DNA of 43,646 nt, taken from assembly GCF_014697615.1 (NCBI RefSeq), contig NZ_JACJSD010000055.1, positions 1 through 43,646 of the forward strand, in the 5' to 3' direction. The translations under genes and the position numbers were made by a program. The notes under the pieces were generated by a model. The model did no database searches, was not told the DNA's origin, and saw nothing but the letters and a program-made list of their open reading frames with translations. Shown here one piece after another: positions 1 through 43,646 of this stretch. Each line of letters begins with the position of its first letter. The stretch's first letter is position 1. The DNA comes from Nostoc sp. FACHB-280. Its GTDB lineage: Bacteria; Cyanobacteriota; Cyanobacteriia; Cyanobacteriales; Nostocaceae.

Positions 1-65
1 TCCAGTTTTAAGGCTTTTTGTAGTTTCTCTATTTGCTGAGAAGTTAAATGATTTTTTGCTGGCAT
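1..65 (-). CDS. Transposase N-terminus, IS630-like (cut by window edge)
   Basis: The reverse strand opens an ATG at position 65 and reads MPAKNHLTSQQIEKLQKALK before the window ends, with no stop. This resembles the start of the helix-turn-helix domain of IS630/Tc1-type transposases common in Nostocales. Only 21 codons are visible, so the family call rests on resemblance of the N-terminus, and it cannot be told whether the copy is intact. Confidence 0.5.
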   Translation of the reverse strand, partial: MPAKNHLTSQQIEKLQKALKL

Positions 66-126
66 TATTCCTTTTTTTTACTTAATTCAGCTTTCTATTA
101 TACACAATTTAAATGCTGAACAGCTT

Positions 127-483
127 ATGTCTATTCAAGTCTATGGCATCCCCAACTGCGGTACCTGCAAAAAAGCTCTAACTTGGCTGCAAAACAACCA
201 AATTGACTATGAGTTCATCAATACCAAAGAGACTCCGCCCACCCGTGAACAAATCGAAAACTGGGTAAAGTCTCTGGGTTCTGCTCCGATGCGAAATACC
301 TCTGGGCAATCTTACCGCGCTTTAGGCGAACAAAAAAAGACTTGGAGTGAACAACAATGGATTGACGCATTTACACTTGATGCTATGTTGCTCAAACGTC
401 CGTTGTTCGTTAAAGATGGAGTAGCCGTATTGACTGGTTTTAGAGATGAGACATTGGTGCGAGAAAAATTAAATTTGAGTTGA
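127..483 (+). CDS. ArsC/Spx-family thioredoxin-fold protein
   Basis: A 118-residue protein, the usual size for the ArsC/Spx/YffB family. The N-terminus YGIPNCGTCKKAL carries a CxxC pair (Cys11, Cys14) at the start of the first helix, where ArsC-like reductases and Spx-type regulators carry their redox Cys. The segment INTKETPPTREQIENWV and the late KRPLFVKDGVAVLTGF match the family's conserved 'RP' substrate loop. It could reduce arsenate with glutathione, but no arsenic genes are nearby. YffB-like proteins of this type have no proven arsenate activity, so only a thiol-redox role is inferred. It is a single gene; a 9-nt repeat tract follows its stop. Confidence 0.85.
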   Translation: MSIQVYGIPNCGTCKKALTWLQNNQIDYEFINTKETPPTREQIENWVKSLGSAPMRNTSGQSYRALGEQKKTWSEQQWIDAFTLDAMLLKRPLFVKDGVAVLTGFRDETLVREKLNLS

Positions 484-499
484 ATATTCGTCTTATCTG

Positions 500-524
500 C
501 CTTGTCTCCCTTGTCTTCCTTGCC
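500..524. repeat. Short 9-nt tandem repeat tract (CCTTGTCTC type)
   Basis: Just after the arsC-like stop the + strand reads CCTTGTCTCCCTTGTCTTCC, which is about three units of the 9-nt repeat CTTGTCNCC (reverse complement ACAAGGNNG). The same repeat occurs at several other places in this window, including inside genes. Confidence 0.7.
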
Positions 525-578
525 CACAAAAATTGTCAAGGTATGGGTTTAAAGATTTTGAACATCTATACCCTTCTT

Positions 579-1907
579 TCAGGTTGGTTCAAAAATTGAA
601 CCCATAAACAAAATGCTACCTGTTTGATTATCTCGAATGGCACAGAAGAAGGGACGGTCAACAATCATCCGGAATGGTTCTGGTTTTTCTCTCAAGGATG
701 TGGCTACAATTCCCACTGATGTCGCCGCAGCCGCTTCTGTGCCTTCTTCATTGACTTCTACAAAAGTTTTATGTTTTACCTGGCTAATAGCTAAATTTTC
801 CCCTATTCCAGAAAAGTTAGCTTGTTTACTAAAAGCTTCCTGCATACCTAAAGCTTTTAGTGCATCGTTGAGTGTCACTTCGTAGTCGGTTTTAAACTTG
901 GGTAGGCGAATAAAACCTTCTTGGCTATGGAATTGTGTTAACCATTTTTCCCAGTTCTGGGCATTTAGGTTTTGATAAAAAGATTTGAGATTCGAGTTTT
1001 GTTTTGGCAGAAAGATATAAAAGCTGACTTTGCCGTCTTTGCCATAAGGTAAACTTACGGCTTGAAATTGCTCATTTTCATAATATTTATATTCCCCTGT
1101 TTGAGACATCATCGGGTGTAGTTTCTGCTGCCCTGATGCGCTGTAAAAAGGATGTTCAGCAGTTTGATTTTTATCAAACTTTTCACTCCATTGTCCTTTA
1201 AAGTAAATAGCATTAATTAAAAACAGAACTTGATTGGGTTCGATTTGGTCAACTATTTTGTTGATTTTGCCTTTGGTATTATCGTTCACCCAGTTATTAA
1301 TGCTGTTTAAGGCAGATGCAGATTTAAAGTCTAAATTAGCGACCTTGGCTTTGTAAAATTCTTGGTTTCTTAGCAAGAAATCTGGACGCAAATTTACATC
1401 TTTATTTACCCAAAGTGAGTTAGCAATATTTAACTGCACATTAGCGTCGGGATTTTCTAAACTACTTTTTAAAGCAGCATAATTAGAGTTAATTGCTGGT
1501 AGACTCATGCCTTGTAATTCTAGTGTTTTCGCCATTGCCTGTTGGGTAGAACCACTAGCACCGTTGTAGGTCATAGCTAAGGCGATCGCTAAACTAGTTG
1601 GTGAAATAAAAATGTTCTTTTCGCTACTTTCTGCTTGCAAAATTTCCGCAAATAGCTTGAAGCCAAATTTGTTATTAGCATTTACTAATTTAGTATCAGC
1701 TTTGACAGTTTTTTTTTGCGATGGTAATTCTGGTTGAGGCATTTTAGAGTCGGCAAGAGCATCACTATTACTATTCACTTGAGAACAACCAAGTACACCC
1801 AGCAAAACTACACTTGCAGCAGCTAGAACATAGCGTCTTCCTAGACTAGCAGCGTAACGTCTTTGTAGAAAGCTTGCTTTCATCCCGCTTAACTTTTGCC
1901 GATTCAT
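579..1907 (-). CDS. Serpin-family protease inhibitor, predicted lipoprotein
   Basis: 442 residues with the full serpin fold. The N-terminus has a basic segment, a hydrophobic stretch (about 27-40) and a lipobox VLGC at Cys41, so it is probably lipid-anchored outside the cytoplasm. Serpin signatures include NIFISPTSLAIALAMTYNGA near residue 100 and the C-terminal signature VDRPFFCAIRDNQTGSILFM. The hinge of the reactive-centre loop, EEGTEAAAATSVG (about 387-399), keeps the small-residue run that lets inhibitory serpins insert the loop. Counting from the hinge glycine as P15 puts the scissile bond near Thr403-Ser404. An SD-like AGGTGG lies just upstream of the ATG. A periplasmic or surface protease inhibitor is inferred; the target is unknown. 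No protease gene is adjacent. Confidence 0.93.
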   Translation of the reverse strand: MNRQKLSGMKASFLQRRYAASLGRRYVLAAASVVLLGVLGCSQVNSNSDALADSKMPQPELPSQKKTVKADTKLVNANNKFGFKLFAEILQAESSEKNIFISPTSLAIALAMTYNGASGSTQQAMAKTLELQGMSLPAINSNYAALKSSLENPDANVQLNIANSLWVNKDVNLRPDFLLRNQEFYKAKVANLDFKSASALNSINNWVNDNTKGKINKIVDQIEPNQVLFLINAIYFKGQWSEKFDKNQTAEHPFYSASGQQKLHPMMSQTGEYKYYENEQFQAVSLPYGKDGKVSFYIFLPKQNSNLKSFYQNLNAQNWEKWLTQFHSQEGFIRLPKFKTDYEVTLNDALKALGMQEAFSKQANFSGIGENLAISQVKHKTFVEVNEEGTEAAAATSVGIVATSLREKPEPFRMIVDRPFFCAIRDNQTGSILFMGSIFEPT

Positions 1908-2072
1908 TCTTCCACCTCACTTACCAGAGATTAATTAAGATTGATGCTCAAGGCGTTAATGATTTACTATTGCATTAATTCAAGCATCATCCTGTGATGG
2001 TTACAGTTTTTGTAACGGCAATTAAAAGTAAGTAGTGAATCGAGAATGATACCCAGTTGTAGAAACGTTGTC

Positions 2073-2160
2073 AGGACTTATACATCAAGATTTTCTAGGG
2101 AAATTTGGTGTAGGGGTATCAGGGTTTTGGATACATACACCTCTACATCCTTGATTTTTT
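2073..2160. repeat. Hairpin-type dispersed repeat (GTGTAGGGG ... CCTCTACA)
   Basis: This intergenic tract runs from GGACTTATACATCAAGATTTTC through GGTGTAGGGGTATCAGGG to ACACCTCTACATCC. The arms are imperfectly complementary. It resembles tracts near 7720, 20352, 22097, 29500 and 34170, all with runs of CACCC/GGGTG and ends like GTGCGTAAGTC or GACTTA. It looks like a degenerate member of a small non-coding repeat family. The rest of the 1908-2182 gap shows nothing I recognise. Confidence 0.5.
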
Positions 2161-2182
2161 GTCTTATTGTCTCAGTTTTAAA

Positions 2183-4027
2183 TTACATATCTTGCTGATA
2201 TGCCGTTAATAATGCAGGGATATGATCATAACCATCAACACCAATAATTGCCATGATTTTAGAACGGTGTTGTTGTAATAAATTTTGGAATACTTCTTTG
2301 CCGATTTGTCCTTGTAAAATTGTTAATAAACCTGCTGGTTGTTTCCATTCGCTAGAAGCAATTTGCTCTAAAAGATACATGCCTAAACTACCAGTGTAAA
2401 TGGCTTTTTCGGCATTTTGTAATTGATAATAGGCTTCCGCTAAGTATGCTAAATTTCGACCTTGAAGATACAAATCTCCCGCAGTTTGGGCTGTTTTAAA
2501 ACCATCTTCTAAATATTTAATTGCGGTTTGGGCTTGGCCAATTACAAGATAAGCAATGCCTAAACTGCTTAAACACAAAGCTTTACTTTGGATATCTCCT
2601 AATCTTTCTAATAACTTTAAACCTTGTTCTAAATAATTAATTGGCATCTCATAAGTTTCGGGTTCAGCTTGTTCTAGTTGTTGCGCCTGCATAACTTCGC
2701 TGTAGCCGAGAGTTACCAAAGCGTTGGCTTCACCTGTACGATCGCCTGCTTGCCGACTCAAGATTAAGGCGCGTTGGCTATAATTAATTGCCTCGCCATA
2801 ATCTTGTTCCTGCACATAAGTCCGGCTGAGGTGGTTGAGGTTGGCAATTTCACAGGGGCGATCGCCTGCATTTCTGGATATATCTAATGCTTGCAAGTGA
2901 AAGTTAATCGAACGTTGATATTGTCCTAAAGCTCGTTGCGAATAACCCAAAAGTGTCAAAATCCTGGCTTTTTCTTGAGTTCCTTCGACTTGGCGCAACG
3001 GTTCATCTAAATAATCTAAGGCATTTCTTAAATAACTCCCCGAAAAGGAAGCAAATATCCCGCCGTAAAGGGGAAAATAAGGACGTTGGGCAAAGTTTCG
3101 CAGAATTTGTAACATCATTTGCGAACCTGCATTACCAAATCTCGCCGCAGTATTACCAAAACCACTGGCTAACTGACTCCAAATCACCGCAAAGGTCAAA
3201 TAAGTCGAAATTGATAATTTTGAGCCTGCTTGCACATTATATGGTTGTTGGTCAAACCAATTGACTAAACCACGTTGCAAATACTGTAATATCAACGCTA
3301 ATTCTACCCAGTCACTCAGGGTAACATTGCTTTGCTGTTGGGCAAATTCAATTGCAGATTGTTCTAAAGCTAAAGTCCTAAAAAATGCTTGGGGAAACTC
3401 ACTGTTAACTTTCTTTGCCCAAGTTCCCCAAGGGCCGTTTTCTCCTGGTACACCGCCAAATCCCAAGTCTCGATTTTGTTCGTACATCCAACTAATCAAG
3501 TTGTCTTGGAGTCTTTGCCAAGAGGCTAAACCACGGGTAATCCCTTGTGATATTTGGTCAATATCAGGATCTAATTGAGCAAATTGCTGTAAACCTTTGG
3601 CTAACTGCTGTAATTGGGATGAATTGAGTGGTTGTTTTTGATTGGGATCTGTGAAACGCAACAATGTAGCGAGGCGTTCATCGGCGGCAGCTGTGGTAAT
3701 TTCTCGCACTGCTGTGGCGATCGCTTCTATGGCTTTGTTTTGTTCTGCGTAACGTTGCCATTGATTTTGAATTGTCTTAATTGCCCGGAGACTGCGGTTA
3801 GCCTTGGCTTTTTTGAGTTCATCCTGTTCGCTATCCACCTGATTTTGGATGGTGGTGGAGCGATCGCTCAATGCTAACTCAAAGATTTCCCCTGTCCCCG
3901 ATGTTATACCTTTTTGCAACATCTGGTACACCATCTCCACCGAGCTAACTTTGCCCTGGAGGGTGAGTTGAACAATTTCGTCAATTAAAGCGAGGTAGCG
4001 ATCGCGCAATGGCAGAGAGTCGGACAC
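2183..4027 (-). CDS. Tetratricopeptide repeat protein
   Basis: 614 residues. The N-terminal half (about 1-320) is helical with a Gln-rich character and no domain I recognise. Residues about 350-560 contain at least four TPR units, seen in LGYSQRALGQYQRSINFHLQ, LSRTYVQEQDYGEAINYSQR and LGIAYLVIGQAQTAIKYLED, with the usual G-x3-A spacing. There is no signal peptide, so a cytoplasmic scaffold or adaptor is likely. It is the last gene of a minus-strand run containing a GrpE-like protein and an Hsp70. TPR proteins often act as client adaptors for Hsp70, so a co-chaperone role is a reasonable inference, not shown by sequence. ATG start, with several HIP1 sites inside the gene. Confidence 0.85.
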   Translation of the reverse strand: MSDSLPLRDRYLALIDEIVQLTLQGKVSSVEMVYQMLQKGITSGTGEIFELALSDRSTTIQNQVDSEQDELKKAKANRSLRAIKTIQNQWQRYAEQNKAIEAIATAVREITTAAADERLATLLRFTDPNQKQPLNSSQLQQLAKGLQQFAQLDPDIDQISQGITRGLASWQRLQDNLISWMYEQNRDLGFGGVPGENGPWGTWAKKVNSEFPQAFFRTLALEQSAIEFAQQQSNVTLSDWVELALILQYLQRGLVNWFDQQPYNVQAGSKLSISTYLTFAVIWSQLASGFGNTAARFGNAGSQMMLQILRNFAQRPYFPLYGGIFASFSGSYLRNALDYLDEPLRQVEGTQEKARILTLLGYSQRALGQYQRSINFHLQALDISRNAGDRPCEIANLNHLSRTYVQEQDYGEAINYSQRALILSRQAGDRTGEANALVTLGYSEVMQAQQLEQAEPETYEMPINYLEQGLKLLERLGDIQSKALCLSSLGIAYLVIGQAQTAIKYLEDGFKTAQTAGDLYLQGRNLAYLAEAYYQLQNAEKAIYTGSLGMYLLEQIASSEWKQPAGLLTILQGQIGKEVFQNLLQQHRSKIMAIIGVDGYDHIPALLTAYQQDM

Positions 4028-4159
4028 TTTAGCTTTGGGAGAACGTCACGTCAATTCTTATTTTAGTGTGAAGACAAGGAAGGAAAACTTTCATTGGGTG
4101 AAAAGTTGGCTGATCAGGTTTCTAGCAAATATCGCTGAGGCTTCTAAAATTGAATTTCA

Positions 4160-4265
4160 CGAACCGCCAAGGCGTAGAGAAGCCAGTGCAGTGGGCAGGT
4201 AGGTTCCCAGACTTGAAGCAACTGGCGCGGTGCAGAGAGGAAATTATTTGAGTTTGGCGATCGCA
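4160..4265. repeat. Partial copy of the Hsp70 3' end with an inserted palindromic segment
   Basis: This segment begins CGAACCGCCAAGGCGTAGAG and ends CAGAGAGGAAATTATTTGAG followed by TTTGGCGATCGCAA. It is a diverged direct copy of 5029-5086, which covers the Hsp70 stop and its downstream flank. On the minus strand this copy still encodes an AIAKLK-stop tail like that of Hsp70. About 53 extra bases (roughly 4180-4232, with GCCAGTGC ... GCAACTGGC) are inserted here but absent from the other copy. Confidence 0.7.
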
Positions 4266-4306
4266 ATTTTTATTCAACTTCTTTTTCTGGAAAAGCACGA
4301 ATTTTA

Positions 4307-4927
4307 TCAAACGCTACTACTTGATTCTAAAATTCCTACCAAAATCTTCATTAAATCTGGCAAATCATCGGGAATGCGATACAGCGAAATATCCTGAAAA
4401 ATCTGCTGCTTTGTTTTTTCTAAACGACCAAAACGCCAAGCATCACCAATTGTTACTGCACCATAAAAAATATCACCTTCTTCTACTTCAGAAATAGCAA
4501 TTAACTCTACTGCCATCTGCGTAAAGCCTCTGGTTAAGTCATCATTTTTTGCTTCAACTACCAATAAACTTAGATTGCTTTTTAGGAAATAATCTAAATT
4601 CCCCTTTAACCAGTTGTTTACTGTCAATGAATACTCAATCCGGATTTGACATTGACAATAACGAGCAACTTCCAGCAATGTAGGTGCTACAAGTGTTTCA
4701 CGTCGTGCTGTCTCGCTGCTCAAGCTAACTAGTGGTAAAGATTCATCAATTCGCTGTTGTAATTCTGGCAAGCGTTCTAAATTGCGATCGCTACGTGGTA
4801 ACTCCATTCGTGTTTTTAGCAAACTATAACCCAATTCCGCTAAAATTTCGTCTGCTTCATAAGGCATTTCAAAATAGGAGCGAAATGTGTAAGATTGCCC
4901 TTCTTGCAAAAGATGAGGACGAGTCAT
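4307..4927 (-). CDS. Uncharacterised protein, possible PD-(D/E)XK nuclease fold
   Basis: I start it at the internal ATG at 4927 (MTRPHLLQEGQSYTF), giving 206 residues; an upstream ATG at 4966 would add 13 residues of odd composition. The centre reads GNLDYFLKSN, then LLVVEAKNDD, which places Asp112 and the pair Glu125/Lys127 in the spacing of a PD-(D/E)XK active site. Similar cyanobacterial proteins resemble restriction-endonuclease-like domains, but nuclease activity is inference only. The gene sits between the Hsp70 and TPR genes on the same strand and is flanked by two copies of the Hsp70 3' end, so it may be a later insertion into the operon. Confidence 0.65.
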   Translation of the reverse strand: MTRPHLLQEGQSYTFRSYFEMPYEADEILAELGYSLLKTRMELPRSDRNLERLPELQQRIDESLPLVSLSSETARRETLVAPTLLEVARYCQCQIRIEYSLTVNNWLKGNLDYFLKSNLSLLVVEAKNDDLTRGFTQMAVELIAISEVEEGDIFYGAVTIGDAWRFGRLEKTKQQIFQDISLYRIPDDLPDLMKILVGILESSSSV

Positions 4928-5028
4928 AATTTTTTGTTTGCAGCTACACATTAAATTACTATTCAATTTTAGCGTTTTAAGTAGCTATAGTAATCCTAAA
5001 TGAGTCTTGAAAAACATAGATATGGAAA

Positions 5029-5086
5029 CGAACCGCCAAGACGCAGAGGGCGCAGAGAGAAGATTATTTGAGTTTAGCGATCGCAC
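5029..5086. repeat. Hsp70 3' end and flank, second member of the direct-repeat pair
   Basis: This tract reads CGAACCGCCAAGACGCAGAG, then GGCGCAGAGAGAAGATTATT and TGAGTTTAGCGATCGCA. It overlaps the last codons of the Hsp70 gene and is repeated at 4160-4265 on the far side of the next gene. Confidence 0.7.
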
Positions 5087-6623
5087 CCTTTTCCACTAAC
5101 ATTTTACCTGTCAATAAATCCTTAACTGTTACTACTAATACCCGTTGTTCGTTGACTTCAAATTGTGCTTGGATTCTGTCGATTCCGGTTTGTCCTGGTG
5201 GTTCAAGATAAGCAACGCATACTTGTTGATGATGAGTTTCTAAAGAACGATAGCTATCTTGTTTGATTAAGTGGCTACTCGTCATTCGGCCTTGTTCATC
5301 ATAAGCAACTTCCGCTTGGGAAACTTCGGCAACTTCACCGATGTCAAGGCGAATTTCTCGCTGTCCTTCAATAGCTACTTGCAATGTTAAAGCTTCAGAA
5401 CGCGCCCCTGGATATTTTGCTCCTTTTTCAATTAAGGTGAAATAAGAATAAGTTTTACTGTGGGGTTCCCAAAGGCGAATCGCGTAACTGTGGCGGAGAT
5501 AATCATCAATGGCTGTCATTTCGCTTAATGCTAATGCGCCATGTGCGACAGCTTCAAAGGGTTTATCTAACTTGACTTTTTGTCTACCAAAATAGGAAAT
5601 TACTAATTGTTGAATGGCGGGGATTTGACAAGTACCGCCGACGAGTAACACTTGTTCTATAGATGATTTACTGATACCTTTAGCAAGTGCGATCGCTAAT
5701 ACTTCATCGATGGCTTGTCTTAACTGTTCTAATAATTGTTGATTTTCTAAAATTTCGCCTAAATCGTCCCGATGTAACTGCAATTCATGGGACATAAAAT
5801 TTTCATCATCAAACCAAGCTTCCTTGGCTAAATCTGTTGTGGAAAGTTGAATTTTTACCCTCTCTGCCACTTCCAATAAATTCATAAAACCGATTTCCCC
5901 GACTTCCTCGCGAGAAGAACCGATTTTGTGTAAATAATGTTCTACAATCCAAGTATCAATATCGACACCGCCAATAAAAGCATCTGATTTGGCGAGAACT
6001 TCAGCGCGTATTGCTTGCTGTTCGGCTGCAACACTCACAGTCCGCACTAAACTTAAATCCAGAGTTCCGCCACCAAAATCCACTACCAAAACCACACTAC
6101 CAGGACGCTTGACGGCATAACCAAGGGCGGCGGCTGTTGATTCATCCACAATTTGCACTGTGGGCATATTGAGTTTATCGCCCAAGTCCCGAAACCAGTC
6201 AAGATACCTTTCAAATGCACCCACAGGAACGGTAAAGATAACGTGACTTGGCTGCAATTGCTGTTCAACTTGCTGCCAAATCTCCTTCAAAAACAATTCT
6301 GAAATAATCTCTGCACTATAACTATTACCATCCAACAGTCGCGGAGGCGGTACAAAATCTGCCGCTAAATCCCGTTTAAAAGCACGAAAACAGCGTTCTG
6401 GCTGGGCAAACCCCAAGCGTTTAGCGCGTACCCCTTCACCAAACAAAATGCTATTTTGTCCCTCAACAAACACCAAACTTGGTACAACACTTACCTGTTC
6501 CGTCCCCACCTCAAACCGCCGCGACATCCCCTCAAATCGCAAAGTCCGCGGCCTTTGGGTAATCAAATCCGTGGTACAAACAACAGTATTACTCGTACCA
6601 AAGTCAATTATTACTGTAGTCAT
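5064..6623 (-). CDS. Hsp70-family chaperone, short non-canonical form
   Basis: 519 residues, about 120 shorter than DnaK. The actin-like ATPase domain is complete: phosphate-1 motif DFGTSNT (7-13), connect-1 segment VDESTAAALGYA (159-170), phosphate-2 motif VVDFGGGTLDL (180-190) and adenosine motif VLLVGGTCQIP (325-335). The substrate-binding part after residue 370 is only about 150 residues, so a full helical lid is probably missing. It ends EKGAIAKLK. The gene follows a GrpE-like gene on the same strand by about 70 bases, as expected for a chaperone and its exchange factor; no DnaJ gene is present. A specialised ATP-dependent chaperone is inferred, with clients unknown. Confidence 0.92.
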   Translation of the reverse strand: MTTVIIDFGTSNTVVCTTDLITQRPRTLRFEGMSRRFEVGTEQVSVVPSLVFVEGQNSILFGEGVRAKRLGFAQPERCFRAFKRDLAADFVPPPRLLDGNSYSAEIISELFLKEIWQQVEQQLQPSHVIFTVPVGAFERYLDWFRDLGDKLNMPTVQIVDESTAAALGYAVKRPGSVVLVVDFGGGTLDLSLVRTVSVAAEQQAIRAEVLAKSDAFIGGVDIDTWIVEHYLHKIGSSREEVGEIGFMNLLEVAERVKIQLSTTDLAKEAWFDDENFMSHELQLHRDDLGEILENQQLLEQLRQAIDEVLAIALAKGISKSSIEQVLLVGGTCQIPAIQQLVISYFGRQKVKLDKPFEAVAHGALALSEMTAIDDYLRHSYAIRLWEPHSKTYSYFTLIEKGAKYPGARSEALTLQVAIEGQREIRLDIGEVAEVSQAEVAYDEQGRMTSSHLIKQDSYRSLETHHQQVCVAYLEPPGQTGIDRIQAQFEVNEQRVLVVTVKDLLTGKMLVEKGAIAKLK

Positions 6624-6657
6624 TAGTTATTAGTCATTGGTCATTGTTACAGACTTA

Positions 6658-6692
6658 TCCCCCTCGTCCCCCTCGTCCCCCTTGTCCCCCTC
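6658..6692. repeat. 9-nt tandem repeat tract (CCCCTYGTC)
   Basis: Between the GrpE-like and Hsp70 genes the + strand reads TCCCCCTCGTCCCCCTCGTC followed by CCCCTTGTCCCCCTCAC, roughly four units of the 9-nt repeat family. In this operon it would lie in the mRNA spacer. Confidence 0.75.
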
Positions 6693-6695
6693 ACT

Positions 6696-7328
6696 TCACC
6701 TCCCCCCCGGCAAAGTCCGACTCACCTTAGCAGGGCAAAGAATTCTCCCTTGATGCTGATAGCCGACAAATCGGATGTAAACCAATTCACCTTCGGTAAT
6801 ATCAGCTTTGTCTGGTTGATGAAGTTGGGAGTTATAAGGTACTTGTTCCCAAGGTTTACCAATGAGTTCGTAGCCCCATTTACCAAGGAGGTTATCTAGA
6901 GGGGTAAACATAGAAAGCAGATTTTTTGCAGGTAATTCGGGTTTCACACTCACCATTTGATGAATGCTGGGATAGTTGGTTAGTAATGTCTGCAATTGTT
7001 CAAAGGTAGTAACGCGCAGTTCTTCGGTGAGTTGAAGTTGCTGCTGTTGCAATTCTTGATGCAGTCGCAAGCCTTCTTGGTGTAGTGCTTCTTTTTCAGC
7101 AGTAATTTGGGCTACTTTTTGGGCTAATTCTGAGTATTTTTCTTGCCAGGTGAGGATTTCAGCTTCTAGGAGTTGAATTTGAGATTGCTTGTTGATCTGC
7201 AAGATTTTCGCACTGTTGATAACTCTAATTATCAACAATGGGGAACAAATTGCGATCGCCATCACAACCAAGCTTTCTACAGAAAACATTCCGATATCTT
7301 GGATATCTGATAAGATATCTGCAATCAT
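6696..7328 (-). CDS. Membrane-anchored GrpE-like nucleotide exchange factor
   Basis: 210 residues. A hydrophobic segment near 18-38 (SLVVMAIAICSPLLIIRVI) is followed by a long coiled coil (about 45-115, rich in Gln/Glu/Leu) and a C-terminal domain ending in VRFVGYQHQGRILCPAKVSR-like sequence (here YIRFVGYQHQGRILCPAKVS). The coiled coil plus small beta domain with a terminal 'G-x-I-L-x-P-A-K-V' strand is the GrpE plan. Canonical GrpE is soluble, so the N-terminal membrane segment is unusual. It lies directly upstream of the Hsp70 gene, which it probably serves by releasing ADP. The overall similarity is weak, so the call leans partly on context. Confidence 0.75.
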   Translation of the reverse strand: MIADILSDIQDIGMFSVESLVVMAIAICSPLLIIRVINSAKILQINKQSQIQLLEAEILTWQEKYSELAQKVAQITAEKEALHQEGLRLHQELQQQQLQLTEELRVTTFEQLQTLLTNYPSIHQMVSVKPELPAKNLLSMFTPLDNLLGKWGYELIGKPWEQVPYNSQLHQPDKADITEGELVYIRFVGYQHQGRILCPAKVSRTLPGGR

Positions 7329-7339
7329 TTCCGCCCCTC

Positions 7340-7552
7340 CTATTTTTGCTTGAGAGACTGTTGTTCTGTTCCTGTAACGTTTTCTTCTCCTTCGTAATAT
7401 TCAGGAAGCAGTTCTTGGCTTTCTACTTCTCCTAAAGCACCCTCAATTCCCGATGTTGCATTGGTACAACTTACACCAGAACCATTAATCACTGTCTCCG
7501 TAATTTTGCCGTCTTTACCAATGCGATACTCAATTTTTTGATACTCAGTCAT
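7340..7552 (-). CDS. DUF2997 family protein
   Basis: A 70-residue protein. It starts MTEYQKIEYRIGKDGKITET, continues GSGVSCTNATSGIEGALGEV and then has ELLPEYYEG. The pattern 'strand - G.C...T..lE.alG.v....l.pEYY' is that of DUF2997, a small family in cyanobacteria and other bacteria often encoded next to DUF1257/Ycf35-type proteins. No DUF1257 gene is visible here. It is the first gene of the minus-strand chaperone run, 11 bases before the GrpE-like gene, so co-expression is very likely. Function unknown. Confidence 0.8.
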   Translation of the reverse strand: MTEYQKIEYRIGKDGKITETVINGSGVSCTNATSGIEGALGEVESQELLPEYYEGEENVTGTEQQSLKQK

Positions 7553-7855
7553 AACTCAAGTATTGATATTTTCTAGGTTTTACAGCACTACGCAGCTACT
7601 TCGTTGTATCACTTTTGCCAGTAAACGGCAATCGTTAACCAGCACAAGCACAAATCAATTATACTAAAACAAATGTACTACTTTAAATAAGATTGCACAA
7701 TTCTCAAGAACAGTATGTCCAGCATATAAATGTATAGGCAGAACAAAGCAATGGAGATTGAATACATACACCCTTAAACCCCTACACCCTTACACCCAGT
7801 TCTAATAGACAAACTTTGTATACAAACCCTAAAAAAACTCAACAGGTGAAGCAAG
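7553..7855. other. Divergent intergenic region between the chaperone run and the STM401x set
   Basis: About 300 bases that must hold promoters for both directions. I see no clear -10/-35 pair or regulator site. Bases about 7755-7800 carry the repetitive tract ACACCCTTAAACCCCTACAC followed by CCTTACACCC, a member of the hairpin-type repeat family. AGGTGA at about 7845 is a plausible SD for the STM4015-like gene. I looked for a short precursor-peptide ORF here and found none. Confidence 0.5.
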
Positions 7856-9112
7856 ATGACTAACAATCAAAATCAACCCCAGGATTATGATGCTGTATTA
7901 GGAGGACAATCACCACCGCCTATAGATGGGGTTGTGCTGGGAGGAATTGAGGGAATTAAGCGTTGTTTATCAAATCCTGTGGTGAATGTGCGAATAGCAG
8001 CACTTAGCGAAGCCTTGAAATATGGTGACGCTGGGTTGGATGTTTTAATTCAAGGTTTGCAAGATGAATCAAGATTAGTAGAACGTTTTGCTTATCGACT
8101 ATTAAAGCCAAGAACAGAATCGCAAGTCAAACAAGCTTTGCAAACATATAAACCTTGGAAATTAGAAGAAAGATTGACTCGGTATCTAGGATGTCATACC
8201 ACTCAATTTGCTAATCGGCAAGTGATAGAATTCAATGCAAATATAGGTATTGTTGAACCTGTTAATCAAGCTTATGCTATACGATGTTCCTATGATGACT
8301 ATGAAGAGGATTTAGCAGATAAACTTAGTAAACTTGCTCAAGCACCCAACGCCGAAAAGTTGGAAGCTTTAGTATTAGGTTTATGGACAGACACTTATGA
8401 AAATAATGCAAGTTTAATTATCCAAGCTTTAGTTAATGTCAAGCAATATTTCCCCAACCTCAAGGCTATTTTTCTGGGCGATATTCTGAGTGAAGAATGT
8501 GAAATTTCCTGGATTCAACAAAGTGATATTAGTCCTATTTTACAAGCATATCCCCAACTCGAAATTTTACAAGTTCGTGGCGGTGAAGGTTTACAATTCA
8601 GCCCACCAATCAAACACGATAATCTCAAAGCATTAATTGTAGAAACTGGGGGGTTAAGTCGGGATACCGTCGCACAGATTTGTAATTTAAATCTGCCAGC
8701 ATTAGAACATTTAGAATTATGGTTTGGCTGTGAAGATTATGGCGGAACCTGTTGGGTTGAAGATATACACCCAATTATTTTTGCTGACAAGTTTCCCAAC
8801 TTAACTTATTTAGGATTATGTAATAGTCAATTTAGTGATGAAATAGCCAGTGCTATTGTGAGTTCCCCAATTCTTAACTCTATCAGCGTCCTTGACCTTT
8901 CACTGGGAACTTTGAGTGATGCAGGTGCGGAAGAATTACTGAATTGTGAGGCGATTAATTATCTAGATATTCTCAACGTCTCGGACAACTTTTTATCTGA
9001 GGAAATGATTGAGAAATTATCAAATTTGGATGTGCGTGTCATAGCAACTGATCAGAAAGCAGAAGAGGATGATAGTTACATTCACAGCCGCTATTGTTCT
9101 GTGGCTGAGTAA
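7856..9112 (+). CDS. STM4015-like leucine-rich/HEAT repeat protein
   Basis: 418 residues, no signal peptide. Residues about 20-110 look like HEAT-type helices (RCLSNPVVNVRIAALSEALK, then GLQDESRLVERFAYRLL). The middle and C-terminus have leucine-rich repeat signatures such as LEALVLGLWTD, LEILQVRGGEG, LEHLELWFGCED and LTYLGLCNSQFSDEIASAIV. This matches the STM4015 family of LRR proteins encoded beside two radical SAM enzymes in Salmonella and elsewhere. Family identity is supported by the next gene 31 bases downstream (STM4014-like) and the STM4013/4012/4011 genes after it. A protein-binding scaffold for the set is inferred; no biochemical role is known to me. Confidence 0.8.
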   Translation: MTNNQNQPQDYDAVLGGQSPPPIDGVVLGGIEGIKRCLSNPVVNVRIAALSEALKYGDAGLDVLIQGLQDESRLVERFAYRLLKPRTESQVKQALQTYKPWKLEERLTRYLGCHTTQFANRQVIEFNANIGIVEPVNQAYAIRCSYDDYEEDLADKLSKLAQAPNAEKLEALVLGLWTDTYENNASLIIQALVNVKQYFPNLKAIFLGDILSEECEISWIQQSDISPILQAYPQLEILQVRGGEGLQFSPPIKHDNLKALIVETGGLSRDTVAQICNLNLPALEHLELWFGCEDYGGTCWVEDIHPIIFADKFPNLTYLGLCNSQFSDEIASAIVSSPILNSISVLDLSLGTLSDAGAEELLNCEAINYLDILNVSDNFLSEEMIEKLSNLDVRVIATDQKAEEDDSYIHSRYCSVAE

Positions 9113-9143
9113 TTTATTAAGGGTGCATTGTATATATCAGAAA

Positions 9144-10352
9144 ATGCTAAACTTTATCCTCATCGCTAACCCTGAAAATCGCCGTGTCGGTTTCCTCCAA
9201 CAAGCACTAACTCATTTCAACTTACCACCAGCCACGGTAGTAGATTACGCCGATTTAATTTCCGGTAAACAAAACCTCGCACAATTCAACGCACCCAACA
9301 CCATTATCCGCTTCGATTCTCCTGAGAAAAACTTTGATATTGATAAAGCCATCATCGCCGCAGGTTTCAATGTATCAGATAACGGACAACATCAACGCAT
9401 CAGTCCCGGCGAAGCTATGGAATTAGAATTCGATAAAGGACGCATCCTCTACCCGCGACAGTGGTATTTAGGCTGGCGATATCTCCTGCAAAAATGGGAA
9501 TCTCAACTTACTCCCCTCCAGGGTGAGTTTATGAACCATCCCCAAGACATTGCAGTGATGTTTGACAAACCAGCTTGTCACGAAAGATTCAGCCGTAACC
9601 ATATCCCCGTTCCTCATTCTCTTGGAAAAATTCACAATTACGAACACTTGCGCGAACAAATGCAAACCCAAGGAATAGAACGAGTATTCGTCAAACTTTC
9701 CCACGGTTCCGCCGCGTCTGGAGTTGTTGCTTATCGTGTAAATTCCCGTTTTGAATCAGCTATTACCACTGTCGAAAGAGTGCGAGAAAATGGCGAAACT
9801 CTACTTTACAACTCCCGGAAAATTAGTCACTATACTCGACATGAAGAAATCGCCGATATCATCAATATCTTAACAGCAGAAGGCATACAAGTTGAAGAAT
9901 GGCTACCCAAAGCACATTTACAAGGATGCGGTTTTGATGTGCGTGTGGTGGTGATTAATGGTGAAGCGCAACATATAGTTGTTCGCCTTGCTAAAAGTCC
10001 GATGACAAATTTACATTTAGGAAATGAACGGGGAGATACAGAGGAGTTTTTAGCAAAAATTGGTGTTGAGAATTGGGAGATGATGAAGCAAACTTGTGAA
10101 CAAGCAGCAGCGTTATTTCCTAATAGTTTATATTGCGGAGTTGATTTACTAATTTTACCAGATTGGAAAACTCACGCGATTTTAGAGATTAATGCTTTTG
10201 GCGATTTATTACCTGGTATTTTGTGGAATGGAATGGATACTTATACGAGTGAAGTTAAGGCGATTTTGGGAAGGGACAAGGGGGACAAGGGGGACAAGGG
10301 AGACAAGGTGGACAAGGTAGACAAGGGGGATTATTCGCCGATAATCCATTGA
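9144..10352 (+). CDS. STM4014-like ATP-grasp enzyme
   Basis: 402 residues from the ATG at 9144, which begins MLNFILIANPENRRVGFLQQ; an upstream frame extension would overlap the previous gene. The ATP-grasp fold shows VFVKLSHGSAASGVVAYRV (182-199, ATP-binding Lys184 and glycine loop), GFDVRVVVINGEAQHIVVR, and the metal-binding end CGVDLLILPD ... ILEINAFGDLLPG. Members of this fold join a carboxylate to an amine or thiol using ATP, so a ligation step, for example amino acid to peptide, is inferred; the substrate is unknown. After the conserved domain the protein ends in a tripeptide repeat tail (DKGDKGDKGDKVDKVDKGD) encoded by six 9-nt repeats, and its stop lies inside the oppositely oriented IVP gene. 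The natural C-terminus was therefore probably replaced. Confidence 0.85.
   Translation: MLNFILIANPENRRVGFLQQALTHFNLPPATVVDYADLISGKQNLAQFNAPNTIIRFDSPEKNFDIDKAIIAAGFNVSDNGQHQRISPGEAMELEFDKGRILYPRQWYLGWRYLLQKWESQLTPLQGEFMNHPQDIAVMFDKPACHERFSRNHIPVPHSLGKIHNYEHLREQMQTQGIERVFVKLSHGSAASGVVAYRVNSRFESAITTVERVRENGETLLYNSRKISHYTRHEEIADIINILTAEGIQVEEWLPKAHLQGCGFDVRVVVINGEAQHIVVRLAKSPMTNLHLGNERGDTEEFLAKIGVENWEMMKQTCEQAAALFPNSLYCGVDLLILPDWKTHAILEINAFGDLLPGILWNGMDTYTSEVKAILGRDKGDKGDKGDKVDKVDKGDYSPIIH
10276..10329 (+). repeat. Left 9-nt repeat array, six units ACAAGGNNG
   Basis: Six perfectly phased 9-base units: ACAAGGGGG twice, ACAAGGGAG, ACAAGGTGG, ACAAGGTAG, ACAAGGGGG. The array lies in frame in the 3' end of the ATP-grasp gene. 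Its reverse complement is the array at 10780-10874, so the two form inverted repeats around the IVP gene. Confidence 0.95.
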
Positions 10353-10717
10353 TTTGGATTGTTGATCATTTTGACTAAGCCTTTAAGGACTTGATTGTAG
10401 GTTTTATATAATTCTCTACCTTGCTGAATATCTATGTAGGAACATTTAACAGCAAATTTAATCCATACTTGAGTTTCCGCAGCTTCCGCCTCACAATCAC
10501 TAAGTTTAGCAATAAAAGCAGCTTTATATCTTCGTTTTCTCCAAGCCTCTGCTAAATTAGCACAAACAGAACGAGATGAACGACGAATCTGATCTGTTAA
10601 CGAATATTTTTCTTCTCGCGGGAATTTTTGCGACATCTCAAAAATTGTCATTGCTGTTTCAAACGCTAACTGAAATACAACCAAATCTTCATGACTATAA
10701 AATGACTTTTGATTCAC
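10331..10717 (-). CDS. Four-helix-bundle protein, 23S rRNA-IVP family
   Basis: 128 residues. The motifs YSHEDLVVFQLAFETAMTIF, YSLTDQIRRSSRSVCANLAE and KLSDCEAEAAETQVWIKFAV are the hallmarks of the IVP/S23 four-helix-bundle family. It was first known from intervening sequences of 23S rRNA genes and is related to the Avd protein of diversity-generating retroelements. No rRNA gene or reverse transcriptase is near. The gene lies antisense inside the STM401x set, between the STM4014-like and STM4013-like genes. Its last 22 bases overlap the STM4014-like 3' end. Inverted 9-nt repeat arrays sit immediately outside it on both sides. This layout suggests an inserted cassette. Function unknown; nucleic-acid binding is plausible for the family. 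Confidence 0.92.
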   Translation of the reverse strand: MNQKSFYSHEDLVVFQLAFETAMTIFEMSQKFPREEKYSLTDQIRRSSRSVCANLAEAWRKRRYKAAFIAKLSDCEAEAAETQVWIKFAVKCSYIDIQQGRELYKTYNQVLKGLVKMINNPNQWIIGE

Positions 10718-10779
10718 AAATCAAACACCCTTTACTCTCTCCTCTTATATTTCCCACTTTTTTCTTGATTTCTCACCCC

Positions 10780-10874
10780 CTTGTCTCTTCTGTCTACCTT
10801 GTCCCCCTTGTCTACCTTGTCTACCTTGTCTACCTTGTCTCCCCTGTCTCCCTTGTCCCCCTTCCCTTGTCTCC
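10780..10874 (-). repeat. Right 9-nt repeat array, inverted relative to the left one
   Basis: About ten units of CTTGTCNCC/CTTGTCTAC, for example CTACCTTGTCTACCTTGTCT, with a few one- or two-base irregularities. Its reverse complement matches the left array at 10276-10329. A plus-strand transcript could pair the two arms into a long GC-rich stem enclosing about 450 bases. The array ends 14 bases before the STM4013-like ATG, so it also replaces whatever spacer stood there. Confidence 0.93.
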
Positions 10875-10888
10875 CTCATCCCCCAACT

Positions 10889-11689
10889 ATGTTCAATATG
10901 AATGAAATCGTGGGAACTCACGACATCTTATTTATCACTCTAGACACACTGCGTTATGACGTAGCTAAAAAGTTATTTCTTGAAAAACGGACTCCTAATT
11001 TAGCAAAAGTTCTACCCAAAACGGGTTGGGAAGAACGACATTCACCAGGAAATTTCACTTATGCGGCGCATCATGCTTTTTTCGCTGGCTTTTTACCTAC
11101 TCCGATAACACCAGGAATTCACCCCCGAATTTTTGCTTTAGGATTTGAAGGAAGTACCACCACAACTGATAAAACTTGTGTGTTAGATGGTTCAAATATT
11201 GTTAGCGGATTAGCTGCAAAGGGATATCATACAGTTTGCATTGGTGGTGTAGGTTTTTTCAACAAACGCAATCCTTTAGGTAATGTATTTCCTTCGATGT
11301 TTGCTGAAAGTTACTGGAGTCCAGAATTAGGTGTTACTCACCCCAAATCTACAGAAAATCAAATAAATCTGGCGCGAGAGATTTTAGAAAAAACGCCAAA
11401 TCATCAACGCCTATTTTTATTTATAAATATTTCCGCTTTGCATCAGCCAAATTATTTTTACCTTCCTAATCCAAAGGATAAAATCGACACCATTGAATCT
11501 CACGCCGCAGCTTTGGAATATGTAGATAGTCAATTAGCAAAACTCTGGAATATTATACGCCAAAGACATTCTACATTTTGCATTCTCTGTTCTGACCACG
11601 GGACAACTTATGGTGAAGATGGTTACACTGGACATCGACTCAGCCATCCCGTTGTTTGGACTGTTCCATATACAGAGTTTATTTTATGA
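10889..11689 (+). CDS. STM4013-like hydrolase (alkaline phosphatase/sulfatase superfamily)
   Basis: 266 residues from the ATG at 10889 (MFNMNEIVGTHD); the longer frame upstream is just translated repeat. The N-terminal strand ILFITLDTLRYD (13-24) carries the first metal-ligand Asp, SPGNFTYAAHHAFF (52-65) probably carries the nucleophile (Thr57), and FCILCSDHGTTYGEDGYTGH near residue 236 carries the late metal-binding Asp-His pair. This is the STM4013/SEN3800 family pattern. It is presumably a soluble, cytoplasmic metal-dependent hydrolase acting on a phosphate or sulfate ester, with unknown substrate. In the set it precedes the STM4012-like radical SAM gene by 100 bases that contain a CTCTGCGTGAAAC-type repeat. 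Confidence 0.87.
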   Translation: MFNMNEIVGTHDILFITLDTLRYDVAKKLFLEKRTPNLAKVLPKTGWEERHSPGNFTYAAHHAFFAGFLPTPITPGIHPRIFALGFEGSTTTTDKTCVLDGSNIVSGLAAKGYHTVCIGGVGFFNKRNPLGNVFPSMFAESYWSPELGVTHPKSTENQINLAREILEKTPNHQRLFLFINISALHQPNYFYLPNPKDKIDTIESHAAALEYVDSQLAKLWNIIRQRHSTFCILCSDHGTTYGEDGYTGHRLSHPVVWTVPYTEFIL

Positions 11690-11789
11690 AAACCTCACGC
11701 AAAGGCTCATACTTCGACTTCGCTCAGTAACCGGAGGTGCAAAGAATTTCTCTGTGTCTCTGCGTGAAACTTTATTCTCTTTAAATCCT

Positions 11790-13181
11790 ATGTTAACCAT
11801 CCAAAATCTAAAATCTAAAATTTCTCAGTCTCCCTATCAAGCATACGTTTATTCTTACCCCCACAAAACAGCTTATCGTCCTTTAACGCCGCCGATATAT
11901 CTCCCCGAACTTTGGACGCAGCAAGATAGACAAGCCTTATTTCTTTATATACATATACCGTTTTGTGAAATGCGTTGTGGTTTCTGCAATTTGTTTACCA
12001 CAGTCAGCCACAATGAAGATTTTATCAGTCAATATGTCCGCACATTACAGCGACAGGCGCAACGGATGAAAGCGGTGTTGGGTGATGCGTCATTTGCGAG
12101 GTTCGCTATTGGTGGGGGAACTCCGACTCAGTTAACCATTCAGCATCTTGCAACTGTTCTTGATATTGCTGAAAATACGATGGGTGCAAAGTTACAGGAA
12201 ATTCCGATTTCTGTGGAAGTTTCACCAGAAACCGCAACTGAAGAAAAGTTAAAGTTGTTGCGATCGCACTCCGTTGACCGTGTTAGTATTGGTGTCCAAA
12301 GTTTCATTGAGTCGGAAGTCTTAGCAACCCAGCGTCGTCAATCTAATACTCAAGTAGAAGCCGCATTGACAAGAATAAAACAAGCTGGATTTCCCACTTT
12401 GAATATTGACCTGATTTACGGTTTACCCGGTCAAACCGTCAATACTTGGTTGCAATCAATACATAGTGCTTTGCGCTTTCAACCAGAGGAAATTTATCTA
12501 TATCCCTTGTATGTACGGCCGTTAACAGCTTTGGGACGCACAGATAAAGAATGGGACGACATTCGTTTAGCTTGTTACCGCCAAGGGCGATCGCTCCTGT
12601 TATCTCAAGGGTATACTCAAGTATCGATGCGGATGTTTCGACAAGGGGGACAAGGGGGACAAGGTAGCAATTTTTCTCCCTTGTCTCCCCCCTCTCCCTT
12701 GTCTCCCCCCTCTCCCCTGTCTCCCTCATCTCCCGTCTACTGCTGTCAAGCCGACGGTATGATTGGTTTAGGTTGCGGCGCACGTTCTTACACCAATACT
12801 CTGCACTATTCTAATGAGTATGCGGTGGGTGCAAAGGGAATCAGCGAGATTTTGCAAGCATATATTCAAACAGCCGATGAGTTATTTGAATACGCGCACT
12901 ATGGTTTTCAACTAGATGCAGAAGAACAACGTCGGCGATATATTTTATTATCTTTACTTTCTGATGAAGGATTAAATTTCGTTAATTATCGCCAGGAATT
13001 TGCTAGTGAAGTAGACGCTGATTTTCCCGAACTTTCAGAATTGCTAATTTTAAATTTGGCGATAAAAGATGAAGATAGTTTTCACTTAACTGAATTTGGT
13101 ATTGAACGTTCTGATACTATCGGCGCGTGGTTGTTTTCTGAAAAAGTTCAGGAATTAATGCAAGGTTATGAGTTGAAATAG
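11790..13181 (+). CDS. STM4012-like radical SAM protein (HemN/HemW type)
   Basis: 463 residues from the ATG at 11790, which gives MLTIQNLKSKISQSPYQAYV; the open frame upstream runs through the end of the previous gene. The [4Fe-4S] motif is HIPFCEMRCGFCNLF, with Cys59, Cys63 and Cys66 in CxxxCxxC spacing, followed by the SAM-binding GGGTPT and the HemN-like RVSIGVQSF and NIDLIYGLPGQ. The C-terminal HemN-like domain includes DGMIGLGCGARSYT. Between GYTQVSMRMF and that region is a translated repeat insert of about 33 residues (GGQGSNFSPLSPPSPLSPPS) that looks foreign. It is unlikely to be the haem enzyme; a radical modification step within the STM401x set is inferred. Confidence 0.9.
   Translation: MLTIQNLKSKISQSPYQAYVYSYPHKTAYRPLTPPIYLPELWTQQDRQALFLYIHIPFCEMRCGFCNLFTTVSHNEDFISQYVRTLQRQAQRMKAVLGDASFARFAIGGGTPTQLTIQHLATVLDIAENTMGAKLQEIPISVEVSPETATEEKLKLLRSHSVDRVSIGVQSFIESEVLATQRRQSNTQVEAALTRIKQAGFPTLNIDLIYGLPGQTVNTWLQSIHSALRFQPEEIYLYPLYVRPLTALGRTDKEWDDIRLACYRQGRSLLLSQGYTQVSMRMFRQGGQGGQGSNFSPLSPPSPLSPPSPLSPSSPVYCCQADGMIGLGCGARSYTNTLHYSNEYAVGAKGISEILQAYIQTADELFEYAHYGFQLDAEEQRRRYILLSLLSDEGLNFVNYRQEFASEVDADFPELSELLILNLAIKDEDSFHLTEFGIERSDTIGAWLFSEKVQELMQGYELK
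12641..12740. repeat. 9-nt repeat hairpin inserted in frame in the STM4012-like gene
   Basis: Three units in one orientation (ACAAGGGGG, ACAAGGGGG, ACAAGGTAG) are followed after a short spacer by units in the other (CTCCCTTGTCTCCCCCCTCT and so on, with an 18-base period) down to CCCGTCTAC. It adds about 33 codons without breaking the frame. The two halves can pair. Confidence 0.92.
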
Positions 13182-13201
13182 TAGATTCTTAAATTATCTA
13201 T

Positions 13202-14248
13202 ATGTTGGCAATTGTGATGAGTGGAGAAGACTTGAGTGATAAATATTTCTATTGGTGGTGTTACTTTGCAATTACTTGGTTAATGCTGGGTGTGCTATTA
13301 GAGATTTTAGCAGATTCTCGTGGACGCATACACTACGCAGCAGAAAAAGGAGATGTTGAAAAAATTAAAAAGCTGTTAGATAAGGGTGTAGATCCGAATT
13401 TCCGTAAAATGATTAATAGTCCCACACCAATTTATTATGCGGCTGCACAAGGACACAGAGAAATTGTAGAAATTTTAATTAGATATGGTGCGGATGTTAA
13501 TCTAGGAATTGAAGAAGATGATACTTTTAATCCTCTTCTAGCTGCAACAATTAACCAGCATCACGATGTCATAGAAGCACTAATACAGCATGGTGCAATA
13601 GTGGGAGTTCATTTAGCGGCTTTTTATGGAGATATAGATACAATCAGAGCCTACTTATCTCAAGGAGGTAACATTCACAAAAGATGTAATTCGGGTTTAT
13701 CATTACTCCATTTAGCATCACTTAATGGACAAAGAGATACTGTAGAATTTTTAATAGAAAATAATGCAGATCATAATGTTAAAGATAGCAAGGGTGAAAC
13801 TCCATTACGTAAGGCTGTAAAGAGAGATCACTGTTCTGTAGTGGAATTCATGATTGATAGAGGCAAAGATTTTCTCAATGCTGACGAAAAAATAGCCTTG
13901 CTACATTATGCAGCATCTGATAACAGTACAGAAGTTGCAAAATTTTTGGTATTAATAGGTGAAGATGTAAATACACAAATAAATACAGGAACTCCTTTGC
14001 ATCATGCGGCTGCAAACAACAGTAGAGAAGTTGCAGAACTTTTGATATCAAATGGTGCAGAAATGGATATTTTAGATAGGTCTTTCGGACAAGCACCATT
14101 GCATAGAGCAATTGAATGGGGAAATTTAGAAGTAGTAGAGTTACTCGCTACTAATGGAGCAAATATCAATAAAATATCTCGTTCAGGTGAATCTCCTCTT
14201 CACATTGCATTAAACAAATATAACAATTCTATTTTTAATAATAAATGA
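13202..14248 (+). CDS. Ankyrin-repeat protein with N-terminal membrane segment
   Basis: 348 residues. An aromatic hydrophobic segment (about 16-38, YFYWWCYFAITWLMLGVLLE) suggests a membrane anchor. About eight to nine ankyrin repeats follow, e.g. TPIYYAAAQGHREIVEILIR and TPLHHAAANNSREVAELLIS. The frame is stopped by TGA at 14246-14248, yet the next 23 codons in the same frame, to TAA at 14318-14320, read LYKEIINTLQEYGAIDYNYG, a natural end of an ankyrin repeat. So the annotated end may be a recent nonsense change. The gene looks more AT-rich than its neighbours and splits the STM4012-like and STM4011-like genes, so it may be a later arrival. Protein binding is the expected role. Confidence 0.88.
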   Translation: MLAIVMSGEDLSDKYFYWWCYFAITWLMLGVLLEILADSRGRIHYAAEKGDVEKIKKLLDKGVDPNFRKMINSPTPIYYAAAQGHREIVEILIRYGADVNLGIEEDDTFNPLLAATINQHHDVIEALIQHGAIVGVHLAAFYGDIDTIRAYLSQGGNIHKRCNSGLSLLHLASLNGQRDTVEFLIENNADHNVKDSKGETPLRKAVKRDHCSVVEFMIDRGKDFLNADEKIALLHYAASDNSTEVAKFLVLIGEDVNTQINTGTPLHHAAANNSREVAELLISNGAEMDILDRSFGQAPLHRAIEWGNLEVVELLATNGANINKISRSGESPLHIALNKYNNSIFNNK

Positions 14249-14441
14249 CGTAATTTGTATAAAGAAATTATCAATACACTCCAGGAATATGGAGCAATAG
14301 ACTACAATTATGGAGATTAATTGCTAATGAATAAATATAAATAATTATTAAAAACAACTTAATTTATAATAGGCGATCGCTACTGCACAGTAGCCGAATA
14401 ATTTAAAAAATCAAAATGGGTATTTTTATCTTTCAACTAAT

Positions 14442-15305
14442 ATGCACCTCACTATTCTTTATCGCGGCTCTTTAATCAGTTGCAACTACGGTTGTGAATA
14501 TTGCCCCTTTGCTAAACGCCAACAAACAGCCGCAGAATTAGCAATTGATAAACAATCTTTAGAAAAGTTTGTCAATTGGATTTCCCAACATCCCCAACAT
14601 CAATTTTCAATTCTGTTTACTCCTTGGGGAGAAGCTTTAATCCATTCTTGGTATCAGCAAGCCTTGGTAAAATTAACTCATTTACCCAACGTTAATAAAG
14701 CTGCAATTCAAACTAATCTCTCTTGTCAGCTAGATTGGGTAGAGGAATGTAATCTAGATAAATTGGCACTTTGGGCTACTTTTCACTCAGAATGGGTATC
14801 ACGCGATCGCTTTTTATCCAAATGCCTTCAGTTAAACCACAAAAATGTTAAATTTAGCGTCGGAGTTGTAGGCTTTCCTAAGTTTAAATCAGAAATCGCC
14901 GCTTTACGTCAAGAATTACCAAGCCACGTTTATCTGTGGATTAATGCTGTCAAAGCTGAACTCCCCAATTTATCACCAACAGACAGAGAGTTTTTCCAAT
15001 CTATCGACCCATTATATGAATTAAATACCAAACATTATCCTAGCTTTGGTCATTCTTGTCGGGCTGGAAAATCAGTAATTTCTGTTGATGGCGATGGGAC
15101 AATACGCCGTTGTCATTTTATTAAATCACCAATTGGCAATATTTATGATTCTGATTGGGAAACAGCTTTATCTGACCAACCTTGTACCAACCAAACTTGT
15201 CATTGTCACATTGGTTATGTCCATCTTGATTACTTAAATATGAATCAAGTTTTTGGTTCTGGACTTTTAGAAAGGATTCCCGATGATTGGGCTATCCACA
15301 AATAA
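14442..15305 (+). CDS. STM4011-like radical SAM protein
   Basis: 287 residues. The motif SCNYGCEYCPFAKRQQ has Cys14, Cys18 and Cys21 in CxxxCxxC spacing for the SAM cluster. Downstream are FTPWGEALIHSWY and the C-terminal segment HSCRAGKSVISVDGDGTIRR then CHF ... CTNQTCHCHIGYVHLDYL, with five more cysteines that could bind an auxiliary cluster, as in SPASM-like enzymes. This fits the STM4011 family, the second radical SAM enzyme of the STM401x set. It is the last gene of the set here, about 190 bases after the ankyrin gene, so it may have its own promoter. Reaction and substrate are unknown; peptide modification is a possibility only. Confidence 0.87.
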   Translation: MHLTILYRGSLISCNYGCEYCPFAKRQQTAAELAIDKQSLEKFVNWISQHPQHQFSILFTPWGEALIHSWYQQALVKLTHLPNVNKAAIQTNLSCQLDWVEECNLDKLALWATFHSEWVSRDRFLSKCLQLNHKNVKFSVGVVGFPKFKSEIAALRQELPSHVYLWINAVKAELPNLSPTDREFFQSIDPLYELNTKHYPSFGHSCRAGKSVISVDGDGTIRRCHFIKSPIGNIYDSDWETALSDQPCTNQTCHCHIGYVHLDYLNMNQVFGSGLLERIPDDWAIHK

Positions 15306-15333
15306 TATAGCAGTCCTAGTTGATATGTGAACA

Positions 15334-15371
15334 ACAAAGACAAGGGAGACAAGGGGGACAAGGTAGAACAG
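15334..15371 (+). repeat. 9-nt repeat tract after the STM4011-like gene
   Basis: ACAAAGACAAGGGAGACAAG followed by GGGGACAAGGTAGAAC, about four units of the ACAAGGNNG family, lies 29 bases after the stop of the last STM401x gene. Confidence 0.85.
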
Positions 15372-15486
15372 GGACAGAGATGTTTATAAATCGTTTAGGA
15401 TTGCTATAAGACAGTTGGTGCAAGATTTAGCGATCGCACTAATTTTTCCTGCACCTCTGCACTTTAAAATACACGATATCACTAAT

Positions 15487-15525
15487 TGACACACTCCCCG
15501 CCCTAAAAGTGCGGAGATTCTAGGT
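15487..15525. repeat. Solitary IS200/IS605-like end sequence
   Basis: The tract TTGACACACTCCCCGCCCTA followed by AAAGTGCGGAGATTCTAGG resembles the hairpin-bearing right ends of IS200/IS605-type elements in cyanobacteria (typically ACTCCCCGCCC...GGCGGGGATTC). No tnpA or tnpB lies beside it, so it is probably a relic or a minimal element. The identification is from memory of such ends. Confidence 0.4.
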
Positions 15526-15532
15526 TTAAGCA

Positions 15533-16036
15533 TCAATTGGCATTTTTATAAGGCAGGTCAATTCTCGCTGTACCTACTGGAATTTCCCCTTGTAAACCAG
15601 TTCGTTTCGCTGTGACTCCATAGAGTAATATTCTCCCATCTAAAATTTTTGTTTGTACACCTGTTAACTGCACTTCTACAGACTTACCAGCAGCTATTGG
15701 TTTATCAAAAGTAATTGACAAACGCTCTTTGGTGATTTCTGTTTTTGCTGCAATTTCTTTACCCGAATCATCTACCACTCGAACATTAGTAAAACGTTCC
15801 ATTTGGTTGGGTAGAGAAATCATTAAGTCTTGTACAGACATCCCCAGTACAGCAACTTTAATGAAATGTGTATCATTTCTCACTCCAGAGTTGGTAATAC
15901 TCGGAACATTAACTGTATACGCAACTTGAGACGATGATACAGAATCTAGCTGTTGAGATTTAGTTGGTGTAGCTATAGCCGTAGAGGCTGTAGTGAGTAT
16001 TAAAGCAGACAAGCTACCAAATATTAAAGCTTTCAT
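15533..16036 (-). CDS. DUF2808 family secreted protein
   Basis: Start chosen at the ATG at 16036 (MKALIFGSLSALILTTAS), which has a good SD GAGG seven bases upstream; a TTG two codons earlier is less likely. 167 residues. A signal peptide with a hydrophobic core and an AIA-T cleavage site is seen at about 1-23. The mature part has the DUF2808 pattern: HFIKVAVLGMSVQDLMISLP, then VVDDSGKEI, PIAAGKSVEVQLTGVQ and GRILLYGVTA. The family is widespread in cyanobacteria, is probably periplasmic or at the outer membrane, and has no known function. Single gene, divergent from the kinase gene. Confidence 0.85.
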   Translation of the reverse strand: MKALIFGSLSALILTTASTAIATPTKSQQLDSVSSSQVAYTVNVPSITNSGVRNDTHFIKVAVLGMSVQDLMISLPNQMERFTNVRVVDDSGKEIAAKTEITKERLSITFDKPIAAGKSVEVQLTGVQTKILDGRILLYGVTAKRTGLQGEIPVGTARIDLPYKNAN

Positions 16037-16509
16037 AATCAAACCTCACTTTGGGGTGAAACAATACGTTGGTGTTATGTAATTCATCTACATTAAATAC
16101 ATTAGGTTATCAACATGAAAAAACGCTGAGTAATAAATTAAATTTTATAAAGAGTTCGCTTTAATTTCCGCCCAAAAGATAATTAATTAAGTCCACAAAG
16201 CTTATACAGTAAGGGTTATACACACTATAGCCAATAACATTTACTGGCTACACACAGGTTTTAAACACACCTTAGCATAGGGTGTTTTAGAGATTAAATC
16301 CCTACTTGATAACGGGGGAATTCCAATGATTTATGTATTACTAATAAAAGAATGCCAAATATTTCTGAATAAGCTTTCAGCAAAAGCTTTAACTCTATTC
16401 AGGAAAAACTCATTTTTCTGGAGGAAACATCGATTAAATTTGAACTGTGGAAAGTGCAAGATGTAAATCTACCTTGTCTACCTTGTCTTTTTTGTTCACG
16501 TATCAAGAT
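16037..16509. other. Divergent intergenic region upstream of the sensor kinase
   Basis: About 470 AT-rich bases. I see a weak inverted repeat AAACACACC ... GGGTGTTTT near 16263-16290, and about two and a half 9-nt repeat units CTACCTTGTCTACCTTGTCT at 16469-16490, just before the kinase ATG. The open frame continues upstream through this repeat, which would add 21 residues if a GTG-type start at 16447 were used, but this looks non-native. No other gene or regulator site was recognised. Confidence 0.5.
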
Positions 16510-17679
16510 ATGCCAATAAATTTTGCGGAAAGTGTTAAAAGAAAATTACCTCAATTGTTGATCGCAAAAATTGACCCGGATTCACTGCATTTCCGGTTGA
16601 CTGTTGGCATTATCTTAATTGTGACATTTGGAATAATTAGCTTTACACTCTGGGCTGGTTGGGAAATTAGAGGATGTTTGATAATTGCTCATAATAATGC
16701 GGACAATTATCAACTGTTAACTGTTATGCAGAATTTGGGAATGATGAGTATTATTTCCCTGACTATGACCACAGTTTTGACTACTTTATTTATTAAGCGA
16801 TCGCTCTTACCATTACAACAGATCAATCAATGGGCAGAAACCTGCACAACGGAACTCACTCCCCAGCAGTTAGGCTTAAATCAAACACCAAGCGAAATTC
16901 AAGAATTAGCCCAGACATGGATAGAATTTTTAACCAAAATTTCTGAAGCCAAAGAACAACAACGCCAGTTATTCAGTGATTTAGCCCATGAGTTACGCAC
17001 ACCGTTGAGTGTGGTTTATGGATATCTGCAAAGAAGTCTCCAACGTAGCCATAATTTAGCTGCTTCCCAAAAAGAAACTCTCGAAATGGCTGTTTCTGAT
17101 GCAGCAAGAATGAATCATATCCTCCAAGACTTACTAGACTTAGCACGAGCAGATAACAGTGCAATTCCCTGTCCTCACTACACTGAACCACTCTTACTCA
17201 ATGATGTAGTTGTAGCCGTCGCCGAGATAACAGAAAAATTTCATCATCGGGAAATTCAGCTAGAAATCGCTCCCTTTCCAGTCCAAGTCAAAGCCGAACG
17301 CCAACAGCTAATGCAAATATTAAACCATTTGATTACTAATGCTGTGAAATATTCCGCTAATGGTGAACCAATTATGTTACAACTCACTCAAATTGATGGT
17401 TGGGCCATGATTCAAGTCAGCGACAAAGGATGTGGTATTCCTTTATTAGAACAGTCCCGCATTTTTGAACCATTTTATCGCCTAGATTCTTCTCGCACCC
17501 GTGCTACAGGCGGGACTGGTATGGGTTTATGTATCGTCAAACGCCTTGTAGAGTGCATTGGCGGTACAATTGAACTCCGCTCGGAACTTGGGAATGGTAG
17601 TAGTTTTATTTTGAAATTACCTGCTTTAGAAGTAAAAGGAGGAAAACCAGAAAATCTCATTCCCTACCTGCACGAGTAA
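16510..17679 (+). CDS. Membrane sensor histidine kinase
   Basis: 389 residues from the ATG at 16510. Two membrane helices (about 30-55, TVGIILIVTFGIISFTLWAG, and about 77-98) enclose a very short loop, so it probably senses within or near the membrane. A linker follows, then the HisKA box SDLAHELRTPLSVVYGY with phospho-acceptor His160, and the HATPase boxes N (HLITNAVKYSANGEP), G1 (DKGCGIP) and G2 (GGTGMGLCIV). All catalytic motifs are intact. No response-regulator gene is adjacent, so it is an orphan kinase by position. The upstream frame is translated 9-nt repeat and was not included. Confidence 0.92.
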   Translation: MPINFAESVKRKLPQLLIAKIDPDSLHFRLTVGIILIVTFGIISFTLWAGWEIRGCLIIAHNNADNYQLLTVMQNLGMMSIISLTMTTVLTTLFIKRSLLPLQQINQWAETCTTELTPQQLGLNQTPSEIQELAQTWIEFLTKISEAKEQQRQLFSDLAHELRTPLSVVYGYLQRSLQRSHNLAASQKETLEMAVSDAARMNHILQDLLDLARADNSAIPCPHYTEPLLLNDVVVAVAEITEKFHHREIQLEIAPFPVQVKAERQQLMQILNHLITNAVKYSANGEPIMLQLTQIDGWAMIQVSDKGCGIPLLEQSRIFEPFYRLDSSRTRATGGTGMGLCIVKRLVECIGGTIELRSELGNGSSFILKLPALEVKGGKPENLIPYLHE

Positions 17680-17712
17680 TATCGTGTCTGGTAAAAGACT
17701 ATCATAAAGACC

Positions 17713-17740
17713 GCAGGGGGCAGGGGGCAGGGAGCAGGGG
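17713..17740. repeat. Heptamer tandem repeat (GCAGGGG x4)
   Basis: Four head-to-tail heptamers, GCAGGGG, GCAGGGG, GCAGGGA, GCAGGGG, after the kinase stop. This is a typical short tandemly repeated sequence (STRR) of heterocystous cyanobacteria. Confidence 0.9.
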
Positions 17741-17832
17741 GAGAAAGAGTTTTGTCTTTCTGCACAGATGTGTTGAATCATCACTGATTTGCCGGACATG
17801 ATGTAAGTTCAGAAATCAAATTTGATTGCTAT

Positions 17833-18306
17833 ATGAACATTAACTTTAAACCAGGAGCAAATAATGATATTGAAACACTTTTAGTTTTAATCCAAGAGTT
17901 TTATCAACTCGATGGTTATCTCTCCTTTAATACAGTTGTTGTGCATCATGCGTTGATTCAACTGCTGAATGAAGAGTCTATAGGCCGCATCTGGTTAATT
18001 CAACACCAAAATCAAGCAATTGGTTATGTCATTCTCTCATTTGGCTATAGTTTGGAATACGGAGGACGGGATGCTTTTATTGATGAAATATATATTAATT
18101 CAGCTTATCAAGGTCAAGGCCTCGGCAAACAAACAATTAAGTTTTTAGAGGAGGTATGTATTTCGCTAAATATTCAAGCATTACATTTAGAGGTTGAAAA
18201 AGAAAATACATCTGCCCAAAATTTTTATCATCGAGTGGGATTTAAAGATAGCGATCGCTATCTCATGAGCAAAAAACTAAATCAATCATCGAAGGAATCT
18301 ATATAA
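17833..18306 (+). CDS. GNAT-family N-acetyltransferase
   Basis: 157 residues, the normal size for a single GNAT domain. The acetyl-CoA loop is seen in IYINSAYQGQGLGKQTIKFL (Q-x-x-G-x-G at about 97-102). The final strand/helix ALHLEVEKENTSAQNFYHRV followed by GFKDSDRYLMSKKL is typical of the family. The substrate cannot be told. The gene ends two bases before the msrA ATG, so the two are surely co-transcribed and possibly translationally coupled. Confidence 0.9.
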   Translation: MNINFKPGANNDIETLLVLIQEFYQLDGYLSFNTVVVHHALIQLLNEESIGRIWLIQHQNQAIGYVILSFGYSLEYGGRDAFIDEIYINSAYQGQGLGKQTIKFLEEVCISLNIQALHLEVEKENTSAQNFYHRVGFKDSDRYLMSKKLNQSSKESI

Positions 18307-18308
18307 TT

Positions 18309-18986
18309 ATGTCAAATAGCGACTTAAAACTTTCTCGCAACCTCATACGCAACTTATCCATCATCACTTTGAGTTTCATACTCTTGTATGGTGCATCGCG
18401 GATATTATTTCCCACTCCCGCCAGCGATATTTCCACCACTACACCCCAAACCAAGCAAGTAGCCGTTTTTGGTGGTGGCTGCTTTTGGGGGATGGAAGCA
18501 GTATTTGAGCATCTCAATGGTGTGTCTGATGTGGTTTCTGGCTTTTCTGGCGGTGATGCAATGACAGCAGACTACTCACTTGTGAGTTCTGGCATTACTA
18601 ATCACGCAGAATCAGTAAAAATCACTTATGATCCCTCCAAAATTTCCTACGAACAGTTATTAAAAGTTTACTTTTTAGTCGCCCATGACCCAACACAGTT
18701 AAATCGCCAAGGGCCAGATTCTGGTAGACAATATCGTTCAGTAATATTTTTTGCTAACGATGAGCAGAAACAAGAAGCACAAAAATATATTACTCAACTT
18801 AATCAACAGAAAATCTTTGATCAGAAAATTGTCACCGAAATCAGTCAATTAAAAGGTTTTTATCAAGCAGAAGAATACCATCAAAACTATATTGCACGTC
18901 ATCCTGATAGTCGCTATGTTGTAGTTAACGACTTACCAAAATTGGCTAAACTTCAAACTACTTTTCCTGAAATTTATACTAAATAG
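18309..18986 (+). CDS. msrA: Peptide methionine sulfoxide reductase MsrA, membrane-anchored or exported
   Basis: 225 residues. An N-terminal hydrophobic segment (about 13-35, IRNLSIITLSFILLYGASRI) suggests anchoring or export, so repair of periplasmic proteins is likely. The MsrA core starts at about 50 with VAVFGGGCFWGMEAVFEHLN; Cys58 is the catalytic Cys. Later signatures are GRQYRSVIFF and FYQAEEYHQNYIARHPDSRY. It reduces the S-epimer of methionine sulfoxide. It follows the GNAT gene directly. Confidence 0.95.
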   Translation: MSNSDLKLSRNLIRNLSIITLSFILLYGASRILFPTPASDISTTTPQTKQVAVFGGGCFWGMEAVFEHLNGVSDVVSGFSGGDAMTADYSLVSSGITNHAESVKITYDPSKISYEQLLKVYFLVAHDPTQLNRQGPDSGRQYRSVIFFANDEQKQEAQKYITQLNQQKIFDQKIVTEISQLKGFYQAEEYHQNYIARHPDSRYVVVNDLPKLAKLQTTFPEIYTK

Positions 18987-19019
18987 GATTTGCTGAAAAA
19001 TTGATCTGTGCGGGTGTTC

Positions 19020-19052
19020 AGATCCCCGACTTTTTCAAAAAGTCGGGGATCT
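19020..19052. terminator. Perfect 33-base palindrome between convergent genes
   Basis: AGATCCCCGACTTTTT, a single C, then AAAAAGTCGGGGATCT: two perfect 16-base arms. It lies between the msrA stop and the kinase stop, which converge, so it could end transcription in both directions. The same palindrome type is a dispersed repeat in Nostocales genomes, so it may instead be a repeat element that landed here. Confidence 0.7.
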
Positions 19053-19081
19053 ATAACCTCTCTACAACAACTCCTACAGCC

Positions 19082-20251
19082 TTAAAATATTGACTTCAAA
19101 GCGAGAAATGCAGTAATCCACAAAATTACACTTATGGGTGCGCCAACGAGGATTCCCGCGATCGCCCAACCGCGTTGATGTTCTTTAAAATGTTCAATAC
19201 TGCGCCATTGTCTACTTCTCCAAGCCCATTCATTGCCTTTTGCCCCCATTGCGATCGCCATAAACCAACCGATCTGCGGTACAAAACAAAATAAGCCACA
19301 CCATACCTGATTAGTCCATAACCATAACCAAGGTAATAAAAAAGCCCCCCAATTCCATCCCAAAATCTCTTCTGGTACTGGTTCTGTAGAATTAATCCCA
19401 CAACCAGAATTATTAATTATATTTTTGCTGACAGGTTTGACAGCCAAATTAGATTTTAAAGCCTCAATTGCTTGGCGGGCATTGCTAAAGCGGTTTTCCG
19501 GCGCAGGTTCAGTCATCTTTTGTAACCAGCGCATAAAACTAGAACTCACGTTAACTTTATCAGCAAATTGCAACCGCAAATCTTGTTGCGGTAAATCACC
19601 GGGGGGAATACCCGTTAATAAATGAATTAACGATGCGCCCAAAGCATACAAATCAGATGCAGGAACAGCCCTACCACCAAATTGTTCCATCGGCGCATAA
19701 CCATAAGTCCCAACCACCGTAAAAGTCACGCCTTCTTTAGCAGCTTTATCTTGGACTGCACCAAAATCTACCAAATATACCTGATTATCTTCACCCCAAA
19801 TTAAATTACTGGGCTTGATATCCCGATGCAACACACCAGGATTCAACTCATGCAGATATATCAGAATTTTTAAAACCTCAGTCGCAATTTTCCGGGCGTG
19901 CTTTTCTGTGCAGCGTTTACCAACTGTCAGTTTTTCTTTGAGTGACTCCCCAGGAATATATTCTTGGACTAAGCCAAACCACAATGTGCGGTCATCAACA
20001 CAAAAGTAATCAATGTATTGCGGAATGCGCGGATGTTTGAGTTGTTTGAGAATTTGGGCTTCTCGCTCAAACAACTTCAAGTCATCCCACTGCACAGTTC
20101 CGCCGAACGCCAAAAGTTTGACCACAACTAATGATTCTTCTCCATCAGCAGCTTGTAAATCTTTGGCAAGCCAAGTTTGGCGAATGCCATTATTACCGAG
20201 TTGCTGTTGGATTTGATAACGGTGGTGTATTATCTGTTCTATTTGCAGCAT
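19082..20251 (-). CDS. Serine/threonine protein kinase with C-terminal membrane domain
   Basis: 389 residues from the ATG at 20251. The kinase domain (about 10-270) shows Lys in LVVVKLLAFG, catalytic loop VLHRDIKPSNLIW, metal loop VYLVDFGAVQDK and GTYGYAPMEQF. The glycine loop is degenerate (QLGNNGIRQTWLAK instead of GxGxxG), common in cyanobacterial Pkn2-type kinases. The C-terminal about 100 residues hold two or three Trp-rich membrane helices (WNWGAFLLPWLWLWTNQVWC; GWAIAGILVGAPISVILWIT). The catalytic domain would face the cytoplasm. It converges with msrA. Target unknown. Confidence 0.92.
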   Translation of the reverse strand: MLQIEQIIHHRYQIQQQLGNNGIRQTWLAKDLQAADGEESLVVVKLLAFGGTVQWDDLKLFEREAQILKQLKHPRIPQYIDYFCVDDRTLWFGLVQEYIPGESLKEKLTVGKRCTEKHARKIATEVLKILIYLHELNPGVLHRDIKPSNLIWGEDNQVYLVDFGAVQDKAAKEGVTFTVVGTYGYAPMEQFGGRAVPASDLYALGASLIHLLTGIPPGDLPQQDLRLQFADKVNVSSSFMRWLQKMTEPAPENRFSNARQAIEALKSNLAVKPVSKNIINNSGCGINSTEPVPEEILGWNWGAFLLPWLWLWTNQVWCGLFCFVPQIGWFMAIAMGAKGNEWAWRSRQWRSIEHFKEHQRGWAIAGILVGAPISVILWITAFLALKSIF

Positions 20252-20351
20252 CAAACACCTGCTGGCAATTTACGCTAAGGTGATTCCCCTACTATTCCAG
20301 GATAGACATTACACAGAGAATTTGGGGGCAGATGTTTACCAAAAACCCGCA

Positions 20352-20485
20352 GTAAGACGAAAAATCAAGGTTTTAGGAAGGGTGTCAGGGTGTAGGGGTA
20401 TAGGGTGTACTTATTCAAAACCCTTATACCCTATACCCTTTCACCCCCACACCCAGTCTCGACAAACAATCTTGTGCGTAAGTCT
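20352..20485. repeat. Hairpin-type dispersed repeat
   Basis: The tract starts GTAAGACGAAAAATCAAGGT, has GGGTGTCAGGGTGTAGGGGT and TATAGGGTGTACTTATTC in the left arm, and AACCCTTATACCCTATACCC and CACCCCCACACCCAGTCTCG in the right arm, ending GTGCGTAAGTCT. The two halves are complementary over long stretches. It sits upstream of the CrtI-like gene and matches tracts at 22097, 29500 and 34170. Confidence 0.75.
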
Positions 20486-20548
20486 GTTTCGATTCATAAA
20501 CTTCAGTACTAAGCTAATAAAAGTTTGGGTGTTGTTGCGAGAAAAGTT

Positions 20549-22090
20549 GTGAAACAAACAGATGTTGTCGTTATCGGTAGCGGTATTGGTGGTTTAAGTT
20601 GTGCGGCGATGTTGGCTAGGTATGGCTTTGATGTGATTGTCTGCGAAAGTCATACCATTGCTGGTGGTGCAGCCCACGCTTTTGAACGTCAAGGATATAA
20701 ATTTGACTCCGGGCCATCTCTGTATTCGGGATTATCTTACAGCCCTTCACCCAACCCGTTGCGGCAAGTACTAGACGCTATTGGTTCACAACTGCCGTGC
20801 GTCAATTACGATACTTGGGGTTGCTGTTTACCAGAAGGTGATTTTGACACATCGGTAGGGGCAGAACAATTTTGTGATGTGTTAGCCAAACTACGGGGAG
20901 AAGATGCTGTCATTCAATGGCGAAAGTTACAACAGGTAATGGCACCTTTAGCCCAGGCTGCGATCGCACTGCCGCCGGCTGCGTTACGTTTGGATATAGG
21001 CGCAGCTGTCACTATCAGCCGTTTTGCGCCTACTTTAGCCCGTCACGCCGCCAATGTCCTCAAATTAACTGGATCTTTCTCTCGCATCATGGATGGTGTT
21101 GTCAGTGACCCATTTATCCGTAACTGGCTGAATATGCTGTGTTTCCTCCTTTCTGGGCTACCAGCTTCAGGAACTAACGCCGCAGAGGTAGCGTTTATGT
21201 TTGCTGACTGGTATCGCCCAGGAGTCCAGCTAGATTATCCAGTTGGCGGGAGTGGCACTTTAGTAAATGCTTTGGTGCAGGGGTTGGAAAAACACGGCGG
21301 TGAGTTACAGCTAGGGGCGCATATTGAACAAGTATTAGTCAAAGATAACCGGGCTATTGGTGTGCGTTTGCGTAACGGTGAAGAAATTCGGGCGCGGCGG
21401 GCTGTAGTTTCTAATGCCTCGGTTTGGGACACACTGAAGTTAGTACCGCCAGAAGCCTTGCCAGACAAGTTTCGCCGCCAAAGGCAAGCAACACCAGAGT
21501 GTGATAGTTTTATGCACCTCCACTTAGGGATTGATGCCCAAGGTTTGCCAGCTAATTTAGCCTGTCACCACATCATCGTGAATGATTGGGAAAAGGGCAT
21601 CACTGCACCGCAAAATCTGGTTTTAGTATCGATTCCCTCAGTTATTGACCCGTCTCTTGCGCCTCCAGGTAAGCATGTAATTCACGTTTATACCCCAGGG
21701 AATGAACCTTATCGCCTTTGGGAAGGGATGGACAGGAAAAGTTCAGAGTATGAACAACAAAAGCGATCGCGCTCTCAAATTATGTGGCAAGCTCTAGAAC
21801 GTATCATTCCCGATATTCACTCTCGTTGCGAAATCACATTGGTTGGTACACCCCTCACCCACGAACGCTTTTTACGCCGTCACCGTGGTTCCTATGGCCC
21901 AGCTATTTCCGCCGATGTTGGTTTATTCCCCAGTTCCCTGACACCCCTATCAGGCTTGATGTGTTGTGGTGACTCAACATTCCCCGGTATCGGTTTGCCA
22001 GCCGTCGCCGCCAGTGGCATGATAGTCGCCAATACCCTCGCCCCCGTCAGCCAGCATTTAGCAATGCTCAAGGATATTGGTTGTATTTAA
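20549..22090 (+). CDS. CrtI/CrtH-like FAD-dependent oxidoreductase
   Basis: About 513 residues if started at GTG 20549 (MKQTDVVVIGSGIGGLSC); a TTG at 20525 would add eight. The N-terminal dinucleotide fold VVVIGSGIGGLSCAAMLARY is followed by HTIAGGAAHAFERQGYKFDSG, the pattern of phytoene desaturase/carotene isomerase flavoproteins. The C-terminus GLMCCGDSTFPGIGLPAVAA is the family's second FAD motif. It could act in carotenoid or related isoprenoid oxidation, but the exact substrate cannot be read. No carotenoid gene is next to it. It precedes hemB by about 235 bases with a Zur-like box between, so it is probably a separate unit. Confidence 0.87.
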   Translation: MKQTDVVVIGSGIGGLSCAAMLARYGFDVIVCESHTIAGGAAHAFERQGYKFDSGPSLYSGLSYSPSPNPLRQVLDAIGSQLPCVNYDTWGCCLPEGDFDTSVGAEQFCDVLAKLRGEDAVIQWRKLQQVMAPLAQAAIALPPAALRLDIGAAVTISRFAPTLARHAANVLKLTGSFSRIMDGVVSDPFIRNWLNMLCFLLSGLPASGTNAAEVAFMFADWYRPGVQLDYPVGGSGTLVNALVQGLEKHGGELQLGAHIEQVLVKDNRAIGVRLRNGEEIRARRAVVSNASVWDTLKLVPPEALPDKFRRQRQATPECDSFMHLHLGIDAQGLPANLACHHIIVNDWEKGITAPQNLVLVSIPSVIDPSLAPPGKHVIHVYTPGNEPYRLWEGMDRKSSEYEQQKRSRSQIMWQALERIIPDIHSRCEITLVGTPLTHERFLRRHRGSYGPAISADVGLFPSSLTPLSGLMCCGDSTFPGIGLPAVAASGMIVANTLAPVSQHLAMLKDIGCI

Positions 22091-22096
22091 TTTACG

Positions 22097-22280
22097 TAGT
22101 GAGACGAGAAATCAAGGGTTTAGGAGAGGGCGAAGGGGCAAAATTAAGTCAAAAGTTAAAAGTCAAAAATTCTCTGACTTTTGAACTTTGACTTCACCGT
22201 AAGAGTATAGGTGCTTCAAAACCCATACACCCTCACACCCTTTCACCCTTTCTCAACAGATTACCTTTGTGCGTAAGTCT
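22097..22280. repeat. Hairpin-type dispersed repeat
   Basis: The left part AGTGAGACGAGAAATCAAGG and the right part AACCCATACACCCTCACACC ... CTCAACAGATTACCTTTGTG, ending GCGTAAGTCT, match the ends of the tract at 20352-20485. The centre carries its own short inverted repeat (AAGTCAAAAGTTAAAAGTCA / TGACTTTTGAACTTTGACTT). It ends 15 bases before the Zur-like box. Confidence 0.7.
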
Positions 22281-22294
22281 TATATATTTATAAT

Positions 22295-22307
22295 AATGAT
22301 TATCATT
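22295..22307. promoter_or_regulatory. Zur/Fur-type operator upstream of hemB
   Basis: AATGATTATCATT is a 6-1-6 perfect palindrome within TAATAATGATTATCATTTTA, 18 bases before the hemB ATG. This is the core of cyanobacterial Zur boxes (and similar to Fur boxes). The downstream content (zinc-free HemB, COG0523 protein, FolE) favours Zur. Binding is inferred. Confidence 0.75.
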
Positions 22308-22316
22308 TTAATTTAA

Positions 22317-24561
<2,245 letters not shown>

Positions 24562-24608
24562 AGCAATGCAGTTAAGCCTTGGCAAGTTAGACAGCTTTTG
24601 AGTTAACA

Positions 24609-24623
24609 TGATAACGATTATCA
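24609..24623. promoter_or_regulatory. Zur-type operator upstream of the COG0523 gene
   Basis: TGATAACGATTATCA (arms TGATAA/TTATCA, three-base centre) inside ATGATAACGATTATCATTAT, 61 bases before the COG0523 ATG. It matches the consensus of Zur boxes and resembles the box before hemB. COG0523 genes with His-rich loops are classic Zur targets. Confidence 0.8.
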
Positions 24624-24684
24624 TTATGACTTAATTAAGTCATTTTTTGACCTCAGTAGCAACTCGTTTTTAACACTGACGATT

Positions 24685-25701
24685 ATGACCCAACTAACAG
24701 CACCAAATACTAATCCTAGTTTTGATATTCCCAAACAAGGAATGCCCGTAACAATTATTACTGGATTTTTGGGCAGTGGTAAAACTACACTACTCAATCA
24801 AATTCTCAAAAATAAACATGATTTAAAAGTTGCCGTTTTAGTTAATGAATTTGGCGATATTAATATCGATAGCCAACTATTAGTTTCTTTAGACCAAGAT
24901 ATGGTCGAGTTAAGTAATGGTTGTATATGCTGCACTATCAATGATGGTTTAGTTGATGCTGTTTATCGTGTGTTAGAAAGAGAAGACCGCATCGATTATC
25001 TAGTAATTGAGACGACTGGTGTGGCTGACCCATTACCAATTATCTTAACTTTTTTGGGAACAGAACTCAGAGATTTAACTAACCTTGATTCCATTATCAC
25101 AGTCGTAGATGCCGAGGCTTTTAATCCGCAACACTTTGATAGTGAAGCAGCTTTAAAACAAATTACTTATGGTGATATGATTCTCTTGAATAAAACTGAC
25201 CTAGCGACTACTGAAAAAATTCGAGAGGTAGAAGGATTTATTCATGATGTCAAAGATGGTGCGAGAATTATACACAGTAAATATGGTGAGGTTCCACTAC
25301 CATTGATTTTAGGTGTTGGTTTAACACCTAAACATGAGTATATTGATGATGATCATGAACATGAACACCATGAACATCACCATCATCATCATCACGGACA
25401 TCACTCTCATCATCTAGAAAATGATGGATTTATCTCTATTGCTTTTGAGAGCGATCGCCCTTTTGATGTCAATAAATTTGAAAACTTTCTCACAGAAGAA
25501 ATGCCAGAAAACGTATTTCGTGCTAAAGGCATTTTGTGGTTTAGCGATAGTGAGTTACGCCATGTTTTTCAACTCAGTGGGCCACGATACAACTTACACG
25601 CTGATGAATGGAGAAACACACCCAAAAATCAGCTAGTGTTTATCGGTAGAAAGTTGGATAGCAATCAAATTTATACACAACTTCACAAATGTTTGCTATA
25701 G
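24685..25701 (+). CDS. COG0523 (CobW-type) GTPase, zinc metallochaperone, His-rich
   Basis: 338 residues. Walker A is ITGFLGSGKTTLLNQI (25-40), the metal motif is NGCICCTIN with Cys80, Cys82 and Cys83 (CxCC), and NKTDLATTEKI is the guanine motif. A very His-rich loop at about 218-245 (EHEHHEHHHHHHHGHHSHH) separates the GTPase domain from the CobW C-terminal domain. This is the ZagA/YciC type, which uses GTP to hand zinc to client enzymes. A Zur box lies upstream, and folE, a known ZagA client in Bacillus, lies 230 bases downstream on the same strand. A zinc-allocation role to FolE is therefore strongly suggested, though not proven here. Confidence 0.93.
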   Translation: MTQLTAPNTNPSFDIPKQGMPVTIITGFLGSGKTTLLNQILKNKHDLKVAVLVNEFGDINIDSQLLVSLDQDMVELSNGCICCTINDGLVDAVYRVLEREDRIDYLVIETTGVADPLPIILTFLGTELRDLTNLDSIITVVDAEAFNPQHFDSEAALKQITYGDMILLNKTDLATTEKIREVEGFIHDVKDGARIIHSKYGEVPLPLILGVGLTPKHEYIDDDHEHEHHEHHHHHHHGHHSHHLENDGFISIAFESDRPFDVNKFENFLTEEMPENVFRAKGILWFSDSELRHVFQLSGPRYNLHADEWRNTPKNQLVFIGRKLDSNQIYTQLHKCLL

Positions 25702-25777
25702 TTAATATTGTTAAGTGATGTTCACAATTAGTTAATAGTCATATCTGGCTACGACACTTTTAACTAATTGTTGAAGA

Positions 25778-25895
25778 AGAATTCAGAAGTCAGAATACAT
25801 CCATCAGAATCAATTAGTGGAAGATTCAGACCCGCTACTAATCGTACAGAATTCAATTCTGAATTCTGAATCCTGACTCCTGACTCCTGAATTCT
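25778..25895. repeat. Inverted repeat between the COG0523 gene and folE
   Basis: AGAATTCAGAAGTCAG (25778-25793) pairs with CTGACTCCTGAATTCT (25880-25895), 15 of 16 bases, and the right side contains the heptamer CCTGACT repeated. It is a common kind of cyanobacterial repeat, but in an mRNA spanning both genes it would form a hairpin and could set how much folE is expressed. There is no Zur box directly before folE. Confidence 0.65.
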
Positions 25896-25930
25896 ATTTT
25901 GGTAAATTTATCCCAATTAAACCAATAACA

Positions 25931-26584
25931 ATGACTCTATCGATTCGTCCCGATACTAATTCTGCTGCTCAAGTAGTGTCATCTTTACCTACTCAGCAAT
26001 TACCAACTGTTACAGAAGCAGAAATGGTGCAGGCTGTACGTACATTGCTAATTGGATTAGGAGAAAACCCCGACCGCGAAGGGTTAATAGATACCCCCAA
26101 GCGTGTTGTAAAAGCATTGAAATTTCTCACCAAAGGGTATCATGAATCTCTAGATGAACTGCTAAATGGAGCAGTTTTTACTGAAGATGCCAATGAAATG
26201 GTATTAATTCGGGATATTGATATTTTCAGTTCTTGCGAACATCACATTTTACCGATTATTGGTCGAGCGCATGTTGCCTACATTCCCAATGGTAAGGTGA
26301 TTGGATTATCAAAAATTGCTCGTATTTGTGAAATGTATGCACGCCGTTTACAAGTCCAAGAACGTCTGACTTTACAAATTGCGGATGCGTTACAAGGTTT
26401 ACTCAAACCGCGAGGGGTAGCAGTTGTAGTCGAAGCCACTCATATGTGTATGGTGATGCGTGGTGTACAAAAACCTGGTTCTTGGACTGTGACAAGTGCA
26501 ATGCGCGGTGTGTTTGCGGATGATGCACGCACTCGTGAGGAGTTTATGAATTTAGTGCGACACAATGTTAATTTTCATTCCTAA
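25931..26584 (+). CDS. folE: GTP cyclohydrolase I
   Basis: 217 residues, type IA. It converts GTP to dihydroneopterin triphosphate, the first step to tetrahydrofolate and cyanobacterial pterins. The zinc site is conserved: SCEHHILP (Cys102, His105) and [11 protein letters not shown] (Cys173). Other signatures are [20 protein letters not shown] and [12 protein letters not shown]. It therefore still needs zinc, unlike the HemB made nearby. Its place after a His-rich COG0523 GTPase suggests it is the client that receives zinc in starvation. It may be a second copy of folE in the genome; this window cannot show that. Confidence 0.95.
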
Positions 26585-26613
26585 GTTTCATTTGTAGTAG
26601 ACGTTTAGTGGTG

Positions 26614-26650
26614 ATGTAGAGACAGAAAATTTTTGTCTCTACATTTTTTA
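26614..26650 (+). terminator. Probable intrinsic terminator after folE
   Basis: ATGTAGAGACA (26614-26624) pairs with TGTCTCTACAT (26634-26644), followed by TTTTTA. The 11-base stem plus T run lies 30 bases after the folE stop. GTAGAGAC hairpins are also a dispersed repeat in this group, so it may be both. Confidence 0.7.
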
Positions 26651-26669
26651 TCGAATCAGCACTCAGCAA

Positions 26670-27620
26670 TTATGCAGGCTTTTTCCCGATAATTGTCCGG
26701 TGACGGGGGTCACTGGCGACTTCAATTGTGGGTGAAAATCCTGCTTCCTCTAAGGCTGCTGGAATGTCGAAACCGTAATAATCATCACTCCACGGTTCCG
26801 TACTTTTCATTAAAGTATACAGAGCAGGAGGGAGATTTTGAATGACAGGCGATCGCGGGTTATTATCTACCAAGGCAATATAACCACCGGGTCTGAGTAG
26901 TCGTTTAGCTTCCGCGAAAATTTCTTTGCTGGCGTAGCTTGGCAATTCATGACAGACAAATTGGAGTGTCACCAAATCAAAGGAATTATCTGGTAAGCCT
27001 GTATTTTCGGCTTTAGCATGAACCCATTGGGAAATTTCATTATTCACATCCCTCGCCTTAGCCACAGCCAGCATATAGGGTGACAAATCTAAACCCACAG
27101 TCCGAATTGGCTGCTCTTGTTTCTGTTGATAGTATCGATGCAGCGCCATCGTCGATAAACCTATCGAGCAGCCAATGTCCAAAATTTCCCTCACCTCCAA
27201 AGGGCCGTAAGCTGCCAAAACATCATGAAAAGTTCCTCTGAGTCTGGCGTGAGCCGCTTCCCAAGTCAGGTTTTCTTGCGGCCAAACACGCAAAGACATA
27301 GCATAGGTAGCTGACTCCGCTTCAAAAGCCGCTTCCCAACAAAGATTACCCTCAGCGTAAGCATGGAATGGTACTTTGTAATATTCTGGATACACAATTT
27401 CTGGGTTAGTAACTGCCCCTAGCAGTTGTTTTGTCATCAGCCCTTGTAAAGCTTCAGAGTTTTTGCGCCAGGGAATCCCATTTTTTTCTGCTGTTGTGAT
27501 TAATACTTGCCGAGCTTGGTATTTCATCACATTGTAAATAGGTTTGGTCTGGATTAGCAGATTAACGAACTTGGAGAGTATGCTTTCACCAGCCCAATCA
27601 GGTTTGACTTTATTTTTCAT
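26670..27620 (-). CDS. Class I SAM-dependent methyltransferase
   Basis: 316 residues from the ATG at 27620 (a GTG one codon earlier is possible). The SAM-binding motif I is EVREILDIGCSIGLSTMALH at about 160; motif II/III regions are TGLPDNSFDLVTLQFVCHEL and LLRPGGYIALVDNNPRSP. The about 130-residue N-terminal extension with many aromatic residues is characteristic of a cyanobacterial subgroup, which I cannot tie to a substrate. It converges with folE and has no clear operon partner. Confidence 0.88.
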   Translation of the reverse strand: MKNKVKPDWAGESILSKFVNLLIQTKPIYNVMKYQARQVLITTAEKNGIPWRKNSEALQGLMTKQLLGAVTNPEIVYPEYYKVPFHAYAEGNLCWEAAFEAESATYAMSLRVWPQENLTWEAAHARLRGTFHDVLAAYGPLEVREILDIGCSIGLSTMALHRYYQQKQEQPIRTVGLDLSPYMLAVAKARDVNNEISQWVHAKAENTGLPDNSFDLVTLQFVCHELPSYASKEIFAEAKRLLRPGGYIALVDNNPRSPVIQNLPPALYTLMKSTEPWSDDYYGFDIPAALEEAGFSPTIEVASDPRHRTIIGKKPA

Positions 27621-27753
27621 CACTTTGAGGAAATGAAGCGATAATTGCCTATACCTATTTTAAGTTTGATTGCTGCTTTCAAAAGCATCGTTTTTTCTAT
27701 TCTTGCGTTTAACTTCCCCAATTTAAGACTCTTGTATCATTTAACCTCATTCG

Positions 27754-27824
27754 GTAGGGTGCGTTACGGCTAATTCTCACCTTCCTAAGTTCCGAAATCC
27801 TTACATAGCCTTAACACACCCTAC
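27754..27824. repeat. Imperfect inverted repeat GTAGGGTGCGTTA ... TAACACACCCTAC
   Basis: Arms at 27754-27766 and 27812-27824 match at 12 of 13 bases. GTAGGGTGCGTTA-type arms are a widely dispersed cyanobacterial repeat. It lies after the stop of the 120-residue unknown gene and before the methyltransferase gene, where it could act as a terminator on the minus strand. Confidence 0.65.
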
Positions 27825-27846
27825 TTAATATTTACCTTGAGATTAG

Positions 27847-28209
27847 CTAATAACCATTTTTATCTAAGAGCGTTTCAAATTCTGCTTGCAAAGCCCTAAT
27901 ATCTGCAAGTCTGGCTACAACTAAATTATTTTGTCCTGCGTCACTTAAACGTGCTTTCCAATATTGAATACTCTCAGAATGATTTACCCAAAACTTAACT
28001 ACTGTGTCTACTACTTGGTCTAAATCCCAGCCCCATTTTGCGGGTACAGGTTCGACTGTTGCGATAAACGCATCAAGTGTACAGATGTGTGTGCCTAAGT
28101 ATTCCACACCTGCATACTGTGGTTTTTCTATACTCTGTTGTTGATGGTTGAAAAACTGCAAAACGGGCGATACACCGACAATATCGAAAGTATATTTCAT
28201 TGAGTTCAT
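27847..28209 (-). CDS. Uncharacterised 120-residue protein
   Basis: No domain recognised. It starts MNSMKYTFDIVGVSPVLQFF and contains GVEYLGTHICTLDAFIATVE, GWDLDQVVDTVVKFWVNHSE and a C-terminal helix VARLADIRALQAEFETLLDK. No signal peptide or membrane segment. Composition looks like a folded soluble protein with an alpha/beta start and helical end. The ATG is followed closely by a second in-frame ATG (codon 4). A perfect CIRCE operator lies 125 bases upstream in the right place to control it, so it could be heat-shock regulated. That link is inferred only from position. Confidence 0.7.
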   Translation of the reverse strand: MNSMKYTFDIVGVSPVLQFFNHQQQSIEKPQYAGVEYLGTHICTLDAFIATVEPVPAKWGWDLDQVVDTVVKFWVNHSESIQYWKARLSDAGQNNLVVARLADIRALQAEFETLLDKNGY

Positions 28210-28333
28210 CCCAATAATTTACTACTTACAAGGAGATTTATCTGGTGAGAATTATGCTTGAAAAGCGTCTAATATCATCTCTATAAAAAGAGGATTTTTA
28301 GCTTATATCTGAGGAGGTAAACTTCCTTATTTA

Positions 28334-28360
28334 TTAGCACTCTAAGGTAGAGAGTGCTAA
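28334..28360. promoter_or_regulatory. Perfect CIRCE operator (HrcA site)
   Basis: TTAGCACTC, nine bases, GAGTGCTAA: an exact match to the CIRCE inverted repeat bound by HrcA, normally found before groESL. No groES or groEL gene exists in this window. The nearest gene that could use it is the 120-residue unknown on the minus strand, starting at 28209. On the plus strand only repeats and a small unknown gene follow. Confidence 0.92.
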
Positions 28361-28411
28361 TTTTGAGCCTATTTAATTGCTGTATTACTAAAGAGTTTCC
28401 GGCATATTTTT

Positions 28412-28546
28412 CTAAAAGTAATCTAGTTTTAATATTTTTTTAATTTTCGGATTTAAAACTTGTATTTTGTCAATCACTTGCTGGTAAGCTGCTGTATCTA
28501 GAGCATCAGAGGTCAATAAATGCAAAAACCGCAGCCAGATGATTAA
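28412..28546 (-). pseudogene. Possible 3' remnant of a gene
   Basis: On the minus strand an open frame with no start codon ends at TAG 28412-28414 and reads TSDALDTAAYQQVIDKIQVL then NPKIKKILKLDYF. It looks protein-like but is too short to identify, and its upstream part is cut by a stop at 28547-28549. It may be the tail of a gene lost by rearrangement next to the CIRCE element, or chance. The bases around it (28361-28676) hold nothing else I recognise. Confidence 0.25.
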
Positions 28547-28676
28547 TCAGCTACGGTATGGTAGTTATGCTGTAGGTATTATTTCTGAGGGTGTGCTTAA
28601 ATCACAGCATCTTTGACTTTACGTTTTTTAAGAAACTGGATATCAATAACCGCTCAAATAACAAGCAAAACCAATA

Positions 28677-28920
28677 AGCAATGATGAGTAAGTGCGATTG
28701 CTCCCAGTCAAGGGATAATTACAATGACCTAGATAAGTGAGTGCGATCGCCCCAAATCCAGCGATAATTACAATGCCCTCAAAGTAACTAAATCAGCAAT
28801 GATGAGTAAGTGCGATCGCCCCAAATCCAGTGATAATGACAATGCCTTAAAAGTCAGCAAATCAGCAATGATGAGTGTGATCGCTCCAAGTTCAGCTAAA
28901 GTGATAAAGATAATGTCAAT
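28677..28920. repeat. Tandem repeat, four units of about 60-68 bases
   Basis: Units begin AGCAATGATGAGTAAGTGCG (28677), AGTGAGTGCGATCGCCCCAA (28737, start degenerate), AGCAATGATGAGTAAGTGCG (28796) and AGCAATGATGAGTGTGATCG (28864), each followed by a CCAAATCCAGNGATAATNACAATG-like half. Two units contain the HIP1-like core GCGATCGC. The last two units run into the start of the next gene and are open in its frame. Confidence 0.88.
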
Positions 28921-29431
28921 AGAACTAAACGTTAAAGTAAACAATCCAGTACTTCTGAAGACACTTATTGAAAAAAGTTATTCTTTATTGGCTGAAATTG
29001 ATTTAGTAGAGCAACCTAAATTCAAAGTATTATGCTGTAATCAAAGTATGTCAGATAGTTATTTAGATAAATTAGCTCTAGATCATCAACCGTTTGAAGT
29101 AACGATAGAAATAGCAGAAGCAAAAGTGTTTATTAATATTTTTAGTGCAGGTAATTCTCAATTTCTAGATAAAGAAGGAGGATTTTGGGTATATTTTGAA
29201 GCAGGAGGTGAAATGTTAACGCAGTCGGTATTTATGATGACTATATTAGCAATAGCCTATGCTAGTTTAACAGACGAAAAAATTGTGGATGAAGCTTCTC
29301 TTTTGACTAAAGAAAGATATTTATTGCCTAATGATTATCAAAAAATAATACATATTTCAGACAAATTAAACAAAAAGACTTTTCAAGATTATTCTCTACA
29401 ATTTTGTCATGAGAGAGGAATACTGATTTGA
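28913..29431 (+). CDS. Uncharacterised 172-residue protein
   Basis: Start chosen at ATG 28913 (MSIELNVKVNNPVLLKTLIE). The frame is open from 28799, but those 38 extra residues are encoded by the tandem repeat and look foreign. No family recognised. It contains EIDLVEQPKFKVLCCNQSMS, IAEAKVFINIFSAGNSQFLD and GGFWVYFEAGGEMLTQSVFM with a hydrophobic helix MMTILAIAYASLT. No signal peptide. The gene is AT-rich compared with the metabolic genes around and stands alone. An accessory or immunity-type protein is possible but nothing shows it. Confidence 0.6.
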   Translation: MSIELNVKVNNPVLLKTLIEKSYSLLAEIDLVEQPKFKVLCCNQSMSDSYLDKLALDHQPFEVTIEIAEAKVFINIFSAGNSQFLDKEGGFWVYFEAGGEMLTQSVFMMTILAIAYASLTDEKIVDEASLLTKERYLLPNDYQKIIHISDKLNKKTFQDYSLQFCHERGILI

Positions 29432-29499
29432 AATATTAATGTATCAATTTGTAATTTCCTCAACTTGGTACAAACATTTATAATTTCTAACTTACTTTC

Positions 29500-29643
29500 G
29501 TATGAAAGCGAAAAATCAATGATTTGGGCGAGGGTGAAAGGGTGTATGTATCTAAAGTAATTACACTGTTCGGCTGATGCTCATGGCGAAGCCCTACACC
29601 CCTTCACCCAGTCTCAACAGAAAATCTTTGTGCGTAAGTCCTA
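29500..29643. repeat. Hairpin-type dispersed repeat
   Basis: The left part GAAAGCGAAAAATCAATGAT then GGGCGAGGGTGAAAGGGTGT, and the right part CCCTACACCCCTTCACCCAG then TCTCAACAGAAAATCTTTGT ending GCGTAAGTCC, match the tracts at 20352 and 22097. Arms pair through GGGTGAAAGGGTGT / ACACCCCTTCACCC. It lies between a plus-strand and a minus-strand gene end. Confidence 0.75.
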
Positions 29644-29702
29644 ATTAGGCTAAGGCCACAACACTAAAACTACTTGTGTTGTGGATAAATATCGACTCAA
29701 TT

Positions 29703-30413
29703 TTAAGCCTGCTTTACTTCTTCATACCAAATGCCAACTTTTTCAAAAGCAGCGTAAGCCAGCTTGAGAAAATGTACGACTCGCTGTTTGCTCAAAATAC
29801 CAAATTCTTTGTATTCTCTTGCTTCTGAGAAAGTCATCCGAGTTTGGTCAATGATGTTTCTTTCTTTGTATGCCAATTTCGGAAAGTCCACAACCTGAAC
29901 GTTATGTTTCTGTACTAACTGTTGCATGTTCGGGTCAGAATCAACGTGTTCCCAGTCGTCACATAGTCCGCAATTTCTCACGAGGACATGGGGAACTTTA
30001 TCACCATAGCTATTGATTGACTGGACAAATAAATTGAGGCTGTCATAGCCGCCTGTAGTGACAAACCACTTGCAAAAACTAACTCCTTCGGCGCTTCCCA
30101 GTTCGAGTAACTGGTTTTTATCAATCCAGTTTTTGACGGCGCGATGGCTTTGGGCGGCGAGATTGACAATTACAGGCTTAGACATTGCCATTTCAAAGAT
30201 TCTATCGGCTTTGTCGGCTTGGCGTTCATCTTCGGTAAAAACGGCATACTGACACATACCTTTATAAACGCCAGCCACGTCAGGATTTGATCTATCCGTC
30301 TCTATGGGGACAAAGGGAATTTTCTTATCTAAGCAATATTGAATCATTGTCCGGGTGACTAGGGACTTTCCTACCCCACCTTTTTCACCATCTATTAAAT
30401 GAATTGTTGGCAT
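29703..30413 (-). CDS. ParA/MinD-like ATPase, MobD-type
   Basis: 236 residues. The deviant Walker A motif IDGEKGGVGKSLVTRTMIQY is at about 7-26 and IETDRSNPDVAG follows at the second strand, as in ParA/CobQ-CobB-MinD ATPases. The rest (VIVNLAAQSHRAVKNWIDKN, FVTTGGYDSLNLFVQSINSY) resembles MobD-like proteins of mobile elements more than chromosomal ParA. No ParB, relaxase or centromere-like repeats are visible, so it is an orphan. It could be left from an integrated plasmid or work in a chromosomal positioning role. Confidence 0.8.
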   Translation of the reverse strand: MPTIHLIDGEKGGVGKSLVTRTMIQYCLDKKIPFVPIETDRSNPDVAGVYKGMCQYAVFTEDERQADKADRIFEMAMSKPVIVNLAAQSHRAVKNWIDKNQLLELGSAEGVSFCKWFVTTGGYDSLNLFVQSINSYGDKVPHVLVRNCGLCDDWEHVDSDPNMQQLVQKHNVQVVDFPKLAYKERNIIDQTRMTFSEAREYKEFGILSKQRVVHFLKLAYAAFEKVGIWYEEVKQA

Positions 30414-31056
30414 AATAGCTACCCCTAATACTGTTTGAAGTTATTTAAAATATCTGCTTGTGTTTTGGAAGCCTTTGGTGGCTTCTGCTGCAACTTTTAT
30501 ACCATCTGTTGAGAAATACTGCTGATTTTTCGTGAAATTAACGTTTATCTATAGGGTTTTTTTAGACTTTTTGCCTGTCATGTTACCGATAAGGGTCAAA
30601 ATTTAAATAATCCTATCATCAAAGACTGACAAGGTTTCGATACAAACTTTTACATTTGGTGGGGGGAACAAGAGGCAAAAAAATACCAGACTCTACTTTT
30701 AGAGTTTTGCGAGTAGCACTTTAATATTTTCGGTGTTATCTTAAAATCCTGGCTTTATGTGAGGCTGTGCGCTTGATTATTTAGCGATCGCACCCACAAA
30801 CATCATGTACTATATCTAGTAATTTTTGCCTAGTAATTGAGCAAAAAAATCTCATCCATAAATCATTGAATCTGTCCTGTATCTACCTAAAAATACAGTC
30901 AATTAGTGTATCTATTGTTATATATTTAATTGCGAAATTGTAATATTAAGCAACCAATTTTGAGCAAGAAGTCTACAATTTGGGTGGTAGCTTCTATAAC
31001 TAATTTGTGTAAAAATAGGCGGCTACCTCAAGCTGTTTTTTAATGGGGGTCAGGTA
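30414..31056. other. Long AT-rich intergenic region, no gene recognised
   Basis: About 640 bases between divergent genes. I found one HIP1 site near 30784 and a weak inverted repeat GGTAGC/GCTACC just before the succinate-semialdehyde dehydrogenase gene. I found no convincing RNA, repeat or open frame. The region must hold promoters for both neighbours; its length leaves room for a small RNA that cannot be seen by eye. Confidence 0.5.
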
Positions 31057-32424
31057 ATGGCTATCGCCACCATCAATCCCGCCACTGGGGAGACGCTCAA
31101 AACTTTTGAGCCACTCAACGATGTAGAAATTGCCGCTAAACTAAATTTGGCAAATCAGGCTTTTGAACAGTACCGTAAGACGAGTTTCCCACAGCGATCG
31201 CTTTGGTTGCAAAAAGCTGCGGAAATTTTAGACCAAGAAAAGGCAGACTTTGGCAAAATCATGACGCTGGAAATGGGTAAACCATACAAAGCAGCGATCG
31301 CTGAAGTTGAAAAATGCGCTGCTGTTTGCCGCTATTATGCGGAAAATGCTGCTGATTTTTTAGCGGATGTGACTGTGAAAACAGATGCTAGTCACAGCTT
31401 TGTCTGCTATCAACCATTGGGGGTAATTTTGGCAGTGATGCCGTGGAATTTTCCCTTTTGGCAAGTTTTTCGCTTTGCTGCACCTGCACTGATGGCAGGT
31501 AATGTTGGTTTACTAAAACATGCGTCGAATGTACCGCAATCAGCTTTAGCAATTGCCGATATTTTCCAACGGGCTGGTTTTCCTGAAGGTGTATTTCAAA
31601 CTTTATTAATTGGTGCTGCAAAAGTAGCTGATTTAATTGCTGATGACCGAGTAAAAGCTGCTACCTTAACTGGAAGCGAACCTGCGGGTGCATCTTTAGC
31701 CGCCAACGCCGGCAAACACATTAAAAAAACTGTTTTGGAATTGGGGGGAAGTGACCCATTTATTGTTTTAGCCAGTGCGGATATAGCAGCCGCAGCCGCG
31801 ACAGCCACCGCCGCCCGGATGTTAAATAATGGACAATCTTGTATTGCCGCGAAACGCTTTATTGTGGAAGAAGCGATCGCTGATCAATTCGAGAAGTTAT
31901 TGTTAGATAAATTCCTGGCTTTAAAAGTCGGCGATCCTATGCAACCAGACACCGATTTAGGGCCACTCGCCACACCAGATATCCTCCAAGAGTTAGATCA
32001 GCAAGTACAAGTTGCCAAACAAAGCGGCGGTAAAGTCTTGACTGGTGGGCATCCTATATCAGAACGTCCAGGTAACTTTTATCCACCGACGATCATCTCA
32101 GATATTCCTGTTGACGCGCCAATTGCCCAGGAAGAATTTTTTGGCCCAGTCGCCTTGTTATTTCGAGTGCCAAATATTGATGCAGCGATTACACTGGCAA
32201 ATGCTACACCCTTTGGTTTGGGTGCAAGTGCTTGGACAAACAACGACCAAGAACGTTCACGCTTAATTGCCGAAATTGAAGCTGGTGCAGTCTTTATCAA
32301 TGGTTTAGTTAAATCTGACCCCCGCTTGCCCTTTGGCGGTATCAAACGTTCTGGCTATGGCCGAGAATTAAGCATTCAAGGCATACAAGAGTTTGTCAAT
32401 GTTAAAACTGTTTGGGTGAAGTGA
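31057..32424 (+). CDS. gabD: Succinate-semialdehyde dehydrogenase, NAD(P)-dependent
   Basis: 455 residues, aldehyde dehydrogenase family. The cofactor/active-site segments are VMPWNFPFWQVFRFAAPALM, TLTGSEPAGASLAANAGKHI, VLELGGSDPFIVL (catalytic Glu) and NNGQSCIAAKRFIVEE (catalytic Cys). The short N-terminus and the TINPATGETLKTFEPL start are typical of the bacterial GabD/Sad-type enzymes. It oxidises succinic semialdehyde to succinate. The next gene encodes the 2-oxoglutarate decarboxylase that makes this substrate, so the pair forms the cyanobacterial bypass closing the TCA cycle. Confidence 0.93.
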   Translation: MAIATINPATGETLKTFEPLNDVEIAAKLNLANQAFEQYRKTSFPQRSLWLQKAAEILDQEKADFGKIMTLEMGKPYKAAIAEVEKCAAVCRYYAENAADFLADVTVKTDASHSFVCYQPLGVILAVMPWNFPFWQVFRFAAPALMAGNVGLLKHASNVPQSALAIADIFQRAGFPEGVFQTLLIGAAKVADLIADDRVKAATLTGSEPAGASLAANAGKHIKKTVLELGGSDPFIVLASADIAAAAATATAARMLNNGQSCIAAKRFIVEEAIADQFEKLLLDKFLALKVGDPMQPDTDLGPLATPDILQELDQQVQVAKQSGGKVLTGGHPISERPGNFYPPTIISDIPVDAPIAQEEFFGPVALLFRVPNIDAAITLANATPFGLGASAWTNNDQERSRLIAEIEAGAVFINGLVKSDPRLPFGGIKRSGYGRELSIQGIQEFVNVKTVWVK

Positions 32425-32434
32425 TTAGTCCTTT

Positions 32435-32486
32435 GTCATTGGTCATTCGTCATTGGTATTAACACAAAGGACAAATGACCAATGAC
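32435..32486. repeat. Inverted repeat GTCATTGGTCATTCGT ... ACAAATGACCAATGAC
   Basis: Arms at 32435-32450 and 32471-32486 pair at 15 of 16 bases, in the spacer between the two bypass genes. TCATTGGTCATT tracts recur in this window (about 6630) and are frequent in Nostocales. In the joint mRNA this would be a hairpin 31 bases before the second start. Confidence 0.7.
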
Positions 32487-32517
32487 GATATTTCGTGCAT
32501 CTTATGAGGAACTTAAA

Positions 32518-34161
32518 ATGAATACAGCAGAACTATTAGTAAAGTGTTTAGAAAATGAAGGTGTAGAGTATGTTTTTGGACTACCAGGTGAGGAAAATTT
32601 ACACGTTTTAGAAGCAATCAAACACTCTACCATTAAATTTATTACGACTCGTCATGAACAAGGTGCGGCTTTTATGGCCGATGTTTATGGACGTTTAACT
32701 GGTAAAGCTGGGGTTTGTCTTTCTACCCTTGGCCCTGGGGCAACAAATCTCATGACTGGTGTGGCGGATGCCAATTTAGATGGTGCGCCGTTAGTAGCAA
32801 TTACTGGACAGGTGGGAACCGATAGAATGCACATTGAATCTCACCAATATTTAGATTTAGTGGCGATGTTTGCCCCGGTAACTAAGTGGAATAAACAGAT
32901 TGTGCGACCGAGTATTACACCAGAAGTAGTCCGCAAAGCCTTCAAGCGATCGCAAACCGAAAAACCCGGTGCAGTACATATTGATCTACCAGAAAATATC
33001 GCCGCTATGTCTGTGGAAGGGAAACCTTTACAGCGCGATAAAATTGAAAAAACCTACGCATCTTTCGCCAGCATCCGCGCTGCCGCCGCGATGATTTCTC
33101 AAGCCGTCAATCCCTTAATTTTAGTTGGTAATGGTGCAATTCGTGGTCAAGCTAGTGATGCGGTGACACAATTTGCCACCCAAATGAATATCCCTGTTGC
33201 TAACACATTTATGGGAAAAGGTGTAATTCCTTATACTCATCCTTTGGCGTTATGGTCGGTCGGGTTACAGCAACGGGATTTTATTACCTGCGGTTTTGAT
33301 AATACAGATTTAGTCATTGCGATCGGCTATGATTTAATTGAATTTTCTCCGAAAAAATGGAATCCTGACAGCAAAATTCCTATCGTACATATTAGTACAG
33401 CTGCGGCAGAAATTGATAGTAGTTATGTTTGCAATGTCGAAGTTATTGGTGATATTTCTGATTCTTTGTTTGAAATCTTAAAAGTCGCAGACCGCCAAGG
33501 TAAACCAAATCCTTATGCGATTAGTTTACGCGGTGAAATTCGCGCTGATTATGAACAATATGCTAATGATGAAGGTTATCCGATTAAACCGCAAAAATTA
33601 ATTTACGACTTGCGGCAAGTGATGGGGCCAGATGATATTGTAATTTCCGATGTTGGCGCACATAAAATGTGGATGGCGCGTCATTATCATTGCCATAGTC
33701 CCAATACTTGCATTATTTCTAATGGTTTTGCCGCAATGGGGATTGCAATTCCGGGTGCGTTAGCCGCCAAACTGGTATATCCCAAGCGCAAAATTGTCGC
33801 CGTGACTGGTGACGGTGGCTTTATGATGAATTGCCAAGAATTAGAAACAGCGTTGCGCGTGGGTACTCCCTTTGTCACCTTAATCTTTAATGATGGTGGC
33901 TATGGCTTAATTGAATGGAAGCAAGAAAACCACTTTGGCAAAGGTAATTCCTCTTTCGTCCATTTTGGTAATCCCGATTTTGTCAAATTAGCTGAAAGTA
34001 TGGGTTTAAAAGGCTATCGCGTGGAATCTAGCCTCGATTTAATCCCGATACTTAAAGAAGCATTAGCACAGGATGTACCCGCAGTGATTGATTGTCCTGT
34101 AGATTACAGAGAAAATCGCCGTTTTACTCAAAAAGCCGGTGAGTTGAGTTGTGAAGTGTAG
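32518..34161 (+). CDS. 2-Oxoglutarate decarboxylase (acetolactate-synthase-like, ThDP-dependent)
   Basis: 547 residues from the ATG at 32518, which has an SD GAGGA eight bases upstream; an earlier ATG lies inside a repeat. The ThDP fold is complete: catalytic Glu in TTRHEQGAAFMADVYGRLTG, LSTLGPGATNLMTGVADANL, and the metal motif VTGDGGFMMNCQELETALRV ... NDGGYGLIEWKQ. General annotation would be acetolactate synthase large subunit, but its neighbour is succinate-semialdehyde dehydrogenase. In Synechococcus 7002 the adjacent pair of this kind was shown to convert 2-oxoglutarate to succinate. Assignment rests on that synteny; biosynthetic IlvB would be the alternative. Confidence 0.85.
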   Translation: MNTAELLVKCLENEGVEYVFGLPGEENLHVLEAIKHSTIKFITTRHEQGAAFMADVYGRLTGKAGVCLSTLGPGATNLMTGVADANLDGAPLVAITGQVGTDRMHIESHQYLDLVAMFAPVTKWNKQIVRPSITPEVVRKAFKRSQTEKPGAVHIDLPENIAAMSVEGKPLQRDKIEKTYASFASIRAAAAMISQAVNPLILVGNGAIRGQASDAVTQFATQMNIPVANTFMGKGVIPYTHPLALWSVGLQQRDFITCGFDNTDLVIAIGYDLIEFSPKKWNPDSKIPIVHISTAAAEIDSSYVCNVEVIGDISDSLFEILKVADRQGKPNPYAISLRGEIRADYEQYANDEGYPIKPQKLIYDLRQVMGPDDIVISDVGAHKMWMARHYHCHSPNTCIISNGFAAMGIAIPGALAAKLVYPKRKIVAVTGDGGFMMNCQELETALRVGTPFVTLIFNDGGYGLIEWKQENHFGKGNSSFVHFGNPDFVKLAESMGLKGYRVESSLDLIPILKEALAQDVPAVIDCPVDYRENRRFTQKAGELSCEV

Positions 34162-34169
34162 TTCTTAGA

Positions 34170-34252
34170 ACTGACGCACAAAGGTTGTGTATTGAGAATG
34201 GGTGTAAGGTTTTTCCACATAAACCCCTACACCCTTCTCAAAAACCTGAATT
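34170..34252. repeat. Hairpin-type dispersed repeat, reversed copy
   Basis: ACTGACGCACAAAGGTTGTG then TATTGAGAATGGGTGTAAGG ... AAACCCCTACACCCTTCTCA. The start is the reverse complement of the right ends (CTTTGTGCGTAAGTC) of the other copies, so this copy is inverted. It lies between two convergent genes and could end transcription. Confidence 0.7.
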
Positions 34253-34270
34253 CCGCTGTCAGCAACGTCT

Positions 34271-35098
34271 TTATGGCTGATATCGATTCATCCTTACCCA
34301 ATCTTGCGTTGAGCCAACATTAGGATTTTCACCATAGTCATTCGTACCGTATATTTGTCCTTGCCGATTGATCCAATAGTAGTTGTGGTTTGCGGGTAAC
34401 TCCACGATGGGATAACCGTAAGGATTTGTCCAAGTTGTCACATTACCCAAGTTCTCACGGAACTGGAAATTTTGACGGTCTATTGACTCATGGCGTTGAC
34501 GGGTGACTTCATCCCAAGTATTTTGAGACCATTCGCGGTATTCTCGATATCTTTGTCCTTCAACTTGGGAAATTTGGAGGTTCTGCGCCATAATTCCTTG
34601 CATTCCAAACGCAGCCCCGTTGGTAGCGGAAACTTGAGATGCTACTTGGGGCAACCATGAAGCATAATGAGGCCACTGTAATTGATGGGAGGCGGCACAA
34701 GTCATCACCATTGTACAGATGTTGTAGCTATACGCCACACTACACTTAGCTATGCCTTGGCAGAAAATACCATTGTGTATGTATGTGCAGTCAAACTCAT
34801 AAGCGACAGAACATCCCGCAATTGGTTGCGCTGGGCGGGGTTGGCTGATTCTGAGATCATAAGGCTGCATTGCCATGAGTTTCTCGTACACAAACTGCCC
34901 AGGATTGTAGTTTACAGGTAGCCCAGAATTCCCTACCATAATTGTCAAAGCTGCATTGTCTGGAGAAACTAAGACAACAGCAAACTGGCCATCCTCAACC
35001 ACTCGCCAACCACTAGGCATTGCATAGTTAAAGTAATTTCCATATCGAACTTCCAGTGAGCCAGGGTTAGGAGAAAAAGGCTGATTATTGTTATACAT
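34271..35098 (-). CDS. Uncharacterised 275-residue protein
   Basis: Start at the ATG at 35098 (MYNNNQPFSPNPGS); the frame is open to a TTG five codons earlier. No signal peptide. The N-terminal half, YFNYAMPSGWRVVEDGQFAV followed by VLVSPDNAALTIMVGNSGLP, looks like a beta-rich domain, and the middle has several Cys (GCSVAYEFDCTY, CQGIAKCSVAYSYNICTMVM). The C-terminus TTWTNPYGYPIVELPANHNY then WINRQGQIYGTNDYG resembles short tails seen in other bacterial proteins of unknown function. I do not know a function. Confidence 0.75.
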   Translation of the reverse strand: MYNNNQPFSPNPGSLEVRYGNYFNYAMPSGWRVVEDGQFAVVLVSPDNAALTIMVGNSGLPVNYNPGQFVYEKLMAMQPYDLRISQPRPAQPIAGCSVAYEFDCTYIHNGIFCQGIAKCSVAYSYNICTMVMTCAASHQLQWPHYASWLPQVASQVSATNGAAFGMQGIMAQNLQISQVEGQRYREYREWSQNTWDEVTRQRHESIDRQNFQFRENLGNVTTWTNPYGYPIVELPANHNYYWINRQGQIYGTNDYGENPNVGSTQDWVRMNRYQP

Positions 35099-35306
35099 TT
35101 GGCTTGGTGGCAAAGGTTGGCATTAATACTGGATACATCTTGGGTATGGAGTTTTACGTATAAGATTACAAAATTTCCTTGAAGAATTATGGCTTTGTAT
35201 AAACACGAAATGAACTTTCTCCAGCAGAGTAGCACAGAGAATAGGAGCGATCGCACTGGGACTAAGTAAATATCTTACTGATTGAGAAGAAAGACCCTAA
35301 CTATGT

Positions 35307-35705
35307 TTATTTGATATTTATTTCAAAGGTAATGCCTTTAAGTTTTGGGTGAGGATAAGTTTCAACATAAGATTTAATGATTTGTTGAAATATATCTGCA
35401 TAACTTAATGCTGCTGCTAATTGTTCCCAACTGGGAGTACGAGAAAATTTAATTCCTCTTTTTTTAGCTGCTTGACGACAAGCACGGTAAGAACCATACT
35501 GTTTGAGTAATTCAGCTTTATCAATTAACTTTGGTGTATTTGCAGGTAAAGCTGCTATGGGCTGTTCATCTATCTGTAAGCTTTGCTGTTGCAGTACATT
35601 AACCGCAACTTGGGCAACTGTGTAGATGGCTGCGGAGTTGTGCAACTCTTGAAGCTGATTCTCTTTTAGCTCTTCTAGTAGTTGAGTGATTCGTTTTTTA
35701 CCCAT
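35307..35705 (-). CDS. Uncharacterised 132-residue protein
   Basis: Not recognised. It is helical: MGKKRITQLLEELKENQLQE, then AAIYTVAQVAVNVLQQQSLQ; the middle LLKQYGSYRACRQAAKKRGI looks like a helix-turn-helix-like basic segment, followed by KFSRTPSWEQLAAALSYADI. It follows the coiled-coil gene at 35711-36325 with a five-base gap on the same strand, so the two form an operon and probably work together. A DNA- or RNA-binding role is possible from the basic segment but not shown. Confidence 0.7.
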   Translation of the reverse strand: MGKKRITQLLEELKENQLQELHNSAAIYTVAQVAVNVLQQQSLQIDEQPIAALPANTPKLIDKAELLKQYGSYRACRQAAKKRGIKFSRTPSWEQLAAALSYADIFQQIIKSYVETYPHPKLKGITFEINIK

Positions 35706-35710
35706 AAGTT

Positions 35711-36325
35711 TTATTTATCTAAGAGAGAGCGTCCTTGTGAAGCTGAGTCTGTGTACATTTGTGGTTTTTCCAGACGCTCTTCGTCAGCATCAACTTCAAC
35801 TTCACCAGGAAGATATGACTTAGGGACAGTCTTCAGTGTTGGGGTTTCTGTTTCTTCAACTTTATCTTCACGCCACCACAGCACAATTGCTTTGATGGCT
35901 CCTAGGAATTTAAAAAATCGACTGGGAGTAGACAAATAACCCCAGTGAGCTTTTTCTGGATTATCAACATCGGACACAGAATCAAACGCATCTGAAAGTT
36001 TGTCTAAATATCCAGCCATTGACCTAATTTCACGCTCTAGGTCTGTAACAATCTGCCGATTATTAGAAGCAAGTTGTTCTTTTTCTAGTTTGAGTTGGCT
36101 AATCATCACTTGTAGGCGTTCTACATCTGTTTTTAACCGCAAGGCAGATTGTTTATGTTCTTCATTTCTGCGGAGCAGTTGTGAACGACTACGATTTGTA
36201 AAAATTAGACAGTCTCGCATTTCTTTATACAATTTGTCAGCTTCAGTATTGCTGAGGCTTTCAACTGTTTTCGGAAACTCTGTCGCGGAGCGAAAACGAG
36301 CAGACGGTTGATTCTGTCCAGTCAT
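35711..36325 (-). CDS. Uncharacterised coiled-coil protein
   Basis: 204 residues. The N-terminal half (about 30-110) is a coiled coil rich in Glu, Arg, Leu and Gln (e.g. LKTDVERLQVMISQLKLEKE). Then come YLDKLSDAFDSVSDVDNPEK and a short aromatic segment STPSRFFKFLGAIKAIVLWW that may touch a membrane. The C-terminal tail is acidic and unstructured. It is transcribed just before the 132-residue unknown. A structural or scaffold role is possible; no family recognised. Confidence 0.72.
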   Translation of the reverse strand: MTGQNQPSARFRSATEFPKTVESLSNTEADKLYKEMRDCLIFTNRSRSQLLRRNEEHKQSALRLKTDVERLQVMISQLKLEKEQLASNNRQIVTDLEREIRSMAGYLDKLSDAFDSVSDVDNPEKAHWGYLSTPSRFFKFLGAIKAIVLWWREDKVEETETPTLKTVPKSYLPGEVEVDADEERLEKPQMYTDSASQGRSLLDK

Positions 36326-36606
36326 AGTATCATTGAATTAATCGTGATATTGTTTTATACGAAGCTTTGCTTTTACCCGCTTGGGGTTAAAAGTCTTAAT
36401 TAAATGTCAAAATTTTAACTTAACAGAGCAGCATAATATATGAGTAAATATATCATGCTTAAACTAGTAACCTGCTAAAAATGTCACTATAAAATTTGTT
36501 ACTCAACTAGACAGCGTTAGTTCTGACTATTTTGCAATAGCAGATCCAAGGTTAAAATAATTGTTCTGTAACCAATTAAGCGATCGCCTAGTCCAAACAT
36601 CAAACT

Positions 36607-36840
36607 ATGAATTATCACATTTGCGATTTGGAAGCGACTCCCGAATGGCTAAAAATGGAATCAATTGATTACATCGCCGAATGTTTAGAGGTTTGTGAAA
36701 CTCTAGAAATGGTGGCTGACTTACGAGAAATCTTTCCTCGCCAGACACTACGTTCGGCAAGTATCAAGGTATGTGAAGTGCAGCGCCAAAGGTTAATTAA
36801 CTGGTTGCAAGTGTTGAATCAACAGGAGAAAGTCGCGTAA
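36607..36840 (+). CDS. Uncharacterised 77-residue protein
   Basis: A small acidic helical protein, MNYHICDLEATPEWLKMESI ... ECLEVCETLEMVADLREIFP, ending in RQRLINWLQVLNQQEKVA. No motif recognised. Codon use and composition look real, and it is preceded by about 280 bases without other genes (36326-36606, AT-rich, nothing recognised). The Ser/Thr kinase gene starts 114 bases downstream on the same strand, so they may share a transcript. Confidence 0.6.
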   Translation: MNYHICDLEATPEWLKMESIDYIAECLEVCETLEMVADLREIFPRQTLRSASIKVCEVQRQRLINWLQVLNQQEKVA

Positions 36841-36954
36841 AATTCTCCCCAGAGGCAAAATCAGCAGTTATTTGAAGTTACATTTAGCAAATATCAACAC
36901 TCTTCTGTCAAGTAAAAGGGACAATAAAAACAAGTCTCCTTCAGTTCGCAAAGC

Positions 36955-38100
36955 ATGAGCTACTGCCTTAATCCTCGGTGTCCCAAACCAGAAAATCCAA
37001 CTGATGTTAAGTTCTGTACGACTTGTGGTTCTAAGCTTCTCCTCAAAGAACGCTATCGTGCCGTTCGTCCGATAGGACAAGGTGGTTTTGGCAGAACCTT
37101 TTTAGCTATCGATGAAGATAAACCCTCAAAACCGCGCTGTGTGATTAAGCAATTTTATCCGCAAGCCCAAGGTACAAACACAGTCAAAAAAGCGGTGGAG
37201 TTATTTAACCAAGAAGCCGTGCAGTTGGATGAATTAGGTAAACATCCACAAATCCCGGAACTTTTGGCATATTTTACCCAAGATGATCGGCAGTATTTGG
37301 TGCAAGAATTTATCAATGGGTTAAATTTAGCGCAGGAGTTAGCCCAAAATGGGACTTTTAGTGAAACGCAGATTTATCAACTATTGCATGATTTATTATT
37401 GGTGTTGCAGTTTTGTCATGCTAGACAAGTAATCCACCGTGATATTAAACCAGAAAATATCATTTTACGTGAGAGCGATCGCAAACTAGTTTTAGTTGAT
37501 TTTGGTGCGGCGAAATCGGCAACGGGTACAGCTTTAAATCACACTGGTACTAGTATTGGTAGTCCTGAATATGTGGCACCGGAACAAATTAGAGGTCGAG
37601 CAATTTTTGGTAGTGATATTTATAGTTTGGGAGCGACTTGTATTAACTTATTAACTGGGCGATCGCCTTTTGATTCTTATAATACTAATAGTGATACTTG
37701 GGCTTGGCAACAATATTTAGCTACTCCTGTGAGTCTTCATTTAAGTCGCATTCTCAATAAAATGCTAGAAAGCATTCCCGCTAGACGCTATCAAACAGTC
37801 GATGAAGTTCTACAAGACTTAAATACCCAGTCTCCGCCAACAAATAAACCACATATACCAGTAAAATCACAGGTACAGTCATCCCCAACGTTACCACCTC
37901 AAATTGTCAGCAAAACACCAAGCCAAATTGATTTAGAATTGGAAGAATTAAAAACTCAATTTATGGGTGGGAAACCTCAACCAAATCAAGTACAGCCAAA
38001 AAATCCCACATCCCAATCTACAAGTAACAGCGAAATAGATCAAGAATTAGAAGAATTAAAAGCTAAATATTTAGGTAACAATAACTCACAAAATCCCTGA
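36955..38100 (+). CDS. Serine/threonine kinase with N-terminal zinc ribbon
   Basis: 381 residues. Residues 1-25 (CLNPRCPKPENPTDVKFCTT, then CG) have four Cys that form a zinc-ribbon-like or redox site, as in cyanobacterial SpkB-type kinases, where Cys oxidation controls activity. The kinase domain is complete: GQGGFGRTFLAIDED (glycine loop), CVIKQFYP (Lys), VIHRDIKPENIIL, LVLVDFGAAKS and SPEYVAPEQIRG. The tail has two copies of an acidic-helical motif, IDLELEELKTQFMGG and IDQELEELKAKYLGN, separated by a Pro/Gln linker. Cytoplasmic, since no membrane helix is seen. Confidence 0.92.
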   Translation: MSYCLNPRCPKPENPTDVKFCTTCGSKLLLKERYRAVRPIGQGGFGRTFLAIDEDKPSKPRCVIKQFYPQAQGTNTVKKAVELFNQEAVQLDELGKHPQIPELLAYFTQDDRQYLVQEFINGLNLAQELAQNGTFSETQIYQLLHDLLLVLQFCHARQVIHRDIKPENIILRESDRKLVLVDFGAAKSATGTALNHTGTSIGSPEYVAPEQIRGRAIFGSDIYSLGATCINLLTGRSPFDSYNTNSDTWAWQQYLATPVSLHLSRILNKMLESIPARRYQTVDEVLQDLNTQSPPTNKPHIPVKSQVQSSPTLPPQIVSKTPSQIDLELEELKTQFMGGKPQPNQVQPKNPTSQSTSNSEIDQELEELKAKYLGNNNSQNP

Positions 38101-38106
38101 TAAATT

Positions 38107-39279
38107 TTAATAAAGTTTTTGAATCTCATTTATCGTATTGATGAGTATACAAGATGCTTTTTCAACTTCTGCTTGAGTTGTAAATTTACCAAGACCAATT
38201 CGCAATGATCCATCAATGATATTTTCTGGAAGGTGCATAGCTTGTAAAACATGAGAAGGTGCAACCACGCCTGATGAACAAGCTGCACCTGTGGAAATAG
38301 CTAATTGCTGACGAACTCGTGCAATGATGGCGGTATTAGAAATATCGGGGATGGAAATGTGTAAATTACCTGATAAACGGTTGTTTAAGTCTCCATTCAC
38401 TACTAATTCGGGAATTGCGGCTTGGAGTTGGTTTTGTAGCTGATTTCGTAAAATTGCGATCGCATTTTCATCTTGTTCCATCTCCAAGCGTCTCAATCTG
38501 CAAGCTTCCCCCACACCGACGATTCCGGGGACGTTAAGTGTACCTGATCTGAGTCCCTGCTGATGTCCCCCACCGTAAATCATTGGTGGGAGAAGATTAT
38601 TCTTCCTCACTACTAATACACCAACTCCTTTGGGTGCGTAGAGTTTATGTCCAGAAATCGCTAGATAAGTAATCCCCCAGTCTTGGAAATTCAGGGGAAT
38701 TTTGCCGACGGCTTGGGATGCGTCGCATAGAAAGGGGATATTGTGAGAGGATGCGATCGCGCCAATTTTTTTGATGGGGTAAATTGTCCCGACTTCATTG
38801 TTAGCCGCCATCACACAGAGTAAAGCCGCACCATCAGCACAGACTTTTTCCAGATATTCTAAATCAATCTGTGCTTGTTGATTGACTTTTAACCAAATAA
38901 TTTCCGCCAGTCCTTTTTTAACTAAGGCTTTGCAAGTATCTATCACGGCTTTGTGTTCCACAGGGGAAACAATGATTTTGGCGGGGGTATTTTGTTGTGC
39001 AATTTGGTAATCGAGCGAAGTCGAGATTTGTCCTTGAATTACTAAATTAATGCTTTCCGTTGCGCCAGATGTAAAAATAATTTCCTTGGGTGAGGCGTTA
39101 ATTAAGTCTGCTATTTGTTGACGGGCTTGTTTAACTGCTTTCGCGGCTGCATTACCATAATCATGATCTACACTATTGGCTTTACCAAAGGCGGTAGTCA
39201 TATAGTACATGACTTTCTCGGCTACTCTAGGGTCAACGGGAGTAGTTGAGTGGTAGTCTAGGTAGATTATGTTAGTCAT
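38107..39279 (-). CDS. Cysteine desulfurase (NifS/IscS family)
   Basis: 390 residues, class V aminotransferase fold. It starts NIIYLDYHSTTPVDPRVAEK; PLP-binding Lys lies in YLAISGHKLYAPKGVGVLVV; the catalytic Cys is in ISTGAACSSGVVAPSHVLQA. It takes sulfur from cysteine for Fe-S clusters, tRNA thiolation or other cofactors. No iscU, nifU or suf genes are adjacent, so the pathway cannot be told. It converges with the kinase gene seven bases away, and no terminator hairpin is seen between them. Confidence 0.95.
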   Translation of the reverse strand: MTNIIYLDYHSTTPVDPRVAEKVMYYMTTAFGKANSVDHDYGNAAAKAVKQARQQIADLINASPKEIIFTSGATESINLVIQGQISTSLDYQIAQQNTPAKIIVSPVEHKAVIDTCKALVKKGLAEIIWLKVNQQAQIDLEYLEKVCADGAALLCVMAANNEVGTIYPIKKIGAIASSHNIPFLCDASQAVGKIPLNFQDWGITYLAISGHKLYAPKGVGVLVVRKNNLLPPMIYGGGHQQGLRSGTLNVPGIVGVGEACRLRRLEMEQDENAIAILRNQLQNQLQAAIPELVVNGDLNNRLSGNLHISIPDISNTAIIARVRQQLAISTGAACSSGVVAPSHVLQAMHLPENIIDGSLRIGLGKFTTQAEVEKASCILINTINEIQKLY

Positions 39280-39416
39280 TTTTAACGCGGAGTAATGCAG
39301 AAAATGATCATAACAACTCTCTTAACTCTCTGCGCCTCTGCGTGAGATTTCATCACCCTAATAAAGCATGGTTTCGGTATTATAGGGTTATCGGGTTCTA
39401 GTTAGCGAGTCAGGTT

Positions 39417-39692
39417 ATGGAAAGCATAAAGATTAGAACACATATCGGTAATGATGGAATTTTGCAAATCCAGCTTCCACCTGAGATTGCTAACCAAGAA
39501 TTAGATGTAGTAATTGTCTTTCAGCCTGTGAGTCCAGAACCATCACAGACTACAAACAAAACACCCCAAGAATTAGGTTATTCTCATAGGTTTTTAGAAA
39601 ATGTCATAGGTAGTTGGGAAGGTGAACCCCTGGAAAGAGCAGAACAGCTTCCCTTTGAGAATCGGGAGGAGATTCAATGGCCTACCTCCTAG
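39417..39692 (+). CDS. Antitoxin-like partner of the VapC gene
   Basis: 91 residues. The N-terminus SIKIRTHIGNDGILQIQLPP ... ELDVVIVFQPV resembles the beta-strand DNA-binding start of AbrB-like or DUF104-type antitoxins. The C-terminus FLENVIGSWEGEPLERAEQL ... NREEIQWPTS is acidic, as in toxin-wrapping tails. The last 16 bases overlap the VapC start, the usual arrangement of a toxin-antitoxin operon. The family name is uncertain. Confidence 0.75.
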   Translation: MESIKIRTHIGNDGILQIQLPPEIANQELDVVIVFQPVSPEPSQTTNKTPQELGYSHRFLENVIGSWEGEPLERAEQLPFENREEIQWPTS

Positions 39693-40075
39693 ATACAAAT
39701 GCGTGTATCCAAATTCTTAATTCATCAAATTCACCTGTTACCCAAAAAATTCTGACAATTCCTGCTCAAGAAATTTACATCTGTACAGTTGTTTATAGTG
39801 AACTGTACTATGGAGCTTACAAAAGCAAGAATGTTAACAGAAACCTCAGTCATCTGGAAAATTTATTGGCTGAGTTTACTGATTTATCACTAGATATTCA
39901 AGCAGCAAAAATCTCTGGAAAGATTCGCGCTCATCTTGATACTTTGGGAACTCCAATTGGAGCTAATGACTTGTTAATTGCTGCGAACGCTTTAGCAAAT
40001 GATCTCACGTTGATCACCCACAACACCCGTGAATTTAGGCGTATTGACGGGTTGAAATACGAAGACTGGGAATAA
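39677..40075 (+). CDS. vapC: VapC-type PIN-domain ribonuclease toxin
   Basis: 132 residues with all PIN acidic positions: MAYLLDTNACIQIL (Asp6), VVYSELYYGA (Glu), PIGANDLLIAANALAN (Asp), and the final ITHNTREFRRIDGLKYEDW. PIN toxins cleave tRNA or other RNA with Mg2+. SD GGGAGGAG precedes the ATG within the antitoxin gene. Complete and probably functional. Confidence 0.93.
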   Translation: MAYLLDTNACIQILNSSNSPVTQKILTIPAQEIYICTVVYSELYYGAYKSKNVNRNLSHLENLLAEFTDLSLDIQAAKISGKIRAHLDTLGTPIGANDLLIAANALANDLTLITHNTREFRRIDGLKYEDWE

Positions 40076-40104
40076 CTACAGCTATATATAAAGTAGTGTA
40101 CCTA

Positions 40105-40335
40105 TTATCTGAACTCCCTAAACTCTTTGCGTCTTTGCGCCTGTGCTAAGTCTATCTCATGGTTGCCCCAGAAGCGGTAAGTTGAGAGGGTGCGATCGCC
40201 TAAACTGTCCCAGGCTTTTTGAAATTCTGTAACTGCTTGTTCGCAAAGTTCTTCACTATAGGCTAACCATATTACTAATGTGGGTTCATAGCGTTGCTGA
40301 TTAAAAATATGAATTTTTCTTACGCATTCGCCGCC
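40105..40335 (-). pseudogene. Truncated gene fragment disrupted by a repeat
   Basis: The minus strand reads an open frame without start ending at TAA 40105-40107: QQRYEPTLVIWLAYSEELCE, QAVTEFQKAWDSLGDRTLST, YRFWGNHEIDLAQAQRRKEF. It is protein-like but not identified. Its upstream side runs into GCCTACCGCAAGCGGAACAC followed by CTGGCGGCGAATGCG, a dispersed Nostoc-type repeat, and there is no start codon, so the gene seems to be cut there. The last residues come from a GCGCAAAGACGCAAAGAG-type repeat as well. Confidence 0.5.
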
Positions 40336-40441
40336 AGGTGTTCCGCTTGCGGTAGGCGCAAAGACGCAAAGTTATAAAGAATAATAAAAGGTAATTTACT
40401 ATTTCATGTTCTGATTAAGCAACGTCTAGATTTATTCTTTT

Positions 40442-41824
40442 TTAAACGTAAATCCAATCAGGACTAAAACCTTGGAGAGTTGCTAAAGAAATTAAAGGTT
40501 GGATAGTTTTTGTATAAACATTCATCAGGATTTCTAAATTTAATAAATCATCTGGTTGATCAACTTTCAACTCTGCCACAAAAGATTCAATATCATTTAA
40601 CCATTTTGCTTGAGAGACATTTTGCTTATAAATCGTTAAGCCTAAATGCTGTAATGATACAAAATCACCTAAATATACTTCTGACGGTAAATTATTAGAC
40701 TTAGAAGAATTAACAGATTTTGTGGTCGGAATTAAATTCCATAATTGATCATGAGCTACAAAAGACCAAGGCAAATAATGATCTAAAGAAATTTCATTCT
40801 TATTTAATTTGATTTTAGAATAAATACATTCAATCTCCCGATGTTCTAAAATGGTTTTCCAATATTTAGTTTGATTACCTAGAGAATCTCTCTCTTGTGG
40901 CATAAATAACTTATTAACTACATTAGGTGTGCTGGGGTTTCTCTGCTGCATATAATTCAACCATTCCCAGGAAGCCCAACCCCTAACTATTGTGTAATTT
41001 TCCTCTAAATACTGAATCCAATCAGGATGTAAAATAATGGCGTTACAATTTTTTTGATCTTCAGAATTGAAGCAATATAACGGCTTTTTAGTATCGGCTT
41101 GATTGTTGGCTAAATTAATAATAGTGGGATTAACATTATAATCTTTTAAGCCCCTTGTTTCTTGGGCAAAGAAAGGACGAATTAGACGATAAGACACATA
41201 GCGATTAATTGAAATAACAATATCATCGAGATTTTGGTTATTAATAGCTGTCCGCAAAAGTTTTTTATCTGTATCTCTAAACTTTAAAATCGGTTCTGTA
41301 ATTTCTAGCTCAAGAGCATCTAATTTATTAGCAATTTGGTCTTGCTGCCCAAAAGACAATTTAAAATAATTGTGCGGATACCAAGCATTAGCTAACATCT
41401 CAACAATGATTTCTCGAAAGCTAAGAGGCGATAAAGTATCAAAATTTCTTCTCTTAAGAATATCTAATATTGATATAAAGTAAAGATATTTATATGAGTT
41501 AGTAATATTGTTAAATATTTGAGATAAAACTGTAACATTAACTTTATCTGACAGTGGTAAATCCTGATTCATAATGGGATTTCTAAATAAAATTAAATCT
41601 CCTAAATATACTTGAATAAAATCATTTGCAGCTGATTGATTAATCTTATTTAACGCCTTGACAATTTCTGCAACAGTTTCAGCCGTAGGATCAATTTTTT
41701 CATGATACCAACGGAAGACAATCGGACGTTCAACACCTAAACCCGCCGCCAGTTGGCTTTGGCTGATGTCGTAAGTCTCTAAAACCTGTTTAAGTGCTTG
41801 TCCTGCTTTTCCCATATTTTCCAT
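40442..41824 (-). CDS. HTH-domain plus HNH endonuclease fusion protein
   Basis: About 460 residues from the ATG at 41824 (a GTG two codons earlier is possible). The N-terminal XRE-type helix-turn-helix is seen at about 5-60 (TYDISQSQLAAGLGVERPIV, FRWYHEKIDPTAETVAEIVK). A long middle region of unknown fold follows. The HNH endonuclease motif is near 340-385: ECIYSKIKLNKNEISLDHYL, PWSFVAHDQLWNLIPTTKSV, NSSKSN. An HNH nuclease with its own repressor-like domain suggests a defence or mobile-element role. It is AT-rich and divergent from a small gene, with palindromic operator-like sites between them, which fits self-regulation. Activity is not shown. Confidence 0.82.
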   Translation of the reverse strand: MENMGKAGQALKQVLETYDISQSQLAAGLGVERPIVFRWYHEKIDPTAETVAEIVKALNKINQSAANDFIQVYLGDLILFRNPIMNQDLPLSDKVNVTVLSQIFNNITNSYKYLYFISILDILKRRNFDTLSPLSFREIIVEMLANAWYPHNYFKLSFGQQDQIANKLDALELEITEPILKFRDTDKKLLRTAINNQNLDDIVISINRYVSYRLIRPFFAQETRGLKDYNVNPTIINLANNQADTKKPLYCFNSEDQKNCNAIILHPDWIQYLEENYTIVRGWASWEWLNYMQQRNPSTPNVVNKLFMPQERDSLGNQTKYWKTILEHREIECIYSKIKLNKNEISLDHYLPWSFVAHDQLWNLIPTTKSVNSSKSNNLPSEVYLGDFVSLQHLGLTIYKQNVSQAKWLNDIESFVAELKVDQPDDLLNLEILMNVYTKTIQPLISLATLQGFSPDWIYV

Positions 41825-41861
41825 TATCACAGGATAGCGATCGCAACTTTGTTAACTTTTA

Positions 41862-41901
41862 TGATAACTAATTTGCTATATTCGTTATCACTTATGATAA
41901 C
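41862..41901. promoter_or_regulatory. Palindromic operator candidate in the divergent promoter
   Basis: GTTATCACTTATGATAAC (41884-41901) is a perfect inverted repeat, GTTATCA/TGATAAC with four bases between. A third TGATAAC lies at 41862-41868, and a partial fourth (ATTATCAC) overlaps the start of the HTH-HNH gene. The sites span the promoter region of both divergent genes, so they are likely bound by the HTH protein itself. Confidence 0.65.
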
Positions 41902-41913
41902 AAAACAAAGATC

Positions 41914-42162
41914 ATGTTAAACAGGTGCGTTATGGCGGAAGAATTTGTGAGGTTAGAAGATAACAGCAGCAATCAAGTCCAGGTGAGGCGAGAAAAGATA
42001 AAGCACATATTAGTCGGTAGTCCTGAATTAGTTAGGAGAACAATCTATCAGCTACATACTACAGGTTATGCAGAGGTTGGCTCTTGGTCAAAACCCGTCA
42101 TAGCAGGAAGTTTAGGCGAATTAGGCGATGTAGTAAGTGTATTAATTAGACAGCAAGGTTAG
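41914..42162 (+). CDS. Uncharacterised 82-residue protein
   Basis: Starts at ATG 41914 or 41932 (MAEEFVRLEDNSSNQVQVRR). A small soluble protein with REKIKHILVGSPELVRRTIY and QLHTTGYAEVGSWSKPVIAG; no family recognised, although short helical proteins like this are common near cyanobacterial accessory genes. It is divergent from the HTH-HNH gene and would share its operator. A hairpin follows its stop. Confidence 0.65.
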   Translation: MLNRCVMAEEFVRLEDNSSNQVQVRREKIKHILVGSPELVRRTIYQLHTTGYAEVGSWSKPVIAGSLGELGDVVSVLIRQQG

Positions 42163-42178
42163 GAAATCAAACCCGTCG

Positions 42179-42231
42179 AGAGTTGGTGCGATTAACTGAG
42201 GTAGTTAGACAATTCTGATTGCACCAACTCT
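42179..42231 (+). terminator. Hairpin after the 82-residue gene
   Basis: AGAGTTGGTGC (42179-42189) pairs with GCACCAACTCT (42221-42231), 11 perfect bases with a 31-base loop. There is no long T run after it, so it could be a terminator or part of a repeat. Confidence 0.5.
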
Positions 42232-42275
42232 TGATTTAAGAGAATCATTAACTTTCAATTCGGAGTAACAGCGAA

Positions 42276-43184
42276 GTGACGCGCTTCATACATGACAAAT
42301 TCGCCAAAGACTATCTAGAAGAACTATTAAAAGACTACGGAGAAGTCAAAGCATCAGAAAAAGTCTCAGGAGAAATCAAAGAAATAGATGTCTTATTCAC
42401 ACCCAACAAACAGCAAACACCTAACTTACAAATCCTGGGTTTACTAGGAAGATTTGCTGAAAATCCAGCCATCATAGAACCCTTTCGTAATCCAGCATCC
42501 ACCGATGAAATCTGTAATTGTATACTCAAATTATTAGAAGTCAAAGCCTCACTGCGACGAGAAGCTAAAACCAACAAAACCAAACTTCAAGACGCAGAAA
42601 TTCCCCAATTGTGGGTGCTAACTCCCACAGTATCCGAAACTAGACTATCTAGCTTTGGAACAGTCCAAAAACCCGATTGGATATCAGGAGTATACTTTCT
42701 CCCTGATGCACTACGCACAGCAATTGTCGCCATACATCAACTACCACAAACACCCGAAACACTATGGCTGAGGCTTTTAGGTAGAGGAAACGTACAATCA
42801 CAAGCAATTATGGAATTGCAAGCGTTACCATTAAATCATCCATACCAACAAGCCACCCTCGAATTAGTTTACAACCTGCGGGAAAACTTAAGGATCAATC
42901 AAGAATTAGAAACAGACGATAGGGAGTTAATTATGAGATTAGAACCACTTTATCAAAGAGATAAAGAACAAGCTATATGGCAAGGAAAGCAAGAGGGACG
43001 GAAAGAAGGAGAACAAGATTTAATACTACGCCAACTCAATCGCCGACTTGGAGAAATTAACCAATCATTAATAGAGCGAATTCAAAAATTATCAATTGAA
43101 CAATTAGAAAATCTCGGAGAAGCATTACTAGATTTTTCTAACATTGCTGATTTAGAAACTTGGTTAAACCAACAACAAGAATAA
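42276..43184 (+). CDS. DUF4351 family protein (Rpn-like)
   Basis: 302 residues, GTG start (frame has no nearby ATG). The N-terminus TRFIHDKFAKDYLEELLKDY ... EIKEIDVLFTP resembles the PD-(D/E)XK-type start of Rpn/DUF4351 proteins, with the acidic EIDVLF and the following helices. The C-terminus holds a charged linker (WQGKQEGRKEGEQDLILRQL) and the DUF4351 repeat NRRLGEINQSLIERIQKLSI ... LGEALLDFSNIADLETWL. Very common in cyanobacteria; recombination-promoting nuclease activity is known for related Rpn proteins, but this one is untested. Confidence 0.87.
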   Translation: MTRFIHDKFAKDYLEELLKDYGEVKASEKVSGEIKEIDVLFTPNKQQTPNLQILGLLGRFAENPAIIEPFRNPASTDEICNCILKLLEVKASLRREAKTNKTKLQDAEIPQLWVLTPTVSETRLSSFGTVQKPDWISGVYFLPDALRTAIVAIHQLPQTPETLWLRLLGRGNVQSQAIMELQALPLNHPYQQATLELVYNLRENLRINQELETDDRELIMRLEPLYQRDKEQAIWQGKQEGRKEGEQDLILRQLNRRLGEINQSLIERIQKLSIEQLENLGEALLDFSNIADLETWLNQQQE

Positions 43185-43198
43185 ATTATTATCAAACA

Positions 43199-43224
43199 GT
43201 GCGTTATGCTTTGCTTTAACGCAC
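43199..43224 (+). terminator. Hairpin GTGCGTTA ... TAACGCAC after the DUF4351 gene
   Basis: Two perfect eight-base arms with a ten-base loop, 15 bases after the stop. The core GTGCGTTA is shared with the dispersed inverted repeat at 27754, so it is both a possible terminator and a repeat. Confidence 0.55.
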
Positions 43225-43239
43225 CTGACTTAATAACTG

Positions 43240-43440
43240 TTATTTTTCTTCATAAGGATTAATCCAGTTTTCTACCTTTAAATTAGAAACACGGGAAAAT
43301 TCCCTAACATTGGCTGTAATTGGCTAAGTCTTCATCCAGTGTTTCAAGATTAGAAAGTGTTTCTAGGAGTGATTTTTTCTGAATAGGAGAGATGATAGTG
43401 AAGGGAACGCCATTTTGAATAGACCTATCTTTAAAAGAAA
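43240..43440 (-). pseudogene. Remnant of a second vapBC pair
   Basis: On the minus strand the end reads ITANVREFSRVSNLKVENWI then NPYEEK-stop, the classic C-terminus of a VapC PIN toxin (compare THNTREFRRIDGLKYEDW in the intact copy at 39677-40075). Upstream and in another frame lies an antitoxin-like tail, GVPFTIISPIQKKSLLETLS then NLETLDEDL. The body of the toxin is missing and the frames are broken, so this is a decayed toxin-antitoxin locus next to a transposase gene. Confidence 0.65.
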
Positions 43441-43485
43441 TTTAATGAGAGGATAAGCATATCCAAGTAAATTTACGCAAACAAA

Positions 43486-43646
43486 ATGACAAGTCCTTTA
43501 GAAAGAATAGAGTCACATCCACAAGAATCAAAACGATTGATTGGGATTAAGTATGAGGATTTTACCTCATTAGTAATATTAGCAGAACAAAGGCATATAG
43601 AGAAACAAGCTCTAATGCAAAAAAATAAGATTCGTTTAATTGCTGC
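43486..43646 (+). CDS. Transposase N-terminus (cut by window edge)
   Basis: Starts MTSPLERIESHPQESKRLIG and continues IKYEDFTSLVILAEQRHIEK, QALMQKNKIRLIA, open to the window end (53 codons). This resembles the N-terminal helical domain of DDE transposases of IS5-like elements frequent in Nostocales. Its upstream neighbour is a broken vapBC, consistent with insertion or rearrangement here. Terminal repeats are outside the window or not recognised. Confidence 0.55.
   Translation, partial: MTSPLERIESHPQESKRLIGIKYEDFTSLVILAEQRHIEKQALMQKNKIRLIA

Follow-up and report, generated by a model that had tools for sequence, protein, structure and literature searches.

What is a gene for a four-helix-bundle protein doing in antisense, between two mirror-image arrays of short tandem repeats, in the midst of a set of protein genes? 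The question is raised by a locus in the window, by which we mean the whole 43,646-nucleotide stretch of Nostoc sp. FACHB-280 DNA analysed here, across which a profile search finds genes of the STM4015, STM4014, STM4013, STM4012 and STM4011 families. Our analysis indicates that positions 10276-10875 are probably a single copy of a dispersed mobile element, a small cassette in which an IVP gene lies between inverted arms made of 7- to 9-nt tandem repeats.

The locus

The features on which the argument rests are the following.

9144..10352, + strand: STM4014-family gene (NF038074, 440 bits), whose C-terminus reads into the left arm
10276..10329, + strand: left arm, six ACAAGGNNG units, the G-rich strand pointing toward the gene
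10331..10717, - strand: IVP gene, 128 amino acids, four-helix-bundle protein (PF05635 / TIGR02436)
10718..10775, no strand: leader, from the IVP start to the right arm
10776..10875, - strand: right arm, about ten units of the CNNCCTTGT type, seven of them strict, an inverted copy of the left arm
10889..11689, + strand: STM4013/SEN3800-family gene (NF038075, 432 bits)
12641..12734, + strand: gene-less hairpin of the ACAAGG repeat family, in frame within the STM4012 gene

A preliminary description of the window had placed an antisense IVP gene between inverted 9-nt arrays, six units on the left and about ten on the right, splitting the STM4014 and STM4013 genes. This layout holds: unit positions, TRF and profiles agree on the arrays and the gene, and NF038074 and NF038075 match on either side. 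The left array, 10276-10329, contains ACAAGGNNG six times without a mismatch and in 9-nt register (TRF: 10273-10330, period 9, 6.4 copies), while the strict CNNCCTTGT units of the right array start at 10776, 10794, 10803, 10812, 10821, 10830 and 10848; there TRF finds 9.6 copies at 10778-10863, an extra array row extends to 10876, and counting degenerate units brings the number to about ten. The IVP stop codon adjoins the left arm. The STM4014 frame runs on into the left array (AILGRDKGDKGDKGDK...) up to a stop at 10352, sharing its last 22 nt with the IVP 3' end. In a relative (G006) STM4014 has a different tail there and runs directly up to STM4013. On the other side the right array ends about 14 nt upstream of the STM4013 ATG at 10889.

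To score arms we aligned the left flank locally either with the reverse complement of the right flank (inverted score) or with the right flank as is (direct score) and took the best match, using flanks of 350 nt in the gene controls and up to 400 nt elsewhere; an inverted match of at least 30 was counted as arms. The flanks of the window IVP gene score 93 inverted versus 21 direct. The transcript stem that had been proposed is also predicted by folding of the + strand, which yields a long near-perfect stem with the IVP gene in its loop (MFE -197.8; z -10.8 from 20 shuffles). Other arrays, shorter or mixed, occur elsewhere in the window, for example within the STM4012 gene (12641-12734).

The protein itself is a clear family member, scoring 102.8 bits against PF05635 (cut-off 33.8) and 97.2 bits against TIGR02436 (cut-off 24). 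It is basic (pI 9.0), and its solved relatives, 2rld and 2gsc, have five chains per entry. Comparison of IVP pairs at distinct loci shows a protein under purifying selection: dN/dS is 0.03, 0.04, 0.12, 0.15 and 0.25 in five of seven pairs; the remaining two, which are the least diverged and have few changes, give 0.51 and 0.53. We found no recombinase, no reverse transcriptase and no clean target-site duplication in the cassette, and the IVP protein, which is the sole family-matched ORF between the window arms, matches no transposase. Nor does the window IVP match phages or the anti-phage defence library, and Rfam has no match in the window at gathering scores.

Inverted arms at other IVP genes

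Are such arms peculiar to this locus? Among 102 different IVP ORFs from the same genome and its relatives, inverted scores reach at least 30 in 76 and at least 40 in 63, as against 12 and 5 for direct scores and 8% when flanks are paired across loci. The other 26 have no scored arms, and seven of these are copies of one insertion sequence in genome G028. For homologues of the window gene, 24 of the 30 that have loci (30 among the 53 matches listed) reach an inverted score of 30. Named close relatives give at least 30 inverted in 64 of 69 loci and direct in 1 of 69; this set goes back to a query with the window protein, from whose 341 candidates 80 loci were fetched, 69 of them usable and 11 at contig edges, and it spans Nostoc, Calothrix, Laspinema, Symploca, Moorena, Okeania, Crocosphaera and others. 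In Chloroflexota, with phylum taken from taxonomy and 11 of the 40 loci coming from one Anaerolineales MAG, 25 of 40 loci reach at least 30 inverted and 7 of 40 direct, with a cross-locus null of 1.9%. Plasmid loci, hand-chosen from the matches, have inverted arms in 5 of 5 cases, and in 3 of 3 for Azospirillum, Gemmatirosa and Riemerella; the Gemmatirosa plasmid locus scores 61 inverted versus 52 direct. The 102 and the 40 are mostly the higher-scoring fetched matches rather than full match lists. The counts are not additive, since the sets share members: the IVP DNA of 11 among the 69 named loci occurs in L001-L156 as well, and the same locus can carry several labels (L159 = G041/L128, L209 = L136, L170 = L129, L226 = L357).

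The simplest dismissal of this pattern would be coincidence, arrays of many different units being frequent between genes in the genomes of Nostoc relatives. Control genes speak decisively against it. They come from the stretches with IVP genes, from the window and from another 60 stretches of 20 kb. Among 1271 non-IVP genes, 33 have an inverted score of at least 30, versus 28 of 42 IVP genes; the figure is 5 of 463 for size-matched genes and 14 of 391 for genes with both gaps of at least 100 nt, and a smaller first control on the same stretches gave 16 of 458. We rely on the unrestricted control, because open frames within the arrays count as neighbours and the 100-nt gap filter therefore keeps only three IVP genes. 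Moreover, the matches are inverted rather than direct. Chance arrays are thus ruled out as an explanation, and the probability we would leave to them is negligible. In the genomes compared, inverted short-repeat arms are seen as what looks like a family-wide rule for IVP genes in Cyanobacteriota and Chloroflexota, with single loci in three further phyla.

The particular sequence of the arms is another matter. The preliminary description had predicted ACAAGGNNG arms at IVP genes in general, and this part of it fails already within the genome of the window. That genome has five PF05635 genes, and an ACAAGG array lies within 1.5 kb of only one of them, so that arms of the ACAAGG type are ruled out as a rule (1 of 5). 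The inverted flank scores of the five are 93, 49, 45, 35 and 18; three of the four other genes have inverted arrays of other units and one has none. At one of them, L001, the inverted score of 49 is accompanied by a direct score of 41, which means that its arrays repeat head to tail as well.

Arms follow the gene

Within one copy both arms have a common unit, and the units vary between lineages. In most copies the purine-rich strand reads inward on both sides. If gene and arms form a single element, we would look for copies that are alike from array to array and different outside, and this is seen in five copies with GTGTGGG arms, whose IVP proteins are 94-99% identical: their DNA alignment spans array, gene and array and stops there. 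Two of the five, with 97% identity in their DNA, are in one genome, that of Nostoc spongiaeforme FACHB-130 (G005). Nine of the ten pairs of these copies have no common flanking ORF; in L171 and L181 a related ORF (46% identical) lies on opposite sides.

Over longer evolutionary distances the arm unit follows the protein. Of the 64 armed named loci, 52 have long flanks, and among these we compared pairs sharing no flanking ORF. All 39 pairs at 85-90% protein identity have the arm unit in common, as do 94% of the 49 pairs above 90%, but only 11% of 481 pairs at 70-75% and 4% of 177 pairs at 65-70%. A Mantel test of arm unit against IVP protein gives 0.64 for the 52 named loci, with a null maximum of 0.17 in 2000 permutations; a wider set of 70 loci with scores of at least 35 gives 0.54 with a null maximum of 0.12. 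In this wider set the nearest protein neighbour at another locus has the same unit in 44 of 70 cases (5.1 expected). On a tree of 70 IVP proteins, unit labels need 11 changes versus 29.7 when shuffled. The tree count has to be read with its conditions, namely that 40 of 63 inner branches are unresolved, that the labels were picked after the arms had been seen and that five armed loci are labelled 'other'; the Mantel tests are label-free. The L002 group of common sites (L002 and six others) shows arm matching weakly, at 51.7 within versus 39.8 between copies.

Homology from array to array, together with a repeat unit that tracks the IVP tree, implies that the gene and its arms travel as one unit. 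A package of gene and repeats found at unrelated places suggests a small mobile element that lacks a known moving enzyme. As for marks of insertion, one candidate target-site duplication, a near-repeat of about 15 nt, lies outside both arms of L171, and none was seen by eye at L170.

Repeat families with and without the gene

Arrays of the kind that form the window arms are abundant in their own right. A strict three-unit ACAAGG pattern occurs 180 times in the genome of the window, and its reversed control 0 times. Since this array family is genome-wide, arrays alone are not special; it is the bracketing of an IVP gene that is special. In 439 kb of sequence from this genome, selected for holding arrays, there are 43 ACAAGG arrays. 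A partner facing inward was found for 22 of them, each member of a pair being included in the count, and for 19 this partner lies no more than 100 nt away; outward-facing partners are absent. Among 15 ACAAGG hairpins inspected, the loop is AAA(G/T)ATTGCT in 5 and departs from it at one or two positions in another 4. Inward pairing and a recurrent loop indicate that these hairpins form a separate dispersed family, and the IVP cassette resembles such a hairpin with a gene in its loop.

Could the IVP protein be what disperses these hairpins, much as a REPIN/RAYT pair would work, with the gene-less hairpins of each unit depending on the IVP copy as the autonomous member? Within the genus, in a set of 11 genomes, each repeat family indeed peaks in a genome with the matching IVP: ACAAGG arrays number 180 in G000 versus 51, 42, 6, 1 and, in six others, 0, and GTGTGGG arrays number 46 in G005 versus 0 in the ten others. 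Across genomes, however, this relation fails. ACAAGG arrays are plentiful in G017 (689), G014 (201), G098 (156), G077 (125) and G062 (56), yet none of these five has a window-type IVP at E<=1e-30, and the IVP genes examined in them (20 of 26 places, and others) have no ACAAGG arms; at L281 of G017, ACAAGG hexamers are confined to the wider flank. Over 100 genomes, window-type IVP is as common without ACAAGG arrays (26 of 68) as with them (14 of 32). G046 has 50 GTGTGGG arrays with no matching IVP seen. Array density is unrelated to IVP number in 14 genomes (Spearman -0.03; the densest of them, G040, has no IVP), a weak test in view of the small sample of 60 kb per genome and 20 kb for G028. 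The simple model in which IVP spreads its own repeat is therefore rejected, in spite of its support within the genus, and a REPIN/RAYT-like pair is in our judgement distinctly improbable. Repeat-rich genomes that lack a matching IVP imply that arrays spread or persist without the matching gene, or else that the gene was lost early.

Occupied and empty sites

Related sites with and without the cassette bear on whether the arms arrive with the gene. At site A (L182 of G005), loci from ten members of the genus contain no IVP DNA. Nine of these relatives (L239-L247) lack this kind of array, although at L242 there is a hairpin built of a different unit. In the tenth, G000 (L238), two repeat units stand where the cassette would be. 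Site B (L170 of G005) is different. There G000, with flanks 96% identical, carries a gene-less hairpin of the matching unit with a 17-nt loop, and G006 carries a hairpin with a different unit; for seven other relatives the match is confined to the right flank, with remnants or single arrays of other units in 4 of the 5 inspected. Comparison of G005 with G000 at site B could equally mean that the gene was lost from a hairpin or that it was added to a pre-existing one.

The second of these possibilities leads to the reading that we take most seriously against our own, in which the arms are the target and IVP genes insert into the loops of dispersed short-repeat hairpins that were already there. 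The frequency of inward ACAAGG hairpins, with their recurrent loop and no outward pairs, favours it, as do the hairpin without IVP in G000 and with IVP in G005 at site B and the independence of array density from IVP number. It does not readily explain why the arm unit tracks the IVP tree at different loci or why copies are homologous through both arrays, and random targeting of hairpins would rather yield the commonest repeat family of the host. Site A comes near to a young insertion that brought its arms, since nine relatives have no array of its unit, although one of them, L242, has a hairpin with a different unit and G000 has two units of the site A repeat. We regard arms as target as possible but doubtful.

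The STM4014-STM4013 junction offers a third comparison. In G006 the STM4014 gene directly precedes STM4013, in G005 another ORF lies between them, and in L157, L158 and the window there is an antisense IVP gene with ACAAGG arms. The preliminary description had counted arrays at this junction in strains lacking IVP against a cassette; the junction of G006 has neither gene nor array. In L159 (G041) the junction holds the nearest other IVP in sense orientation, between GAGAGKGGG arms. These arms match each other at 95, while the left flank of L159 matches the right flanks of the others only at 19-30; the reverse comparison, at 47-56, is less clear. Arms that match each other and not those of the others imply that both arms can change together and yet stay mirror copies, and a sense IVP at a junction that has an antisense IVP in the window implies that the gene can flip.

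Such a flip raises the possibility of a resident host gene in an invertible switch, where recombination between the arms would turn the IVP gene around and so regulate either IVP or the operon. The opposite orientations in L159 and the window lineage, whose IVPs are nearest in the tree, fit this idea, and several IVP loci do have common neighbours across genomes. Against it stand the copies at different loci and the relatives that lack the gene at this same junction, and the single inversion seen is one in which the arms changed too. A resident switch is, we believe, very improbable.

Discussion

The reading that we prefer, a mobile cassette of an IVP gene with its inverted arms, was also the first reading of this locus, which had likened the cassette to the intervening sequences (IVS) of 23S rRNA. 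That part of it has stood up, through copies homologous from array to array at different sites, arm units that track the IVP tree, IVP-free sites in relatives and the control genes; its expectation that the arms would as a rule be made of ACAAGGNNG has not.

How might such a cassette move? The arms may pair, in the transcript or in single-stranded DNA, into a long stem with the IVP gene in its loop. The basic IVP oligomer could then bind the stem or loop of its own cassette and help to copy or insert it with enzymes supplied in trans. As the cassette contains no recombinase, strand transfer must come from elsewhere, and host replication or repair, a reverse transcriptase acting in trans, or a transposase as in the insertion sequence of G028 would be candidate sources. 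Recombination between the arms would flip the gene, as the opposite orientation in L159 suggests. The cassette would be an equivalent of the 23S rRNA intervening sequence that sits between protein genes.

The likeness to that element is close. In the account of PMC4990558, the 23S rRNA IVS has an S23p/IVP ORF flanked by terminal inverted repeats that pair into a stem, is excised by RNase III and is called a selfish element for which an origin from mobile elements is suggested; known since 1990, it was still said in 2016 to be of unclear function and origin. The window cassette likewise has an IVP ORF within inverted arms and a predicted stem. Unlike the IVS, it lies between STM4014 and STM4013, outside rRNA, and is thus not itself a 23S rRNA IVS; its arms, moreover, are tandem 7-9-nt units that vary between lineages, and several copies can occur per genome between protein genes.

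Other known systems share single traits with the cassette. The gene-less ACAAGG hairpins dispersed in the genome of the window resemble REPINs, described in PMC3116915 as dispersed hairpins with a linked gene for the RAYT transposase. The cassette differs from these in having neither RAYT nor any other transposase, in that its gene encodes a helix bundle, and in that hairpin number tracks the gene within the genus and not across genomes. Avd of the diversity-generating retroelements is related to IVP by profile, below cut-off (NF033474 34 bits, PF22296 31 bits), but unlike in those elements no reverse transcriptase is present among the seven neighbouring proteins scanned. An insertion sequence with a passenger gene is exemplified by the element of G028, which is about 1.9 kb long, has 85-bp ends, carries an IVP gene and is present in seven copies; the arms of the usual IVP cassettes, in contrast, enclose no transposase. 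Cyanobacterial genomes also contain dispersed short tandem units, familiar as STRR arrays, and no agent is known to us that would spread such arrays. Unlike STRR arrays, the arms described here are inverted around one gene family and include 8- and 9-nt units besides those of 7. STRR arrays have been used for fingerprinting (PMC5088731). A search by titles and the beginnings of abstracts turned up no paper joining IVP genes with short-repeat arms; as the subscription literature was mostly beyond its reach, we make no claim of priority.

More generally, IVP genes might mark cassettes that occur across phyla, have no transposase and move as hairpin RNA or single-stranded DNA. An Avd-like IVP oligomer would grip the stem and enlist, in trans, either a reverse transcriptase or the machinery of replication; switching of templates on the stem would both lengthen the arms and keep them mirrored. 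The 23S IVS would then be those members that rRNA tolerates, and many gene-less hairpins of cyanobacteria would be deletion products. Taken as a whole this wider picture is speculative, and we think it unlikely to hold in full.

The link between IVP genes and their arms, with gene and arms as one unit, makes both the origin of the IVS and the spread of short tandem arrays testable. It supplies related sites with and without the cassette and, for binding assays, IVP proteins together with the repeats that match them.

Cassette ends and carriers of IVP genes

In L171, one of five IVP copies with GTGTGGG arms, GAATTTCTCACTYRT is present near-identically immediately outside the left arm and immediately outside the right arm, and this flanking pair may possibly be a target-site duplication. 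At another locus, recorded both as L136 and as L209, the inverted match runs about 30 nt past the arrays into non-repeated sequence and there resembles true terminal inverted repeats. IVP genes are also carried by an insertion sequence of about 1.9 kb in the relative G028, where its seven copies (L067-L073) have 85-bp inverted ends, a transposase that by eye resembles that of ISL3, and a single one-sided GGGAACA array beside the IVP gene.

Arrays also occur apart from the gene: in G040, which belongs to the same family as the window's genome, short tandem arrays (L306-L308) are the densest among 14 sampled genomes, and our search for IVP matches returned none in that genome.

A window-type IVP with 69% identity lies at L226 (also L357) in a metagenome-assembled genome titled Anaerolineales, reflecting either horizontal transfer or contamination; that assembly holds ten further IVP matches.

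Repeats and genes among the STM genes

12641-12734: ACAAGG-type repeat hairpin, in frame, inside the STM4012 radical-SAM gene
13202-14248: ankyrin-repeat gene between STM4012 and STM4011

In Nostoc spongiaeforme FACHB-130 (G005, L007), an ORF judged by eye to be a second STM4015 look-alike lies between STM4014 and STM4013, the junction that the IVP cassette occupies in the window.

At the STM4012 hairpin position two of six relatives could be compared completely: L157, with IVP in the window's orientation and ACAAGG arms, has a mixed array longer than the window's, and G006, with STM4014 directly before STM4013, has a shorter one. Such differing arrays at a single position indicate that the STM4012 coding sequence tolerates repeat inserts that vary.
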